A stretch of 64,000 nt of DNA from an uncultured Bacteroidales bacterium. GTDB lineage: Bacteria > Bacteroidota > Bacteroidia > Bacteroidales > FEN-979. Every line of letters begins with the position of its first letter. The first letter of the stretch is position 1. Below, in pieces: positions 1-64,000 of the stretch. The notes beneath the pieces were generated by a model. That model did not search any database. It saw only the letters and a program-made list of their open reading frames with translations, and had not been told where the DNA came from. The position numbers were made by a program, and so were the translations under genes. Location of the stretch: positions 1 to 64,000 of the forward strand of contig CAJAUM010000110.1 in assembly GCA_903945175.1 (NCBI GenBank). Direction: 5' to 3'.

Positions 1-168
1 ATAGGCAATAGGCAGTAGGCAGTAGGCAATAGGCAATAGGCAATAGGCAATAGGCAGTAGGCAGTAGGCAATAGGCATTAGTCAATTAGTCATTGGTCAT
101 TGGTCATTGGTCATTGGTCATTGGTCATTCGTCATTCGTCATTCGTCATTCGTAATTCGTAATTCGTC
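1..168 (+). repeat. Heptamer tandem array abutting rdgB start
   Basis: Twenty-four consecutive 7-bp units in one unbroken register fill bases 1-168, and the next base is the A of the rdgB ATG. Units 1-11 are (A/G)TAGGCA. Units 12-13 are transitional. They are followed by five ATTGGTC, three ATTCGTC, two ATTCGTA and one ATTCGTC. The array continues off the left edge. There are no spacers, so it is not CRISPR, and it contains no TAnnTTTG promoter box. Confidence 0.97.
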
Positions 169-747
169 ATGTCCGATCTTCTCTTTGCCACAAATAACAT
201 CCATAAACTCCGGGAAATCCAGGAAATTCTTGGAAATAATTTTAAAATTTTGAGTCTGAAGGATGTAAACCTTGATGTTGAAATTCCTGAAACTCAGGAA
301 ACCATTGAAGGAAATGCCGCCCAAAAGGCCCGGTTTATCAGGGAAACGACGGGGATGAATTGTTTTGCTGATGATACTGGTTTGGAAATCAATGCACTGG
401 ATGGCCGTCCGGGGGTCTATTCGGCCCGGTATGCCGGCGAAGGCTGCAGTTTTGATGACAACATCGACAAAATTCTGATGGAATTGTCAGGTATTGAAAA
501 CCGCAAAGCATGTTTTCGCTGCTCCATCTGCCTGATTATGGATGGCAGCGAGTACCTGTTCGAAGGGAGGGTTGACGGCATTATTACGAAAGAAAGACAA
601 GGTTCGGACGGCTTTGGATATGATCCGGTATTCCTTCCCGATGGCTACCGGCAAACCTTCGCCGAAATGCCTGCCTATCTGAAAAACGGCATAAGCCACC
701 GGGGGAAGGCCGTGTTAAAAATGGTTCGGTTCCTGAAAAAACAATAA
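169..747 (+). CDS. rdgB: RdgB/HAM1 non-canonical purine NTP pyrophosphatase
   Basis: The 192-residue protein has the usual length and motifs of the RdgB/HAM1 (Maf-Ham1 fold) family, which hydrolyses dITP, dXTP and XTP to monophosphates and keeps deaminated purines out of DNA and RNA. Visible signatures are FATNNIHKL at the N-terminus (nucleotide binding), SARYAGEG in the middle, GFGYDPVF about residue 150 and SHRGKA near the C-terminus. It is a soluble cytoplasmic protein. The start at 169 matches the family N-terminus. No promoter is visible because the 168 bases upstream are a heptamer array. A strong terminator follows at 772-811. Identification is by motif and length. Confidence 0.96.
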   Translation: MSDLLFATNNIHKLREIQEILGNNFKILSLKDVNLDVEIPETQETIEGNAAQKARFIRETTGMNCFADDTGLEINALDGRPGVYSARYAGEGCSFDDNIDKILMELSGIENRKACFRCSICLIMDGSEYLFEGRVDGIITKERQGSDGFGYDPVFLPDGYRQTFAEMPAYLKNGISHRGKAVLKMVRFLKKQ

Positions 748-771
748 TTTAATTCTGGCTACAGGATAAAG

Positions 772-811
772 AAAAAAGTCGTTTTCAAAATTCTTTGAAA
801 ACGACTTTTTT
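772..811. terminator. Bidirectional rho-independent terminator
   Basis: A perfect 18-bp inverted repeat (772-789 and 794-811) with a 4-base loop. It has an A tract on one flank and a T tract on the other, so it can stop transcripts from both directions. It lies between the convergent genes rdgB and the SGNH lipoprotein. Confidence 0.95.
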
Positions 812-835
812 CTGAATTCAGAATGTGGTTTTGGT

Positions 836-2227
836 TTACGGGAAAACCAATCCCAGGTAGCTGGTTACATTCGCCTGGGGAATGTTGCTGCCATATTTTG
901 AATTGATCGCCTGAATCATATAGTTGGCCGCGATTGAGCAACCTCTTGGATTGAGGTGCACACCATCGGTCGAAAACAGACCTCCTGTTACAAAGGTTGT
1001 GCTTACTTTGATACCATCGAATACCATTCCGGTAGCAAATGATTTCAAATAGGTATTCATATCGGCAACGGCTAAATTTTGGGCAGTCGCGGTTCCTTTG
1101 ATAATAACGTTGTATTGATCGATAGCGACTTTGATTTTAGCCTGTTCAGCACCATCGAGTACAAATTTTCCCGGTATCGGGTAGGGGCGGGGAATCGGCG
1201 TGATAGATTGATCGGCAATGCCCATTCCTTTGCATTTGACTGAATCGGTGGGGAGGGTCAGTAAAAACAGATCGCCTGCCTGCATCTGGGCCCAGCTCCC
1301 GTCGTTCTTTACATAAACAAAAGGATTCTGTCCAGCTTTCCATACAATTTCAGGATGCTGATACATGGTATACAGCGTGTTCAACCCTGCAGCCTGCTCA
1401 GCAGTAAGTGTTACACCATTCCAGGGAAGCGCCTTTGAGATCGTTGTAAAAAACGGGATCGTAGTAACATCGGGGATGGTAGCCACAACGCCTTTCGGAC
1501 TCTTGCCGGAAGCAAGCAGGGCGCCGGTTGCCATGGGATAATATTTGGCAAAGGTATCTGCGGGTGTGAGCAATAGGTCGGTTCCGGCCAATGCAGAGGA
1601 AAGCGCATCATTGTCGCCAAGCCACATCATGAAGAAGGTTGGCTTCTGGGCCATGGCATCACCAATGACCGAAGAGGAAGCAGCGGCTGTTGCCATCCTG
1701 GCAAAAAACGGGTTGTAAAAAGCGTAACCGGGAAAAAAGGCTGCCTGGAGCTGTAATCCGGGAACGCCCATATTGTTGTAAGGCCCGGTAACAGTGGGCG
1801 GGGCAAAAAGTTGCTGCAACAAAGTAGCCTGGTCGGGATTGGAAACAAACCCTGGTTTCAGTGAGGCTGTTCCAACCAGTTTACCTTCACAATCTTTGTC
1901 TGGAACAATCTTGAGACCCATTTTGGTGAAACAATAGATTCCTCCGGGAATTGCTTGAAATCCAACTCCATCTTCGGTGCCAATCATGGGTTGTCTGAAA
2001 GCGCCACCACCTACATATTGAAATTGCTCGGCCATAATGTTCGGAATCGAGTTTTCCTGGCCGCTCATGTAAATCGCACCATCAGCATAACCTGCCACCA
2101 TTGAATTTCCTACTGAAACAAAATTTGAGAAGTCAAGGCCGTTTGCTGTAGCAGCGAATTCATCAATTTTTCGCTCGCACGCGGTAAAAAGGGCCAAAGA
2201 CAATATAATGAAAAGAATTTTTTTCAT
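836..2227 (-). CDS. SGNH/GDSL-family lipoprotein hydrolase
   Basis: A 463-residue lipoprotein: the signal peptide ends in a lipobox (LFTAC, Cys17). SGNH-hydrolase blocks are present. Block I reads VGNSMVAGY, with GNS in place of the classical GDS and Ser42 as presumed nucleophile. Block III is GDND in MWLGDNDAL. Block V is DGVH near residue 420, giving the Asp/His pair. The protein is probably an esterase or lipase of the outer membrane or periplasm. The gene lies 19 bp downstream of the FadL-like porin gene on the same strand. The pairing suggests it releases or handles a hydrophobic substrate that the barrel transports; that coupling is inference. The substrate is unknown. Confidence 0.85.
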   Translation of the reverse strand: MKKILFIILSLALFTACERKIDEFAATANGLDFSNFVSVGNSMVAGYADGAIYMSGQENSIPNIMAEQFQYVGGGAFRQPMIGTEDGVGFQAIPGGIYCFTKMGLKIVPDKDCEGKLVGTASLKPGFVSNPDQATLLQQLFAPPTVTGPYNNMGVPGLQLQAAFFPGYAFYNPFFARMATAAASSSVIGDAMAQKPTFFMMWLGDNDALSSALAGTDLLLTPADTFAKYYPMATGALLASGKSPKGVVATIPDVTTIPFFTTISKALPWNGVTLTAEQAAGLNTLYTMYQHPEIVWKAGQNPFVYVKNDGSWAQMQAGDLFLLTLPTDSVKCKGMGIADQSITPIPRPYPIPGKFVLDGAEQAKIKVAIDQYNVIIKGTATAQNLAVADMNTYLKSFATGMVFDGIKVSTTFVTGGLFSTDGVHLNPRGCSIAANYMIQAINSKYGSNIPQANVTSYLGLVFP

Positions 2228-2246
2228 AATGTTCGTGTATTAAAGG

Positions 2247-3476
2247 TTAAAAATTGTAGGTTAAACCAATTCCGGGGCTGTACACAGCAGTACTGTATGT
2301 TCCGGCAAAATTATCCGGTGCAAACGTGCCTGTTCTTTTCATACCCATGATGTAAAGGAATGCAGCATCAATGCTGAGCCCTTTGGTCGGGTACAAAGAA
2401 ATTCCGCAGGTCATCCCGATCTGGTTCATACTCGGGGTTTGGGGATTGAGATAATCATCCTTTACCGGAGTCGGATCATAATATCCGCCAAGCCTGATGG
2501 TAAGGAGTTCGCTCATCTTATACTGGGCGCCAACGCGTGTAATCAGCTTGCTTTCATACAAAGCTGGTGTGGCTGTACGGCCGACAGCCGATGTTTTGGT
2601 TTCAAAATTGAATACCAGTGAATCATAGGTATTCCAGAAAACATAACAGAGATTCATACCAACCATCCATTGTTTATTTTTTCCAAATTCATAAGAGGCA
2701 CCAAAGTCGAGGTTTCCCGGCAAAGGCAACATAACATCCACTTTGTTATCCGGGAACATCGCACTCAGGGAGAGGGGAACAGTAAAATCTGCATTGGCTC
2801 CTTTTACACTCATCTCTATCTTGGAACGATAATCGAGGCCAAGGCTCAATCCTTTAACCGGATGAACCATAATCCCGGCGTTGAACCCGAATTTGCCCGT
2901 ACTGCCGTTTATATTTAATGTGCCGTCACCAAATGCTCCCTGCAGGGGGATGGCCTTGTTCATATCAACAGATCCATAAGCATACACCAGCCCAACGCCA
3001 ATACCTACGATATCTTTGAATTTATACGATACGGTAGGCTGAAAAGTAAATGCCCTGAATGACAGATCCTGGATCAGGTAACGTCCCTGCCAGTTTTCAC
3101 CCCATGAAAGCCCATTTCCATAAGGGGTATTTACTGCGATGCCAATACTCAGGTTGGCAGTTGGTTTAAATGCTGCATAAAAATAAAGCGGAGTATTCAA
3201 TTTATGTTCTAAATGACCCTGCTCCATGCCATTCGTTGGCTGGAAGGTAGTTCGTGCCATTAAAAAGCTGACACCGCCTGAAAAACTCCATTTTTCATTT
3301 ACAAAAGCTGCGCCACCCGGGTTGTAAAATAAACTACTGGCATCGTAGCTGAGTGATGTCCCGATAAGCCCCATGCCGATGTTTCGCATGCTGTGCAAAC
3401 TTACCTGGTACCCACCGCCAAATGCAGTGGTCGCTGCTAAACTAATGAATAGCAACAGGGTTGTAAATCTCCTCAT
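2247..3476 (-). CDS. OmpP1/FadL/TodX-family outer-membrane transporter
   Basis: A 409-residue protein with a signal peptide ending at about residue 20 (TTAFGGGYQ). It then has the FadL-family opening with an NPGGAAF motif (the NPA-like turn) about residues 52-58, and alternating amphipathic strands to a C-terminal GIGLTYNF ending in Phe, typical of outer-membrane beta-barrels. FadL relatives bring long-chain fatty acids or aromatic hydrocarbons across the outer membrane. The gene is first of a two-gene unit with the SGNH lipoprotein. The substrate cannot be told from sequence. Confidence 0.92.
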   Translation of the reverse strand: MRRFTTLLLFISLAATTAFGGGYQVSLHSMRNIGMGLIGTSLSYDASSLFYNPGGAAFVNEKWSFSGGVSFLMARTTFQPTNGMEQGHLEHKLNTPLYFYAAFKPTANLSIGIAVNTPYGNGLSWGENWQGRYLIQDLSFRAFTFQPTVSYKFKDIVGIGVGLVYAYGSVDMNKAIPLQGAFGDGTLNINGSTGKFGFNAGIMVHPVKGLSLGLDYRSKIEMSVKGANADFTVPLSLSAMFPDNKVDVMLPLPGNLDFGASYEFGKNKQWMVGMNLCYVFWNTYDSLVFNFETKTSAVGRTATPALYESKLITRVGAQYKMSELLTIRLGGYYDPTPVKDDYLNPQTPSMNQIGMTCGISLYPTKGLSIDAAFLYIMGMKRTGTFAPDNFAGTYSTAVYSPGIGLTYNF

Positions 3477-3578
3477 AATGACTTTTTTTTGGTTAATACT
3501 GGGCGCAATTTACGAATTATTTTAATATGCAGCCTTTTTCATATTTAGGGTATCGACCTAACATCATGAAATATCAGC

Positions 3579-3586
3579 TACCTTTG
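3579..3586 (+). promoter_or_regulatory. -7 box (TACCTTTG) for the DUF2027-Smr gene
   Basis: Matches the Bacteroidota -7 consensus TAnnTTTG and lies 42 bp before the ATG at 3628. No clear -33 TTTG is present. It supports the 3628 start, because the upstream in-frame TTG at 3598 would sit almost on the transcription start. Confidence 0.6.
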
Positions 3587-3627
3587 CAGGCAAATAATTG
3601 AATCCTAAATCAAATAGCTTCTTCAAT

Positions 3628-4695
3628 ATGAGTGATTTAAAAGTTGGTGATAAAGTCAAATTTCTTGACACTTCCGGGGGTGGTATTGTAGCAAAAATAA
3701 TTGACAGCCGCATGGTCAGCATCCTGATTGAAGATGGATTTGAAATTCCGACCATGATCAGTGAATTGATAAAAATTGATTCGAAGGATGCGGCAGGACG
3801 CTTTTTTGAGGATCATTACAATATTGAACTGAAAAATGAACAACTGGCCGTTGATGAACTGCCGGATGAAAGGCTCAGTCACCTCCCGGCTCACCTGGCT
3901 TCAGACCGAAAATCGGAAGATATCTACCTGGCATTTGTTCCCCATGACCAGAAATGGCTTATAACAGGTCAGCTCGATGTTTTTTTAATCAACAACAGTT
4001 CGTACGATGTCTTGTATAACATTTTCAGCAAAACGCCACTCGGACATTTTGAAGGTGTTGACTATGGCAGCATCTTCCCCGATTCGAAACTGCTCCTGGA
4101 TACCATTAACCGGGAGCAGTTGTCTCACTGGACTGAGGGAACCATGCAATTCCTTTTTCATAAGCAGCAATCGGGCGCTGTCTTGCCCCCCTTCAATTCA
4201 GAATTCAGGGTTGAGGGAAAGAAATTTTTTAAAGAGGGCAATTACAGGGAGCACTCCATGATAGGCGAAAAGGGCATTGTTGTGAAGGTGCTGTCCCTCA
4301 CAGAACATTTTCAGCCTGTTGCGCAATCTGTTCAGCCCGAGGCTGCAAATCGCAGGCAGCCTGAAGGAAATGCAGACCCGCTGATCGCCAAATACCAGGT
4401 GGCTTCCGGCGAGGCCGTGGTAGATCTGCATATCCATGAACTGGTGGATGATCCCTCCAACCTGGAGAAATCTGAAATCCTCGATTTTCAGAAAAATTTT
4501 TTCCTGAAATCCCTCGATAGCGCGGTTGTCAATCACTACCGCAAGGTAATCTACATTCATGGCGTGGGAAATGGGATTCTGCGGAAGAATCTCATGGATT
4601 TACTTGAAAAACAAAAGGGATTCGAATTTTTCGACGCCCCAATGGCAAATTATGGCGTTGGAGCGCTTGAGGTGAGAATTCCGCACAACGCTTAG
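3628..4695 (+). CDS. DUF2027 and Smr-domain protein
   Basis: About 355 residues from the ATG at 3628; an in-frame TTG ten codons earlier is less likely. The N-terminal part (roughly residues 1-70, starting MSDLKVGDKVKFLD) is the SH3-like DUF2027 domain. The middle resembles the DUF2027 beta domain. The last ~90 residues form an Smr (small MutS-related) domain, with the DLHIHEL motif and IHGVGNGILR. Smr domains bind nucleic acid and often act as nucleases, for example in ribosome-collision rescue or mismatch-related processes. The role of this Bacteroidota DUF2027-Smr architecture is not established. The protein is soluble with no signal peptide, and the gene is transcribed alone. Confidence 0.88.
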   Translation: MSDLKVGDKVKFLDTSGGGIVAKIIDSRMVSILIEDGFEIPTMISELIKIDSKDAAGRFFEDHYNIELKNEQLAVDELPDERLSHLPAHLASDRKSEDIYLAFVPHDQKWLITGQLDVFLINNSSYDVLYNIFSKTPLGHFEGVDYGSIFPDSKLLLDTINREQLSHWTEGTMQFLFHKQQSGAVLPPFNSEFRVEGKKFFKEGNYREHSMIGEKGIVVKVLSLTEHFQPVAQSVQPEAANRRQPEGNADPLIAKYQVASGEAVVDLHIHELVDDPSNLEKSEILDFQKNFFLKSLDSAVVNHYRKVIYIHGVGNGILRKNLMDLLEKQKGFEFFDAPMANYGVGALEVRIPHNA

Positions 4696-4776
4696 TCATC
4701 TTTTCAGGGATAACAGTTTATACCTGAAAAAATCTGTAAAAATCAAATCAGATGAGATTATGTCTACAAAAATCTG

Positions 4777-4784
4777 TAAATTTG
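4777..4784 (+). promoter_or_regulatory. -7 box (TAAATTTG) for T9SS cargo gene
   Basis: A TAnnTTTG match 27 bp before the ATG at 4811. A 12-base segment (AAAATCTGTAAA) occurs twice just upstream, once overlapping this box. Confidence 0.5.
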
Positions 4785-4810
4785 CATATTGAAACCAATA
4801 ACATTGAATT

Positions 4811-5554
4811 ATGAAAAGCCGGTTATTATACCTGATTTTGCTTTCGGGAATTACGTTGTCAGCCTTAGCACAAAGCCTTGAACTTTCCAACAAAAATGGT
4901 GTTATCACACGCAATTCCACCATCATTCAGATGGGATCTCCCGACAGTGCCGAACTTGTCACCTACCTGCATGTGAAAAATATCGGCGTTAAACTGATCA
5001 ATGTTTTGTGTAAGAAATCTCAGCTGGTTATGCTTGATTCTACGGAAACTACCATGTGCTGGGCCGGCAGTTGTTACCCTGCGAATGTAAATATTTCACC
5101 AAACGCGCAGCCCATTGCAGCCGGAGAGACGATCACCGATTTTGACGGACGTTATGTCCAGATCGCATTTCAGCCTTTCAAACCGGGAGAAAGCCTTGTT
5201 CGTTGGGTCTTTTATGATGAGGCCAATATAAACGATTCTAGTAGCGTAACCGTTAAATACACCTCTTATCCATTGGGAATAGAGCATGAGGCTGCAAGGC
5301 AGACGATGCTTTCAACCGCTTATCCTAACCCGGCCGGCCCAAGCGCGAGTTTCAATTATGCGATTCCTTCCGGATCTGCTGGCAAATTCATCCTTAGAAA
5401 TATGCTTGGTGCAACAGTGCAAACGGAGCAGTTATCATCCGAAAGTGGAAAATTCACCATCAATACCGCCAACCTGAGCGAAGGAATTTATTTTTATTCT
5501 CTCGTGGTTGATAGTAAAATCAGCCAGACCAAAAAGCTGGTTGTGAAACACTAA
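4811..5554 (+). CDS. Secreted protein with type IX sorting domain
   Basis: A 247-residue protein with a signal peptide cleaved after LSALAQ (residue ~21). The N-terminal ~145 residues form a beta-rich region with a Cys pair (CWAGSC), consistent with an immunoglobulin-like or DUF4397-type fold, but I cannot name the domain. The C-terminal ~75 residues are a type A T9SS sorting domain: AYPNPA, then an NMLG turn, EGIYFYSL, and a final KKLVVKH. Such proteins cross the outer membrane by the Por/Gld secretion system, whose component PorT is encoded at 14213. Function is unknown. Confidence 0.85.
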   Translation: MKSRLLYLILLSGITLSALAQSLELSNKNGVITRNSTIIQMGSPDSAELVTYLHVKNIGVKLINVLCKKSQLVMLDSTETTMCWAGSCYPANVNISPNAQPIAAGETITDFDGRYVQIAFQPFKPGESLVRWVFYDEANINDSSSVTVKYTSYPLGIEHEAARQTMLSTAYPNPAGPSASFNYAIPSGSAGKFILRNMLGATVQTEQLSSESGKFTINTANLSEGIYFYSLVVDSKISQTKKLVVKH

Positions 5555-5555
5555 G

Positions 5556-6461
5556 TTAGTCCGGTTGCAGTGAAATGGATTGTCCGGAAACCCACCCACG
5601 GATAAAAGTCGGCATTTTTTCAATATCATAAAGAATGGAAGCTGCCGGAGTCGCATCCGGGAAGATCTCCACAAAATACCAATCGTTACGCTGTCCATAG
5701 GATTTGATCGCCAGGACATTCCCCTTTGCCCGTGTACGGTATTTTGCAATGATGTTGCCAAATGTTTCAAGATGGGGATCAAAGGGTTCATTGAGCCGGG
5801 CTGCCGAAGCCCTCAGCATCATGGTGTCAGCCCTCGATATGAAAGGCATGGCCGCAGGATAAAAAAATGATGGTTCTTCTGTGTATTTATAGGCGACGAT
5901 TTGCTTGCCTTTAACAAAAATTGCCTCCCCTTTGTCATGACGAATGGTGTAATTTCGGGTAAAATAAAGATAGGCGTCGCAGCAGCCGGCATCTCCGGTT
6001 TGCATCTCCTTTAGAAAACCTTGATCACAAATGAATTGTGTAATATACTGGTAATCTTCAAAAACCAGCTCGAAGCTGTCTTTGCGGTTCAGGTAAATCC
6101 TTACTATATCCGACTCTCCGCCGCTGGATCCACTGAAAATGATGTCGGGGAGCTGATCACCATTGATTTCGACCGGATAAAGGCATTTTTTTAAATCCTT
6201 CAGACTGAGACTCCGCAAAGAATCGCTTGTGAATTGAGGATACTGTTCAAGATGCTTTGAAAGGAATGAATCAATGATTTTACCCGAACCTGAAACAGTG
6301 AAGCGCTTCAGGTTGATTTTTGAAGGTTTCGCAATGTGGGTATACCGCTTCCAATAAAATGTATCGGTCGCGGTTGTGTAAGTTTTCAGGTTGATTTGTG
6401 CCTCAACAGAAAGCGAAAGAAATGTGAAGGCGATAAAAACAAAAAGATAACCGGATTTCAT
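5556..6461 (-). CDS. Exported protein of unknown function, FG-GAP-like segment
   Basis: A 301-residue protein with a signal peptide (cleavage after SVEAQ, residue ~21). Residues ~95-125 (EINGDQLPDIIFSG) resemble an FG-GAP/VCBS calcium-binding beta-propeller blade. The C-terminal ~60 residues, ending in RGWVSG, look like an SH3-type domain of the kind found in periplasmic Bacteroidota proteins. The start codon directly follows the metK stop codon with no gap, so the gene is probably read through from metK, although no functional link to methionine metabolism is visible. I do not recognise the family. Confidence 0.7.
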   Translation of the reverse strand: MKSGYLFVFIAFTFLSLSVEAQINLKTYTTATDTFYWKRYTHIAKPSKINLKRFTVSGSGKIIDSFLSKHLEQYPQFTSDSLRSLSLKDLKKCLYPVEINGDQLPDIIFSGSSGGESDIVRIYLNRKDSFELVFEDYQYITQFICDQGFLKEMQTGDAGCCDAYLYFTRNYTIRHDKGEAIFVKGKQIVAYKYTEEPSFFYPAAMPFISRADTMMLRASAARLNEPFDPHLETFGNIIAKYRTRAKGNVLAIKSYGQRNDWYFVEIFPDATPAASILYDIEKMPTFIRGWVSGQSISLQPD

Positions 6462-7805
6462 TTAAATGCCGAATTCCTTCTTCACCTTGGCAACGAAGTC
6501 GAGTTTTTCCCAGCCAAAGAAATCCACCTTCTTCAGGTATACCTCTTTCCCGTTTCCATTGACTTTCTTAGGTTTCGCACCCTTTACCGGATAGAAAACT
6601 TCCACCTCCCTGGTGTAGTAATCCCGGCCAAAGTGTCCATATGAAGCGGTAGGCTTGTAAATGGGGTTCTTTAGGCCAAATCGCTCAACGATTGCATAGG
6701 GGCGCATGTCAAAGACCTTGTTGATCTTTTCGGCAATGGCGCCGTCGGTGAGAAGGTTGCCCTTTTTATCTTTTACTTTGGCTGTACCAAATGTATTGAC
6801 ATATAAACCTACAGGCTCTGCAACGCCGATGGCATAGGCTACCTGGATCAGGGCCTGGTCAGCAACGCCGGCAGCGACCATGTTCTTTGCGATGTGACGT
6901 GCGGCATATGCTGCGGAACGGTCTACCTTTGAAGGATCTTTTCCGGAGAAGGCGCCTCCGCCATGTGCACCGTGTCCGCCATAGGTATCAACAATGATCT
7001 TGCGGCCGGTAAGACCGGTGTCGCCATGAGGTCCGCCAATCACAAACTTTCCGGTGGGGTTCACATGCAGTTTGTAATCACCATGGAAAAGCTTTTGAAT
7101 GCGGGGAGGTAAGGTCTTCTTTACCCGGGGAATCAATATTTTCTGGACATCCTCTTTGATCTTGTCCTGCATGGCTTTTTCGGCCACTTTTTCAGCCTTG
7201 GCCGATTTATCTTTGGGTTGAACAAAATCGTCATGTTGGGTGCTTAAAACGATGGTATCGATGCGAACCGGTTTCCCGTTGTCATCATACTCAATGGTGA
7301 CCTGTGATTTGCTGTCGGGCCTGAGATATTTCATCTGCTTGCCTTCACGACGGATCTCGGCCAGTTCCTGAAGCATGATGTGAGCCAACTCAATGGACAT
7401 GGGCATCAGGTTATCCATTTCAGTGCAGGCATACCCGAACATCATTCCCTGGTCACCAGCGCCCTGATCCTCTTTCTTTTCGCGTACAACGCCCTGGTTG
7501 ATATCGGGCGATTGTTCATGAATGGTAGAGATTACCCCGCATGAATCGCAATCGAACCGGTACTCAGCTTTGGTGTAACCAATTTCACGCACCACACGGC
7601 GGGCTGTTTCCTGAACATCCACCCATCCCTGAGTCTTTACTTCACCTCCGCAAACAACCAGTCCGGTAGTAACAAAAGTTTCACAAGCTACTTTGGACTC
7701 AGGGTCCCATTTCATGAATTCATCAAGCAATGCATCCGAAATCTGATCGGCTACTTTATCCGGATGCCCCTCTGATACGGACTCCGATGTAAATAAATAT
7801 CCCAT
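6462..7805 (-). CDS. metK: S-adenosylmethionine synthetase
   Basis: MetK makes S-adenosylmethionine from methionine and ATP. The 447-residue protein begins with the family N-terminus ([14 protein letters not shown], with the ATP-binding His) and contains [26 protein letters not shown] (phosphate loop) and [16 protein letters not shown]. It is longer than the ~384-residue E. coli enzyme because of a lysine-rich insertion about residues 200-225 and a C-terminal extension. The leader carries a SAM-II-like aptamer (7866-7920), so the gene is probably repressed by its own product. Between the aptamer and the ATG lies a heptamer array. The next gene downstream starts with no gap. Confidence 0.97.
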
Positions 7806-7854
7806 GATTGTGATTTTAGATTTACGATTTATGATTTACGATTTGTGATTGAAG
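7806..7854 (-). repeat. Heptamer array in the metK leader
   Basis: Seven 7-bp units in a single register start immediately next to the metK ATG. On the plus strand they read GATTGTG, ATTTTAG, ATTTACG, ATTTATG, ATTTACG, ATTTGTG and ATTGAAG. In the gene direction they are A-rich units (CGTAAAT-like). The array separates the riboswitch aptamer from the start codon. Confidence 0.9.
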
Positions 7855-7865
7855 GGGGGGAAATA

Positions 7866-7920
7866 TTGTTTTTAGCATTTTTTTCCAGTGGTTGCAATCA
7901 GTCAAATCTCTCCACCATTC
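7866..7920 (-). promoter_or_regulatory. SAM-II-like riboswitch aptamer upstream of metK
   Basis: Read on the minus strand, this stretch matches the SAM-II (metA / SAM_alpha) aptamer pattern. It has a P1 stem (GTGG ... CCAC, extended by two wobble pairs), the loop elements GATTTGAC and ATTGCAA just before the 3' stem strand, and the conserved downstream ATGCTAAAAA. It sits directly after a -7 box, at the expected 5' end of the transcript. SAM-II aptamers normally control translation through a pseudoknot. Here the 3' end is about 60 nt from the ATG, so the switching mechanism is unclear. Confidence 0.82.
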
Positions 7921-7926
7921 AGGCCG

Positions 7927-7934
7927 CAAAATTA
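7927..7934 (-). promoter_or_regulatory. metK: -7 box (TAATTTTG) of metK
   Basis: A TAnnTTTG match on the minus strand. A transcript starting about 7 nt downstream would begin at the edge of the SAM-II-like aptamer. At the exact 19-bp spacing the -33 position reads TTTT rather than TTTG. Confidence 0.65.
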
Positions 7935-7972
7935 GTAAAAAATTTAAATGGTGAAAAAACGGGGATAATATT

Positions 7973-8953
7973 TTAACTTGATTGGTTTTTTGTCAGTTCC
8001 TGGAAAATCTCCTCAAGCTTTTGCTCCTCCCTGTGCATAGAGAGAACAGTTAATTTATGATCCACTGCGAATTGAAAAATAGTTGCGCGGATATCATGTT
8101 CCGGCTTTGATGCCATATGCCAGACATTGGATTCCTGAATTTGTTTTGAACCTGTTTTTAGCAACGTTCCGGCTTGTGATTCAACAGGGGCTCCCGGATG
8201 GAAAACATCAATCACCCCGGGGATATTCAACAATAGCGTTCGCTTGACCGATGTCCCGAATTCCACTTTGATTATGGCCTGCGATGTGACGATTTGATGG
8301 AGGTTCCCGGTCGTATCATCTGCAACAATCTTTCCCTGGTGAATAATGATCGCCCGGTTACAGATGGCCTCCACCTCCTGCATGATGTGGGTTGACATCA
8401 CCACTGTTTTTGTTTTTCCCGCTTCGGTGATCAGATGTCGGATTTCAAGTAACTGATTGGGATCAAGTCCTGAAGTTGGTTCATCCAGGATCAGCACCTC
8501 CGGATTGTGGATCATTGCCTGTGCAAGTCCTACACGTTGACGGTATCCTTTGGAAAGGGCGCCGATTTTTTTATGTTGTTCCGATTGAAGCCCGGTGATT
8601 TCAACCATTTCCGCCACTCTTTTGGAAATATTCCCTTTCATCTGATGGGTTCCGGCTATAAATGTCAGGAACTCCTTTACATATAGATCCAGGTAAAGCG
8701 GATTATTCTCAGGAAGGTAGCCAACCTTTTTTCTTACCTCCATACTTTGCTCAAGCACATCGAAGCCACATACCGATGCATCACCTGAAGTGGGAGGGAT
8801 GAAGCAGGTAAGAATCTTCATGAGGGTGCTCTTCCCCGCCCCGTTGGGACCAAGCAGCCCGGTAATTCCACCGGGCATGATTTCGAGTGTGACGGCATCC
8901 AGCGCTTTTTGGGTGCCATAGATTTTGGTGATGTTTGATATACTGATCGACAT
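7973..8953 (-). CDS. gldA: GldA-type gliding-motility ABC transporter ATPase
   Basis: A 326-residue ABC ATPase. It has Walker A (GPNGAGKST, ~residues 36-44), signature LSKGYRQRVGLAQ (~residue 134), Walker B VLILDEPTSGLDP and an H-loop (STHIMQEVE). The ~90-residue C-terminal extension is typical of GldA. GldA works with the membrane proteins GldF and GldG in Flavobacterium gliding; those two genes are not in this window. In Bacteroidia without gliding the role of GldA is not settled. A -7 box lies at 8980-8987. It could alternatively be a generic ABC-2 exporter ATPase, but length and ending fit GldA best. Confidence 0.87.
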   Translation of the reverse strand: MSISISNITKIYGTQKALDAVTLEIMPGGITGLLGPNGAGKSTLMKILTCFIPPTSGDASVCGFDVLEQSMEVRKKVGYLPENNPLYLDLYVKEFLTFIAGTHQMKGNISKRVAEMVEITGLQSEQHKKIGALSKGYRQRVGLAQAMIHNPEVLILDEPTSGLDPNQLLEIRHLITEAGKTKTVVMSTHIMQEVEAICNRAIIIHQGKIVADDTTGNLHQIVTSQAIIKVEFGTSVKRTLLLNIPGVIDVFHPGAPVESQAGTLLKTGSKQIQESNVWHMASKPEHDIRATIFQFAVDHKLTVLSMHREEQKLEEIFQELTKNQSS

Positions 8954-8979
8954 AATCCGGAATGGTTGAAAACGGTTTG

Positions 8980-8987
8980 CAAAGGTA
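8980..8987 (-). promoter_or_regulatory. gldA: -7 box (TACCTTTG) of gldA
   Basis: A TAnnTTTG match on the minus strand, 26 bp before the gldA ATG. No -33 TTTG at the canonical spacing. Confidence 0.6.
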
Positions 8988-9055
8988 TATAAAAAACGCC
9001 GGAGGATGTATCGGGAGGGTTTGACAGTTGTATTCCGGGTTTCTTCCTGTACGAT

Positions 9056-10477
9056 CTATCCGTTCGTCAGCCTTATAAACCCTTTCAGGTGATCTGTGAT
9101 CTTGCCGGCCAGAAAATAGGGGAGGCTCAGGAGATAATATTTTTTCCCGCGAAGGGTCTGGGCTTGCTGAATGGCAAGTTTTCCGGCATAAAGCCTGACT
9201 GCATAGGCGTGCGGTGCCAGGTCGATGAACTGGTGCAGGGAGCGGAGCCGGCCCGGTTCTCCTGATTTTACAGACACCGGAATGAGCAGGTCATTGAATG
9301 GTATGACAAAGTCGACTTCGGCCGTTGATTGCGCCTTATCCCTGACCCAAAAGTGAATGGGTTGCAGCGGGGGCCCTTCCATAATTAATTTTTCGGAAAT
9401 CCCTGTGCTTCCCCGAATTCCCTCCCAGTCTCCATGGCTTTGTGATGCCAGAATTTCCTGACCCACCACCTGGCGGGCAATTTGACCTTCGAAAATTGCA
9501 TTCATGTCCTGCGATTGAAACAAAGCTTTCTGAATGCCGGAGAAATAGTTGACCAGCCCGGTATCCAGCAGCTGAAGCCGCGGAGATTTTTCGCGGTCCG
9601 GCATACTGGCAGCAAAGTGGGTACTGGTAGAAGGATACAAAAGATGGAGCAGGAGGTGCTGTTCCAAAGTCCTGAACGCTTCGCCCATTTCACGGGTCCG
9701 GTGCCGTGAATTGCCAAACTGGTTAAATTTTATTCTTGTGGCCGCAAAGGGAAACGAATTCTGTAAGGTATCCTCTACGATGGCACAATGCTTTACTCCC
9801 TTTGTATGCCTGTTGATTTGAAGGATCATTGAACTGAGCAGCCGCTCATATATTGTGCGGAGGCCGGTAAGCTGCCTGGTTGCAGCATAGGTTGAAACAA
9901 TTTCCGGCATCCCCCCGATCAGGGAGTACAGGTGAAAATAATGCAGCAGTTTTTCATACGCATAAACTGGGACTGGTACCTCCTGAAATGCTTCCAGCGC
10001 TGTTTCGTCGCCGATGGATTTCAGAAATTCTTCAAACGTGAAGGGTTGTATATATAATATGTCTGTCTTTTTCCCCTTGAAATTACTTAGATGTGCATTA
10101 ACCATCGGGGTTCTCATTGAGCAGGATGCCATGATGTGAAATGGCAGTCTGGCATTTGCTGAATCCAAAAACCATGCAAAGGCCGCCGGACAGTTTTGGA
10201 TTTCATGCAGGAAAATCAGGGTGCGTTTATGCCTTAAATCCTTGTTTTTTAAAAAGAAAATTGCCTTCAGGATGTCGTCAAATTTTTCTCCTTTGGTGAA
10301 TATAGTAGAGTCGGAACCTGCTTCAAGGTCAATTACGATATCATCACTGAATAGGGAGGAAAACTGCCAGGCAAGGGTTTTCTTCCCTGTACTCCCGGCT
10401 CCCATAAGCAGCAAGGGGTTATGTACTGCAGAAACAGTGCGGTTTGATAGTCTGTTCCATTGGGTTCTTTGGATCAT
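9056..10477 (-). CDS. AAA_14/DUF4143 ATPase
   Basis: A 473-residue member of the AAA_14-DUF4143 family. It has an N-terminal P-loop (GAGSTGKKT, residues 26-34), a Walker-B-like strand (TLIFLHEIQ, ending at residue 94), a DUF4143 domain from ~residue 210, and a C-terminal restriction-endonuclease-like core (EVDFVIPF ... PVSVKSGE). The Walker B acidic residue expected before Glu92 is His91. These proteins are common in Bacteroidota and archaea and occur in many copies; proposed roles are nucleic-acid or toxin related, and none is established. The gene stands alone with its own upstream region. A decayed copy of a related protein lies at 43119-43425. Confidence 0.85.
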   Translation of the reverse strand: MIQRTQWNRLSNRTVSAVHNPLLLMGAGSTGKKTLAWQFSSLFSDDIVIDLEAGSDSTIFTKGEKFDDILKAIFFLKNKDLRHKRTLIFLHEIQNCPAAFAWFLDSANARLPFHIMASCSMRTPMVNAHLSNFKGKKTDILYIQPFTFEEFLKSIGDETALEAFQEVPVPVYAYEKLLHYFHLYSLIGGMPEIVSTYAATRQLTGLRTIYERLLSSMILQINRHTKGVKHCAIVEDTLQNSFPFAATRIKFNQFGNSRHRTREMGEAFRTLEQHLLLHLLYPSTSTHFAASMPDREKSPRLQLLDTGLVNYFSGIQKALFQSQDMNAIFEGQIARQVVGQEILASQSHGDWEGIRGSTGISEKLIMEGPPLQPIHFWVRDKAQSTAEVDFVIPFNDLLIPVSVKSGEPGRLRSLHQFIDLAPHAYAVRLYAGKLAIQQAQTLRGKKYYLLSLPYFLAGKITDHLKGFIRLTNG

Positions 10478-10589
10478 GATTGTATTAAAATAAGGGATAA
10501 AATTACAAAAATATGTCAGACAATAAAGGATAAGTGAAATATTTATTAGATTAAGGATGGAATTGCATTGTGGGAAAGAAATATAGTTT

Positions 10590-10597
10590 TATCTTTG
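10590..10597 (+). promoter_or_regulatory. -7 box (TATCTTTG) of the ribosomal operon
   Basis: A TAnnTTTG match with ATTG at 10567-10570, exactly 19 bp upstream, a 3/4 match to the -33 TTTG. The leader then contains a small hairpin (CCTTTTT 10602-10608 with AAAAAGG 10614-10620, 5-base loop) near the expected transcript start. It could be a regulatory leader, but the motif is too short to assign. Confidence 0.7.
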
Positions 10598-10646
10598 CAC
10601 CCCTTTTTGGAAGAAAAAGGTTCATTTTAAAAATCAGGAAGAAAGC

Positions 10647-11102
10647 ATGAATACGTTAAGTTACAAGACCATAAGCGCCAACGCGGCCACCGTGACCAAA
10701 AATTGGGTGCTTATCGATGCCGAAGACCAGGTTCTTGGGCGTTTGGCAGCCAAAGTGGCCATGTTGCTGAAAGGCAAAACGAAAGTAAACTACACACCCC
10801 ATGTCGATTGTGGCGACAATGTCGTCATCATCAACGCTGAGAAGATCCGGCTGACGGGCGACAAGATGGATGACAAGATCTATTTGACCCACTCAGGCTA
10901 TCCTGGTGGTCAAAAGGAGGTAACTCCCAGCAAATTGCTCGCCAAGAAGCCAACTGCAGTCGTTGAGAAGGCGATCAAGGGGATGCTCCCAAAGAACCGC
11001 CTTGGACGCGACCTGTTCCGTAACCTATATGTTTACGCCGGTCCCAACCATCTGCACACTGCACAGCAACCGACACCAATGAAATTAACCTCAATCAAGT
11101 AA
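10647..11102 (+). CDS. rplM: 50S ribosomal protein L13
   Basis: A 151-residue L13 with WVLIDAEDQVLGRLAA, the PHVDCGDNVVIINAEK block, and the PKNRLGRDLFRNLYVYAGPNH segment typical of bacterial L13, which binds 23S rRNA early in large-subunit assembly. The first gene of rplM-rpsI-rpsB-tsf, a standard order in Bacteroidota; rpsI starts 1 bp after its stop. Transcription is probably from the -7 box at 10590. Confidence 0.98.
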   Translation: MNTLSYKTISANAATVTKNWVLIDAEDQVLGRLAAKVAMLLKGKTKVNYTPHVDCGDNVVIINAEKIRLTGDKMDDKIYLTHSGYPGGQKEVTPSKLLAKKPTAVVEKAIKGMLPKNRLGRDLFRNLYVYAGPNHLHTAQQPTPMKLTSIK

Positions 11103-11103
11103 T

Positions 11104-11490
11104 ATGGAAGTTATCAACACCCTCGGCAGAAGGAAAACTGCCGTTGCAAGAGTATATCTGAAGGATGGCCAGGGCATCATTACCGTGAATGGCCGTGATT
11201 TCAAGAACTATTTTCCGACTCCGATTCTGCAGTTTAAGGTGACCGAACCGTTTGAGGTGACCAATAACCAGGGTAAATATGATGTGAAGGTAACCCTTGC
11301 CGGCGGTGGAATCCGCGGCCAGGCTGAGGCGCTTGCCCTTGCCATCTCCCGTGCTTTGTGCGAAATCAATGCCGAACATCGCCCGCCTTTGAAAGCCAAA
11401 GGGCTGCTGATGCGCGATCCGCGTATGGTGGAACGTAAGAAATTCGGACAGAAAAAAGCCCGTAAGAGATTCCAGTTTAGTAAACGTTAG
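11104..11490 (+). CDS. rpsI: 30S ribosomal protein S9
   Basis: A 128-residue S9 with the N-terminal NTLGRRKTAVARVYL, a central GGGIRGQAEALALAISRAL, and the basic C-terminal tail KKARKRFQFSKR whose final Arg reaches the P-site tRNA in known ribosomes. The second gene of the ribosomal operon. Confidence 0.98.
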   Translation: MEVINTLGRRKTAVARVYLKDGQGIITVNGRDFKNYFPTPILQFKVTEPFEVTNNQGKYDVKVTLAGGGIRGQAEALALAISRALCEINAEHRPPLKAKGLLMRDPRMVERKKFGQKKARKRFQFSKR

Positions 11491-11516
11491 TATTTTAGAA
11501 TTCATAGAACAATTAT

Positions 11517-12452
11517 ATGTCAAGAACGAATTTTGATGCATTATTGGATGCAGGTGTCCATTTTGGTCACTTGCGCCGCAAATGGAATCCTGCCATGGCC
11601 CCCTACATTTTCATGGAACGCAACGGGATCCACATCATCGACCTGTATAAAACAATGGCAAAAATCGACGAAGCTGCTGCTGCGTTGAAACAGATTGCCA
11701 AAGCCGGGAAAAAGGTGCTTTTTGTTGCAACAAAAAAGCAGGCCAAAGAAATCGTGGCCGAACATATCAAGCGGATCAACATGCCCTATGTGACTGAACG
11801 GTGGCCGGGCGGTATGCTCACCAACTTCGCCACCATCCGCAAGGCCGTGCGAAAAATGATCTCCATCGACAAACTGATGAGCAGCCCTTCGTACACCAAC
11901 CTTTCGAAAAAAGAACGTCTCACCATTACCCGTGAACGAGCCAAACTGGAAAAGAACCTTGGTTCCATCGCCGATTTGAACCGGCTGCCTGCAGCTATTT
12001 TCATCGTAGATATCCTCAAGGAGCACATTGCCCTTGCTGAAGCCAAGAAACTGAATATCCCGACTTTTGCCATCGTTGATACCAATTCCGATCCCAGAAC
12101 CGTTGATTTTCCTATCCCTGCCAATGACGATGCTTCCAAATCAATCTCCCTTATCGTGGATACCATGGTCAGGGCCATCGAAGAGGGACTCGTGGAGCGC
12201 AAACTGGAACGCGATAAAAAAGAGGCCAGCGATGAGCGTGGTGAAGGTGATGAATTCGAAGCCAGGTTGTCATCCACTATGCTGGATTCAGATGAAGATG
12301 AAGTCGATGAAGACGGCATCAAAATCGTGAAAAAGGATTTTGTTGATACCAAGGTGGCCAAGATGAAAGCCATGGAACCAGCCCCGGATGATAAAAATAA
12401 ACCGGCTCGCAAGCGTATCAGTAAACCAGCGGGTAGAAGCAATAAAAAATAA
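11517..12452 (+). CDS. rpsB: 30S ribosomal protein S2 with C-terminal extension
   Basis: S2 core over roughly residues 1-235: LLDAGVHFGHLRRKWNPAM, VLFVATKKQAKEIV, RWPGGMLTNFATI, and PTFAIVDTNSDP. The last ~75 residues are an extension not found in E. coli S2 (241 aa): first an acidic stretch (SDEDEVDEDG), then a basic tail with KPARKRISKPAGRSNKK. The extension looks disordered. S2 sits next to the platform and bS1 site in other bacteria. What the tail does here is unknown. The gene is followed by tsf, as in most bacteria. Confidence 0.97.
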   Translation: MSRTNFDALLDAGVHFGHLRRKWNPAMAPYIFMERNGIHIIDLYKTMAKIDEAAAALKQIAKAGKKVLFVATKKQAKEIVAEHIKRINMPYVTERWPGGMLTNFATIRKAVRKMISIDKLMSSPSYTNLSKKERLTITRERAKLEKNLGSIADLNRLPAAIFIVDILKEHIALAEAKKLNIPTFAIVDTNSDPRTVDFPIPANDDASKSISLIVDTMVRAIEEGLVERKLERDKKEASDERGEGDEFEARLSSTMLDSDEDEVDEDGIKIVKKDFVDTKVAKMKAMEPAPDDKNKPARKRISKPAGRSNKK

Positions 12453-12472
12453 TTACAAATACATTTAATTTT

Positions 12473-13306
12473 ATGAATATTACTGCTGCTGATGTAAATA
12501 AATTGCGCCAGATGTCGGGTGCGGGGATGATGGATTGTAAAAAGGCCCTGCAGGAAACAGAAGGCGATTTTGATAAAGCCATTGACTACCTCCGTAAAAA
12601 GGGACAGAAAGTAGCCGGAAAACGGGCTGATCGCGATGCCAACCAGGGTTTTGTTATTGCTAAAACATCAGATGACCAGACTTTTGGCGCTGTCATCATG
12701 GTAAATTGTGAAACCGATTTCGTTGGAAAAACCGAAGAGTTTATCCAATTTTCAAAAAATCTGCTTGACCTTGGCGTTGCAAACCGCTTTCATTCGATCG
12801 ACGAATTAATGCCCTTGTCACTCGGAACGACTACTGTTGTTCAGAAACTGGATGAATTGCTTGGTAAAACAGGAGAGAAGATCCAGATTGCCCATTTTGA
12901 AGTGATCGAGGCGCCGGTTGTTTATGCTTACAACCATTTTGGAAATCGCCTGGCCACCATCATTGGGATGAGTAAAAAAGATGCTAAAAATGTGGCTGAA
13001 ATCGGCCATGAACTGGCCATGCAGGTTGCTGCCATGAGCCCGGTAGCTGTTGATAAGGATAACGTGACCCAGGAGGTGATCGATCGTGAAATTGAGATCG
13101 GCAAAGATCAGGCACGTCAGGAAGGTAAACCGGAAGAGATGGTTGAAAAAATCGCGCAGGGTAAACTGGGCAAATTCTTCAAGGAGATGACCCTGCTGAA
13201 CCAGGATTTTATCAAAGATTCCAAAAAAACTGTCCGCCAGTATATCGCTGACAATGACAAGGATCTGGCCGTTACCGGCTTTAAGCGTCTTCAACTCGGA
13301 GCATAG
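12473..13306 (+). CDS. tsf: Elongation factor Ts
   Basis: A 277-residue EF-Ts, the guanine-nucleotide exchange factor of EF-Tu. It has an N-terminal UBA-like domain (VNKLRQMSGAGMMDCKKAL with the TDF-type NCETDFVGK motif later), a core exchange domain, and a C-terminal LLNQDFIKDSKKTV element. The last gene of the ribosomal operon, closed by a terminator at 13321-13358. Confidence 0.98.
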   Translation: MNITAADVNKLRQMSGAGMMDCKKALQETEGDFDKAIDYLRKKGQKVAGKRADRDANQGFVIAKTSDDQTFGAVIMVNCETDFVGKTEEFIQFSKNLLDLGVANRFHSIDELMPLSLGTTTVVQKLDELLGKTGEKIQIAHFEVIEAPVVYAYNHFGNRLATIIGMSKKDAKNVAEIGHELAMQVAAMSPVAVDKDNVTQEVIDREIEIGKDQARQEGKPEEMVEKIAQGKLGKFFKEMTLLNQDFIKDSKKTVRQYIADNDKDLAVTGFKRLQLGA

Positions 13307-13320
13307 TGTTTTTCAAAAAT

Positions 13321-13358
13321 AAAAAGGGATTATCTGATAACTTGGGTAATCCCTTTTT
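13321..13358 (+). terminator. Rho-independent terminator after tsf
   Basis: A perfect 12-bp stem (13321-13332 with 13347-13358), a 14-base loop and a T run on the 3' arm, 15 bp after the tsf stop codon. Confidence 0.93.
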
Positions 13359-13409
13359 GTTTTAATTTTCAAATGCAAATTGACAACCAAGATGACCTGT
13401 GGAATCTAT

Positions 13410-13455
13410 TATACCCTGTTACCTTGTCACCCTGTTACCCTGTTACCCTGTTACT
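13410..13455 (+). repeat. 8-bp tandem repeat (GTTACCCT) before ubiE
   Basis: Four full units of GT(T/C)ACC(C/T)T in register (13418-13449) with partial units on both sides, ending 7 bp before the ubiE ATG. The same 8-mer family occurs as ten units at 25183. Confidence 0.92.
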
Positions 13456-13462
13456 TTAAACC

Positions 13463-14164
13463 ATGATTGAAGTATCCAAAAAGGAGGCCGTGCGTGTGAT
13501 GTTTGATGAGATCTCACCAAAGTATGACTTCCTGAATCATTTTCTTTCTTTTGGCATCGATCAGGTGTGGCGTAAAAAGCTTGTGACGATGCTTGATTCC
13601 CATCACCCGCTCACTGTGCTCGATGTGGCCACCGGAACGGGTGATCTTGCCATTGCCATTGAATCGGTGAAGCCTCAGAAAATTGTCGGGATTGATATCT
13701 CCGAGAAAATGCTTGAGGTTGGCCGGAAGAAACTAAACGCTAAAGGGCTGGACCATTTAATAACCCTTCGGCGGGCCGATGCAGAAAAAATTCCGTTTTC
13801 TGATCATTCATTCGAAGCCATCACCGTGGCATTTGGGGTGAGGAACTTTGAAAACCTGGAACTGGGCCTGACAGAGATGCGCAGGGTGCTTCGTCCGGGA
13901 GGGGTGATGTTGATTCTTGAATTTTCCCATCCCTCCTCATTCCCAATGAAGCAGCTCTATGGGATCTATTCCCGTTTTGTGATACCCCTGATGGGCCGGA
14001 TCATATCAGGGAGCAGCAAAGCATACACCTATCTTCCCGAGTCTGTGGCAGCGTTCCCATCCGGACAGAAATTCCTGGATATTCTTTTGAAAGCAGGATT
14101 AAAAAATGTTAGCCAGCGTAGCCTCAGTGCAGGAATTGCCTCCATCTATCTGGCCGAAAAATAA
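13463..14164 (+). CDS. ubiE: Demethylmenaquinone methyltransferase
   Basis: A 233-residue class I methyltransferase with the UbiE/MenG signatures: FDEISPKYDFLNHFLSFGID at the N-terminus, SAM motif I VLDVATGTGDLAIA (~residues 53-66), acidic ligand GIDISEKML, AFGVRNFENL, and LRPGGVMLILEFSHP. It makes the last methylation of menaquinone, using SAM from MetK; menaquinone is the likely electron donor to the respiratory module at 35.7-38 kb. Downstream is porT, an arrangement known from Porphyromonas and relatives. An 8-bp repeat array occupies the region just before the ATG. Confidence 0.96.
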   Translation: MIEVSKKEAVRVMFDEISPKYDFLNHFLSFGIDQVWRKKLVTMLDSHHPLTVLDVATGTGDLAIAIESVKPQKIVGIDISEKMLEVGRKKLNAKGLDHLITLRRADAEKIPFSDHSFEAITVAFGVRNFENLELGLTEMRRVLRPGGVMLILEFSHPSSFPMKQLYGIYSRFVIPLMGRIISGSSKAYTYLPESVAAFPSGQKFLDILLKAGLKNVSQRSLSAGIASIYLAEK

Positions 14165-14212
14165 ATTCTATAAACCAGCGTTAATACCTCTCACAATTAT
14201 CATTGTACTTCA

Positions 14213-15013
14213 TTGAAAATCGAACGATTTAGTGCTTTAATCCTGTTTTTTTTGGCCATTACGCTCCCTTTTAGCGCGAAGAGCCAGCGGATAACGGTGC
14301 TGAATATGCCAAACTATGACCAGGAGATGTTCCATTTTGGATTCGCGCTGGGTATTAATCAAAGTTTTGCGAGTGTAAGGCCCATTGCCGACTTGAGTAC
14401 CCGTATGTTTGGTCCCGATTATATCCCCCCCGACATTCTCCCTACGCCCGATTCTGCCCGTGTTTTGTCAATCAATTCTTCACCCATTCCCGGATTTGTA
14501 ATCAGCATCTTAGCCAATATGCGGATGGGCGATCATTTCGATTTAAGGTTTATTCCTTCACTTTCATTTGGTGACCGAACCCTGGTATACAACATTGAAA
14601 CCTATACCCTGCTGGATGGAGCCACAAAAAGTAAAATTGAAAATCTCGTCATTACAAAGAAAATTCCATCCACTTACATCAACTTTCCACTGGAAATCAG
14701 ATATAAAGCTTTGAGATACAATAATTTCAGACCATACCTTCTGGTTGGCGCGCAATATTCTCTCGACCTGGCATCCCAGGCAAAAAAGCGTGAGAAAAAC
14801 GCAAGTGAGAAAATTGTAAAATTTAACCAGAATGATTTCTATGCTGAAGCTGGCGTTGGTTTTGATTTTTATAATGAATGGTTTAAGTTTGGCGTTGAAC
14901 TGAAAATGATGTATGGGTTTACAGATGTGCTCAAACGCGAAAACAACATCTACACAGAATCTATTGATAAGGTGAGTTCAAAAATATTCCAGCTCTCGTT
15001 TACATTCGAATAG
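14213..15013 (+). CDS. porT: PorT-family type IX secretion barrel
   Basis: A 266-residue protein starting at a TTG codon (14213) that directly yields a signal peptide (LFFLAITLPFSAKSQ). The mature protein is beta-strand rich with an outer-membrane barrel pattern (FELKMMYGF, IFQLSFTFE at the C-terminus), matching PorT. PorT is needed for T9SS secretion in Porphyromonas and Flavobacterium. Assignment rests on length, barrel features and its position right after ubiE. No in-frame ATG would preserve the signal peptide, so TTG is the likely start. Confidence 0.82.
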   Translation: MKIERFSALILFFLAITLPFSAKSQRITVLNMPNYDQEMFHFGFALGINQSFASVRPIADLSTRMFGPDYIPPDILPTPDSARVLSINSSPIPGFVISILANMRMGDHFDLRFIPSLSFGDRTLVYNIETYTLLDGATKSKIENLVITKKIPSTYINFPLEIRYKALRYNNFRPYLLVGAQYSLDLASQAKKREKNASEKIVKFNQNDFYAEAGVGFDFYNEWFKFGVELKMMYGFTDVLKRENNIYTESIDKVSSKIFQLSFTFE

Positions 15014-15036
15014 CAGACAGATCATTCCCTAATCAT

Positions 15037-15044
15037 TATCTTTG
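15037..15044 (+). promoter_or_regulatory. coaD: -7 box (TATCTTTG) of coaD
   Basis: A TAnnTTTG match 20 bp before the coaD ATG. Confidence 0.6.
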
Positions 15045-15064
15045 TTGTTTCAAACATTGCTTAA

Positions 15065-15520
15065 ATGGAACGAATTGCTGTATTTCCCGGCTCTTTTGAC
15101 CCGGTGACAAGGGGACACGAATCAATTATCAGGCGGGCACTTCCGCTTTTTGACAGGGTGATTGTAGCCATTGGCGAAAACGGAGAAAAAAAATCATTTT
15201 TTCCGCTTGAAAAAAGAATAGCCTGGCTTCATGACCTGTTCGCCGGAGAAGCGGGAATTGAAATTGCCTCTTATTCGGGACTGACAGTTGATTTCTGCCA
15301 AAAATACAATGCCCGCTTTATCCTGCGCGGATTGCGTACGGCAGCCGATTTCGAATTTGAACGCGGCATCGGACAGATGAATAAAATGATGGTTCCCGGT
15401 ATTGAAACGGTTTTCCTGCTATGTGAACCGGAATATGCTGCGTTGAGTTCCTCTATTGTCAGGGATATTATCCGCAATGGGGGAGATGTTAGGCAGTTTG
15501 TGCCCCCGGGAGTTGGGTGA
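15065..15520 (+). CDS. coaD: Phosphopantetheine adenylyltransferase
   Basis: CoaD catalyses the fourth step of coenzyme A synthesis (4'-phosphopantetheine plus ATP to dephospho-CoA). The 151-residue protein has the nucleotidyltransferase motif PGSFDPVTRGH (residues ~8-18), LRGLRTAADFEFE (~residues 90-102) and the C-terminal LSSSIVRDI in place of ISSS(L/T)VRE. It is the usual length. It has its own -7 box and is followed 42 bp later by the thioredoxin-like gene. Confidence 0.96.
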   Translation: MERIAVFPGSFDPVTRGHESIIRRALPLFDRVIVAIGENGEKKSFFPLEKRIAWLHDLFAGEAGIEIASYSGLTVDFCQKYNARFILRGLRTAADFEFERGIGQMNKMMVPGIETVFLLCEPEYAALSSSIVRDIIRNGGDVRQFVPPGVG

Positions 15521-15535
15521 TCCCTCCCTTTTTGT

Positions 15536-15543
15536 TACCTTTG
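15536..15543 (+). promoter_or_regulatory. -7 box (TACCTTTG) of TlpA-like gene
   Basis: A TAnnTTTG match 19 bp before the GTG start at 15563, overlapping the 3' side of coaD. Confidence 0.55.
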
Positions 15544-15562
15544 CCGGTTCAACAGGATAGGT

Positions 15563-16969
15563 GTGCAATTAGCTGTGAAATATATTTTTATATTGTGGGC
15601 AGGTGTTTTCTGTCAAGCGTTTGTATTGGCTCAAAAAACCATCATCAGTGGCACCGCCTACGGAGCTGAAGGAAAACTGATCAGGCTTAGTGCGCCGGGC
15701 GACCTGATAACCTTTTGGGAAAAGCCGCTTGCTTCAGCCAAAGTTGATTCATCCGGACACTTCAGTATAAATGTAACCCTCGATAAAACCTCCCTCGCAT
15801 TCATCTCCATTGATTTTCACAGAACGGAATTGTTTCTTGAACCGTCGCTGAAATATGACTTACGGATCGACCCGATGAATTATGATGAAAAAACAGAGAT
15901 TGACCCGAACTTTGAATCACAAAACCTGAATTGTTCAATTGCCAATTCTGACGCCACCGAACTGAATGCGCTGATTGGCACCTTCGATTCCATTTACAGC
16001 GGATTCCTGCTGAAGAATTTCAACGGACTCTACCGCGACCGCAACAAAGTGTTGCTTGATACGTTTCGGGTTCATATAAATCAACAATTCGGGGCGGCGA
16101 AAAATTCCTATTTTATCAGCTATGTCACTTATAAATTGGCCTCATTGGAGCAATTGACCCAGTATTATAACCAACCACAGATTGCAATAAAATATTTTTC
16201 CGACAAGCCGGTGTTGTATAACAACCAGGAATACATGGAGTTTTTTAACAACTATTTTTCCAAATACCTGACAGTTACCTCAAACATTTTCAGAAAGATG
16301 GATCTTCACCCGGTTCTGAAATCTCGGGATCCTTATACCGCATTGCTTAAAGTGATGACTGCCGACACATTGTTGAAAAATAACCGTTTACGTGAATTGG
16401 TCATGCTCAAGGGGCTCATGGAACTGTACACCACGCCATCCTTTTCGCAGCCCGAAATTCTTTCCGCGATCCTGATGGCCAAGGAGAAAACACCCTTCCC
16501 TGAGAACCGCACGGTTGCTGAGAACATGATCAGCCTCCTTACCAAACTAAAGCCAGGTACACTGGCCCCCGAATTTACCTTAATCAGCCGCGAGCAAAAA
16601 GAGGTTTCATTGAAGAGCCTTCGCGGGAAACCCGTGGTTTTATGTTTTTGGACCACCTATTGCGATGACTGTCTTTCGGAAATGGAACTGATCAGTCAAT
16701 TATATGAAACATACAAAGATAAAATACATTTTGTCTGTGTCTCGGCTGATAAATCATTCAGTAAAATGCTTTTTTTCGTTAACCTTAAGAAAAATTATCT
16801 ATGGACTTTTGTCCACATGGGGGACCATGTTGAAGTTCTAAAAGAATATGAGGTGAACAGCTACCCTTTGTTTGTCCTGATAGATAAAGATGGTAAAATT
16901 AATAAATACCCGGCCGCACAACCGAGCAACGGATTGGAAGCCGATCTGCAAAAAATTTTGGAGGAGTAA
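15563..16969 (+). CDS. TlpA/ResA-like periplasmic thioredoxin-fold protein
   Basis: A 468-residue exported protein starting at GTG, with a signal peptide ending VLAQ (~residue 24). Residues ~25-120 form a beta-rich domain like DUF4369, seen in Bacteroidota thiol oxidoreductases. The middle (~130-320) is helical. Residues ~335-468 are an AhpC/TSA-Redoxin thioredoxin fold with [10 protein letters not shown], an active site CDDC (Cys367/Cys370), and a cis-Pro region ([13 protein letters not shown]). Probably a periplasmic disulfide reductase. The secA gene starts 8 bp downstream. Confidence 0.87.
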
Positions 16970-16977
16970 AACAATAT

Positions 16978-19900
16978 ATGATCAATTTTTTTAAAAAAAT
17001 GCTGGGAAATAAGTCTCAGCGCGATATCCGGGAAATCAATCCGATGGTTGACAAAGCCCTGGAAGCTTACAAAGAGATAACGACCCTTTCGAATGATGAA
17101 CTTCGTGCCCGAACCATTGATTTCAAACGCAGGATAAGCGAATACATCTCCGGTAAAGACAAGGAGATAAATGACCTGAAAGAGCAAATAAATTCAGATG
17201 AGCTTGAAATTGATGAAAAAGAGAAATTGTATGGCGTACTTGACCGTCTCGAAAAGGAATCCTATGAATTGACGCAGGAAGTTCTGCGTGACATTCTGCC
17301 TGAAGTTTTTGCAGTAATGAAGGATACAGCCCGGCGGTTTTTCGAACATGAGTTCGTGGAGGTAACTGCAACGCAGGCCGACCGTGACCTGGCCGCAAAA
17401 AAGGCATTCGTTGAAATAGACGGTGACATCGCGCGGTTCAAAAACAGCTGGACTGCCGGCGGAAATATGATCACCTGGGACATGGTTCATTACGACTGCC
17501 AGTTGATTGGCGGGGTGGTGCTGCATGAGGGGAAAATCGCCGAAATGGCCACGGGTGAAGGAAAGACACTGGTTGCAACGCTTCCGATGTTCCTCAATGC
17601 CTTACCAGGCAAAGGGGTGCATATTGTTACCGTAAACGACTACCTGGCCAAACGTGACTCGGAATGGATGGGCCCGCTGTTCGAATTCCATGGCCTTAAA
17701 GTTGATTGTATCGACCGTCATGAGCCCAATTCCCAGGCGAGACGTGACGCCTACCTGGCCGATATTACCTATGGGACCAACAACGAATTTGGGTTCGATT
17801 ATCTGCGCGACAATATGACCAGTAATCCGGAAGAGTTGGTGCAACGTCCGCATAATTATGCCATTGTGGATGAGGTCGACTCTGTTTTGATCGATGATGC
17901 ACGTACGCCATTGATCATCTCCGGTCCTACACCCAGGGGAGAAAATCAGCTGTTCGATGATCTTAAACCCAACGTGACCAAACTTTACAATGCCCAGCGG
18001 AATCTGGTGACCAAATATCTTTCCGAGGCGAAATTGTTATCGGAAGATCCAAAAAATGATGAGAATATGAAAAAGGCCGGAGAACAGCTTTTTCGCGCCC
18101 ATCATGGATTACCAAAGAACAAGGCGCTTATTAAATTCCTCAGTGAAGCGGGGATGAAAGCGCTGTTACTGAAAACAGAGAACTTTTATCTTGCCGAGCA
18201 GTCCAAAAATATGCACATCATCGACGACGAGCTCTTCTTTGTTATTGATGAGAAAAACAATACCATTGAATTGCGCGACAAGGGCATCGACTTGTTGACC
18301 GAATCTTATGAAGATCCTACCTTTTATATCCTGCCCGACATTGGCTCGGTAATCGCAGAACTCGAGCGTCAGAGCCTTTCCGAAGATGAAAAAGTGGAGA
18401 AGAAGGATGCGTTGATGCGTGATTATTCCATCAAGACGGAACGCGTACATACGGTTAACCAGCTCATCAAGGCGTATGCGTTATTTGAGAAAGATGTGGA
18501 GTATGTGGTGATGGATAATAAGGTGAAAATCGTGGATGAACAGACAGGTCGTATCCTTGAAGGTCGTCGCTATTCCGACGGTTTACACCAGGCCATTGAA
18601 GCCAAGGAAAATGTGAAAATCGAAGCGGCCACACAAACCTACGCGACTGTTACCCTGCAGAACTATTTCCGTATGTATAAAAAACTTGCGGGTATGACCG
18701 GTACGGCCGAAACCGAAGCCGGTGAGTTGTGGGATATCTACAAATTGGATGTGGTCGTCATTCCTACCAATAAAAAGGTTGTCAGGGATGACCGTGAAGA
18801 TATGGTTTTTAAAACCAAGCGGGAGAAATTCAATGCCGTAATCGAAGAGATCGAGAAGCTGGTGCAGGCAGGACGTCCCTGTCTGGTGGGAACCACCTCG
18901 GTGGAGACCTCAGAGTTATTAAGCCGCATGCTCAAGCGAAAGAATATCGCACACAACGTATTGAATGCCAAGCTGCATGCCAGGGAAGCTGATATTGTTG
19001 CCGAAGCGGGTCGTGCAGGCACCGTGACCATTGCCACCAACATGGCCGGTCGTGGTACCGATATCAAGTTAGGCCCCGGTGTGAAACAGGCAGGTGGTCT
19101 GGCGATTATTGGCACCGAACGGCATGAGTCGCGGCGTGTCGACCGCCAGTTGCGTGGTCGTGCCGGTCGTCAGGGTGACCCGGGAAGTTCCCAGTTCTTT
19201 GTTTCGCTTGATGATGATCTGATGCGCATGTTCGGGTCCGACCGCATTGCAAAAATCATGGACCGCATGGGGATCAAGGATGGGGAGGTCATTCAGCATT
19301 CGATGATCACCAAATCCATCGAGCGTGCTCAGAAAAAGGTGGAGGAGAACAACTTTGGTGTTCGTAAACGGTTGCTCGAATACGACGACGTAATGAATAT
19401 CCAGCGTGAAGCCATCTATAAGAAGCGCCACCATGCCCTTTTTGGCGATCGCCTGGCAGTGGATATTTCGAACATGATCTACGATGTATGTGAAACCATT
19501 GTACTGGATTCACAGGAAAAACGCGATTTCCATAGCTTTAACCTGGATTTGCTCAAGGAATTCGCCGCTGATTCCCCCATCTCAGAATCAGATTTCGGAT
19601 CATTGAACAATGATGAACTTGGCGACAAACTGTATAGTTACATCTACAAGCGTTATAAATCCAAATGTGATCATATAGCTCAGAAAACCTTTCCGGTAAT
19701 CCGGGATGTTTTTTTTAATGATACACGGTACGAAAACATTGCCATTCCGGTGACCGATGGTCTGAAAACCATGCAGGCTGTTGCAAACCTGAAAAAAGCA
19801 TATGAAGATAAAGGAAAAGAGGTCGTTCTGGCCATTGAAAAGGGAATTGTGCTTGGCATGATCGACAATGCATGGAAAGAGCACCTGCGTGAGATGGATG

Positions 19901-20265
19901 ATCTGAAGCAATCGGTTCAGAATGCGGCTTACGAGCAGAAAGATCCCTTGCTGATTTATAAGTTTGAGTCTTTTGAGCTTTTTAAAACGATGGTTCAGCG
20001 GACCAACAAGGAGATTACCTCGTTCCTTATCAAAGCAGATGTACCCATACAGGTCGAAAACGTGAAGGAAGCTGCGGCTCCCCGCAAAATGGATCGTGCA
20101 CGGATGAAGGAAGAGCGTTCGGACCTGTTGTCGCAATCAAATTCAAAAACCCAGGAACCATCGCGCCCCCAACCGGTAAAAGTTGAAAAAAAGGTAGGGC
20201 GCAATGATTTGTGCCCCTGCGGAAGCGGAAAGAAGTACAAGAATTGTCATGGAATCAGTGAATAA
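16978..20265 (+). CDS. secA: Preprotein translocase ATPase SecA
   Basis: SecA drives post-translational export through SecYEG. The 1095-residue protein is longer than E. coli SecA (901 aa) because of Bacteroidota-type insertions in the N-terminal ~100 residues and about residues 320-420. Visible elements are Walker A (ATGEGKT), [13 protein letters not shown] in the DEAD box, the [12 protein letters not shown] and [11 protein letters not shown] motifs of the second helicase domain, and the C-terminal zinc site [14 protein letters not shown] that binds SecB and lipids. The start is ATG. pyrH follows 17 bp later. Confidence 0.98.
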
Positions 20266-20282
20266 ATTCAAAAAACCATAGC

Positions 20283-20990
20283 ATGATAAAATTTAAACGG
20301 ATCCTTTTAAAACTTTCGGGTGAAGCACTGGAAGGTAACCAGGGTTATGGCATCGATCCGGTTCGCCTGGCTGATTATGCAGGCGAGATCAAATCGGTGG
20401 TGGCTGAAGGAGTTCAGGTTGCCATTGTGATCGGAGGAGGGAATATCTTCCGTGGATTGGCAGGAACCAGCAACGGAATGGACCGCGTTCAGGGTGACTA
20501 TATGGGAATGCTTGCCACTGTCATCAACAGCATGGCCCTTCAGGCAGCCCTGGAAAAACTGGGCATCCAGGTTAAACTCCTCTCAGGTATAGCCATCAAT
20601 CCGATTTGTGAAGCAATGAGCCGTCGTAAAGCCATGGGTCACCTGGCCAAAGGGCAGGTGGTTGTAATCGCCGGAGGAACAGGCAATCCCTATTTTACAA
20701 CCGACAGCGCCTCCGCCTTGCGCGCCATCGAAATTGATGCTGATGCCATTTTCAAAGGCACCCGCGTGGATGGTATCTATACCGCTGATCCTGAAAAAGA
20801 TGCTTCTGCGAAAAAATACAGCACGCTCACCTTTGATGAAGCGTATGAAAAGGGCCTGAAGATTATGGATCTGACGGCATTTACACTTTGCCGGGAAAAT
20901 AAAATGCCCATCGTGGTTTTCAACATGAATCAACCTGGGAATCTGCTTAAACTCATTCAGGGTGAAGCAATCGGAACGATGGTTAGTTAA
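20283..20990 (+). CDS. pyrH: UMP kinase
   Basis: PyrH phosphorylates UMP to UDP. The 235-residue protein has the amino-acid-kinase fold signatures: LLKLSGEAL at the N-terminus, IGGGNIFRG, DYMGMLATVINS, and GGTGNPYFTTDSASALRA, with KGTRVDGIY and DPEKDASA. As in most bacteria it is followed by frr, but the 91-bp spacer is a decayed heptamer repeat. Confidence 0.98.
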   Translation: MIKFKRILLKLSGEALEGNQGYGIDPVRLADYAGEIKSVVAEGVQVAIVIGGGNIFRGLAGTSNGMDRVQGDYMGMLATVINSMALQAALEKLGIQVKLLSGIAINPICEAMSRRKAMGHLAKGQVVVIAGGTGNPYFTTDSASALRAIEIDADAIFKGTRVDGIYTADPEKDASAKKYSTLTFDEAYEKGLKIMDLTAFTLCRENKMPIVVFNMNQPGNLLKLIQGEAIGTMVS

Positions 20991-21005
20991 TTGAAAAGTC
21001 TTGTA

Positions 21006-21061
21006 TTTTCGATGTATGATTTGTAGTTTTGATCTTTTATTTTCGAGTTTTGATGATTTTC
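21006..21061 (+). repeat. Degenerate heptamer array between pyrH and frr
   Basis: Eight 7-bp units in register (TTTTCGA, TGTATGA, TTTGTAG, TTTTGAT, CTTTTAT, TTTCGAG, TTTTGAT, GATTTTC). It is much more diverged than the other arrays and ends 20 bp before the frr ATG. Confidence 0.6.
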
Positions 21062-21081
21062 AAATTATAAAAGTATCCTGA

Positions 21082-21645
21082 ATGAACGAAGAGATAGAAT
21101 TTACACTGGATGAGGCCAAGGAGGGGATGTCGCTGGCTGTTCAGCATCTGGAGAAGGAATTACAAAAACTACGTGCCGGTAAGGCCAGCGCACAGATGCT
21201 TGATGGCGTCAGGATTGATTATTATGGGGTGATGACCTCCATTGACCAAACGGCCAACATCAGCACCCCGGATGCCAGACAGATCATCGTGCAGCCATGG
21301 GATAAAAGCGTTCTTGGCTTGATCGATAAAGCCATCCAGGCTGCCAACCTGGGTTTTAATCCAAAAAACGAAGGCGAGATTTTAAGGATTACGGTCCCTC
21401 CGTTAACTGAGGAACGTAGGCGCGACCTGGTCAAAAAAGCCAAAAATGAAGCTGAAAACGGAAAGATCAGCATCCGGAATATCCGCAGGATTGCCAATGA
21501 AACAGCGAAGAAATTAAAGAAGGATGGAGTTCCTGAAGATGAAGTTGAAAAACTTGAAGCAGATATTCAAAAGATAACGGATGAGTTTAGCTCCAGGGTA
21601 GATAAAATTCTTGAGATAAAAGAGAGAGACATCATGACGGTATAG
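21082..21645 (+). CDS. frr: Ribosome recycling factor
   Basis: A 187-residue RRF, which with EF-G splits post-termination ribosomes. It has the long-helix hairpin sequence HLEKELQKLRAGKASAQML, the VKKAKNEAENGKISIRNIRR segment and the paired C-terminal helix. It converges on the GH20 gene with only 16 bp between stop codons and no obvious terminator. Confidence 0.98.
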   Translation: MNEEIEFTLDEAKEGMSLAVQHLEKELQKLRAGKASAQMLDGVRIDYYGVMTSIDQTANISTPDARQIIVQPWDKSVLGLIDKAIQAANLGFNPKNEGEILRITVPPLTEERRRDLVKKAKNEAENGKISIRNIRRIANETAKKLKKDGVPEDEVEKLEADIQKITDEFSSRVDKILEIKERDIMTV

Positions 21646-21661
21646 GAGGCGGTGTTGGAAT

Positions 21662-24028
21662 CTAAAAGACGACGACCTCATCCGTAAACATCCAGCTATC
21701 TTGTCCAGCGCCTTCATGCCAACCGGGGCATTTTCCAAGGTTTTTGGCTTTAACCCTGATATATCTGGCTTTCGAATTTTCCATGAACTGAAAGTTGAAG
21801 GGCTGCATGATTGCTTGCGCTTCATTGGTCGGAATGTTATTTGCAACCTCATTGAACGAGTGGTATTTCTTTCCGTCCGACGACAATGAAAATTCAACAA
21901 CTACCGGCAGGAATATCCAGCTTCGTTGATTTTGAAGGAAGTTCATCTGCACTGAGTTTACCGGGACCTCCTTGCCCAGGTCGATGATCAGATCCAGGTC
22001 GTTCCCATAAAACCCTTGCCAAAGACCGTCACGGTGGTTTATCGATCCGCGAAGTCCGTCAGTCAGGGCATGCTTGCCAGCAGCGGGATAGCGATAAGAA
22101 TAGTCTTTGAGGTACCTGACCGGCTTTCCAATGGCATGGTGAAAAATGAGTGGCATCTCCACAGCTTTTTCCTTCAGATTGCCGTCGACAAACATACCCG
22201 CTTTGATCACCCCGTTGGCCTTCACTTCAAATGGTCCGGAATAAACGAGAGAAGAGGGTTTTACATCGTCACCATTGATTGTATATTGAATCGGAACATC
22301 GAACTGTTCCGATTCAAGGATGACCTTCATGGCGCCGGATTTTTTATCATGCCGGGTGGTTACCCCGACTTTGAAAGATCCTTTGCTGTAGTTGACCTTC
22401 ATATAATCAAGCCGCTTGAACTGATTGGCCATCCGGCGTTGAAAATCACGCCAGTTTCTTGTGTTTTTTGGCGACCATACCACCTCCGACAGGGCAATCA
22501 TGCGCGAAACAGCCATGTATTCCACATGCGATGTGGTGGGGATGAATTCCGTCCAAACGTTGCCCTGCGCCCCTAAAATGTGTCTGGCCTGTTCAGGAGT
22601 TAATTCCTTCGGAGTTGGTTCATAGGAATAGACTTTTTTCAATGAAGTGAACCCCCCGATGGCCTTGGGTTCCGATGCAGGATCAGCCTGGTAATAATCA
22701 AAATAGCAATGCGAACCGGGTGTCATGATGGCGTCGTGTCCCTGCTTTGCTGCAGCGATCCCGCCTTCAACACCCCGCCACGACATCACCGTCGCTTCAG
22801 GGGCCAGACCGCCTTCAAGAATCTCATCCCACCCAATCAACTTGCGATTTTTAGAGATAATAAATTTTTCCATCCGCTTGATAAAATAACTTTGCAGCTC
22901 TTTTTCATCCTTTAATCCTTTTGTTTTGATGCGATTCAGACACTTGGGACATGTTTTCCAGTTGGTCTTATCTGCCTCATCACCTCCCACATGAATGTAC
23001 TTCGAAGGGAACAGCGCCACAACCTCCTCTAATACATCTTCAAGGAAAGTAAACACAGAATCATTGCCGGCACACAGAATATCGATGTTTGGCCAATAAC
23101 CACCTGCTGGAACGGTGAAAGGCCCTCCGGTACAGGAAAATTGCGGGTAAGCGGCAAGAACCTCTTTGTTATGCCCCGGCATCTCAATTTCCGGAATAAT
23201 GGTAACATAGCGGTCGGAGGCATATCGGACAATTTCACGGATTTCATCCTGGGTATAATAACCGCCATAGGTGGCCTTTTCGCCGGGTTTTTGTTCTGGG
23301 CGCCCATCCCAGGGCATATCTTCATGGTCAACCCTCCATGCTGAAATCTCCATCAGCTTCGGGTACTTCTTGATTTCGACCCGCCATCCGTTGTCATCGG
23401 TTAGATGCCAGTGAAAAGTATTGATCTTGTACATGGAAATCAGGTCGATGTAACGCTTGATGAATTCCTTCGGAAAAAAATGGCGCGATACATCGAGGTG
23501 CATTCCGCGGTAGGAATACCTTGGATGATCCCTGATATCAACACAGGGCACATCCCAGGATCTGTCCGAAACAACATTATGAGGTTGGCAAACCTCTGGG
23601 GGCATGAGTTGCAGCAATGACTGGATGCCGTAAAACAAGCCGGCGCCCGTGGAGGCCCTGATATCGATTTTTTTTTGTGAAATCAGCAGTTCATATCCCT
23701 CGGGGGAGATTTTTGATTTGTCGTTGGTCAGTGTGAGGAGAATGGCGTTTGAAGTTTTATCCCCTTTTGTAACCTCTTCCACCTTAAAATCCGGTCCGCC
23801 AGCCAGGTGCAGCTGGTCGGCAAAAAAATGCGCAACCCGAACCAGGTTCGTATCCCCGGAGGAGATGAACAACCTTGTTTGTTTATCAATCGTAAACTTG
23901 CCGGGCTTGAGCTTCAATTGTGCCGGTTTAGGCACGATGGATGGGCTTGCAATGATTGGATTATCGGCTGCTGTGGCATAAACAGCGAGAAATAACATCA
24001 GGATCAGGAGGCAGAACGCTTTGTGCAT
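21662..24028 (-). CDS. Beta-N-acetylhexosaminidase (GH20)
   Basis: A 788-residue exported glycosidase. After the signal peptide (residues 1-21) it has the GH20 N-terminal alpha/beta domain, then the catalytic barrel with SYRGMHLDVSRHFFP, FHWHLTDDNGWRVEIK, EIEMPGH, and the catalytic pair Asp350-Glu351 in HVGGDEADK. The C-terminal ~140 residues form a chitobiase-type and F5/8-like (CBM32-type) carbohydrate-binding region. The enzyme removes terminal beta-GlcNAc or GalNAc from glycans or chitin oligomers. It lies next to a kinase gene that resembles N-acetylhexosamine kinases, so released amino sugars may be phosphorylated in the same pathway. Confidence 0.95.
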   Translation of the reverse strand: MHKAFCLLILMLFLAVYATAADNPIIASPSIVPKPAQLKLKPGKFTIDKQTRLFISSGDTNLVRVAHFFADQLHLAGGPDFKVEEVTKGDKTSNAILLTLTNDKSKISPEGYELLISQKKIDIRASTGAGLFYGIQSLLQLMPPEVCQPHNVVSDRSWDVPCVDIRDHPRYSYRGMHLDVSRHFFPKEFIKRYIDLISMYKINTFHWHLTDDNGWRVEIKKYPKLMEISAWRVDHEDMPWDGRPEQKPGEKATYGGYYTQDEIREIVRYASDRYVTIIPEIEMPGHNKEVLAAYPQFSCTGGPFTVPAGGYWPNIDILCAGNDSVFTFLEDVLEEVVALFPSKYIHVGGDEADKTNWKTCPKCLNRIKTKGLKDEKELQSYFIKRMEKFIISKNRKLIGWDEILEGGLAPEATVMSWRGVEGGIAAAKQGHDAIMTPGSHCYFDYYQADPASEPKAIGGFTSLKKVYSYEPTPKELTPEQARHILGAQGNVWTEFIPTTSHVEYMAVSRMIALSEVVWSPKNTRNWRDFQRRMANQFKRLDYMKVNYSKGSFKVGVTTRHDKKSGAMKVILESEQFDVPIQYTINGDDVKPSSLVYSGPFEVKANGVIKAGMFVDGNLKEKAVEMPLIFHHAIGKPVRYLKDYSYRYPAAGKHALTDGLRGSINHRDGLWQGFYGNDLDLIIDLGKEVPVNSVQMNFLQNQRSWIFLPVVVEFSLSSDGKKYHSFNEVANNIPTNEAQAIMQPFNFQFMENSKARYIRVKAKNLGKCPGWHEGAGQDSWMFTDEVVVF

Positions 24029-24084
24029 ATCATATCAGATTATCTGGTTTATTTATCTTGCAAAATACGGAAAAAAACGATGTA

Positions 24085-25182
24085 TTATCCGTCCAATGCT
24101 TTGTTTATAATATCACGCATCGCCGTAAAATGTTCCTCCATGCTTTGCACCAATTTGAATTGTGCCCTGGCTCTTTGCAGATTGTGCCCGGGAAAGCCGA
24201 TTTTGAAATAATGGTCCCCGTCGATGTGATCGGTTAAAAAACGCAGCCCGATGAGGTAGGTCATGAACTTTGCAGAGAAGGCCAGATGGTTGATTTCGAT
24301 TGTGTTCAGGAAATTTCGGGCAATCCCGAGATAGCCTTTCGCGTAGGCTGTAAACAGATCAAGGTCAATATTCACCCTCAGCAGATCTGCTTCATCTTCA
24401 GCCCCGGTAGAGGCCCCGGTACGGATGGCATCACCGAAATCGTATAAAACGTAGCCTGGCATGACCGTATCAAGATCAACCACGGCGATGGCCTTGTTTT
24501 CGGGGTTAAACAGCACATTGTTGCATTTGGTGTCGTTGTGGGTGACACGCAGGGGGATTTTCCCAAGTTCCCCCAGCCGCAGGATGGTGTGCATCTCCTC
24601 TACGCGTGATTCGACAAAATCGATCTCTTCTTTTGCATCCCTGACCCTGTGGGCAGGATTGCAACGCACAACTTCACGGAAATTTGAAAGCCGAAACGCG
24701 ATGTTGTGAAAATTGGGCAGAATTTCAAATAGCGTATCAGCCTTGAAATCAGAGGTGAGGTACTGGAACGTGGCGAAAGCCTTGCCTCCTTCATAGGCCA
24801 GTTCAGGGTTTTCCAGCATATCGTAGCTTCTGCTTTGTCTCACATGATTGTATAATCGCCAGTAATTCCCTTCTTCGTCCTGTGTGTAATAACCGCCACT
24901 CCTGGTCTGGGTCAGATGAATGGTCTGAAAATGGCCATAGCGCGCCTGATCAGAGATCAGTTTTTGTTGCAGGTGCTTTGTGATCCTGCGTATGTTATTG
25001 GTGAGTTCCCCGACGTTGGTAAAGATCTTGTGATTGATACGCTGAAGGAGATAGTTGGTGGCCGGTTCGGGAGCAGTGGTTACCAGGTACGAATCGTTGA
25101 TATGGCCTGAACCAAAGGGTTTTACTGAGATGATATCTCCTTCTGTTTTGAACCGGCTGATAATATTGATATGGCTATTCAT
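24085..25182 (-). CDS. Aminoglycoside-phosphotransferase-fold sugar kinase, NahK-like
   Basis: A 365-residue APH-fold kinase: FGSGHINDSYLV (glycine-rich loop, residues ~23-34), catalytic loop RVTHNDTKCNNVLF (His215, Asp217) and metal site AVVDLDTVMPGYVLYDFGD (Asp236). The HNDTK...NNVLF and DLDTVMPG forms are those of N-acetylhexosamine 1-kinases, which phosphorylate GlcNAc or GalNAc at C1 and so feed a phosphorylase-type salvage route. Homoserine kinase II or choline kinase relatives remain possible. Its neighbour is the GH20 enzyme, transcribed the same way. An 8-bp repeat array begins at the base adjoining the ATG. Confidence 0.78.
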   Translation of the reverse strand: MNSHINIISRFKTEGDIISVKPFGSGHINDSYLVTTAPEPATNYLLQRINHKIFTNVGELTNNIRRITKHLQQKLISDQARYGHFQTIHLTQTRSGGYYTQDEEGNYWRLYNHVRQSRSYDMLENPELAYEGGKAFATFQYLTSDFKADTLFEILPNFHNIAFRLSNFREVVRCNPAHRVRDAKEEIDFVESRVEEMHTILRLGELGKIPLRVTHNDTKCNNVLFNPENKAIAVVDLDTVMPGYVLYDFGDAIRTGASTGAEDEADLLRVNIDLDLFTAYAKGYLGIARNFLNTIEINHLAFSAKFMTYLIGLRFLTDHIDGDHYFKIGFPGHNLQRARAQFKLVQSMEEHFTAMRDIINKALDG

Positions 25183-25268
25183 GTCACCCTGTTACCCTGT
25201 TACCCTGTTACCCTGTTACCCTGTTACCCTGTCACCCTGTCACCCTGTTACCCTGTCACCCTGTTACT
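25183..25268. repeat. 8-bp tandem repeat array between kinase and POT genes
   Basis: Ten full units of GT(T/C)ACCCT in perfect register (25183-25262) plus a partial unit. The array starts at the base adjoining the ATG of the minus-strand kinase gene and lies about 87 bp before the plus-strand transporter ATG. The only variation is T or C at position 3. Same family as at 13410. Confidence 0.97.
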
Positions 25269-25354
25269 CCTTTATTCACAGGCTATCTTCAGCAAGTCCA
25301 AAAATACAAAGAATATTTTCGGTATTTTCGCTGCGAATCATCAGAAAATGCGAT

Positions 25355-26644
25355 ATGACAAAATCTGCCTCTGCAAAAAGCCTTGCCTCCTTCCCGAAAA
25401 ACTTCTGGACAGCGATCTCGATGGAGTTTTTCGAGCGGGGTTCCTACTATGGAGTGATGTCGGTACTGTCGGTTTACCTGGTTTTATCGAAAAATGACGG
25501 AGGGCTTGGGTTTTCTAAAGAGAGTGTAGGTGTGATCAAAAGTACCATTACACCGTTGCTCTATTTTCTGCCTATTTTATCCGGGGCCATCGGCGATCGT
25601 TTCGGTTACCGGAAAGTACTCTTCTTCGCCTTCTTTACCATGAGCCTGGGATATTTATTTGCAGGATTTTCGACCACCTATGTCACCGTATTCAGCAGCC
25701 TCATCATGGTGGCGTTGGGCGCCGGATTTTTTAAACCTATGATTTTGGGAACCATATCACGGGTTACGGATAAATCAAATTCTTCGGTGGGATTCGGAAT
25801 ATTTTACTGGTCGATCAACATGGGTGCATTCCTGTTTCCATTGATCCTGGTGCCATACCTGAAATCGATCTCCTACAATTATATTTTTTTCATGGCTGCT
25901 GTCGGGACAGGCTGGTTGTTGTTCTTAAACTATTTTGTATATAAGGAACCTACCGGAACACGGGCGGCGAAACCACTGGGGCAGGTTTTCACGGAGATGC
26001 TCACCGTGCTGCGTGACTTCCGTTTTATCCTGATGATCGTGATCTATTCGGGTTTCTGGATTATGTATTTCCAGGTTTACGACTCTGTTTTGTGGTACCT
26101 GAATGAAAAGGTCGACATGACCGGGTTCAACAACCTGATCAACGGATTTCTCTCCTATTTTGTAAATAACCCCTCATGGAAATTCGACGCCGAGCATGTC
26201 ACGGTGATGAATGCCGGGGCGATTATTGTGCTGCAGTTGCTTGTTTCAAGTCTGGTGCGCAATACCAAGGCGCTGCCCACCATGATCTTCGGGATTTCGC
26301 TTGGATCAATCGGCATGGGAATGCTGGCCATCTCGCCGAGTGGTTGGATTTTTCTGGCCTCCATGTTTATTTTTACCCTGGGCGAGATGATTGCACATCC
26401 GAAATTTATCGCCTATGTCGGGCTAATCGCCCCGCAAGATAAGAAAGCGCTCTACCAGGGCTGGTCATTCATGTATGGGGTGATTGGCAGCGGGGTGGGG
26501 GGCATCCTGGGAGCCGCACTGTACGTGAAATTTGTCGAAAAGATGAATCAACCATCTCTCCTGTGGATCACCTTCAGCATGATCGGGGTTTTTACCATCA
26601 TCGGGTTATTGTTATTTAACCGGTTTCTGGCGCCCCGGAAATAG
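25355..26644 (+). CDS. POT/PTR2-family proton-coupled transporter
   Basis: About 429 residues from the ATG at 25355. Upstream in-frame codons run back through the tandem repeat and are not credible as protein. The sequence has the POT-family opening (ISMEFFERGSYYGVMSVL, an ExxER-like motif), GDRFGYRKVL (the MFS loop 2-3 motif), and about ten to twelve hydrophobic segments. POT proteins usually import di- or tripeptides with protons; Bacteroidota homologues may carry other small solutes. It is divergent from the GH20/kinase pair. Whether it moves amino sugars is speculation. Confidence 0.83.
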   Translation: MTKSASAKSLASFPKNFWTAISMEFFERGSYYGVMSVLSVYLVLSKNDGGLGFSKESVGVIKSTITPLLYFLPILSGAIGDRFGYRKVLFFAFFTMSLGYLFAGFSTTYVTVFSSLIMVALGAGFFKPMILGTISRVTDKSNSSVGFGIFYWSINMGAFLFPLILVPYLKSISYNYIFFMAAVGTGWLLFLNYFVYKEPTGTRAAKPLGQVFTEMLTVLRDFRFILMIVIYSGFWIMYFQVYDSVLWYLNEKVDMTGFNNLINGFLSYFVNNPSWKFDAEHVTVMNAGAIIVLQLLVSSLVRNTKALPTMIFGISLGSIGMGMLAISPSGWIFLASMFIFTLGEMIAHPKFIAYVGLIAPQDKKALYQGWSFMYGVIGSGVGGILGAALYVKFVEKMNQPSLLWITFSMIGVFTIIGLLLFNRFLAPRK

Positions 26645-26655
26645 CCTCTCAGGTT

Positions 26656-27387
26656 TTATTCGACCAGCACCCGCGTTTGCTTTATTCTTTCTGCATCAGC
26701 AATGATAAATTCGTATTCCGACCGGTCTGGTTTGCCCATGAAAACACTGTGTTGATGAAAGGTCATTCCACTTGGTTGCTGTCTTTCAGGATGAATATGA
26801 ACCTCCTTCGCACCCGTTGAGGATATCAGTTCAGCGATGTTATGCTCCTTTACCCCGCAACCAGGCATGATTGTGATAAGGCCATCGGCCCGGGCAATCA
26901 GTTCTCTGATCAACCTTGCTCCCTGGGGCGCGGTTGGCTGCTGACCGGAAGTAAGGATGCGGTCAACTCCGAGTGAAATGAGGTCTTCGAGCGCCTGAAA
27001 AGGATCAGCGGTCATGTCGAAGGCCCTGTGACAGGTAATACCCATTGGACGGGCAAGATTCACCAGTTCTGTCATGCGTTCTTTGTCAATCGTGCCATCG
27101 CGATGAAGGATGCCGAAAACAACGCCATCAGCGCCGAGGTTTTTAGCCATTCTGACATCCTCCTGCATGATCTCAAATTCACCATCGGAGTAAAGAAAAT
27201 CACCTCCGCGGGGGCGTATCATCACAAATAGGCCGATTTGCAGATTTCTTCGGGCAAACTGGATAGATCCCGCGCTGGGAGTAGTGCCGCCGTCATGCAG
27301 ATTTTCACAGAGTTCAACACGATCGGCTCCGCCTTTTTGGGCTTCGATGGCTGAAATAGCTGAATTTACGCAGGCTTCAATGATCAT
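26656..27387 (-). CDS. cutC: CutC family protein
   Basis: A 243-residue TIM-barrel protein with family signatures EACVNSAISAIEAQKGGADRVELCENLHDGGTTPS, FVMIRPRGGDF, CHRAFDMTADP and GCGVKEHNI. CutC is named for copper homeostasis in E. coli, but that role is disputed and the enzymatic function is not settled. The last gene of an overlapping minus-strand group: its ATG overlaps the stop of the 100-residue gene upstream. Confidence 0.94.
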   Translation of the reverse strand: MIIEACVNSAISAIEAQKGGADRVELCENLHDGGTTPSAGSIQFARRNLQIGLFVMIRPRGGDFLYSDGEFEIMQEDVRMAKNLGADGVVFGILHRDGTIDKERMTELVNLARPMGITCHRAFDMTADPFQALEDLISLGVDRILTSGQQPTAPQGARLIRELIARADGLITIMPGCGVKEHNIAELISSTGAKEVHIHPERQQPSGMTFHQHSVFMGKPDRSEYEFIIADAERIKQTRVLVE

Positions 27388-27686
27388 GACTGCTGATCGT
27401 CACTATGTTCGTTCAGCTTGTCATGCTTTTTTTTCTTCCGTTTCGCCATGAATGTTTGCCCAATGGCAAAAGCCTTTGACACGATGGAGGATGTGGAAGA
27501 AAGATCGTTGACCATGGTGGAAACAAGGTTTTTTAAAGTCAGCGCCTGAATAATCTCACGGTAGCCGGCATGAATGTTTTCCTCTGTCTTCGTGATTTCA
27601 AAGCGCAGCCGTTGTTTTTCCACACCAAGGTCATTCAGCGAATGAATTTTCTCGGACTTTACCTTATAACGTTTAGTCGTTTTCAT
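27384..27686 (-). CDS. Small helical protein of unknown function
   Basis: A 100-residue protein rich in Lys, Glu and Leu with predicted helices, a coiled-coil-like segment (residues ~18-50) and a hydrophobic patch at ~52-75. It ends in a very basic KRKKKK stretch and a polar tail. No signal peptide. It overlaps the preceding holin-like gene by 14 bp and the following cutC by 3 bp, so it is translated as part of this group. Bacteroidota commonly encode such a protein with a YtxH and a holin-like protein; its role is unknown, possibly at the membrane or envelope. Confidence 0.6.
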   Translation of the reverse strand: MKTTKRYKVKSEKIHSLNDLGVEKQRLRFEITKTEENIHAGYREIIQALTLKNLVSTMVNDLSSTSSIVSKAFAIGQTFMAKRKKKKHDKLNEHSDDQQS

Positions 27687-28038
27687 CTTTCTCCTCCATC
27701 AGAATTTTAGTAAGATGTGAAACCAATGGATTGATAAACAACTGGTGGCGGCGGAAATAGATAAACAAGCCAAATAAAACATAGAACACAGTGACAATGA
27801 GGGCACCGGCCCATGAAGGGCCGATCATGTCTCCAAACCAGAATACAAAGAAAATGGAGAGAAACAATAAAAGAAACATCGCCAGGATAAAGAAGATGAC
27901 AGCAATCAGAAAAAATGCAGCCAACCTGGCAATCTTTTCAGTGAGGATCAGTTTTGCAAGGTCGATGCGCAGATTCACATAATCCTTGACATTCTCTGTA
28001 AGCAAGGAAACATTGTCAGAAATTTTTCCCGGTGCCAT
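27673..28038 (-). CDS. Holin-superfamily-like membrane protein
   Basis: A 121-residue protein with two strongly hydrophobic helices about residues 35-60 and 67-95 and charged ends, matching the phage holin 3.6 / YqjE-like family. These are not phage genes in most bacteria; they occur with YtxH-type proteins in a stress- or envelope-linked cluster. Its ATG overlaps the YtxH stop codon (TAATG). Function unknown. Confidence 0.75.
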   Translation of the reverse strand: MAPGKISDNVSLLTENVKDYVNLRIDLAKLILTEKIARLAAFFLIAVIFFILAMFLLLFLSIFFVFWFGDMIGPSWAGALIVTVFYVLFGLFIYFRRHQLFINPLVSHLTKILMEEKDEND

Positions 28039-28295
28039 TAGTTCTCCTCCTCCTCTTCAGCATTGTTTGCATCGACAGCGTCCGCCTTTTTTTCGGCTGT
28101 TGAAAAGGCCGATTTGAAGGCATTCAGTTTCTCTGAAAGATCATCCTGCATGAGATCGGCGATACCCATGATCCTTTTTTTCAGTCGTTTACGGGTTTTT
28201 GAGCCCTTTGCCGGAGCAACGAGCATCCCTATTCCGATACCAGCCGCAAGCCCTACCGCAGCGGCCAGCAATAATTTCGAACCTGTTTTTGCCAT
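28038..28295 (-). CDS. YtxH-domain protein
   Basis: An 85-residue protein: a glycine-rich membrane helix at residues ~7-28 (GLAAGIGIGMLVAP), the AKGSKTRKRLKKRI basic motif that defines YtxH, then a helical tail ending in DANNAEEEEEN. YtxH proteins are general-stress associated in Bacillus; the molecular role is unknown. First of the overlapping four-gene group that ends in cutC. Confidence 0.85.
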   Translation of the reverse strand: MAKTGSKLLLAAAVGLAAGIGIGMLVAPAKGSKTRKRLKKRIMGIADLMQDDLSEKLNAFKSAFSTAEKKADAVDANNAEEEEEN

Positions 28296-28331
28296 TTTGG
28301 AGATCTTTTGAAGATAATTAATAAGGTAAAG

Positions 28332-29435
28332 TTAACTCTTTTCTGATATATGACGAATGATCCTGAAATTACTCAGGAATTCATGAGCGACTATTTTTAT
28401 AAAGCCATAGGCAGGAACAGCCACGATCATCCCCAAAATTCCACCGAAGCTGGCCGCGGCAATCACTACAAGGAAAATCTCAACAGGATGGGCCTTCACG
28501 CTCTTTCCCTGGATTAATGGAGCAAATACATTGTTGTCAATGGTTTGAACAACAAACATGGCCAGAACAATCTTGATCGCCATGGGCATGATCAAGGCGA
28601 AATCTCCGGTACTGATAACCCCTGTCACTCCAAGTATTACGCCCATGATCATGGAGATAATCCCTCCAAGGTAGGGCACTATGATGATGATGCCGGTGAA
28701 AAACCCGATTACAAGCGGGCTTTTAACGCCGACAATATACAGGGCAAGGGAATAGGTAATGATATTGGCGATGATCTGAATGATGAGACCAATGAAATAC
28801 CGCGAAAGTAAATCCCTGCTTTTGGTCATCACGTTTTTTATCTGATCATCATATCTCTCAGGTGTGATAAGCAGAATAAAGCGGGGAAGCATTTTGTTAT
28901 CCTGAAGAAAGAAAAAGGAGAGAAATACAATGGAAAACAGGTTGAAAAAGAAGGTGCCGGTGAAGGAGATGATGGATGAAAGCACATTTGAAAACATGCC
29001 CAGATCGATGATTTTTAAAATGGCTTGTTTGGCAGCCGATTCGATGGTGCTTCCGCGTGGCATAATGCCATACCGCACCAACAGCGATTGAAGCCCTGAA
29101 ATTTCATCGTGGAAATAGGCAACGAGTTGCTTCCCGTCGATGTTACTGATCATGTTTGCTTCATTGACTACAAGTGGGATGAAGAGGCTGAACATTCCAA
29201 AAAAAAGCAGGAGGATAAGCAGCAGGACAATGATGACACTCAATACATGAGGAAAGGCGAAACGGCCGATTTTGATTCTGTCAAAAAATTCCACGAGGGG
29301 AGCACCAACAATGGAGATAACCCCGGCTACAATGATAAAAATGACAATGCTGGCGAAATACCACAGCAGAAAACCAACTGTGGCCGTAATCAGGATCAGG
29401 AAAAAAAGTTTATTCTTCTGATAAAGTTCACGCAT
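28332..29435 (-). CDS. AI-2E family transporter
   Basis: A 367-residue polytopic protein of the AI-2E (UPF0118) family, with about eight hydrophobic helices, LVEFFDRIKIGRFAFP after the first pair, and a central YLGGIISMIMG and QTIDNNVFAPLIQGKSVKAHPVEIF segment that is strongly conserved in this family. Members export autoinducer-2 in E. coli (TqsA), or act as Na+/H+ antiporters or unknown exporters elsewhere. No AI-2 synthase is in the window. It is separated by 36 bp from the YtxH gene. Confidence 0.88.
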   Translation of the reverse strand: MRELYQKNKLFFLILITATVGFLLWYFASIVIFIIVAGVISIVGAPLVEFFDRIKIGRFAFPHVLSVIIVLLLILLLFFGMFSLFIPLVVNEANMISNIDGKQLVAYFHDEISGLQSLLVRYGIMPRGSTIESAAKQAILKIIDLGMFSNVLSSIISFTGTFFFNLFSIVFLSFFFLQDNKMLPRFILLITPERYDDQIKNVMTKSRDLLSRYFIGLIIQIIANIITYSLALYIVGVKSPLVIGFFTGIIIIVPYLGGIISMIMGVILGVTGVISTGDFALIMPMAIKIVLAMFVVQTIDNNVFAPLIQGKSVKAHPVEIFLVVIAAASFGGILGMIVAVPAYGFIKIVAHEFLSNFRIIRHISEKS

Positions 29436-29479
29436 GGATGGGGTTTTTTTTACAAACCTACGTGTTTTTTTTTACAGGA

Positions 29480-30346
29480 TCAAGAATTTATCATGCGATC
29501 TGCAATCAGTGCAATCATGACCAAAAGCATAAAGAGGTTAGCTGATATGAAAATAAGCCGGAAACGCAGCGAAGAGGCCAGGAAAAGCTGGTAGGCAACA
29601 ATCAACAAGGTTAAGATGTTGATCGTCAGCATCCCATATCCAATGGCCGGGTGCTGAACCATTCTGAAAAAAACAAACATGATTGAGGCGCCTGAAGAGG
29701 CAATCAACCAGGTCATCACAATCACTTTAATCCAGATATCTCCAAACAGGTCATTGAGAACCGGGAATCCGGCCTTTCGGTACTCTTGGCCATATTTCAG
29801 GGTCAGCATCCAGAAATGCGGCATCTGCCAGATGAAGATAAAGAAAACAAGGAACAAAACCTGCGGCGCCAACAGATCTCCATCCATGGCGCTCCAACCC
29901 ATCAGGATGGGTATTGCACCGGTGAGTGCCCCGGGAACAACAGCAAATGCGGTTTTTCTCTTGAGCCAGGTGTACAGCCCATTGTACCAAATCAGGTTGA
30001 TGACCCCGAGGGAAAGACAGACCCAGTTTGACTCGTACATCAGGATGACCAAACCTCCGGCGATTCCGATCAGGGCGATGCGCAATCCTTCAGCAGGGCT
30101 GATCCTGCGGGATGGAATCGGACGCCGGCGCGTACGTGCCATAAGTTCATCGTATGGCCACTCCTGGTATTGATTGAAAGCCGATGCCCCGGAGGCAAGG
30201 AGAAAAATGCCGGCAACAGGCCAGAGCATGGCTGCAGATAGTTCCCCCGAAGCCAAAACCATGGCAGTAAAGGCTGAAAATGTGACCGCCAGCGACACCG
30301 GAAATCGTGTCAGGGTAAGGATATCTCTGAAGCTCGAGGTGTGCAA
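29480..30346 (-). CDS. ctaB: Heme O synthase (protoheme IX farnesyltransferase)
   Basis: A 288-residue UbiA-fold membrane enzyme that attaches a farnesyl chain to heme B, making heme O for terminal oxidases. It has the prenyltransferase motif about residues 57-76 (NQYQEWPYDELMARTRRRP, with the first Asp-rich site changed to Asn/Gln and Glu-Trp-Pro-Tyr-Asp), about nine membrane helices, and a second region near PVLNDLFGD. It is the last gene of the oxidase operon, as expected for an assembly enzyme of the A-type caa3 oxidase. Confidence 0.93.
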   Translation of the reverse strand: MHTSSFRDILTLTRFPVSLAVTFSAFTAMVLASGELSAAMLWPVAGIFLLASGASAFNQYQEWPYDELMARTRRRPIPSRRISPAEGLRIALIGIAGGLVILMYESNWVCLSLGVINLIWYNGLYTWLKRKTAFAVVPGALTGAIPILMGWSAMDGDLLAPQVLFLVFFIFIWQMPHFWMLTLKYGQEYRKAGFPVLNDLFGDIWIKVIVMTWLIASSGASIMFVFFRMVQHPAIGYGMLTINILTLLIVAYQLFLASSLRFRLIFISANLFMLLVMIALIADRMINS

Positions 30347-30380
30347 TGCGTTTGGTTTTAGTCGCTGCTTGGCTGATTAA

Positions 30381-31286
30381 CTATTTAATGCTTTTCAAAT
30401 AATCAGTGATTTTGGTGATTTCATCTTCGGTAACAATGCCTTTGTAAGTCTTCATGATGCCTTTCTGAAAACCAATAACCAGGTCTTTATCAGGATCATA
30501 AACGGATGTTTTGATATAGGCATCATCGACGGTAACCGTACGCTCAGATCCATTGGTGATGACGCGCTCTGTTTTTCCATACAATCCCTTGAATGAGGTG
30601 CTTACAATTTTCGATCCATCAATGGAATGGCACCCTGTACATGCATTTTTCTTTAGAATGGTAAGGCCTTCCGGCTCATTCGTTTTTTCTGGCAACGCTT
30701 TCAGCCATGCCTGGTATTCCGCTTCAGGTACAACTTTGGCCTTGGCTTCCATGTAGGAGTGGCGCAGTCCGCAGTAAACCGTGCATAGGATGTCGTACTC
30801 GCCGGGTTGCTGGGCGATAAACCACATGTAATTATTTTTTCCGGGAACCACATCCTCCTTGATACGGAAAGCAGGAATATATAAACTGTGAATAACGTCG
30901 TCGGAGTGCAGGTTCAGTTTAACAGCCTTGTTAAGTGGAACGACCAGGTCAGCCGATTGTTTTCCCCCCTCATATTCGAAAGTCCATACCCACATTTTGC
31001 CTATAACTGTGATGGGAATGGCATCTTTGGGAACAATGCGCATCGGGCTGAAGGCCACATATCCATAGTAAAACATGAGAAGTACCAGGATCAGCGGAAT
31101 GGTAATCCAGGTGATTTCCAGAATATTGTTGTCTTTTATCTGAATGGCCCGGGGATGGCGCTTCCGGTTATATCGGAAAACAAAATAGAGCATGACGGTT
31201 GTAATCCCCACCAGGAAAAACAAGCTGATTCCGAAAATGATCTTAAAGGCCAGATCAACACCTTCAACAAAATTTGAAGCACCCAT
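30381..31286 (-). CDS. coxB: Cytochrome c oxidase subunit II fused to cytochrome c
   Basis: A 301-residue subunit II: two N-terminal membrane helices (~12-36 and 56-78), then a cupredoxin domain with CuA ligands His133, Cys168, Cys172, His176 and Met179 (CTVYCGLRHSYM). It is followed by a cytochrome c domain (heme motif CTGCH at 216-220, Met278 as likely distal ligand). This makes the enzyme caa3 type: it can accept electrons directly from another c-type heme. Subunit II is encoded downstream of subunits I, III and IV, the reverse of the usual order. The gap between it and subunit IV is a heptamer array. Confidence 0.95.
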   Translation of the reverse strand: MGASNFVEGVDLAFKIIFGISLFFLVGITTVMLYFVFRYNRKRHPRAIQIKDNNILEITWITIPLILVLLMFYYGYVAFSPMRIVPKDAIPITVIGKMWVWTFEYEGGKQSADLVVPLNKAVKLNLHSDDVIHSLYIPAFRIKEDVVPGKNNYMWFIAQQPGEYDILCTVYCGLRHSYMEAKAKVVPEAEYQAWLKALPEKTNEPEGLTILKKNACTGCHSIDGSKIVSTSFKGLYGKTERVITNGSERTVTVDDAYIKTSVYDPDKDLVIGFQKGIMKTYKGIVTEDEITKITDYLKSIK

Positions 31287-31362
31287 ATGTTTGATTTACG
31301 ATTTACGATTTTTCTTTTTTTGCCACGCGTCACGTGTCACGCGTCACACGTCACGTCTTTTG
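31287..31362 (-). repeat. Heptamer array between subunit IV and subunit II genes
   Basis: Ten 7-bp units in one register from the base adjoining the subunit II start codon to 31356, then 6 bp to the subunit IV stop codon. In the gene direction the order is four GC-rich (A/G)CGTGAC-like units and a GCGTGGC, then an A-rich stretch, then CGTAAAT twice next to the start codon. Confidence 0.93.
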
Positions 31363-31647
31363 TTACCTGAATAAATAATCCGACAAAGTGAACGCAATGA
31401 CCAGAACATAAATAAATAACACCATGAATACGAATACGCGAAACAGCGACGATTCGAACTTCAGATGCATAAAATAGGTAAGCACAATATACGCCTTTAC
31501 TGTGGCGATCAATAAAGCGACTGCCACCGTGAGAGCTGATAAATCGATCCAGGTCGCCGTGATTGTAATAAAGGTTAATCCCAAAAGGGTGATCAAAACC
31601 CAGGCGAGGGTGCGGTAAGGAGTTATATGAACTGTTTCGGGATGCAT
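31363..31647 (-). CDS. Cytochrome c oxidase subunit IV
   Basis: A 94-residue membrane protein with three hydrophobic helices (~12-30, 36-58, 68-90) and the sequence AYIVLTYFMHLKFE, the mark of the small prokaryotic subunit IV of caa3/aa3 oxidases (CtaF/CoxD type). It sits between subunit III and subunit II. Flanked on both sides by heptamer arrays. Confidence 0.88.
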   Translation of the reverse strand: MHPETVHITPYRTLAWVLITLLGLTFITITATWIDLSALTVAVALLIATVKAYIVLTYFMHLKFESSLFRVFVFMVLFIYVLVIAFTLSDYLFR

Positions 31648-31756
31648 ATTTTAAAATTTACGATTTACGATTTACGATTTACGATTTTGTTTTGTTACGC
31701 GTCACGCGTTACCTGTCACGTTTTTTCAGTCACGCGTCACCTGTCACGTTTTTTTG
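31648..31756 (-). repeat. Heptamer array between subunit III and subunit IV genes
   Basis: 109 bp (about fifteen and a half units) fill the entire gap between the subunit III stop codon and the subunit IV start codon in one 7-bp register. In the gene direction: GACGCGT/GACAGGT/GACTGAA-like units first, then GTAAATC x3 and two A-rich units directly before the ATG. Confidence 0.95.
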
Positions 31757-32350
31757 TCACGTAATAAGATACAACAATGGAAACAGATAGATCCAGATCA
31801 GGTCAACGAGATGCCAATAGAGACCTCCATTTTCAAGAAGTACATAACGATCTTTGTTGATGGATCCATTTTGAACCTTTATGATGGCAATGGTCAGAAT
31901 GATCCCGCCAACCACGAGGTGAAACATGTGTAATCCGGTCATGAAATAATACAGACTGAAGAACATCACCTGCCCGTGACTCAGTGTGAGCATCAGCGCT
32001 GAACCTGGATAGAGCCCGATGTGAATTTTATGACCCCATTCAAAATATTTATTGACCATAAATATGGCGGCGCAAAGCAGGGTGATAAGCAATAAAATCA
32101 CAGCAAGCTTCTTATTTCCCTTCTGCACCGCACTGATCGACATGGCCACCGTCGCGCTGCTGACCAGCAGAACAACGGTGTTTATGGCGCCAATAAAGGC
32201 ATTCAGGTGGTGGGCTGCCTGGTGAAATTCAGTAGAGTAACTGCTGCGCATGATTGCATAAACCAAGAATAATCCGCCAAAGAGGAGTATTTCAGTAAAA
32301 ATAAAGATCCACATGCCCAATTTTGAACCAATGTCATCGCGATGTTCCAT
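31757..32350 (-). CDS. ctaE: Cytochrome c oxidase subunit III
   Basis: A 197-residue subunit III with five membrane helices: the short five-helix form found in caa3 oxidases, not the seven-helix mitochondrial type. Signatures are KLGMWIFIFTEILLFGG at the N-terminus, GHKIHIGLYPGSALMLTLSHGQVMFFSLYYFMTGLHMFHLVVGG in parts about residues 104-147, and GLYWHLVDLIWIYLFPLLYL at the C-terminus. Part of the oxidase operon. A heptamer array precedes the start codon. Confidence 0.95.
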   Translation of the reverse strand: MEHRDDIGSKLGMWIFIFTEILLFGGLFLVYAIMRSSYSTEFHQAAHHLNAFIGAINTVVLLVSSATVAMSISAVQKGNKKLAVILLLITLLCAAIFMVNKYFEWGHKIHIGLYPGSALMLTLSHGQVMFFSLYYFMTGLHMFHLVVGGIILTIAIIKVQNGSINKDRYVLLENGGLYWHLVDLIWIYLFPLLYLIT

Positions 32351-32418
32351 ATTTCGATTTTCGATTTATTGTTATCCTCAGTTTTTCACCTGTTCACTCG
32401 TCATTCGTCACTCGTCAC
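32351..32418 (-). repeat. Heptamer array between subunit I and subunit III genes
   Basis: 68 bp filling the whole gap from the subunit I stop codon to the subunit III start codon: nearly ten 7-bp units in register. In the gene direction GAGTGAC/GAATGAC/GAGTGAA units come first and A-rich TCGAAAA and TCGAAAT units lie next to the ATG. Confidence 0.9.
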
Positions 32419-34029
32419 TTACTTATAATCATACGGCTGCTCATTCTCCGCCATCTCCGGCATTACTTCGAAGTTCTCCACAGGCGGAGGAGAGGGAATG
32501 CGCCACTCAAAAGTTCGGCCACCCCAGGGGTTGTCGGGTGCAGGGGCCCCTTTTTTACTGAAGAGGGTGATCAACATGATGATGAATCCGATGACAAGCA
32601 ATAAACCGCCAAAGAACGAGAGTTGATGACCCAGGGTAAACTGTGGGAGATAATCAAAGTAACGGCGCGGCATACCCATCATCCCGATAATAAATTGAGG
32701 GAAATAGAGCAGGTTGAAGCCGGTAAAGAGGAAAACGAAGGACCAGTTGGCCATTTTAAAATTATACATCCGGCCGTACATCTTTGGATACCAGTAAAAG
32801 ATGGCTGCAAAAAAGGCAAATCCGACTCCGCCAAAAACGATGTAATGGAAATGGGCTACGACGTATGCTGTGTCGTGAACGTGAATGTTGGTGGCAAGAG
32901 CGCCAAGAGATAAACCGGTCATCCCTCCGATCATAAACAGGAAGATAAAACCAAGGGCAAAGAGGAAGGGTGGCTTTAACGAGATGGACCCCTTATACAT
33001 GGTGGTAACCCAATTGAAAACCTTGATGGCGCTTGGAACGGCAACCAGGAAGGTGAGCAGTGAAAAGACCCAGCGGGCCGTGGTGCTCATGCCGGAGGTA
33101 TACATGTGGTGTGCCCAAACGAAATACCCCACCAGGGCAATGGCAAGGCTGGATATGGCAATGGCTTTGTACCCAAATATCTTCTTTTGTGAAAAGGTGG
33201 GTATAATTTCCGTGATCACGCCCATGGCTGGCAATATCATAATATAAACGGCAGGATGGGAGTATATCCAGAACAAATGCTGGTAAAGAACCGGGTCGCC
33301 ACCCAGGGAGGGGTCGAAAAATCCGATTCTCAGCCACCGTTCGGCAATGATCATCAGCAGTGTAATCCCAACAATCGGGGTAGCCAGAACCTGGATCCAG
33401 GCTGTGGCGTAAAGCGACCATGGAAAAAGTGGCATTTTGAAAAATGTCATTCCCGGCGCACGCATGCGGTGCATGGTGACAATGAAGTTCAACCCGGTGA
33501 GTATGGAGGAAAAGCCGAGGACAAAGGCTCCGAAAACGGCGGCCACCACATTGGTATGGGTTTGTATGCTGTAGGGGGCATAAAACGTCCATCCTGTGTC
33601 AGGTGGGCCGTTCCCCATGAATTGTGAAGCGAGGGCAATGGCAGCGCCAATCACATATAAATAAAATGAAAACAAATTTAACCGCGGAAAGGCCACATCC
33701 CTGGCACCAATCATGATGGGCATCGAAAAGTTTCCGAATACCGCAGCCAGCCCGGGAATTACCACGGTAAAAATCATAATGATGCCGTGTATGGTGAATA
33801 TTCCGTTGTATGCCTGGGGGCCGTAGAATTGCTGGCCCGGCCAGAACAGTTCTATGCGCATCACCATACCGAGGATGACCCCAACGGCAAAGAACACCAT
33901 CATGGCATACATGTACATCAGCCCGATCCGCTTGTGGTCGGTCGATGTAAGCCAGGCCATCAGGCCTTTATACTTGCCGGTATCAACAAGGTAACTTGGC
34001 TCAGGGTGGTGCGTCTTTTCTTCTGTCAT
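32419..34029 (-). CDS. ctaD: Cytochrome c oxidase subunit I (A2-type)
   Basis: 536 residues from the ATG at 34029; a longer reading would need an implausible start inside the upstream gene. Twelve membrane helices carry the heme ligands (HGIIMIF region and HFHY, His393/His395), the CuB ligands His258 (YSHPAVY, with cross-linked Tyr262), and His307/His308. The YSHPxV motif in place of HPEV marks an A2-type heme-copper oxidase, as in Rhodothermus and Thermus caa3 enzymes: a Tyr-Ser pair takes the place of the D-channel glutamate. The enzyme reduces O2 to water and pumps protons. Confidence 0.97.
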   Translation of the reverse strand: MTEEKTHHPEPSYLVDTGKYKGLMAWLTSTDHKRIGLMYMYAMMVFFAVGVILGMVMRIELFWPGQQFYGPQAYNGIFTIHGIIMIFTVVIPGLAAVFGNFSMPIMIGARDVAFPRLNLFSFYLYVIGAAIALASQFMGNGPPDTGWTFYAPYSIQTHTNVVAAVFGAFVLGFSSILTGLNFIVTMHRMRAPGMTFFKMPLFPWSLYATAWIQVLATPIVGITLLMIIAERWLRIGFFDPSLGGDPVLYQHLFWIYSHPAVYIMILPAMGVITEIIPTFSQKKIFGYKAIAISSLAIALVGYFVWAHHMYTSGMSTTARWVFSLLTFLVAVPSAIKVFNWVTTMYKGSISLKPPFLFALGFIFLFMIGGMTGLSLGALATNIHVHDTAYVVAHFHYIVFGGVGFAFFAAIFYWYPKMYGRMYNFKMANWSFVFLFTGFNLLYFPQFIIGMMGMPRRYFDYLPQFTLGHQLSFFGGLLLVIGFIIMLITLFSKKGAPAPDNPWGGRTFEWRIPSPPPVENFEVMPEMAENEQPYDYK

Positions 34030-34039
34030 GGTATGAATT

Positions 34040-35716
34040 TTATATTTTCGATTTCTTTCGGGATGACTTGACAATGAGGATGATAAATAACAAAACTGCA
34101 AAGAAGATAATGATGGTTGCCGTGATTTTTGTTACCTGCAGCGTGTACTTCCGTCCCTCCGGGTCATAACTGAAACAATATTCGAGAACCCGGTTTATGG
34201 TAGGCCTTGACTGGCCTTTCTGTGCTTCAACGACGGCCATTTTTACATCAAACGGGAGGTAGGAAGTCCCGTACAAATAACGCGTTACCTTACCCTGAGG
34301 GCTGAGAACAATGATACATGCCGGATGCATGAAGCCATTTCCAGATTTGGTAAAATTATATCCAACCGCATTCGTAAGTGAATAAATATTGGCGCTGTCG
34401 CCCGTAAAGTACATCCAGTGAGCCGACCGTGGCTTACTATGCGGTCGTAAATAGTTTTTTTTCTTTTCAACAGAACCTTCGGGCGTGTCATTAGGGTCAA
34501 AACTCACGGTCATTACCTGGTAATCTTTGCCTAGTTCCAGTCCCATTTTTTCTATGGCATCGGAAACCCCTGATAACAATTCCGGGCAAATTCCGGGGCA
34601 ATTATAAAAAACCAAAGTAAGTATGGTCGGCTTATTGATCAATGAAAGCAACGGAACAGGTTGTCCCTGCTCATTGTTAAATGTGATATTCGCCGGAATG
34701 ATGGTATCGAGGTGTTCAACAATGCCCATCTCCTCCTCAATGCCTTCAACCACCTGCGCCGTGGACTGGATTGAACACAAGCCGGAAAAAATCAGTATCA
34801 GCACACCGAAAACAAGTCCTTTGTTTTTCAACTTTCTCATTCTCAGTAAAGAGTAGAGGATGTAAAGAATAAATCCCCATACAATGATGACCGAGAGCGT
34901 AAAGGTAATCAGGATCCACACAGGAGCATTGCCTCTGGTGGACCACCATGCGCGGGTTTCGGTGAGGGAAGGCCTGTCAGTTGGGGCTCCGATGGCGAAA
35001 CTTGCAGTGGCGGGGGTGGTTTTCATCTGGCTTTTCGTGTCATTGACCAGCGCTGAAACTTCAACATATCCCTCCTTGTTTCCTGGAAGATCGGCCGGGA
35101 ATTCGAACAAAACCTGGCCCCTGGCATTGGTGGTTTTTATATCACCCACCTGCATTTTTCCAAAATACCGCTTTACAAAAAGCATCACTTCAACGCCTGC
35201 TGCAAGCCCGGTCTTACCATCTTTTAACTGTTCGCTTGCTGTAACAACAATTTTTTTCATCGGGGTGCTGTAATCCATGGCCAGGGTCACGATCCGGCCG
35301 GTGAATGAAGCCTGTGCCGCGGGGTTGGGCTGGATGTACGACGGATTGAACGAACGGATATATGCAATCAGCCCCCAACGCTCATTATCCGGTAAAATAT
35401 TCCGGAATTCAGGCATGGGGACTTTGCCCGCTGTGATCCGGTAAAATAATTCACCATCGGTTTGCTTCTGTGCTTTTTCCTTGGCCAGATCCCCTGGTGG
35501 CGGCGTGAGTTTAACCCAATTGTCCTTCCCTGGCAGTCCATGGCATGACTGGCAGTTTTTGAGGTAAATCTGCTCTCCCTGTTTTTGCATCTCGGGAGTG
35601 AATTTAAAGGGGGCCACCACCGCTTTTTGTTCGTCGGGAACTACCCATAACTGAGCTGAAATCCTTGTTCCGACGAAAAATATGAAGATGATGATTGCTA
35701 GTTTTTTGAAACGCAT
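34040..35716 (-). CDS. Fusion of membrane cytochrome c and SCO1/SenC copper chaperone
   Basis: A single open frame of 558 residues. Residues 1-21 are a signal peptide. Residues ~38-125 are a class I cytochrome c with CQSCH (55-59) and a likely Met ligand in PMPEFR. Residues ~130-245 are an Ig-like beta domain. A membrane helix lies at ~266-291. Residues ~300-320 are a second signal-like hydrophobic segment (ending STAQ), then an SCO1/SenC domain with CPGIC (Cys373/Cys377) and His464 for copper. A final helix is at ~531-549. SCO proteins deliver copper to the CuA site of subunit II. An internal ATG at 34840 (residue 293) could also start a free SCO protein. The gene lies 10 bp before subunit I. 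Confidence 0.87.
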   Translation of the reverse strand: MRFKKLAIIIFIFFVGTRISAQLWVVPDEQKAVVAPFKFTPEMQKQGEQIYLKNCQSCHGLPGKDNWVKLTPPPGDLAKEKAQKQTDGELFYRITAGKVPMPEFRNILPDNERWGLIAYIRSFNPSYIQPNPAAQASFTGRIVTLAMDYSTPMKKIVVTASEQLKDGKTGLAAGVEVMLFVKRYFGKMQVGDIKTTNARGQVLFEFPADLPGNKEGYVEVSALVNDTKSQMKTTPATASFAIGAPTDRPSLTETRAWWSTRGNAPVWILITFTLSVIIVWGFILYILYSLLRMRKLKNKGLVFGVLILIFSGLCSIQSTAQVVEGIEEEMGIVEHLDTIIPANITFNNEQGQPVPLLSLINKPTILTLVFYNCPGICPELLSGVSDAIEKMGLELGKDYQVMTVSFDPNDTPEGSVEKKKNYLRPHSKPRSAHWMYFTGDSANIYSLTNAVGYNFTKSGNGFMHPACIIVLSPQGKVTRYLYGTSYLPFDVKMAVVEAQKGQSRPTINRVLEYCFSYDPEGRKYTLQVTKITATIIIFFAVLLFIILIVKSSRKKSKI

Positions 35717-35737
35717 AGTTCCTTGATTATTTCAGTG

Positions 35738-37069
35738 TTAATCAAATTTAATGTGGTCAATGCCTTTTTCCCTGGCCGTTTCATGCAGCGGGATAACCGG
35801 GAAAAATTTAGAAATCAGGGTGATGATGATGAGCACCAGTATAAAGGGGGCGATGGAGATGAGGATCTCGATCAACGTGGGTGAATAGTGTACAAAGTTT
35901 TGAGGCACATGCTGAATCGGGAGAAATGGATGCTCCTGTGTCGGGATGACAATCAGATAGCGCTTGAACCATGCTGCGATCAGCACAGCCACGGATATGA
36001 GCATGATGGGCAAAGGCTTCCTGAAACGCCGGAAAAGCATGAAGAGAATGGGCAACAGAAGTCCGCCGATCTGCACAGCCCAAAAAAGAAGGGCATCTTT
36101 CCCGGCAAAAAGTTCTTGCAGGTGAATGGCATCGGCCCTTTTTAACTTATATCCCGGAACAAGGAACTCATTGATATTGAAATAGAGATAAACAAGCGAA
36201 ACGGTGGCCAGCACCTTCCCCATATTGTTGAAATGCACATCAGTGAGATAATCCTGGAGTTTATAGTTTTTGCGGAAAAAGAACATGGCGATGATGACCG
36301 CTGCGGAACCTGCCACAAAAGCACCTGAAACGAAGTAGGGGCCAAAGACCGTACTGTCCCATCCTGCCCGCGATGTAACCGCAAAAAGCCAGGAGGTAAC
36401 CGTATGGATGGATAATGCGGCAGGGATAAGCAGGATCAGCAGAATGCGGATGGCCCTGTTGATGATCTTGTTTTGCTCGGGTTGATCGGTAAAGTTCAGG
36501 GATAAAACCTTGTAAACAGGCTTGAGCCACGACGGTAAGGTGCTCACTTTACGGTGTATGATGGCCATGTCGGCGATCATGGGCAGAAACAAAAGAAGAA
36601 GGCTCAGCACAAAATAGGTGGTGATAACGGTTACATCCCAGAGGATCGGGGATTGAGGCCTGCCGTAAAGAAAAACGTAGGCAAGCCTTTCGGGGCGCCC
36701 CATATCGGAAACGATGACCAGTCCGGCAACCGCCGCAAACGCCACGGCGATGGTCTCTGCAATCCGGGTGATCGGGGTAAGCCATTTCATGCCGATCAGG
36801 CCCAGTACCGCACTGATGAGCATGCCGATCAGGCTGGCTGCCACGAAGAAGACAAAGTTGGCAAGGTACAATCCCCAGGTAACATAGTCGCGTATTCCGG
36901 CTACACCCAGTCCGGTGCTGAGCTGAAGTGAATAGGCATAAAGGCAAACCAGCAGTGAAACGGTCAGAAATCCCATCCAGATCAGGAAACCTTTGTTGAT
37001 CCTGATATGATGTGTAAGATCGCTGGTGATTTTGTCGAAGGTCAATTTGTTGTCATCCATGGTCATCAT
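35738..37069 (-). CDS. NrfD/PsrC-like quinone-reactive membrane subunit
   Basis: A 443-residue polytopic protein (about ten helices) of the NrfD/PsrC/ActC family, with the expected GFLIWMGFL, YVTWGLYLANFVFFVAASLIG and RPERLAYVFLYGRPQSPILWDV segments. Members of this family bind menaquinone and pass electrons to a partner iron-sulfur protein; in Alternative Complex III they act as ActC. Its start codon overlaps the end of the iron-sulfur protein gene, so the two are made together. The neighbouring caa3 oxidase and fused cytochrome c suggest quinol oxidation feeding the oxidase. No ActA-, ActD- or molybdopterin-like subunit is present here. Confidence 0.9.
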   Translation of the reverse strand: MMTMDDNKLTFDKITSDLTHHIRINKGFLIWMGFLTVSLLVCLYAYSLQLSTGLGVAGIRDYVTWGLYLANFVFFVAASLIGMLISAVLGLIGMKWLTPITRIAETIAVAFAAVAGLVIVSDMGRPERLAYVFLYGRPQSPILWDVTVITTYFVLSLLLLFLPMIADMAIIHRKVSTLPSWLKPVYKVLSLNFTDQPEQNKIINRAIRILLILLIPAALSIHTVTSWLFAVTSRAGWDSTVFGPYFVSGAFVAGSAAVIIAMFFFRKNYKLQDYLTDVHFNNMGKVLATVSLVYLYFNINEFLVPGYKLKRADAIHLQELFAGKDALLFWAVQIGGLLLPILFMLFRRFRKPLPIMLISVAVLIAAWFKRYLIVIPTQEHPFLPIQHVPQNFVHYSPTLIEILISIAPFILVLIIITLISKFFPVIPLHETAREKGIDHIKFD

Positions 37070-38037
37070 GCTTTTTCAGGTGTTGCTTCAGTTGCTTCTT
37101 CAAAAGGAAAGAGGCGGTTCTTGGGCGGAAGGTAATACACCCTTGGTTTCGTTCCCAGTTCAGGCAGGAGCTGATAACCGGCATTGTCGCGCAGCAACTT
37201 GCTCAGTCTCACCGTCTCCTTCGTGGTGCCATTGGTCACCGCATCTTCGTTTTCATCGCCAAAATAATATACGCCATTGGGACAGGCTTCGACACAGTAG
37301 GGCAACTTACCTTCGCGCAGCCTGTCAGCGCTGAAAAGACATTTTGAAACGGTCCCCACTTTTTGAGGGACATTCAATTCCACGTTATAATCCTGATCCA
37401 CATGGTTGGCCGCATCTTTTGGTTCTATCCAGTTGAAAATCCGGGCTGAGTAGGGGCAGGCAGCCATACAGAAACGACAGCCAATGCAACGCACATTGTC
37501 AATGAGTACGATGCCATCCTGACGCTTATATGTTGCATCCACCGGGCAAACAGCCACACAGGGGGGATTATCGCAATGCTGACAGTTTTTGGGCATGTTG
37601 AATGGCGCTGTCGCCGGTGAATCCTGTATCTGAAGCGTATTCATATGATATTGCTCAGGTCGCAGCTGATGTACATCCTGACAGGCGCTGATGCATTTAC
37701 GGGCGTTGCGGCATTTCGAAAGATCTGTCACCATCACCCAGCGACGGCCGGCGATTCCTTCGCGGCCTTCCGCTTCGTGGAGGGCAACCCCGGTTTTTTC
37801 CATTGCTTTGATCTCAAGGGAATCAACCTGAACCAACTTGCCATCCTGCGTGAGCAGAACCTTTTGATCGCCTGACATCTCCTTCTTGGCTTCAAAAATA
37901 TGACCGGAATAAAGTGCCGCAGCACCTGTTGCCACACCAACGCCGGCAAGGCCTATGTTTTTCAGAAAATTTCTTCGTGTAGAGCCTTTCGGATCTTCTG
38001 ATTCGTGTGGTGAATGGGAGTGATTATGTTCTTCCAT
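37066..38037 (-). CDS. Tat-exported four-cluster ferredoxin (DmsB/NrfC/ActB-C-like)
   Basis: 323 residues from the ATG at 38037; an upstream TTG at 38070 lies inside the -7 box. The twin-arginine signal is at residues 20-24 (TRRNF). Cluster motif II is C152, C155, C160, C164 and motif III is C184, C187, C190, C194, both complete. Motif I has Cys109, Cys115 and Cys119 but Ala112 where the second Cys should be. Motif IV has Cys233, Cys248 and Cys252 with Ser236 in the second position. So two of the four clusters each lack one canonical ligand. The gene is first in the respiratory operon and overlaps NrfD. Confidence 0.9.
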   Translation of the reverse strand: MEEHNHSHSPHESEDPKGSTRRNFLKNIGLAGVGVATGAAALYSGHIFEAKKEMSGDQKVLLTQDGKLVQVDSLEIKAMEKTGVALHEAEGREGIAGRRWVMVTDLSKCRNARKCISACQDVHQLRPEQYHMNTLQIQDSPATAPFNMPKNCQHCDNPPCVAVCPVDATYKRQDGIVLIDNVRCIGCRFCMAACPYSARIFNWIEPKDAANHVDQDYNVELNVPQKVGTVSKCLFSADRLREGKLPYCVEACPNGVYYFGDENEDAVTNGTTKETVRLSKLLRDNAGYQLLPELGTKPRVYYLPPKNRLFPFEEATEATPEKA

Positions 38038-38067
38038 AGGGTGATTGCTTGTCGGATTTAATATGCG

Positions 38068-38075
38068 CAAAAGTA
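38068..38075 (-). promoter_or_regulatory. -7 box (TACTTTTG) of the respiratory operon
   Basis: A TAnnTTTG match on the minus strand, 30 bp before the ATG at 38037. No good -33 TTTG at 19 bp. It supports 38037 as the start of the first gene. Confidence 0.6.
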
Positions 38076-38089
38076 AGTAAATATTTATT

Positions 38090-40606
38090 TTAAAACGGAA
38101 ATATCATGGAGATCTTGTAGGCGAAATTATCCCCGACAGAATCAAATGAGTAAGGCCCCCAGCGGTAAAACGCGCCAATTCCGATGGTGTAGACCTGAAG
38201 ATTGACCAGGTTGTTGATCAGCAGTCCCGATTCATAATACCCGAGGTTCATCTCCCTGGGCTTGATGGAAATAGCGCTGTAATTCTCAGGGTGCTCAAGC
38301 CATCCGAATCCGATGTTTTGTGAAAGGGCAAATTCGGGATGAAACCACTTCTTCCCCTTAAACAGCAGATATCCGAAGTCGTGATACAGATAAATGGAGG
38401 CATATTCGTTCGAGAGAAATTCATTGCTTCGCATGGTCCCGAAGCTGTTTGGAGCATAGAGTGTAACCAACCTGTAACTTGCCGGGGTGTAATAGAGGTT
38501 GCAGGCCGGAATCGGCTGGTCAATGTACCCGCCATTGAATTGAATGGTCAGTTTTCCAAGATATTTGATGTTGAAAGTTTTTCGTATTTTAAGGTCGAAG
38601 CGGTTATAATCATACTCACCGCCTAATAAATTTTTTATACCCCGGGTATATTCGAACCAGATCACCGGATATTTCGTGCCCAGGGAAATTTTGTTGTTGA
38701 CGGTCTGGATGAATTTCTCACCATAGGCCCATTTGAACCCGGCCGTTATGGTCGTAAACCTGAACTGATCCTGCAGCAGGGTGACATTCCCCTCGGTGGT
38801 TGCCAGATCATAGGTTGTTGATTTTTTGAAATCACTGGCCATCCCGAAATTGAACAGAACATATTTAAGCGCCCTGAACCCGAGCGAGAAGTTGTAATTC
38901 TCGGTGCGGTCAAGTTTTTTCAGCAACAATGGCGCGAAGTTACCTGAAAGGATGGATGCATAATCTGCAGGGTAGCTTAAGCCACCTGATTCAACCAGAT
39001 CGAAAGAACCGGAAGCGGCCAGGGTGATGTCGTGACGCCGGTTAACAAGAAAACGCACATCTCCGCCATACTTTGAAGTGGATATTGCAAAGGCATACTG
39101 GTAGAATCCGCCGATTTTGAACCAATCAGCCAACCGGTCGTTTGTGTGGATCCCCACGCCAACCACCAGCCCCTCATAGGTGTTGTAGTTGAGCAGCCTG
39201 TTCAGATCAATGTCAATCGGGCCCCAGGGAATGCGACCGGTCAGGAGCGACTGCAGCGACTTCGCCATTTTATCGAAGTTGTTGGCTTTTCCTACACTGT
39301 CCAACACTTTATAGGTTTGGCGGTCTTTCCGGCTCAGACTGTCAACACGGTATTGATCCCAAAATGGTTCGCTGCGGGCAGTGGCATCTTTATCAACCTC
39401 CACATCCAGGTGGTTGAATTCGCGCTTTACCAGTTCGGGGTTGAGCACGATGTCGCGGATATAACTGCGGCCGCTGCCCACGGGTTTGTACTTGCCGATC
39501 CGCATATTATTAAATGCCACATCGGTGTTGAGTTGTACAGGAAACCACTGCACTCCGTCGATCAGTTCATAAAGCTGATGGATCCTGATCATGAATCCGC
39601 CCGTATTGGGATAGGGTTCGGCCATGACATTCTGGATGGCCCAATTGTGCGTATTGATGGATATAATGCCCTTCAGACCATCAAAATTTGTCCCTTTCCT
39701 TGGCCTGAATGAAAGGATGTAGACCGTATCTTGCTCCCGGTAGGTTGTATCTTCGATTTTAAAGAAATACTTGCTGAAACTTCCGCTGCCGATCGGGTTG
39801 ATGTAATCCTTCATCATGATCGAGATGAAGGGTTTGTAAAATGAAAACGACTGGATCTGGGTGGTGAGAAAAACCAGGATGGGATCTTTGAAGCCCGACA
39901 TCTTGGTTGCAATCACCTTGTTGTAATTCCTGTCAGGCGCCATGAATTTTCGTTTCGTCACATTTTCCATCAGGAAGAGATATTGCTGGCTGATCAGTTT
40001 TTCAATTAACCTTGTGCTCGAATCTTTCATTGCAGAATCCATTTTCACAGAGTCGGGATTCAGGGTAAATCCAATCTCCATCCCTTTGGAATTGGGCATC
40101 ATCGAAGTGTCGACCAGCGCCGAAAAATCATTTTTCAGGGTGGTATCCACATCCGCCGTAAATACGGTTTTGTCATAAGCCGTATAGGAAAAGGAACTTA
40201 CCTTCTCCGGATCGTTGATGTCACGGTGATCAATCACATTCCGGATGATGCGATGGGCCGGGTTAATTCCTGGTAAAATTTCAACCTCCCGGAGGTCAAT
40301 GTCTTTCTGGACCATCTGAATAAGGAGGTCACTGGTGCGGTTGCCGGGTGTCACGGTGATGGGGTCATACCCGACATAGGAAAGCCGGAGACGCTGCACG
40401 GGTTTGGGCGATCGGAGGTTGAATTTGCCGTCGATGTCAGTAGTACCGCCAATGTTGCTGTTGTTGACCACGATATTGACGAAGGCCAGAGATTCCCTGG
40501 TTTTGGCATCAATCACCCGGCCGGTCACAAAAAAATAGTCCTGTGAAAGGCAGTTTGCAGAAATATTCAGTAAAGCAAAGAGAAATGTCAGACGGAGGTA
40601 GGGCAT
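38090..40606 (-). CDS. DUF5686 outer-membrane protein with CarboxypepD_reg domain
   Basis: An 838-residue exported protein: signal peptide to ~residue 22, then a carboxypeptidase-regulatory-like beta domain (residues ~27-110; VTGRVIDAKTRESLAFVNI, then LRLSYVGYDP), typical of SusC/TonB-linked proteins. A DUF5686 region and a C-terminal ~400-residue barrel rich in amphipathic strands follow, ending in FAYKISMIFPF. There is no TonB box plug domain like SusC, so it is not a normal TonB receptor. The ligand is unknown. It is single with its own -7 box. Confidence 0.88.
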   Translation of the reverse strand: MPYLRLTFLFALLNISANCLSQDYFFVTGRVIDAKTRESLAFVNIVVNNSNIGGTTDIDGKFNLRSPKPVQRLRLSYVGYDPITVTPGNRTSDLLIQMVQKDIDLREVEILPGINPAHRIIRNVIDHRDINDPEKVSSFSYTAYDKTVFTADVDTTLKNDFSALVDTSMMPNSKGMEIGFTLNPDSVKMDSAMKDSSTRLIEKLISQQYLFLMENVTKRKFMAPDRNYNKVIATKMSGFKDPILVFLTTQIQSFSFYKPFISIMMKDYINPIGSGSFSKYFFKIEDTTYREQDTVYILSFRPRKGTNFDGLKGIISINTHNWAIQNVMAEPYPNTGGFMIRIHQLYELIDGVQWFPVQLNTDVAFNNMRIGKYKPVGSGRSYIRDIVLNPELVKREFNHLDVEVDKDATARSEPFWDQYRVDSLSRKDRQTYKVLDSVGKANNFDKMAKSLQSLLTGRIPWGPIDIDLNRLLNYNTYEGLVVGVGIHTNDRLADWFKIGGFYQYAFAISTSKYGGDVRFLVNRRHDITLAASGSFDLVESGGLSYPADYASILSGNFAPLLLKKLDRTENYNFSLGFRALKYVLFNFGMASDFKKSTTYDLATTEGNVTLLQDQFRFTTITAGFKWAYGEKFIQTVNNKISLGTKYPVIWFEYTRGIKNLLGGEYDYNRFDLKIRKTFNIKYLGKLTIQFNGGYIDQPIPACNLYYTPASYRLVTLYAPNSFGTMRSNEFLSNEYASIYLYHDFGYLLFKGKKWFHPEFALSQNIGFGWLEHPENYSAISIKPREMNLGYYESGLLINNLVNLQVYTIGIGAFYRWGPYSFDSVGDNFAYKISMIFPF

Positions 40607-40620
40607 GGAAGATGTTTTTT

Positions 40621-40628
40621 CAAAGGTA
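40621..40628 (-). promoter_or_regulatory. -7 box (TACCTTTG) of the DUF5686 gene
   Basis: A TAnnTTTG match on the minus strand, 14 bp before the ATG at 40606, so the leader would be very short. Confidence 0.55.
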
Positions 40629-40678
40629 AGGATTTAAAATAATCGTAACTTTCCAAAAAATTAACGCCTGAAGAAAAG

Positions 40679-41854
40679 ATGACCTTCCCTTTGATTGCAA
40701 AGACCATATCAGGACTCGAAGATGTTCTGGTTCGTGAATTAACGGATATGGGCGCCACCGATGTTTTAAAGTTGAACCGTGCAGCATCCTTTACCGGAGA
40801 TACCGAGATGATGTACAAGGTCAACTACACCTGCCGCACCGCCTTGCGAATCCTCAAACCGTTGTTTCACTTTGAAATCCTTGAACAAAAGGATCTGTAT
40901 GAGAAGATTCATGATTTTCCCTGGGAAGAATATCTGGATGCTGAACATTCGCTCTCCATTGATGCGGTGATCTCTTACACCGTTTTCACCAATTCCCAGT
41001 TTGTCGCCCAGAAATCGAAAGATGCCATTGTGGACCGGCTGCGCGAAAAGCTTGGCAAACGGCCATCCGTTGATCTGGAAAATCCCGACTTCAGGATCAA
41101 TGTGCATCTCTTCAAGGATTCGTGCACGGTAGCCCTTGATTCATCCGGACAATCGCTGCACCGGCGGGGATACCGGAAAAGTACGGGTCCCGCGCCAATC
41201 AACGAGGTACTGGCCGCCGGACTGGTGAAACTTTCGGAGTGGGATGTCGCTACACCGTTGTTCGACCCGATGTGCGGTTCCGGCACCCTGCTGATTGAGG
41301 CGGCCATGTTAGCGAAAAAGATGCCTGCCGGTTACTTCCGCGAGCAATGGGGGTTTATGAAATGGAGGGATTTTGATGCATCCGTGTGGGAGAAGGTGAA
41401 GGCTGAAAACAATGAGCGCATCTCTCCGCTTGAAATGAAAATGCACGGTTCCGACCGGGCCGGGCGTGCCATCGAATCGGCCCGCGAAAACCTGAAGTTC
41501 ACCAATTTGTATGAAGATATCACCCTCAGTGTCATCTCATTCGAAGAGTCAAAACCGCCCTTTGAAAAGGGGTTCATCATTTCCAATCCGCCCTACGATG
41601 AGCGCTTGCAGATCGAAGATTCCCTGGCGTTTTACAAGATGATCGGGGATACCCTGAAACAGAAATACGCCGGCTACACAGCGTGGATGATCTCATCGGA
41701 CCTTGAATCGGTCAAATTCATCGGTTTGCGCCCATCCCGCCGGATTCCCGTATTCAACGGCCCGCTGGAGTGCAGGTTCCTGAAATTTGATTTGTTTGCG
41801 GGGAAAAAGGGGTTTCAGAATGAATTAGGTTTGCCAAAAGGGAGTGAGGGATGA
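40679..41854 (+). CDS. THUMP-domain RNA methyltransferase (RlmL-type)
   Basis: A 391-residue protein. It has an N-terminal ferredoxin-like/THUMP RNA-binding region (~1-160) and a Rossmann methyltransferase with motif I DPMCGSGTLLIEAA (~200-213) and catalytic motif NPPYDERL (~303-310), the N2-guanine/N6-adenine type NPPY. It resembles E. coli RlmL/YcbY N-terminal half, which makes m2G2445 of 23S rRNA, and YpsC of Bacillus. It is cytoplasmic and probably modifies rRNA; the exact site is not known. Confidence 0.9.
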   Translation: MTFPLIAKTISGLEDVLVRELTDMGATDVLKLNRAASFTGDTEMMYKVNYTCRTALRILKPLFHFEILEQKDLYEKIHDFPWEEYLDAEHSLSIDAVISYTVFTNSQFVAQKSKDAIVDRLREKLGKRPSVDLENPDFRINVHLFKDSCTVALDSSGQSLHRRGYRKSTGPAPINEVLAAGLVKLSEWDVATPLFDPMCGSGTLLIEAAMLAKKMPAGYFREQWGFMKWRDFDASVWEKVKAENNERISPLEMKMHGSDRAGRAIESARENLKFTNLYEDITLSVISFEESKPPFEKGFIISNPPYDERLQIEDSLAFYKMIGDTLKQKYAGYTAWMISSDLESVKFIGLRPSRRIPVFNGPLECRFLKFDLFAGKKGFQNELGLPKGSEG

Positions 41855-42088
41855 CGATGGATCTATTTTATGCAAAACACAGCATACAATGGGATCGACT
41901 TTATTTGATTCTCATAACCAAAATTCTTCCCGGAACTCAGGATTGAATATGGACTATCGTATTTTTTTGTATATACCAGACGGTTTGTTTCCAGATTATA
42001 TTCTATGAAATAATCAAGTAAATCTGATTTATTCCCACAATTTAATCGATTCGTGGATTGGTGTTTCCTGCAACGCGCAGACCAATGA

Positions 42089-42115
42089 ACTCAAATTATT
42101 TATCGCGGCATTTTC
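42089..42115. repeat. Left copy of a 27-bp direct repeat flanking VapBC
   Basis: Matches 43460-43486 at 24 of 27 positions, in the same orientation. Core: ATTATTTATCGCG followed by G or C, then CATTTTC. The two copies are 1.37 kb apart and bracket the toxin-antitoxin pair. Confidence 0.75.
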
Positions 42116-42195
42116 TAAATGAACGAACAGGGCAAGCAAAAGAAATACTATAACACAACAAATACCAGAACTGAGTTCTTTCGTAAATTTTTTAT

Positions 42196-42203
42196 TACCT
42201 TTG
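42196..42203 (+). promoter_or_regulatory. -7 box (TACCTTTG) of the VapBC pair
   Basis: A TAnnTTTG match 12 bp before the antitoxin ATG, leaving almost no leader. Confidence 0.55.
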
Positions 42204-42215
42204 ATAAAAAATCAG

Positions 42216-42461
42216 ATGACAACATTGACATTAAACGATATAATAAAAGAGATGAAAGATATTCCGGTTGACCGACTGGAAGAACTTTATCAGTTTATTC
42301 ACTCGATGACACCGGCAACTAAACATACTGAGAGGTTACGTAAAAAAATTCTTTCATTTGGTGGCGCCTTTAGCGACATGAGTAGTAACGACTATTCAGA
42401 CTTTCTAAATCAGACAAAAAAAACCAGGAATGAACTTTTTAACCGTAGTATTGACCTATGA
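42216..42461 (+). CDS. VapB-like antitoxin
   Basis: An 81-residue protein starting at the ATG (42216). It is mostly helical with a conserved-looking start (TLTLNDIIKEMKDIPVDRLEELYQFI) of the type seen in small antitoxins that pair with PIN-domain toxins. No DNA-binding motif is certain. Its stop overlaps the toxin start (ATGA), giving coupled translation. A-T richer than its neighbours, which fits horizontal gain. Confidence 0.72.
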   Translation: MTTLTLNDIIKEMKDIPVDRLEELYQFIHSMTPATKHTERLRKKILSFGGAFSDMSSNDYSDFLNQTKKTRNELFNRSIDL

Positions 42462-42862
42462 AGCCATCGATCCTTGACACCGATATTCTTTCGGAATTTT
42501 TACGAGGCAACCCGCAAGTTATAGATAAAGTTGACGAACACTTGAAGGAATATGGCTTCATTAGTTTGAGCATAATTACTTATTACGAAATTCTCAACGG
42601 GCTTTTATTCAAAGATGCAAGAAAACAATTGACAAGGTTCGAAGATTTTGTTGGATTAAACAAAATAATTCCACTGACCTTGCGTATGGCAAAAACAGCA
42701 GCAATAATTCAAGCGGACTTAAGAAAAAAAGGAACTGAAATTGGTCACACAGACACTTTGATTGCTGGCATTGCAATTATAAGTGAATTGCAATTGGTAA
42801 CAAATAATACAGACCACTTTAAGAGAATCAAATCGCTTGAAATTGCGAATTGGATGAAGTAA
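42458..42862 (+). CDS. VapC-family PIN-domain toxin
   Basis: A 134-residue PIN-domain protein with acidic catalytic residues Asp7 (SILDTDILSEF), Glu44 (TYYEILNG), Asp99 (GHTDTLIAG) and Asp119 (TNNTDHF). PIN toxins are Mg2+-dependent ribonucleases, often cutting tRNA or rRNA. The residues are all present, so the toxin looks active. It is bound by the overlapping antitoxin. The pair is an isolated mobile-type module. Confidence 0.88.
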   Translation: MKPSILDTDILSEFLRGNPQVIDKVDEHLKEYGFISLSIITYYEILNGLLFKDARKQLTRFEDFVGLNKIIPLTLRMAKTAAIIQADLRKKGTEIGHTDTLIAGIAIISELQLVTNNTDHFKRIKSLEIANWMK

Positions 42863-43118
42863 CAAGAGTTGACAACGTCTCGATTCATAATATTGAGGCT
42901 GCATTTTAATGATATTTTTCCTCATTATATTGATTCTATTAGAAAATATTTTTGTTGCAAAAGCAATTTACCTGTTACAAATAGACAATTATAGAATTAT
43001 CATTTCCGACCAACCAGATGCCGGAAATTAATAAACAGGTCTCCATAATGAGTATTACTGGATTATCTTTTATGAAGATCAGGATGAGGCCGCGGACAAT
43101 GATCAGAACGAAAGGTGA
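42863..43118. other. AT-rich intergenic stretch
   Basis: 256 bp after vapC. No open frame of note, no clear hairpin terminator and no repeat; only A/T-rich sequence before the pseudogene. Confidence 0.5.
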
Positions 43119-43425
43119 TTACCCCATCCACTTCCACCCTGGTATGAGCCGGATCGTTTTACCCTCTTTTACGAACCTGTCTTCCTGATCAAATGTGATG
43201 ATGGTTCCCTTTGTCAGATTCAATAAATTCATTGCCTCCAGAAGCCCTTCAACCTCCCGTTTTTCATTTTGCTGTCCTACCTCCCAGGAAACCTGGATGG
43301 CAGAAAAGGTATTTTTCTTTTCCCTGCAAATGAAATCACACTCCTTCTTGCCTTAAAATACCAGACTTCCTGCCCTGAACGCCTGAGTTGCAAATAAACA
43401 GTGTTCTCCGGTAATCTTCCCCGGT
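43119..43425 (-). pseudogene. Frameshifted remnant of a DUF4143 ATPase C-terminus
   Basis: Reading the minus strand gives GRLPENTVYLQLRRSGQEVWYF, characteristic of DUF4143 proteins (consensus like GRLLEN.VFLEL.RRG.EVYYF). A frameshift follows near 43355, after which another frame continues KKECDFI ... QVSWEVG ... REVEGLLEAMNLLNLTKGTIIT and ends in IRLIPGWKWMG at the stop 43119-43121. This is the restriction-endonuclease-like C-terminus of such ATPases. The N-terminal P-loop part is gone. It is a decayed copy distinct from the intact DUF4143 gene at 9056. Confidence 0.75.
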
Positions 43426-43459
43426 CGGGAGAACCGGAAACAGATGAAAAAGTTTCCGC

Positions 43460-43486
43460 ACTCGGATTATTTATCGCGCCATTTTC
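43460..43486. repeat. Right copy of a 27-bp direct repeat flanking VapBC
   Basis: Same orientation as 42089-42115, 24/27 identical; lies between the pseudogene and pfkA. Confidence 0.75.
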
Positions 43487-43507
43487 AGATTTCAATTTGC
43501 ATTTTTG

Positions 43508-43515
43508 TACTTTTG
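43508..43515 (+). promoter_or_regulatory. pfkA: -7 box (TACTTTTG) of pfkA
   Basis: A TAnnTTTG match 57 bp before the pfkA ATG. Confidence 0.55.
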
Positions 43516-43572
43516 CATTAGAAGTTAACCGTATCATCCATCAAAAAAATAAACTATTAAAATCAATAGAAT

Positions 43573-44553
43573 ATGGCTCAAATAACGCGAATCGGGGTCA
43601 TGACATCCGGCGGTGATTCTCCTGGAATGAATGCCGCCATCAGGGCGGTGGTGCGGACGGCCATATTCTGCGGCCTGGATGTGTATGGTATCTACCGCGG
43701 CTATGAAGGGATGATCGATAACCAGATTGAACAGATGTACAGTAATTCTGTTTCCAACATCATCCAGCGGGGCGGAACCATCCTGAAAACTGCACGAAGC
43801 AAGCGTTTCATGGAGTACAGCGGTCGTTTGCAGGCATACAATAATCTCAGGGCGCATAACATTGATGCATTGGTTGCCATTGGAGGAAACGGCACCTTCA
43901 CAGGCGCTTCCTTATTTGATAAGGAATTTAACTTCCCCATCATCGGGTTGCCTGGTACGATTGACAATGATCTCTATGGAACCGACGCCACCATTGGCTA
44001 CGATACCGCGGTGAACACGGTTGTGGAGGCGGCCGATAAGATCAGGGATACCGCAAATTCCCATGAGCGGCTCTTTTTTATCGAGGTGATGGGCCGCGAT
44101 GCCGGCTTTATTGCCCTGCGAAGCGGCATTGCCTGCGGTGCCGAGTTCATTCTCGTTCCCGAAACTACGACCTACATCGACAACCTTGCACGCCTGCTTA
44201 AGCACGACTGGCGCAAAAGCAAGACTTCGGGGATCGTCATTGTGGCCGAAGGTGATGATATGGGTGGCGCCTATGAGGTCGCCAAAAAAGTGAAGGAAAA
44301 ACTTCCTGAAATGGATGCCCGGGTCACCATCCTTGGCCATATTCAGCGTGGCGGAGCCCCAAGTCAGTTCGACCGCGTACTGGCCAGTTCCCTGGGATTC
44401 CTTGCAGTGAAAGGATTGCTGGAGGGTCATCGTGGCGAGATGGCCGGTATTGTAAACAAAGAGGTGGTTTATACGCCGTTTGAAAAGGCCATCAAACATC
44501 ATAAGGATATCAACAAAGAGATGCTGGAAATGTCGCGCATCCTCGCACTTTAA
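43573..44553 (+). CDS. pfkA: 6-phosphofructokinase
   Basis: PfkA phosphorylates fructose-6-phosphate. The 326-residue protein has the N-terminal phosphate loop TSGGDSPGMNAA, GTIDNDLYGTDATIGYDTA with the catalytic Asp pair, and MGRDAGFIAL and GAEFILVPE. In the usual GGDGS motif, whose Asp (Asp103 of E. coli PfkA) coordinates Mg2+, it reads GGNGT with Asn106. The glycines that distinguish ATP- from pyrophosphate-dependent enzymes are present (ATP type). The Asn is odd. priA follows 20 bp later. Confidence 0.93.
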   Translation: MAQITRIGVMTSGGDSPGMNAAIRAVVRTAIFCGLDVYGIYRGYEGMIDNQIEQMYSNSVSNIIQRGGTILKTARSKRFMEYSGRLQAYNNLRAHNIDALVAIGGNGTFTGASLFDKEFNFPIIGLPGTIDNDLYGTDATIGYDTAVNTVVEAADKIRDTANSHERLFFIEVMGRDAGFIALRSGIACGAEFILVPETTTYIDNLARLLKHDWRKSKTSGIVIVAEGDDMGGAYEVAKKVKEKLPEMDARVTILGHIQRGGAPSQFDRVLASSLGFLAVKGLLEGHRGEMAGIVNKEVVYTPFEKAIKHHKDINKEMLEMSRILAL

Positions 44554-44573
44554 AGCCCTAACGCCTCCTTTAT

Positions 44574-47072
44574 TTGGAACGGATCACCCTGTTTGCTGAT
44601 GTTTTATTGCCGCTCCCGGTTGGTGCCACATTTACCTACCGCATTCCCTATGAGCTGAATTCACAGGTGAAGGAGGGTATCCGCGTACTGGTTCAGTTTG
44701 GCGCCAGGAAAATATATACGGCGCTGATCCTTCGGATTCATCAGGAAGTTCCCAAAGAACATGTTCCCAAATACATCCTGTCAGTACTGGATGAAGAGCC
44801 GATCGTATCTGCTGTTCAGTTCAAATTCTGGCAGTGGCTGGCCGATTATTACCTCTGCTATAAAGGGGAGGTGATGAACGCTGCATTGCCATCGGCCCTT
44901 AAATTGGCCAGTGAATCTAAAATTGCTTTAAACCCGGTGCTTCCCGATGATCTTTCCGTATTAAATGAAAAGGAGCTGCTCCTGGTTGAGGCCCTTCACA
45001 ATCGCAAAACGATTGCCATTTCCGAGGTGGCAAAAATCCTGGACCAGCAGAAGACCATTCCTGTGATTAAAACCCTGATCGAGAAAGGATTTATCCTGCC
45101 CGAAGAGGAGTTAAATGACCCCTATAAACCAAAACGTGAAGGTTTTGTGAGGCTGACTCCTGAATATGTCCATGATGAAGAGAGGTTGAAGGTGTTGTTT
45201 GACCAGCTCGAAAAGCGCGCTAAAAAACAACTCGAAATTGTCATGACCTTCATCCGGATTTCCCGGTATGGATTTGGGACGCTGAAAGAGGTAAAACGAC
45301 TTGATTTACTAAGGCAATCGAAAGGTAGTTCAGCCCAGCTCGAACTCCTCATCACCAGGGGAGTTTTTGAAACCTACGAAAAACTTGTCAGCAGATTTAA
45401 TGCATCCTGGGAGGAGTCCGCCACGGAGCTGATCGAACTCACGGATAGCCAGCAAGAGGCCCTTGACAGGATCAGGGCGGCTTTTGAGACCAAAGAGGTT
45501 GTATTGTTGCACGGCGTGACCTCCAGCGGAAAGACCGAACTCTATATTAAATTGATCCGTGAGGTCATTGACCAGGGAAAGCAGGTGTTGTTCATGCTGC
45601 CCGAAATTGCTCTTACAACACAGATAATAAGCAGGTTGCGTAAGTATTTCGGCAACAGGGTCGGCGTATATCATTCACGTTTCAATGTGCATGAACGGGT
45701 CGAAATCTGGCATGCCGTGCTCGAAAATGACCTTCCCCGAACTGAAAAGCGGCAATTTGATATCATACTTGGGGCCCGCTCATCTGTATTTCTTCCCTTT
45801 TCGAATCTCGGCCTTGTTGTGGTCGATGAGGAGCATGACGCCTCCTTTAAACAGATGGATCCCGCCCCGCGTTACAACGGCCGCGATGCAGCCATACTCC
45901 TGGCGCAACTTCATGGCGCCAAAACCCTGTTGGGGTCAGCCACACCCTCGGTTGAAACCTATTCCAATGCCGTGCAGGGGAAATATGGACTTGTTGAATT
46001 ATCTGAACGGTATGCCAACATGGAAATGCCTTTGATCCAGGTCGTCAATGTGAAGGAGTCGATGCGTCAGGGATTGATGAAAAGCCACTTTTCCCAGGAG
46101 TTACTGAACCAGATGGAAACAGCATTGTCAAATGGGGAACAGGCCATTCTTTTTCAGAACCGGCGGGGCTTTTCTCTGCGGCTTGAGTGCGATGTCTGTC
46201 ATTGGATGCCCGCTTGTAAAAACTGTGATGTCTCCCTGGTCTATCATAAAAAAATTAACCAGCTTCGTTGCCACTATTGTGGTTACGTGGCGCAGATTCC
46301 TGATCGATGCCCTGAGTGCCAGAGCGTAAATGTTAAAATGCGGGGTTTTGGTACCGAAAAGGTGGAGGAGGAGCTGGGCGCAATCTTTCCGAAAGCCAGG
46401 ATTGCGCGTATGGATCTGGATACAACACGAAGCAGGCATTCGCTTCAGCAGATCATCGGTGATTTTGAAGCAAAGAAAATCGATGTCCTGGTTGGAACCC
46501 AGATGGTGACCAAAGGGCTCGATTTCGACAATGTGAGTCTGGTTTGCGTGCTGAATGCCGATAACATGCTGAGTTATCCCGATTTCAGGGCTGTTGAACG
46601 CAGTTTTCAACTCATGGCCCAGGTCAGTGGTCGCTCAGGCAGAAAGTATAAACAAGGGAAGGTGATCATCCAAACCAATAACCCTGACCAGATGGTGATC
46701 AGGTTTGTTGTGAAAAATGACTATCAGGCCATGTTCAGGCAACAGCTGGTGGAAAGACAGAAATTCAAATACCCGCCCTTCACGCGCCTCGTATTGTTGC
46801 GGCTGAAACACAAGGATCCTGATTTATTGAACAGGGCTGCAGATGAACTTGCATCCTCGCTGCGAATAATATTCGGGAAACGAATTCTTGGTCCTGAATT
46901 TCCGGTCGTATCAAGAATTATGAACTATTACATTAAACACATCCTTTTCAAGATTGAACGCGGCATCTCCTCTGGATCAATGAAGAGCAGAATGGTGGAG
47001 GAGATCGGAAAATTTCAGCAAAATCCGGAGTACAGGCCGGTGAAGGTCATTATGGACGTTGATCCGCAGTAG
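44574..47072 (+). CDS. priA: Primosomal protein N' (replication restart helicase)
   Basis: PriA reloads the replicative helicase at stalled forks. The 832-residue protein starts at a TTG. It has the N-terminal 3'-binding region (MERITLFADVLLPLP), Walker A HGVTSSGKTELY (~residues 313-324), DEEH box (418-421), the zinc-binding cysteines (CDVCHWMPACKNCD and CHYCGY, CPECQ) and the helicase C-terminal domain with VSGRSGRKYK. No ATG would include the N-terminal DNA-binding motif. Its 3' end overlaps the convergent ftsB-like gene by 23 bp. Confidence 0.97.
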   Translation: MERITLFADVLLPLPVGATFTYRIPYELNSQVKEGIRVLVQFGARKIYTALILRIHQEVPKEHVPKYILSVLDEEPIVSAVQFKFWQWLADYYLCYKGEVMNAALPSALKLASESKIALNPVLPDDLSVLNEKELLLVEALHNRKTIAISEVAKILDQQKTIPVIKTLIEKGFILPEEELNDPYKPKREGFVRLTPEYVHDEERLKVLFDQLEKRAKKQLEIVMTFIRISRYGFGTLKEVKRLDLLRQSKGSSAQLELLITRGVFETYEKLVSRFNASWEESATELIELTDSQQEALDRIRAAFETKEVVLLHGVTSSGKTELYIKLIREVIDQGKQVLFMLPEIALTTQIISRLRKYFGNRVGVYHSRFNVHERVEIWHAVLENDLPRTEKRQFDIILGARSSVFLPFSNLGLVVVDEEHDASFKQMDPAPRYNGRDAAILLAQLHGAKTLLGSATPSVETYSNAVQGKYGLVELSERYANMEMPLIQVVNVKESMRQGLMKSHFSQELLNQMETALSNGEQAILFQNRRGFSLRLECDVCHWMPACKNCDVSLVYHKKINQLRCHYCGYVAQIPDRCPECQSVNVKMRGFGTEKVEEELGAIFPKARIARMDLDTTRSRHSLQQIIGDFEAKKIDVLVGTQMVTKGLDFDNVSLVCVLNADNMLSYPDFRAVERSFQLMAQVSGRSGRKYKQGKVIIQTNNPDQMVIRFVVKNDYQAMFRQQLVERQKFKYPPFTRLVLLRLKHKDPDLLNRAADELASSLRIIFGKRILGPEFPVVSRIMNYYIKHILFKIERGISSGSMKSRMVEEIGKFQQNPEYRPVKVIMDVDPQ

Positions 47073-47364
47073 TGTCAATGACCAGAAAAACATCTTCTTT
47101 CACCTTTTTCATCAGGTAACGCTCCCGGGCAAACTTTTCAAGCTGAACGCTGTCACTTAATAACTGATGCGTCAATGTTGAATCTTTTTTTATCTCTTTC
47201 AGATAAAATTGTTTTTCAACATTTAACCCGTCTAATTTTTCCTGTAGGACATTCCTCGTCAGTAAATTGTTGCTGTCGAAAAAAACCATCCATACCACAA
47301 ACGCTACCGTCGTCAGGAAGTATTTGTTGATCAGGATTCGAAAGATGGCCTTGAGGATAGACAA
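47050..47364 (-). CDS. FtsB/DivIC-type septum-formation protein
   Basis: A 104-residue bitopic protein: short basic N-terminus, a membrane helix about residues 14-29, then a coiled-coil (LLTRNVLQEKLDGLNVEKQFYLKEI) and a conserved FARERYLMKKVKEDVFLVI tail. This is the FtsB/DivIC family, which works with FtsL and FtsQ in the divisome. It starts at a TTG codon. The heptamer array at 47365 begins right beside it. Confidence 0.88.
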   Translation of the reverse strand: MSILKAIFRILINKYFLTTVAFVVWMVFFDSNNLLTRNVLQEKLDGLNVEKQFYLKEIKKDSTLTHQLLSDSVQLEKFARERYLMKKVKEDVFLVIDTTADQRP

Positions 47365-47467
47365 TGGATTTTACGATTTACGATGTATGATTTATGATTT
47401 CCAAATTTGATTCAATTTACCACTGCTCCATTTCGCTACTTCGCTACATCACTATTTTGCTGCCGCG
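47365..47467 (-). repeat. Composite repeat array between ppk1 and ftsB-like gene
   Basis: 103 bp filling the whole gap. Next to the ftsB start, in the gene direction, are A-rich TAAATCG/TAAATCA 7-mers (47372-47399). Farther off is a block of about five 8-bp GTAGCGAA-like units (about 47421-47466). The layout (GC-richer units far, A-rich units near) matches the oxidase-operon arrays. Confidence 0.8.
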
Positions 47468-49522
47468 CTACACTTGTTCCTTCAAATAGTTATAGATCTC
47501 AACCTGTGAACGAATGGCAGGCCCTGCGGTTTTTTTATACTGGTTTTGTTTATTTGGCCCGATGATTCTTGCCTTGACATTGTCCGACATCTGGATGTCG
47601 AGGATTCGTTTAAGCTGCTCCTGAATACCTGGATCGTTAACGGGTGTTGCCACCTCGATACGGTTATCGAAATTACGGACCATCCAATCAGCAGAGGTAA
47701 GGTAGTATTTGTTAATTCCGCCATTACAAAAAACCAGAATACGGGCATGTTCCAGAAATCGGTCAACAATGCTGATCGCCTCAATGTTTTCGCTCAGGCC
47801 GGGAATCCCGGGAACAAGCGTGCAGATTCCCCGGATGATGAGCTTGATCTTAACACCCGCCTGGCTTGCCTTGTAAAGTTTTTTCACCATGGCCTCATCG
47901 ACGAGGCTGTTAAGTTTGATAATAACCCATGCCTCTTTGCCTGCAGTGGCATGGGTCATCTCATTCTGCAACATCTTAATATAAAAGTTACGCATATTGA
48001 CGGGAGCTACAACCAGCGATTTGAACTTAAAAGGGCGGTAACTCTCTTCGATCAGGTGAAAGGCGTTCACCACATCATTGCAAATCGTTTGATCTGCCGT
48101 AAGCAAACTTACATCTGAATAAACCTTTGCCGTGTCCTCATTGAAATTTCCTGTTCCGATAAAGGAGAAGAAAAAGTTGCTGTTGTTCTCCTTTCGCCGG
48201 ATCAGGATCAGCTTGCTGTGTACCTTAAACCCGGGGATGCTGTGGATCACCTTCACCCCCTCCTCACGCAGTCTTTCAGTCCAGAAAATGTTCGCCTCTT
48301 CATCAAAGCGAGCCTGGAGTTCCATGAATACGGTCACATACTTCCCATTCCTGGCTGCGTTGATCAGGGCATTGATGACACTCGAATTTTTTGCTGCCCG
48401 GTAAATCGTCATTTTGATCGATCGAACCTTTGGATCAATGGAGGCTTCGCGCAGCAGGTCAATGATGTATTGAAACGATTGAAATGGATAGTGCAGCATG
48501 ATGTCCTTCTGCCTGATGGAGGAAAGTATGCTCCGGTTTAGCGGCAGATCTTTGTGCATAAGCGGCACCAGTGGCTCATATTCAAGTTCACGGTGTCCAA
48601 GGTTTGGAAATCCCATAAAGTCCTTGAAGTTGTGGTACCGGCCGCCGCCCCGCATGGGGTCATCCTTGGTAATTTCAAGTCGTTTGGTTATGATCTTCAG
48701 CAGATCCTGGGGAATTGATTTATCATAAACAAACCGCACCGGGATCCCGCGCTTCCGCTGTTTCAGACTTTCGGTCATCACTTCGAGAAAACTCTTGGAA
48801 ACATCCGTATCAATGTCAATTTCGGCATCACGGGTAATCTTTACCGTATAAGCTGAAAATGTATCATAACCGAAGATGGAGAATATTTCGGAAAGACAGT
48901 ACCTGATGATGTCATCGAGCAGGATAATGAATCGCTTTTCCCCTTCGGTGGGAAGGATCAGGAACCTTGAGATGGTCTTTGTCGGCAATTCAATCAGCGC
49001 ATAATCATCCTTGAGGGCTTTATCCTTTCGCCCGATGGTAACGGCCAGGTAAATGGACTTGTCGCGAAGGGAGGAGATGTCGCGTAAACTGCTGATCATA
49101 ATGGGAAACAGTCCGACGCGTACCCGTTCCCTGAAATATTTACGCACGAATTTACCCTGGGATTCTGAAAGTTGCGTTTCGTTGACAATAAAAATATCAT
49201 GAAGTGCAAGATCCCCAAGGATTTTCTCATAAGCCTCCATAAATTCCCGTTCCTGGGTCTGAACCAGGGCACTGATCTCCTTCAGGGCTTTCTTTGGATT
49301 AACGGGCGTATCATATTGAAACCGTTCCACATTGAGCATGCGGTTCAGGGTGGCCACGCGAACACGGAAAAATTCATCCCGGTTGTTCGAGAAAATTCCC
49401 AGAAACTTCAAGCGTTCCAGCAACGGATTGCGCGAATCTGCCGCCTCCTGCAACACACGGCCATTGAAATAGAGCCAGTTCAGGTCGCGGTTCAGGATGG
49501 GGACTTTCTGTTTTACAGCCAT
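47468..49522 (-). CDS. ppk1: Polyphosphate kinase 1
   Basis: PPK1 makes inorganic polyphosphate from ATP. The 684-residue enzyme has LNRDLNWLYFNGRVLQEA at the N-terminus, the autophosphorylated His435 (GFKVHSKLIL) and a second catalytic motif (LTSADWMVRNFDNRIEV). It is the last gene of glyA-sixA-ppk1, its ATG one base from the sixA stop codon. Pairing of PPK with a SixA-like phosphohistidine phosphatase is common in bacteria and suggests phosphate-related regulation. Confidence 0.97.
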   Translation of the reverse strand: MAVKQKVPILNRDLNWLYFNGRVLQEAADSRNPLLERLKFLGIFSNNRDEFFRVRVATLNRMLNVERFQYDTPVNPKKALKEISALVQTQEREFMEAYEKILGDLALHDIFIVNETQLSESQGKFVRKYFRERVRVGLFPIMISSLRDISSLRDKSIYLAVTIGRKDKALKDDYALIELPTKTISRFLILPTEGEKRFIILLDDIIRYCLSEIFSIFGYDTFSAYTVKITRDAEIDIDTDVSKSFLEVMTESLKQRKRGIPVRFVYDKSIPQDLLKIITKRLEITKDDPMRGGGRYHNFKDFMGFPNLGHRELEYEPLVPLMHKDLPLNRSILSSIRQKDIMLHYPFQSFQYIIDLLREASIDPKVRSIKMTIYRAAKNSSVINALINAARNGKYVTVFMELQARFDEEANIFWTERLREEGVKVIHSIPGFKVHSKLILIRRKENNSNFFFSFIGTGNFNEDTAKVYSDVSLLTADQTICNDVVNAFHLIEESYRPFKFKSLVVAPVNMRNFYIKMLQNEMTHATAGKEAWVIIKLNSLVDEAMVKKLYKASQAGVKIKLIIRGICTLVPGIPGLSENIEAISIVDRFLEHARILVFCNGGINKYYLTSADWMVRNFDNRIEVATPVNDPGIQEQLKRILDIQMSDNVKARIIGPNKQNQYKKTAGPAIRSQVEIYNYLKEQV

Positions 49523-49523
49523 G

Positions 49524-50018
49524 TTATTTCAACATCTTTGGAAATACAATAAACTCGCGGACGGCTTCGTTCGATGGAATTTCTTCCCACTTGTCCACAA
49601 GGAATGAAAGGCAAACGATACAGGATGTAGGCATAGCTTCTATCCCGGGATGTAAAAAAAGGTTCGCCAGATTGGTTATGGTCGGATTGTGCCCGAAAAT
49701 CATCAACGAGTTGAGGTCGCTGGATGTACCGTAAATGATATCAAGTATCCGGTCATAATAACCATCGTAAATTTTCCGGTCGATCTTGATCTTATTAACC
49801 GGATAGTTCAATCCTTCAGCCACTATTTTTGCTGTTTCGAAGGCACGAACAGCCGGGCTCGAAATAATCAGATCGATGGAGCTCTCCCGTTTCAGAAGAA
49901 AATCCACGATCAACTTTGTATTTTTGACACCCTTGGGGATCAGCGGACGGTCGGCATCCGAAACCCCCGGTTCATCCCAGGAAGCCTTGGCGTGGCGAAC
50001 TAAATATATAGTTTTCAT
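49524..50018 (-). CDS. sixA: SixA-type histidine phosphatase
   Basis: A 164-residue protein of the histidine phosphatase superfamily: N-terminal RHAKASWDEP (catalytic His in RHA), a conserved Arg region (SSPAVRAFETA), and FGHNP carrying the second His. It is short, like SixA, which removes phosphate from phosphohistidine in phosphorelays. The ATG overlaps the glyA stop by one base and the stop abuts ppk1. Confidence 0.87.
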   Translation of the reverse strand: MKTIYLVRHAKASWDEPGVSDADRPLIPKGVKNTKLIVDFLLKRESSIDLIISSPAVRAFETAKIVAEGLNYPVNKIKIDRKIYDGYYDRILDIIYGTSSDLNSLMIFGHNPTITNLANLFLHPGIEAMPTSCIVCLSFLVDKWEEIPSNEAVREFIVFPKMLK

Positions 50019-51298
50019 CAATAGGCAAATAAGGGGAACTCTGCCATCATCTCATTGACCTTTTTGCCCACCTTGATGATTTTGGCTTCATTTTCAATAT
50101 CACCGATCACTTCATCAATCAAAGTGACAATTTTGCTCATATGTTTTTCCTTCAATCCACGGGTGGTGATGGCGGGTGTGCCGACACGCAACCCTGAGGT
50201 CTGGAATGGCGAGCGTGTGTCGAAGGGAACCATGTTCTTATTGACGGTAATATCAGCTTTCACCAAGGTGTTTTCAACCTGTTTTCCTGTGATGTTCGGA
50301 AATTTCGTCCTCAGGTCGATCAGCATCAGGTGGTTATCTGTTCCGCCTGAAATGACATGATAGCCTTTGTCGATAAATGCTTTGGCCATGGCTGAAGCAT
50401 TTTTCTTCACCTGGATGATATAGTCCATGTATTCGTCAGACAATGCCTCGTAAAATGATACGGCCTTGGCGGCAATCACATGTTCAAGCGGCCCGCCCTG
50501 AATCCCAGGGAATACGGCTGAATCAAGCATCTGCGACATCATTTTGATCTCGCCCTTCGGGGTGGTCACTTTCCATGGATTTTCAAAATCCTTGCCCATC
50601 AGGATCATGCCGCCCCTGGGGCCGCGCAAGGTCTTGTGGGTTGTCGTGGTCACAATATGGCAATAGGGTAGCGGATCGTTTAAAAGTCCCCGGGCGATCA
50701 GTCCGGCCGGGTGTGCAATGTCGGCCAGAAGCAACGCCCCGATGCTGTCAGCTATGTTGCGCATCCTGCGGTAATCCCAGTCACGCGAATAGGCAGAAGC
50801 GCCTGCAATGATCAGTTTGGGCCTGATAGACAACGCCTTCTCTTCCATTTTATCATAATCAATCACCCCCGAATCCTGCTCTACCTGGTATGCTACGGCT
50901 TTGTAAAGGATTCCCGATGAATTCACCGGGGAGCCATGCGAGAGATGGCCGCCATGTGAAAGATCCAGCCCCATAAAGGTATCGCCTGGTTTGAGGCAGG
51001 TCATCAAAACCGCCATATTGGCCTGGGCGCCGGAATGAGGTTGTACATTGACCCACTCGGCATTAAACAGGGCCTTGGCCCGATCGATGGCGAGTTGCTC
51101 TGATTCATCCACGTTCTGACAACCTCCGTAATATCGTTTGCCTGGATAGCCCTCTGCATACTTGTTGGTCAGGCATGAGCCCATGGCCTTCAGCACCTGG
51201 TCGCTGACAAAATTTTCCGATGCAATCAACTCCAGCCCGCTGGTTTGTCGATGCAATTCATGCTTGATGACCCTGAAAATCGCACTGTCTTTTTTCAT
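50018..51298 (-). CDS. glyA: Serine hydroxymethyltransferase
   Basis: GlyA interconverts serine and glycine with tetrahydrofolate (PLP enzyme) and supplies one-carbon units. The 426-residue protein has the N-terminal [34 protein letters not shown], and the PLP lysine in [17 protein letters not shown]. It has a -7 box at 51358-51365 and leads the glyA-sixA-ppk1 operon. Confidence 0.98.
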
Positions 51299-51357
51299 AA
51301 AGGGTAAAATTTGGAAGATAAAATATCGTTGAATCTATTAAAGCTCTTTCGGAGGAA

Positions 51358-51365
51358 CAAAAGTA
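51358..51365 (-). promoter_or_regulatory. glyA: -7 box (TACTTTTG) of glyA
   Basis: A TAnnTTTG match on the minus strand, 59 bp before the glyA ATG. Confidence 0.55.
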
Positions 51366-51415
51366 GAATTATTTCAGATAAAATTGGGATATTTGCCGTG
51401 AAAAGTCAAATCTAA

Positions 51416-52768
51416 ATGCTAAACTTCCATTCCCGACGGTTTCACTCCTCATTTGTCACGCGTCACGCATTATTTGTCATTTGTCATTCGTCATTTGTCA
51501 TTCGTTATGCGTCATTGCTTTTCCTCTTCCTTTCCTCATCCCTCTTCGCTCAGCCCGATGCAAGCCGGAATATTCGGATCAAACTCGGATCAGATCCATC
51601 AAAAGCAAGTTCAGCCCTGAGCGGCCTTAATCCCTTCGTGCCAGTTACCATTAATCCCGGAGTACCAGTAACGCTGACAGCTGAATATGGTAAGATCGGG
51701 ACCCCGGTATACATTGCTGAGGACGGCGTGAGCCCCGGCTATGATATTCTTTTTCCTTTCTCTTTCTTTGGGAAGCAATACAGTAAATTTTATATTGGGG
51801 CCAATGGTTGGATTAGCTTTAGCCCCAATCCGCAGGCTGTAGGAGTTGATGTTATCTTTTCGATACCCAGTTCTGGTAATCAAGAAATCCCGCGAAATTG
51901 CATTCTTGGTCCTTTGGTACTTTTAGCTCCTGAAGGAGCCGGCAGTCCATACATCTATTTTGATACGATCGGAGAGGCGCCAAATCGCAAATTGGTTGTC
52001 ATGTGGTGTCAGTGCCCCATGTATGCCTGCAATGATTTAACGGTTACTTTCCAGATCATTCTATATGAAACATCAAATATTATAGAGACCCATATTTCCC
52101 GCAAACCAGAATGCACCACGCTTACCTTTGATGGCTTTTCAACATTGGGGGTTTTGGATGGAAATGTATATGATTCAAAGGGGTTTCCTGTTCCTGGTAA
52201 AAATAATACCTTGTGGGAGGCAGACAAAGAAGCATGGAGATTTGAACCCAATGCTTCCCAGGATATTTACAATATTATCCAAAATATTGATTATCAATTA
52301 ATTCCCATCACACCCCCCGGTGATAAGATCGAATACCGCTGGTACGAAGGATCCAATACGGAACCTTTTTCCTTTGATCAAACGGTGGTGGTGGTGCCCA
52401 ATGAGACTACAACGTATCTTGTCTCCGCGACCATTTGTAATGGAGAAACCTTCACCGAAACGGTTACAGTTACTGTTAAACCGGATATTCCCAATGCGTT
52501 TAACCCCGGCAGCCCCATCGATGGAAACAGAACATTCAAGATTTTTGGCACGCCTCCGGAGAACATTACCAAGTACAACATTAAAATTTATAACCGCTGG
52601 GGTCAGATGGTTTTCATCTCTAACGACATTGAGCAGCCCTGGGATGGATCGATCAACAACAATGAGATTGATAAATGCCCTGAAGGCGTTTATGTTTGGG
52701 TGATCTATTACGAGAATGCCAATAAAACAAAGGTTACCAATAAAGGAACCGTAACACTTTTTCGATAA
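51416..52768 (+). CDS. Secreted protein with gliding-motility type C-terminal domain
   Basis: A 450-residue exported protein. The signal peptide is unusually long (residues 1-45, ending LFAQ), and residues 12-32 are the translation of the heptamer array (SFVTRHA, LFVICHS, SFVIRYA). After it comes a nidogen-like or CUB-like beta region (~60-280), then a PKD-like segment with PNETTTYLVSA. The C-terminal ~90 residues are a type B T9SS sorting domain (IPNAFNPGSPIDGN, ... YNRWGQMVF, ... CPEGVYVWVI). Function unknown; probably a surface or adhesin-type protein. An alternative start is the TTG at 51515, just past the array, but that leaves a signal with no positive charge. Confidence 0.85.
   Translation: MLNFHSRRFHSSFVTRHALFVICHSSFVIRYASLLFLFLSSSLFAQPDASRNIRIKLGSDPSKASSALSGLNPFVPVTINPGVPVTLTAEYGKIGTPVYIAEDGVSPGYDILFPFSFFGKQYSKFYIGANGWISFSPNPQAVGVDVIFSIPSSGNQEIPRNCILGPLVLLAPEGAGSPYIYFDTIGEAPNRKLVVMWCQCPMYACNDLTVTFQIILYETSNIIETHISRKPECTTLTFDGFSTLGVLDGNVYDSKGFPVPGKNNTLWEADKEAWRFEPNASQDIYNIIQNIDYQLIPITPPGDKIEYRWYEGSNTEPFSFDQTVVVVPNETTTYLVSATICNGETFTETVTVTVKPDIPNAFNPGSPIDGNRTFKIFGTPPENITKYNIKIYNRWGQMVFISNDIEQPWDGSINNNEIDKCPEGVYVWVIYYENANKTKVTNKGTVTLFR
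51444..51516 (+). repeat. Translated heptamer array in a signal peptide
   Basis: About ten 7-bp units in register (ATTTGTC, ACGCGTC, ACGCATT, ATTTGTC twice, ATTCGTC, ATTTGTC, ATTCGTT, ATGCGTC). Because three 7-bp units equal seven codons, the reading frame stays open and repeats every seven residues. Confidence 0.92.
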
Positions 52769-52901
52769 GCCGAATCCGGCACATTCACCGTTTCTGTGAA
52801 ACAGCCACCCTGAGTGCCCGGTGTTTTCAAATTGTTAATAAAAACCCCCAGGATTTAGTATTACCTTTTGCTGTTTTTCCAAAAAAGCATAAAACAGCAA
52901 T

Positions 52902-53339
52902 ATGGAAACACCAGTCGGCATTCAGGAAGAAAACCTGGCACAGCGAATATATCTTTTACGGGGAAAAAAGGTCATGTTTGATTTTGATCTGGCGAAACTT
53001 TATGACCTCGAAACACGGGTGTTAAAGCAACAGGTAAGGAGAAACATGGAACGATTTCCGGAAGATTTTATGTTCGAACTGTCCAGGGAAGAATGGGAAC
53101 AGGTTATCACAAATTGTGACAACCTCAGTGTTTACAGTCGATTTAAACCATTTCCACCATTTGCTTTCACTGAACTGGGGGTGGCGATGCTTTCAAGTGT
53201 GCATAACTCAAAAAAAGCAATCATGGTGAATATCGCCATCATGCGGGCCTTTGTGAACCTCCGCCAGTTGATCGACACCAACAAAGATTTGATCCAGCGC
53301 ATTCTGAGGATTGATTTCGTAATAGTTTGTAACTATTAG
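52902..53339 (+). CDS. ORF6N-domain protein, C-terminally truncated
   Basis: A 145-residue protein whose N-terminal ~120 residues match the ORF6N domain: YLLRGKKVMFDFDLAKLY, RRNMERFPEDFMFEL, FPPFAFTELGVAMLSSVHNSKKA. Related proteins continue for ~40-60 residues as a coiled-coil tail after MRAFVNLRQLI. Here the sequence leaves the family at residue ~137 and ends FVIVCNY. It looks like a broken gene end. ORF6N proteins are phage- or island-linked and may bind DNA; the role is unknown. The next gene, carA, begins 82 bp later. Confidence 0.78.
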   Translation: METPVGIQEENLAQRIYLLRGKKVMFDFDLAKLYDLETRVLKQQVRRNMERFPEDFMFELSREEWEQVITNCDNLSVYSRFKPFPPFAFTELGVAMLSSVHNSKKAIMVNIAIMRAFVNLRQLIDTNKDLIQRILRIDFVIVCNY

Positions 53340-53383
53340 CATTTTTGGGTTTAACCCTTGATTCACATTAGTAAGGTTTGTTG

Positions 53384-53391
53384 TATTTTTG
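53384..53391 (+). promoter_or_regulatory. carA: -7 box (TATTTTTG) of carAB
   Basis: A TAnnTTTG match 30 bp before carA. Confidence 0.55.
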
Positions 53392-53421
53392 CTCCATAAA
53401 ACGTGATTTAAAATTTCATGA

Positions 53422-54576
53422 ATGCCTCAACTGATATTGGATGACGGAACCCGGTTTACGGGTCATTCCTTCGGGGCCCAGGTTGCCGCAGCCGGCGAAG
53501 TAGTGTTCAATACAGCCATGACGGGATACCCCGAAAGCCTGACTGATCCCTCTTATAAAGGACAGATTCTGGTGTTAACCTACCCGCTCATCGGAAATTA
53601 CGGTGTGCCCGGCAGGGCGATCAAAGAACAACTTTCAAAATATTTCGAATCTGACCAGGTTCACATCTCTGGTTTGGTGGTGGCAAGCTATTCAGCAGAA
53701 TATAGTCACTGGAATGCACTTGATAGTCTGTCCGATTGGTTGAAGGAACACCATGTACCTGGGATATGCGGGATAGATACCCGTGCCCTAACCAAACTGC
53801 TGCGCGAGCGCGGTACCATGTTAGGGAAGCTGGTTCAACAGGATCCGATGGAAATTGACATGTATGATCCGAACAAAGATAACCTGGTTGATCTGGTAAG
53901 TTGCAAGGAGATCAGGATCTATCACGGGAGAGATACTTCGTTAGAACAATCAACCTTGCAGCCAAGGGTTGATGGCTCTGCGGCGGCGGATATGCGGATC
54001 TTGCTGGTTGACTGTGGTGTAAAAAATAATATCATACGATGCCTGCTTGGTCTGAGCGCCACAGTGATCAGGGTTCCCTGGGATTATGATTTTACACATG
54101 ATGACTACGACGGACTTGTGATTTCAAACGGGCCGGGTGATCCGCAGCAATGCGCGGTCACCATTGGCCATCTGAAAAAGGCCATTCTGCAGGAGCGGCC
54201 CATCTTCGGGATTTGCCTGGGGAACCAGCTGCTATCAATTGCCGGTGGCGCAAATACCTTTAAATTAAAATATGGCCACCGGGGATACAACCAGCCTGTT
54301 TTGCAGGTTGGGACAAACAGGGCATACATTACCTCGCAAAATCATGGGTTTGCGGTTGATGATAAAACGCTGGGAGATGATTGGGAACCTTTCTTTATTA
54401 ATCTTAACGACCAAACCAACGAGGGGATCCGTCACAGGACCAAACCGTTTTTTTCAACCCAGTTTCATCCGGAAGCCTCCGGCGGACCAACCGACACGAG
54501 GTTCCTTTTCAACGATTTTGTAAACATGGTCAGGAACTTTAAAACCGGCAATCCACATGGTCAACAAAGTAAATAA
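53422..54576 (+). CDS. carA: Carbamoyl phosphate synthase small subunit
   Basis: CarA hydrolyses glutamine and passes ammonia to CarB. The 384-residue protein has the N-terminal AGEVVFNTAMTGYPESLTDP and the class I glutamine amidotransferase with the nucleophile Cys in GICLGNQL and the His-Glu in FHPEAS. Its end overlaps the carB start by 20 bp. Carbamoyl phosphate feeds pyrimidine and arginine synthesis. Confidence 0.97.
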   Translation: MPQLILDDGTRFTGHSFGAQVAAAGEVVFNTAMTGYPESLTDPSYKGQILVLTYPLIGNYGVPGRAIKEQLSKYFESDQVHISGLVVASYSAEYSHWNALDSLSDWLKEHHVPGICGIDTRALTKLLRERGTMLGKLVQQDPMEIDMYDPNKDNLVDLVSCKEIRIYHGRDTSLEQSTLQPRVDGSAAADMRILLVDCGVKNNIIRCLLGLSATVIRVPWDYDFTHDDYDGLVISNGPGDPQQCAVTIGHLKKAILQERPIFGICLGNQLLSIAGGANTFKLKYGHRGYNQPVLQVGTNRAYITSQNHGFAVDDKTLGDDWEPFFINLNDQTNEGIRHRTKPFFSTQFHPEASGGPTDTRFLFNDFVNMVRNFKTGNPHGQQSK

Positions 54577-57500
54577 AGTCCTCGTGCTGGGCTCTGGTGC
54601 CCTCAAAATCGGAGAGGCCGGTGAATTTGACTACTCCGGATCGCAGGCTTTGAAAGCCCTGAAGGAAGAAGGCATCGTGACCATCCTGATTAACCCGAAT
54701 ATCGCCACCATTCAAACTTCTGAGGAAATTGCTGATAAGGTCTACTTTCTTCCGGTTACCCCGCAGTTTGTCGAAAAGGTAATCGATAAGGAGCGTCCCG
54801 ATGGAATATTACTGGCTTTTGGCGGGCAAACTGCGCTTAACTGCGGTGTTGCATTATTTAAATCGGGAATCCTGGAGAAGTACAATGTAAAGGTTCTCGG
54901 TACCCCGGTGGAAACGATCATTCAAACGGAGGATCGCGATCTGTTCTCTAAAATGCTTCATAATATCAGGGTCGGAACACCAAAGAGCTTTGCAGTCACC
55001 AGCCTTGATGCGGCAAAAACTGCAGCAACAACCATTGGGTACCCGGTGATTATCAGGGCGGCATATACCCTTGGCGGACAGGGAAGCGGATTCTGTGCCA
55101 ATGAGGCGGAACTTAAAGCACTGGCCTCCAATGCCTTTTCCTATTCAGGCCAGATACTGGTTGAGGAGTCGCTGAAGGGGTGGAAAGAGATCGAATACGA
55201 GGTGGTTCGCGATCAATACGACAATTGTATCACGGTGTGCAACATGGAAAATTTCGACCCCTTGGGAATCCATACGGGTGAAAGTATTGTAGTTGCACCG
55301 TCTCAGACGCTGACCAATATTGAGTATTATAAACTCCGCGAACTCTCCATCAAGGTCATTCGTCACCTCGGAATTATCGGGGAGTGCAACATCCAGTATG
55401 CACTCAATCCCGAATCGGAAGATTACAGGGTGATTGAGGTCAATGCACGCCTGTCACGATCATCGGCACTTGCCTCAAAAGCGACCGGTTATCCATTGGC
55501 GTTCGTTGCCGCGAAACTTGCCCTCGGATATGGATTGCATGAGTTGAAAAATTCGGTGACCAAGGTGACCACTGCATGCTTCGAACCTTCACTGGATTAC
55601 ATTGTTTGCAAAATTCCGAGATGGGATCTGAGTAAATTTACCGGGGTTTCCAAGCAGATTGGATCCAGCATGAAAAGCGTGGGTGAGATCATGTCAATCG
55701 GCCGTACGTTCGAAGAGGCCATTCAGAAAGGGCTCAGGATGATCGGGCAGGGCATGCATGGATTCATCGGCAACAAGGAACTGCGCGTCGAAAACCTTGA
55801 AAAGGAGCTTTCGAACCCGACAGATACACGCATTTTTGTCATTGCACAGGCCTTTGCTGAAGGTTATTCTGTTGATCGTATATGGGAATTGACCCGCATT
55901 GACAAATGGTTCCTCTATCGCCTGAAAAATATTTATGACATGGGGCTGGAGCTGGCCATCATCAATGAACTTACTTCAATCCCACCTGTTCTGCTTCGGG
56001 ATTCGAAGCGCCATGGTTTCTCTGACTTTCAGCTGGCCAGACTGGTTGGGAAACACGAAAAAAGTGAAATTGAACCGGATATGCTGATCGTGCGGGCATA
56101 CCGGAAACGATTGGGAATCCTGCCATGCGTGAAAAATATCGATACCCTTGCTGCAGAATATCCGGCACAAACCAATTACCTCTACCTTACCTACAACGGG
56201 GATGAACATGATGTGACATTTCCTGACGACAAGATGTCGGTGATAGTGTTGGGTTCAGGCGCATACAGAATAGGCAGTTCTGTTGAATTTGACTGGTGCA
56301 GCGTGAATACCCTGAATACCGTGAAATCGGCTGGCTTCCGCTCGGTCATGATCAACTATAATCCCGAAACGGTGAGTACCGACTACGATGTGTGTGACAG
56401 GCTCTATTTTGATGAACTCTCCTTTGAGCGGGTCATGGATATTGTTGAGCTGGAGAATCCAAAAGGTGTGGTTGTCTCCATGGGTGGGCAGATTCCGAAC
56501 AACCTGGCCATGCGTTTGCACAAACAGCACGTGCCCATACTTGGAACATCTCCCGTTGCGATAGATAATGCCGAAGACCGTCACAAGTTTTCCTCTATGC
56601 TCGACCAGCTTGATATCGATCAGCCCAGGTGGAAGGAGATGACAACCCTTGAAGAAATTTATGATTTTGCCGCCCAGGTTGGCTTCCCGTTGTTGATCCG
56701 CCCGTCGTATGTGCTTTCCGGCGCAGCCATGAATGTGGTCTCTAACAATACGGAACTTGAATTTTTTCTGACCCTGGCCGCCAATGTCTCTAAAGAACAT
56801 CCGGTGGTTGTTTCCGAATTCATTCAGGAGGCCAAGGAAATTGAGATCGATGCCGTTGCGAGGGAGGGAGAGATGGTTGCCTATGCCATCTCTGAACATG
56901 TTGAATTTGCCGGAGTCCATTCTGGCGACGCCACCATTGTTTTTCCACCTCAGAAAATTTATGTGGAGACCATACGTAAAATCAAGCGGGTAGCCCGTGA
57001 AATTTCAAGTTCGCTGAATATCTCAGGACCGTTCAATATCCAGTTCCTTGCCAAGGACAACGATATCAAGGTGATTGAATGCAACCTCAGGGCATCACGC
57101 AGTTTTCCGTTTGTATCAAAGGTTCTAAAAATAAATTTTATCGACATCGCTACAAGGGTCATGCTGGGAATCCCATTTACCAAGCCTGATAAGTCGATGT
57201 TCGATATTGATTATATCGGGATTAAAGCGCCGCAATTTTCCTTCTCCCGCCTTCTGAAAGCGGACCCTGTTCTGGGGGTCGACATGGCTTCAACCGGTGA
57301 AGTTGGCTGCATCGGGGACTCCTTTTATGAGGCAATCCTGAAGGCCATGCTATCTGTTGGCTATCGGATCCCGGAGAAGAACATCATGATCTCCTCCGGC
57401 CCAACCCGGTCGAAAACAGTGCTGCTCGAATGCTGCCATCAGCTTCATAAGAAAAATTTTTCCATTTTTGCGACACGCGGAACAGCAGAATTTTTATCAT

Positions 57501-57775
57501 CCAATGGAATTCCCTCTACGGTGCTCCATTGGCCCGATGAAGCGGCTACCCCGAATGTGCTTGAATATCTGCAGAACCGGCGCATCGACCTGGTGGTAAA
57601 TATCCCCAAGAATTTATCAAAAAACGAATTGGATAACGATTATTCTATCCGAAGATCAGCCGTTGATTTCAACATTCCGCTGATCACCAATCCAAACCTG
57701 GCCGCGGCATTTATCATGGCATTCTGTAAAATAAAACCCGGTGAAATTGAGATAAAAAGCTGGGATGAATATTAG
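54557..57775 (+). CDS. carB: Carbamoyl phosphate synthase large subunit
   Basis: A 1072-residue two-fold repeated ATP-grasp synthetase: first half KVLVLGSGALKIGEAGEFDYSGSQAL; second half MSVIVLGSGAYRIGSSVEFDWC. Both halves have the GGQ motif (FGGQTALNCGV; SMGGQIPNNLA). A C-terminal MGS-like allosteric domain ends the protein (KNFSIFATRGTAEFL). It is the standard length (~1070) and co-transcribed with carA. Its stop codon overlaps the end of the sulfatase gene on the opposite strand. Confidence 0.98.
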   Translation: MVNKVNKVLVLGSGALKIGEAGEFDYSGSQALKALKEEGIVTILINPNIATIQTSEEIADKVYFLPVTPQFVEKVIDKERPDGILLAFGGQTALNCGVALFKSGILEKYNVKVLGTPVETIIQTEDRDLFSKMLHNIRVGTPKSFAVTSLDAAKTAATTIGYPVIIRAAYTLGGQGSGFCANEAELKALASNAFSYSGQILVEESLKGWKEIEYEVVRDQYDNCITVCNMENFDPLGIHTGESIVVAPSQTLTNIEYYKLRELSIKVIRHLGIIGECNIQYALNPESEDYRVIEVNARLSRSSALASKATGYPLAFVAAKLALGYGLHELKNSVTKVTTACFEPSLDYIVCKIPRWDLSKFTGVSKQIGSSMKSVGEIMSIGRTFEEAIQKGLRMIGQGMHGFIGNKELRVENLEKELSNPTDTRIFVIAQAFAEGYSVDRIWELTRIDKWFLYRLKNIYDMGLELAIINELTSIPPVLLRDSKRHGFSDFQLARLVGKHEKSEIEPDMLIVRAYRKRLGILPCVKNIDTLAAEYPAQTNYLYLTYNGDEHDVTFPDDKMSVIVLGSGAYRIGSSVEFDWCSVNTLNTVKSAGFRSVMINYNPETVSTDYDVCDRLYFDELSFERVMDIVELENPKGVVVSMGGQIPNNLAMRLHKQHVPILGTSPVAIDNAEDRHKFSSMLDQLDIDQPRWKEMTTLEEIYDFAAQVGFPLLIRPSYVLSGAAMNVVSNNTELEFFLTLAANVSKEHPVVVSEFIQEAKEIEIDAVAREGEMVAYAISEHVEFAGVHSGDATIVFPPQKIYVETIRKIKRVAREISSSLNISGPFNIQFLAKDNDIKVIECNLRASRSFPFVSKVLKINFIDIATRVMLGIPFTKPDKSMFDIDYIGIKAPQFSFSRLLKADPVLGVDMASTGEVGCIGDSFYEAILKAMLSVGYRIPEKNIMISSGPTRSKTVLLECCHQLHKKNFSIFATRGTAEFLSSNGIPSTVLHWPDEAATPNVLEYLQNRRIDLVVNIPKNLSKNELDNDYSIRRSAVDFNIPLITNPNLAAAFIMAFCKIKPGEIEIKSWDEY

Positions 57776-59310
57776 TTTTCTCCCTTCCCGGAGATCAGCT
57801 GTCTGATGGTTTTGCTCCCGATAATGTTCCATTCCTGTTTCTCTGAGTTGGTGCGCTGACTCATGTATTCAAGGATTTTTTTTACCTGGGCAGGATGGTT
57901 TTTTGCGATGTTGAACTTTTCACCGATATCCGTTTTCAGATCATACAATTCCAATCGTCGGTAGGGCTCTTTGATCAGATTTTTCCATACTCCTTTCCAA
58001 TTGGCCGTACGCACCGCCATCGCCCCTCCTCTGCCCGGATATTCCCAGTATAGAAATTCATGTTTTTTTTGTCCTTTGAGACCAAGCAATTCAGGTAGTA
58101 AAGAAATTCCATCCGGTTTGGGCGAAATTGAAATGGTTGTCAGCGCTGCAAAAGTAGGCATGAAATCCCAGGAAGCGCTAATAAGTCCTGATACCCTGCC
58201 CGCCTTTACAGAACCTGGCCAGCGCACAATCATCGGAACCCTTATTCCTCCTTCATACAGGGATCCTTTTCCAGCCCGGAGTTCTCCGTTGCTGCTGAAA
58301 ACCGATGGATCTGCCCCTCCCACTTCAAAAGTGGCTCCATTGTCACTTGTAAACACGATAAGTGTATTGGAATCAAGTCCGGCATCTTGTATGCAGGTGA
58401 GAATTTTTCCGACATAATCATCCAATGCCCCGATCATGGCTGCATAGGTCGTCTGCGGATACTGGCAGGGAAGGTATCCGCTAAATCCGGAATAGGGCTT
58501 ATCCTTCAGACTCCCTTTGTACAAATCAAAATACTTGTCCGGAACCTGTAGGGCCAGGTGGGGTAAACTATAGCTCAGGTAAAGAAAAAAGGAAGAATCA
58601 CGATTCTCCGTTATAAAACGCGATGCTTCTTCGCTAATCAGATCCTGGGAATAATATTCATCCTGATATTTTTTATAAAATTCAGGATTATCGCGATCTC
58701 CCTGAAACTTTTGATGCGCTGAAAACGAACGGTTCCCCAGGGGTACTTTTACTTCATCCCTCCATAGATATTCGGGATAATGGTTGTGAGACTGCCTCTG
58801 GCATAGGTACCCGTAGAAGTAGTCGAACCCTTGCTTTCCTGGAACCCCGGTCGATCCGGGGCCTCCCAGTCCCCATTTTCCAATACAGGCTGTTTTATAG
58901 CCTGCTTGCTGCATAAGGGATCCCAATGTAAAGGTGTTTTCTTTTAACGGCATCTGCCCCATAAACGATTCCCACTCACCCACCTCTACGTTATCCCTGA
59001 TATAGGCATGGCCGGTATGCTTCCCGGTAAGCATGGCGCACCGTGAGGGGGCACACACCGGACTGGCAGCATAAAAATCAGTAAAACGCATACCCTCCTT
59101 CGCCATCCGGTCGATGTTTGGGGTCCGGATGATTTTTTGTCCATAACACCCGGTCTCGCCATAACCAAGGTCATCGGCAACGATGAGGATGACATTGGGC
59201 CTTGAGCTGTGTTTGGGATGCCTGTTTTCCGGGTGTGAACCATGGATCATACTGGCTGAGACCACGCAATGAGAGATAATCGCAAAAACCAAAATCAACC
59301 ACTTTTTCAT
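57772..59310 (-). CDS. Sulfatase (arylsulfatase family)
   Basis: A 512-residue exported type I sulfatase: signal peptide ~1-20, Asp ligands at VADDLGYG (46-47), and the formylglycine site CAPSR (Cys86-Arg90) that must be converted by a maturase (anaerobic or FGE type; neither gene is seen here). Further motifs are GKWGLGGPG and TSDNGA. Resembles the subfamily S1_16 or S1_20 arylsulfatases that remove sulfate from marine polysaccharides or glycosaminoglycans, but the specificity is not visible. It is single and convergent with carB. Confidence 0.93.
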   Translation of the reverse strand: MKKWLILVFAIISHCVVSASMIHGSHPENRHPKHSSRPNVILIVADDLGYGETGCYGQKIIRTPNIDRMAKEGMRFTDFYAASPVCAPSRCAMLTGKHTGHAYIRDNVEVGEWESFMGQMPLKENTFTLGSLMQQAGYKTACIGKWGLGGPGSTGVPGKQGFDYFYGYLCQRQSHNHYPEYLWRDEVKVPLGNRSFSAHQKFQGDRDNPEFYKKYQDEYYSQDLISEEASRFITENRDSSFFLYLSYSLPHLALQVPDKYFDLYKGSLKDKPYSGFSGYLPCQYPQTTYAAMIGALDDYVGKILTCIQDAGLDSNTLIVFTSDNGATFEVGGADPSVFSSNGELRAGKGSLYEGGIRVPMIVRWPGSVKAGRVSGLISASWDFMPTFAALTTISISPKPDGISLLPELLGLKGQKKHEFLYWEYPGRGGAMAVRTANWKGVWKNLIKEPYRRLELYDLKTDIGEKFNIAKNHPAQVKKILEYMSQRTNSEKQEWNIIGSKTIRQLISGKGEN

Positions 59311-59325
59311 GCGGTCTAAATTACC

Positions 59326-59333
59326 TAAATTTG
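59326..59333 (+). promoter_or_regulatory. -7 box (TAAATTTG) of the LEA-like lipoprotein gene
   Basis: A TAnnTTTG match 18 bp before the ATG at 59352. Confidence 0.55.
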
Positions 59334-59351
59334 CAATCCAAATTCTTCGTC

Positions 59352-59960
59352 ATGGCCATTCTTAAAAAACTTTTGATTCCTTTGCTGCTGCCTTGCTTCC
59401 TGATTCTGACTTTTTCTGGTTGTGATGTCGCCAAACAGGCTCAGCAGGCTTCTGACCTGGCCAATTGTGAATTCCGTATTCTCTCAGTTGAGGATGTTAA
59501 TATGGGGGGGGTGATGATCCAGAATATCAAATCAATCAGCGATCTTAATTTCAATGATGTGGCCATCATCATGGCCGGATTGGCTAGCCCCACGTTCCCC
59601 TTGTCCCTTCAGCTCAATCTGGAGGGGAGGAATCCCAATGGAAGGGCGGCTGGATTGAATCGGCTCGAATGGATTCTATTCATCGATGATAACCAGATGA
59701 CCACAGGAATTCTTGAAACGCCATTCTCAATCCCGGCGAACGGTACGTCGGTCATCCCCGTTCAGATTGGACTGGATCTGAAACAGGTACTGTCAGGAAA
59801 ATCAGCCAATGCCATGTTGAACTTCTGTACGAATCTGGCTGGTGCAGGGAAGGAACCTACCCGGTTTAAAATCAAATTAAAGCCAACGCTTATTGTTTCC
59901 GGAAAACCACGCACCTACCCCGGCTACATCACCGTGAAAACCTCCTACAGCTCGAAATAA
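59352..59960 (+). CDS. LEA14/WHy-like lipoprotein
   Basis: 202 residues from the ATG at 59352; an earlier TTG at 59331 lies in the -7 box. Lipobox Cys at FSGC (~residue 24). The rest is a single beta-rich domain with SLQLNLEGRNPNGRAAGLNRLEWILFIDD, the LEA2/WHy fold, seen in Bacteroidota lipoproteins and in plant desiccation proteins. No catalytic residues. It is probably anchored in the inner or outer membrane. Convergent with nhaD, with a 27-bp gap. Confidence 0.78.
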   Translation: MAILKKLLIPLLLPCFLILTFSGCDVAKQAQQASDLANCEFRILSVEDVNMGGVMIQNIKSISDLNFNDVAIIMAGLASPTFPLSLQLNLEGRNPNGRAAGLNRLEWILFIDDNQMTTGILETPFSIPANGTSVIPVQIGLDLKQVLSGKSANAMLNFCTNLAGAGKEPTRFKIKLKPTLIVSGKPRTYPGYITVKTSYSSK

Positions 59961-59973
59961 ATAATTGATTTTC

Positions 59974-59987
59974 GTCACGTGTCACGT
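59974..59987. repeat. Two heptamer units between convergent genes
   Basis: GTCACGT twice, ending at the base adjoining the nhaD stop codon. A short member of the heptamer family, here between two convergent stop codons and not in front of a start codon. Confidence 0.65.
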
Positions 59988-61262
59988 TTAAAATATAACC
60001 ACGCTCATGGCCCAATAGGCAAGCGACCCAGCCAGGAATCCTATCAGCGCCCACAATGAAATATTCCTCAGGTACCATAGAAAATGGATCTTTTCCATCC
60101 CCATGACTGCCACCCCGGCGGCTGACCCGATAATCAGGATACTGCCACCAGTTCCGGCACAATATGCAAGCATTTCCCAGAAATAGTGGTCAGTCGGAAA
60201 GGTGTTTTGATACATTCCCATGGCGCCTGCGACAAGCGGGACATTATCCACAACAGATGAAAGTAATCCGATGATGATGTTGATCACATAAAGATTTCCA
60301 ATATATTTATCCAGGCTGGCTGCGAGCAGGTTCAGATGACCGGCAGTTTGAAGGGCCGCCACTGCCAGCAAAATACCCAAAAAGAAAAGAACGCTGGGGG
60401 TATCGACCCTCCGAATGACCCCTGCAACTGTGACCATCGGGCGATAGGCATCGTTCTTGCTCTTGTGCATGATCTCGGTGACGACCCATAAAATGCCAAG
60501 CCCCATTAAAATGCCCATGTAGGGAGGTAAGTTCGTCCATGTTTTAAATATGGGAACGAACAGGAGCAACCCAATCCCAAGAAAAAAAATGAGGTTTCTC
60601 TCGAATAAGGTTGTGGCATGCCCATGATCAGCAGTTTTACGCACAGGTTTTTGAATGTCGCCCTTCATGGTTATGGAAAGCAGCGCCAGGGGTATGACCA
60701 TCGACAGCGCACTTGGAATAAAGGTCTTCAAAATGATATTCATGGTCGTAATATATCCTCCGATCCAAAGCATGATCGTGGTTACGTCACCGATGGGGCT
60801 GAAGGCCCCCCCACTGTTAGCCGCGATGATGACCATGCCAGCAAAAAACCACCGCTCCTTTTTATCAGCAATCAGCTCACGGAGCAAGGCGACCATTACG
60901 ATGGCAGTCGTGAGGTTGTCAAGGACCGCTGAAAGAAAAAAGGTAATCAGGCTGATGGCCCATAACAATTTCACCTTGCGGGTTGTCCTGATTTTATTGG
61001 TAATGATCCGAAAGCCTTCATGGGAATCGATCAACTCCACAATGGTCATGGCCCCCAGAAGAAAAAAGAGAATCCCCGATATTTCTCCTAAATGGTTGAG
61101 GAGTTCAGCGCTGATCAGCGATTGTTCTCCTGTGAACGCGACAAGCATCCACATCATCGCAGCGAGGAGCAGGGCAGTAGCCGATTTATTTATCCTGAGC
61201 GGATACTCCAGCGCAATCAGGATATATCCCAGGATGAATACGATAATCATTAAAGTGAACAA
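59988..61262 (-). CDS. nhaD: Sodium:proton antiporter NhaD
   Basis: A 424-residue integral membrane protein of the IT superfamily with about twelve helices: FTGEQSLISAELLNHLGEISGILFFLLGAMTIVELID early, SAVLDNLTTAIVMVALLREL and SGGAFSPIGDVTTIMLWIGG in the middle, and SSVVDNVPLVAGAMGM late. These are the paired DNLT/DN motifs of NhaD, which exports Na+ or Li+ at alkaline pH. It fits a marine or alkaline habitat. Divergent from the multiheme cytochrome gene. Confidence 0.93.
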   Translation of the reverse strand: MFTLMIIVFILGYILIALEYPLRINKSATALLLAAMMWMLVAFTGEQSLISAELLNHLGEISGILFFLLGAMTIVELIDSHEGFRIITNKIRTTRKVKLLWAISLITFFLSAVLDNLTTAIVMVALLRELIADKKERWFFAGMVIIAANSGGAFSPIGDVTTIMLWIGGYITTMNIILKTFIPSALSMVIPLALLSITMKGDIQKPVRKTADHGHATTLFERNLIFFLGIGLLLFVPIFKTWTNLPPYMGILMGLGILWVVTEIMHKSKNDAYRPMVTVAGVIRRVDTPSVLFFLGILLAVAALQTAGHLNLLAASLDKYIGNLYVINIIIGLLSSVVDNVPLVAGAMGMYQNTFPTDHYFWEMLAYCAGTGGSILIIGSAAGVAVMGMEKIHFLWYLRNISLWALIGFLAGSLAYWAMSVVIF

Positions 61263-61430
61263 GGACTTTTTTTTGAATGGATCTTTTTACAAAAGCCAAA
61301 AATACAAAATGAACCATTGCATGTCGGTTTTTTTACCCATATGGATGACAAAGTTGGAATTGTTAAAATAATAACTAATTTTATCTGGTCATTTTCAACT
61401 GAATTTAGCCTCATTTCAAATAGAAAAAAC

Positions 61431-62921
61431 ATGAAACTACCAAAATCCATTTCCAACTGGATCAGCATCACTGGATTTATCATCGCCGTCAATAGTTTTA
61501 TCTTAATTATTGTATCGTTTGTACAAGATTTGGTTACAGCACATCAGAATCCTTACACGGGTATTTTTACCTACATCATCCTTCCAGCCATCATGGTTAT
61601 CGGCTTGGTGATGATTCCGATAGGCATGCTGATCAACCGCAAGAAAACACATGATCTTGAAAAGCGCTGGCCTGTACTGGACATGAACGTTCCAAAGCAA
61701 CGCCGGAAACTGGTGATGGTTTCTGTCTTTACCTTCTTGTTTCTCATTGTTTCAGCCATGGGCAGTTATGAGGCATTTAATTACACTGAATCAGTCGAGT
61801 TTTGTGGAAAACTATGTCATAATGTAATGGAGCCTGAATATGTTACCTACCTGCATTCCCCTCACGCAAGGGTTGCATGTGTCGAATGTCATGTGGGAGA
61901 AGGTGCCGGCTGGTATGTACGATCCAAACTCTCGGGTCTGTATCAGGTCTATTCAGTTATCTTCCATAAGTACCCCCAGCCCATTGAAACGCCAATTCAA
62001 AACCTTCGCCCTGCAAGGGAAACATGTGAACGTTGCCACTGGCCTCAGAAATTTTATTCCCGTAAGCTTCGCAGTCAGCGGGTCTATGTTACTGATTCAC
62101 TCAATACCGAATTTAACTATTCCCTGCTGATGAAAATCGGCCCAAACTATAGCCCGCTGGGACTCGTCGAAGGGATCCACTGGCATATCAATAAAGATAT
62201 GCGCATTGAATATGTTGCCTCAGCCAAAGATCGCGAAACCATTCCATGGGTTAAATTTACCAACCTCAAAACCGGGGAGGTTCAGATATTTGAGGATCCG
62301 GATAACAAATTGGATCAAAAAGCAATTGATACATTGGAACACAGGGTCATGGACTGCATGGATTGCCACAACAGGCCCTCCCATGCCTATAAATCCCCGA
62401 TGGTTTATGTAGATAATGCCATGATCTCCGGTGATGTCCCCAAAGAGCTACCCTTTATAAAACAAGTGGCCATGAATGTTCTCAAGGGCCAGTTTACGAA
62501 CAAGGATTCTGCGTTTATGTATATCCGAGACAGCATAACCAATTTTTACAAAACCGGCTATCCCTCCATTTATCAGACCAAGAAGCCTCTTATTGACAAA
62601 GCAATCAAGGGTATTCAGGAGGCATTTTCACTGAATGTTTTTCCATTCATGCGTGCCTCTTCCAACAAATACCTCAACCATATCGGGCACCTTGAATCCG
62701 ATGGATGTTTCCGTTGTCACTCCGATCGTCACATCAGTGAAAAAGGGAAGGTGATTTCAAAAGACTGCAACATGTGCCACTCGATCATTGCGCAGGGCCC
62801 CACCGGAAAGGTTAAGTATTCCGTTGTCGACAGTGTTATGGAATTTCAGCATCCGGTCGATATTAAAACCAAATGGAAGGAATATTTCTGCACTGAATGC
62901 CATAGGGAATTGTACCCGTAA
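61431..62921 (+). CDS. Membrane-bound seven-heme-motif cytochrome c, NapC/NirT-like
   Basis: 496 residues from the ATG at 61431. Three hydrophobic helices at ~12-32, 43-68 and 95-112, then a large periplasmic part with seven heme-c motifs: CGKLCH (125-130, unusual CX3CH), CVECH (150), CERCH (199), CMDCH (309), CFRCH (426), CNMCH (446) and CTECH (487). The first two and the SPHARV segment match NapC/NirT/NrfH quinol dehydrogenases; the extra hemes make it a longer electron-transfer chain. It may pass quinol electrons to a periplasmic reductase or outer-membrane acceptor, but no partner gene is adjacent. Confidence 0.85.
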   Translation: MKLPKSISNWISITGFIIAVNSFILIIVSFVQDLVTAHQNPYTGIFTYIILPAIMVIGLVMIPIGMLINRKKTHDLEKRWPVLDMNVPKQRRKLVMVSVFTFLFLIVSAMGSYEAFNYTESVEFCGKLCHNVMEPEYVTYLHSPHARVACVECHVGEGAGWYVRSKLSGLYQVYSVIFHKYPQPIETPIQNLRPARETCERCHWPQKFYSRKLRSQRVYVTDSLNTEFNYSLLMKIGPNYSPLGLVEGIHWHINKDMRIEYVASAKDRETIPWVKFTNLKTGEVQIFEDPDNKLDQKAIDTLEHRVMDCMDCHNRPSHAYKSPMVYVDNAMISGDVPKELPFIKQVAMNVLKGQFTNKDSAFMYIRDSITNFYKTGYPSIYQTKKPLIDKAIKGIQEAFSLNVFPFMRASSNKYLNHIGHLESDGCFRCHSDRHISEKGKVISKDCNMCHSIIAQGPTGKVKYSVVDSVMEFQHPVDIKTKWKEYFCTECHRELYP

Positions 62922-63004
62922 GCGTTACTTTTTTTCTTTCTTTATCCCAGCAATATTAAATCATCCCTGATTTAGGTTATAATCATTTTAAATAATATTT
63001 TTTG

Positions 63005-63012
63005 TACATTTG
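63005..63012 (+). promoter_or_regulatory. guaB: -7 box (TACATTTG) of guaB
   Basis: A TAnnTTTG match 20 bp before the guaB ATG. Confidence 0.6.
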
Positions 63013-63032
63013 CACACTTAATTTTGAAGCAT

Positions 63033-64000
63033 ATGTTCCTAAATTCAGATAAATTCCGGGGTGAGGGATTGACGTATGACGATGTGCTGCTCGTACCTGC
63101 CTATTCTGAAGTCCTTCCGAGGGAAGTAGATGTTTCGACCCTGCTTTCCAGAAATATTAAACTTAACATTCCCATTGTTTCAGCTGCCATGGATACGGTG
63201 ACTGAATCACGTATGGCCATTGCCATGGCACAGGAGGGAGGCATCGGTGTACTTCATAAGAATATGTCCATTGAGGCCCAGGCATTGCAGGTTCGCAAAG
63301 TCAAACGTGCCGAAAACGGGATGATACTTCAGCCCGTAACCCTGATGGAGCACGCCATGGTCGGCGATGCGCTTGCCATCATGAAAGAGTTCAGCATTGG
63401 CGGAATTCCGGTAATCAATGGCCATAACGAATTGGTTGGCATCGTTACAAACCGCGACCTCAGGTTCGAGCGGGATCACATGCGGCCGGTTACGGAGGTG
63501 ATGACTAAAAAAGTGATCACCATCAGTGAATTTACCGATTTTGAACAGGCTGAAGCCATCCTTCAGGAGCATAAAATTGAAAAACTTCCGGTAGTTGACA
63601 AGCATAACAAACTGATAGGACTCATCACCTATAAGGATATTCTGAAGGTCAAAGCCCGTCCAAATGCTTGCAAGGACAGCCTGGGAAGGTTGCGTGTTGC
63701 AGCCGGGGTGGGGGTTACAGCCGATACACTTGACCGGGTATCAGCCTTGGTTCGTGAAAATGTAGATGCCATCGTGATCGATACCGCACATGGGCATTCC
63801 CGGGGCGTAATGGAGATGGCAAAACGTGTTAAAAGCGCCTATCCTGAAGTTGACCTTATTATTGGCAATATCGGTACGGGTGAGGCCGCCAGAGATCTGG
63901 CCAAAATTGGAGTTGACGGAGTTAAAATCGGAATTGGCCCTGGTTCAATTTGCACAACCCGCATCATTGCCGGAATTGGCGTTCCGCAACTCTCTGCAAT
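63033..64000 (+). CDS. guaB: IMP dehydrogenase, 5' part
   Basis: GuaB oxidises IMP to XMP, the first step to GTP. 322 residues are visible before the window ends. Present are [39 protein letters not shown], a CBS pair (~residues 95-210), GADGV-type barrel segment, and the catalytic Cys in GPGSICTTR (~residue 304). The remainder, with the flap, is outside the window. Confidence 0.97.

Follow-up and report, generated by a model that had tools for sequence, protein, structure and literature searches.

The window, that is, the whole stretch of 64,000 nucleotides analysed here, carries on its minus strand four oxidase subunit genes assigned by Pfam matches to COX1, COX3, COX4_pro and COX2, and the three gaps among them (32351-32418, 31648-31756 and 31287-31362) are occupied by short repeated words. 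In the gene direction, all three gaps presented the same layout, in which GTGACGC/GTGACGA-like words were followed by a short A-rich linker and then by TCGTAAA/TCGAAAA-like words, the last of which ended 0 to 9 bases short of the ATG. The repeat blocks are the following:

32389-32418, minus strand: GC-richer heptamers GTGACGA/ATGACGA on the stop side of the COX1-COX3 gap, right behind the COX1 stop codon (TRF 32394-32419, period 7)
32351-32370, minus strand: start-side, A-rich heptamers TAAATCG/AAAATCG ahead of COX3
31694-31756, minus strand: stop-side GTGACGC/GTGACAG/GTAACGC block in the COX3-COX4 gap, partly a 28-base repeat (TRF 31701-31761, period 28)
31648-31693, minus strand: start-side TCGTAAA array with an A-rich linker ahead of COX4 (TRF 31656-31687, 100% matches, period 7)
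31322-31362, minus strand: stop-side GTGACGC/GTGACAC words in the COX4-COX2 gap (TRF 31324-31355)
31287-31321, minus strand: start-side A-rich linker and TCGTAAA pair ahead of COX2

A lag of 7 bases gave the best self-match in every one of these gaps (0.54, 0.61 and 0.64), with a periodicity p of 0.005 per gap, which is the floor attainable with 200 dinucleotide shuffles, and the GC content of the first and second halves was 0.50/0.26, 0.48/0.25 and 0.58/0.26. A first-pass annotation of this DNA had proposed a common layout, GC-richer words first and A-rich words near the start, and this was observed in 3/3 gaps for both the words and the half-gap GC. The same annotation had described the gaps as almost entirely 7-bp units in register, which proved too strong: period 7 was present in all three, but the words were broken up by A-rich linkers, the COX1-COX3 gap was the weakest of the three, and the COX3-COX4 gap was in part a 28-base repeat.

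Further arrays were found elsewhere in the window:

1-170, plus strand: graded array running from ATAGGCA through ATTGGTC and ATTCGTC to ATTCGTAA, reaching the ATG of a Ham1-like gene
7807-7854, minus strand: TCGTAAA/TCATAAA array ahead of the gene starting at 7805
13412-13458, plus strand: related octamer array TACCCTGT ahead of the gene at 13463
25179-25267, minus strand: octamer array GGGTAACA/GGGTGACA in a divergent gap, ending at the ATG of the minus-strand gene
47370-47400, minus strand: TCGTAAA/TCATAAA array ahead of a small predicted ORF with a TTG start
51442-51516, plus strand: ATTTGTC/ATTCGTC array that overlaps a CHU_C-type gene at its predicted 5′ end

The word of the array at 1-170 changed stepwise toward the start codon (ATAGGCA, ATTGGTC, ATTCGTC, ATTCGTA), as if neighbouring words had been mutated and re-amplified in turn. 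The octamer GGGTAACA fills the divergent gap at 25179-25267 and was found in the opposite orientation at 13412-13458, ahead of a gene 12 kb away. GTAGCGAA octamers lie at about 47431-47449, behind the gene that precedes the array at 47370-47400. The gene at 51416-52768 encodes a CHU_C type IX secretion signal domain, and its 5′ end is overlapped by the array at 51442-51516, which is either translated as an N-terminal extension or followed by the true start, a TTG just behind the array.

The same gaps were compared in relatives, whose records are MAGs in which arrays may be collapsed. The genus sample comprised 18 further species, each represented by one genome, and the same gene was present in 15 of these; the closest pair in which arrays were seen (L028 and L031) was 87.4% identical. 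Among the best 80 of 310 loci of the COX3 scan, and counting gaps of up to 350 bases with both flanking genes present, periodicity at p <= 0.01 was detected in 37/50 gaps of the near group, that is, the window plus the 16 loci whose COX3 is 80% identical or more (34/47 when the window was set aside), in 14/40 gaps at 71-80% identity, and in 9/147 gaps below 71%, 79 of these 147 being shorter than 28 bases. In the periodic gaps of the near group the best lag was always 7 or 8, and the first half was GC-richer in 47 of the 50 gaps (44/47 without the window). The start-side word was TCGTAAA or TCGTAAT in many near relatives, L015, L016 and L017 differing from this, and the stop-side word depended on the genome: GTGACGC in the window, CGAGGTAG and GTAAGTTG in L005, GTGGGCAA in L009, CGGACAGG in L010 and CTGGTGAA in L028. 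Stop-side 8-mers were shared between different cox gaps of one genome at a level of 0.094, against a permuted mean of 0.016 and a maximum of 0.066 in 500 permutations. Since the stop-side words differ between genomes while the layout is common to them, the layout is conserved while the stop-side sequence turns over.

A quadruplex motif was predicted on the sense strand of 5/50 near-group cox gaps (L007, L009 three times, and L015), in each case within the stop-side array, with none on the antisense strand and none in the gaps of the window. Two long gaps in relatives were also observed. The coxA-coxC gap of L035 (1116 bases, at about 4880-6000) holds an apparent inserted gene starting MKAKDIAPSNNYNELVSQ, with none at that place in the other gaps compared, and the cox4-coxB gap of L032 (597 bases) holds an apparent extra small gene with a signal-peptide-like start.

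Beyond the oxidase genes, 648,814 bases of the own genome were sampled (the window plus 40 stretches), with genes called by a simple codon-based finder that is crude, so that start positions are uncertain; the unselected samples are small, and several other counts given below come from stretches or loci chosen for holding a word. The sample contained 49 arrays with a period of 7 or 8 bases, against none in one dinucleotide shuffle per piece, and a looser threshold gave 74 against 3. Considering gaps of at least 30 bases, arrays occurred in 28/185 co-directional, 5/31 convergent and 6/68 divergent gaps. Within the genus, 14 of 19 genomes contained three tandem copies of TCGTAAW, at 3 to 353 hits per genome (overlapping windows counted), and the other 5 had none; in the order such copies were present in 20/149 genomes of scattered families. 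The same query read backwards gave nothing in the genus; across the order it gave 2 hits, both in a single genome. By eye, GTGAC was read in the gene direction in 18/21 co-directional gaps among 30 own-genome matches (16/19 without the window's own gaps), and 5 of the 30 matches lay between convergent genes.

The first-pass annotation had named a genome-wide two-domain pattern as one check on its proposal, and this was only partly borne out. The first half was GC-richer in 20/25 co-directional array gaps of the own genome (p 0.0041) and in 71/126 array-free gaps. In a stricter test, which set aside the cox gaps as well as a single own-genome stretch selected because it contained a known array, the order was found in 15/20 array gaps of the own genome (p 0.04), 13/17 in genome G018 and 7/11 in genome G012, and in 71/124, 41/57 and 30/53 array-free gaps, respectively; pooled over the three genomes, the counts were 35/48 and 142/234 (p 0.14). 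Thus, as the order is weaker without the cox gaps, two domains are a tendency across the genome, most pronounced in the own genome and in the cox gaps, and the order is not clearly specific to arrays, because array-free gaps show it too, as in the own genome and G018.

The near-equal frequency of the order in array-free gaps would suit an explanation by plain local slippage, in which each array grew from the local gap sequence and the layout follows a composition gradient that is usual in gaps, and heptamers indeed outnumber the other classes of long simple repeats in most genomes, according to Mrazek 2007 as cited in PMC4679880. However, the vocabulary of words is far too small for this: 61 heptamer arrays included 110 same-word pairs, where 3.1 were expected and 13 was the maximum in 2000 draws, so that local slippage alone does not explain the arrays. 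A composite with a linker also recurs at unlinked loci, as described below, which speaks against the same explanation. Plain local slippage is accordingly already disfavoured as the source of the words and, as a full account, it is improbable.

The arrays were found to be oriented relative to gene ends. Counting arrays that lie inside the pieces and outside predicted coding regions, and setting aside the cox gaps and selected pieces, the 3′ side of TCGTAAW arrays was the one nearer to a coding-sequence end at 19/23 sites in three genomes of the genus (p 0.0026), with 11/14 among sites facing starts and 8/9 among sites facing stops; with the cox gaps kept, the count was 30/34. As controls, isolated TCRTAAW heptamers had the 3′ side nearer in 67/173 cases and the backwards heptamer in 47/100, the isolated heptamers being no neutral control, since they lean the opposite way. 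Stretches chosen around sites in four other families gave 45/54, or 24/31 without G094, in which the word belongs to a longer dispersed element; among these 31, start-facing sites reached only 5/10. When the word family was widened to [CG]GT[AC]A, so that the complement of GTGACGC was covered too, the polarity was 15/18 in unselected pieces and, in selected loci, 27 vs 10 in the own genome and 21 vs 7 in genome G007. Pairs of TCRTAAW lay up to 45 bases upstream of a start and read toward it at 15/23 distinct own-genome sites (loci were available for 30 of the 34 hits), and they lay up to 60 bases upstream at 22/23 sites in near-relative loci, mostly homologous cox gaps. Arrays also faced stops, namely 7/13 TCGTAAW arrays in G012 (6 facing starts) and 34/54 in the other families. 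The polarity is a firmer rule than the two-domain order, and hence a two-domain co-directional gap can be read as two arrays placed back to back.

Words that carry stop codons might also serve as combs: with a stop in each word and a period indivisible by 3, stray translation would be ended whatever its frame. Arrays on the start side, at 1-15 bases from the start, agreed with this, with stops on the sense strand only in 35/59 and on the antisense strand only in 8/59. Behind stop codons the idea failed once the arrays overlapping the stop were set aside (sense only 15/40 vs antisense only 14/40), and words such as GTGGGCAA and CGGACAGG contain no stop at all, so that such combs can hardly be credited.

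Besides single words, larger units were found to recur: the repeat words, together with one relative's composite that includes a non-repeat linker, appear at unlinked gaps. In G041, the genome of L028, an 84-base composite query gave at least 45 matches, and at least 11 of these, the query itself excluded, spanned at least 60 bases, with 40 of 77 candidates scored in both cases. Ten G041 loci picked by eye, three of them cox gaps, were aligned and showed the order CTGGTGAA-like words, GTAAAAA...TACTTT, ACTTTAT words and TTCGTAA words, the linker GTAAAAA...TACTTT being present in 9/10 and the TTCGTAA words in 7/10. A composite query from the own genome gave at least 40 matches with 40 of 123 candidates scored. 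The genes behind own-genome composites include what we take to be DsrC-like, PFK-like, PhoU-like, AroC-like and rplY-like products, and a presumably DsrC-like gene carries a composite leader both in the own genome (L248) and in G041 (L219). A regulon was considered and rejected, the genes behind the composites looking unrelated (28 loci, two of them without a call, with tentative names given from the sequences).

Other arrangements were observed in genomes G140 and G094. In G140 (L275-L279 and L309-L314), CAGCGATCAG-like repeats often stand ahead of TCGTAAT words, perhaps another composite module in a different family. In G094 (L295-L300), a dispersed element ~110 bases long is bounded by ATTATATTAA-like inverted ends and has TCGTAAW words close to one of them; it looks like a miniature inverted-repeat element.

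Base composition was compared between arrays touching only a start and arrays touching only a stop. In the own sample the GC contents were 0.330 vs 0.500 (n = 9 and 13; p 0.018). Outside the cox gaps the comparison was not significant in G018 (0.257 vs 0.276; n = 9 and 12) or in G012 (0.251 vs 0.408; n = 3 and 6), the contrast being weaker than when the cox gaps of these two genomes were counted; it gave 0.275 vs 0.330 with p 0.09 in G007, and the contrast was not seen in other families, where only four arrays were start-only. In unselected pieces, the ratio of GTAA to GTCA in six start-facing arrays was 9 : 3 in the last two words and 9 : 26 in the earlier ones; in stop-facing arrays it was 13 : 11 and 14 : 25, respectively. 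An A word stood among the last two in 6/6 start-facing vs 7/12 stop-facing arrays (p 0.11). A larger set gave 14 : 4 facing starts and 3 : 33 facing stops, a contrast that arises partly because these loci were chosen by word and that is smaller in the unselected pieces.

Upstream of the starts themselves (-15 to -1), the co-directional array gaps of the own genome had A at 0.40-0.45 and G at 0.07-0.09 (n = 22), and this A enrichment, with no SD upstream of own starts, is what characterizes an A-rich initiation region without SD. The available part of PMC6847099 describes Bacteroidota that do without Shine-Dalgarno use and reports that adenines at -3, -6, -12 and -13 accompany high translation in F. 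johnsoniae. The Kozak-like initiation regions of Bacteroidota, as described in that part of PMC6847099, share with the arrays the A upstream of starts and the lack of an SD, the start side being G-poor here. Those regions, however, are a positional base preference (PMC6847099), whereas here a tandem repeat is found whose distance from word to start is not fixed. The A words on the start side agree with selection for A near starts, short of proof.

The first-pass annotation had interpreted the layout as a functional leader with two parts, and this is one competing explanation: the A-rich array would act as a ribosome standby site or initiation enhancer, and the GC-rich array would bind a protein or an RNA. 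The orientation of TCRTAAW pairs toward starts and of GTGAC along the genes is what such a leader would lead one to expect, as is the order found in the cox gaps of relatives (44/47) and in the own genome (15/20), but this last evidence loses force with the order not being clearly array-specific. That the A-rich part aids initiation is in keeping with the A-rich, G-poor composition upstream of starts; against it, TCGTAAW arrays also face stops, which a translation leader does not predict. No specific site was evident in the GC-rich part, as the word differs between genomes at one and the same gap and is also found between convergent genes, and the downstream genes are mixed and form no evident regulon. 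A search of positions 31000-32700 gave no Rfam match at gathering score, and when the three gaps were folded as RNA in 15 genomes, they were not in general more structured than expected (mean z 0.17 to 0.53), with single exceptions such as L015 4B at -5.2; a structured RNA leader or riboswitch was rejected on these grounds. With 5/19 genomes of the genus also free of the TCGTAAW triplets, the two-part leader, though partly supported, is doubtful and deserves only to be kept in mind.

The polarity, being alike toward starts and stops, would also fit a dedicated system acting at the DNA level, in which some protein or enzyme would read the directional word, insert copies of it into gaps and fix them to the ends of genes. 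The patchy occurrence of the arrays (20/149 genomes of the order, and 0 to 353 hits per genome within the genus) and the recurrence of composites with their linker point in the same direction, and a similar polarity rule is printed for the GGGAATC repeats in the available portion of PMC4692102. However, no agent was found. The own genome, which is 98% complete, had no PF01797 match and thus no Y1 transposase detected in this way; over 19 genomes, Y1 transposases followed the arrays in a weak trend (rho 0.47, p 0.04 uncorrected), and reverse transcriptases showed none (rho -0.12). Neither enzyme therefore bears a convincing relation to the arrays as a spreading agent, and REP elements spread by RAYT were rejected by the absence of PF01797 matches in the own genome. 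A dedicated system of this kind is considered quite unlikely.

Dispersed tandem repeats of heptamers are known in cyanobacteria as STRR heptanucleotide repeats, and the head-to-tail arrangement of long simple sequence repeats, with units of 5-11 nt, is found here in the 49 arrays that had no counterpart in the shuffle. The arrays fall into one group with the TAACTGA and GGGAATC repeats, of which they form a variant distinguished by two classes of word in each gap and by composites that recur. In the part of PMC4679880 available, TAACTGA direct repeats are described from Beggiatoaceae, Cyanobacteria and five Bacteroidetes; in one genome they lie mostly just upstream of start codons, mostly without Shine-Dalgarno sequences, and in F. 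litoralis they occur once behind a stop, in reverse orientation. As far as that part of PMC4679880 goes, both kinds consist of intergenic heptamers with no pattern of gene function, a patchy distribution and mixed heptamers, and the arrays studied here differ in their two word classes per gap, their composite with a linker and their fast-changing stop-side word. The forward orientation shortly upstream of starts was likewise found in the own genome (15/23 sites) but is not the rule in G012, and the double TAACTGA word (TAACTGATAACTGA) was not found in the own genome.

The GGGAATC and GGGGA(T/C)T heptamer repeats are reported from Xanthomonas and Nostoc in the available text of PMC4692102. As presented there, they resemble the arrays in being dispersed and intergenic, with one fixed side near the gene end whatever the gene direction, in having neighbours that belong mainly to general metabolism or are hypothetical, and in their general lack of association with mobile elements (PMC4692102); the fixed side was found here at the 19/23 sites of the genus and the 45/54 of other families given above. 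The GGGAATC repeats are, according to the same text, G-rich and quadruplex-forming; the main words found here are not, though some stop-side octamers do carry the predicted motif. In the own sample it was present in 2/49 arrays, both octamers.

These results are best accommodated, at about an even chance in our judgement, if the repeats occupying the cox gaps belong to a dispersed family of tandem repeats with units of 7 and 8 bases. The arrays are dispersed and polar, draw on a small vocabulary, include a recurring composite and share a layout in the cox gaps. They look like such a dispersed family and not like a special switch for oxidase genes, because their words recur genome-wide and in relatives, adjoin gene ends directionally and are A-rich at these starts. 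Copy number would shift through replication slippage, words would be carried to other gaps when arrays recombine or when the template is switched from one array to another, and the arrays would be tolerated mainly outside genes. Near starts, the A variants may be favoured because initiation regions are selected to be rich in A and poor in G. The two-domain layout would then consist of a pair of arrays set back to back, the first attached to the stop upstream and the second to the start downstream, and not of a designed oxidase leader. This dispersed-repeat account offers no mechanism for the like polarity at starts and stops. A more speculative possibility, which we hold to be rather unlikely, is that gene ends are marked by a directional repeat system of the DNA, in which a trans-acting factor reads a TCGTAAW-type word, spreads whole composite leaders between genes and anchors them in a fixed polarity at starts and stops, with translation tuning the start-side copies; if this were true, the directional repeat system would constitute a mobile, slippage-tunable intergenic module at many housekeeping genes.

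Arrays of heptamers close to gene ends have also been described in unrelated bacteria, and no agreed explanation for them exists. The genus studied here offers the same operon gaps with a similar layout and different words, a controlled polarity rule and recurring composites, and it is this material that makes testable how the words spread and whether translation is affected. The finding also cautions against taking such arrays for gene-specific regulatory sites.
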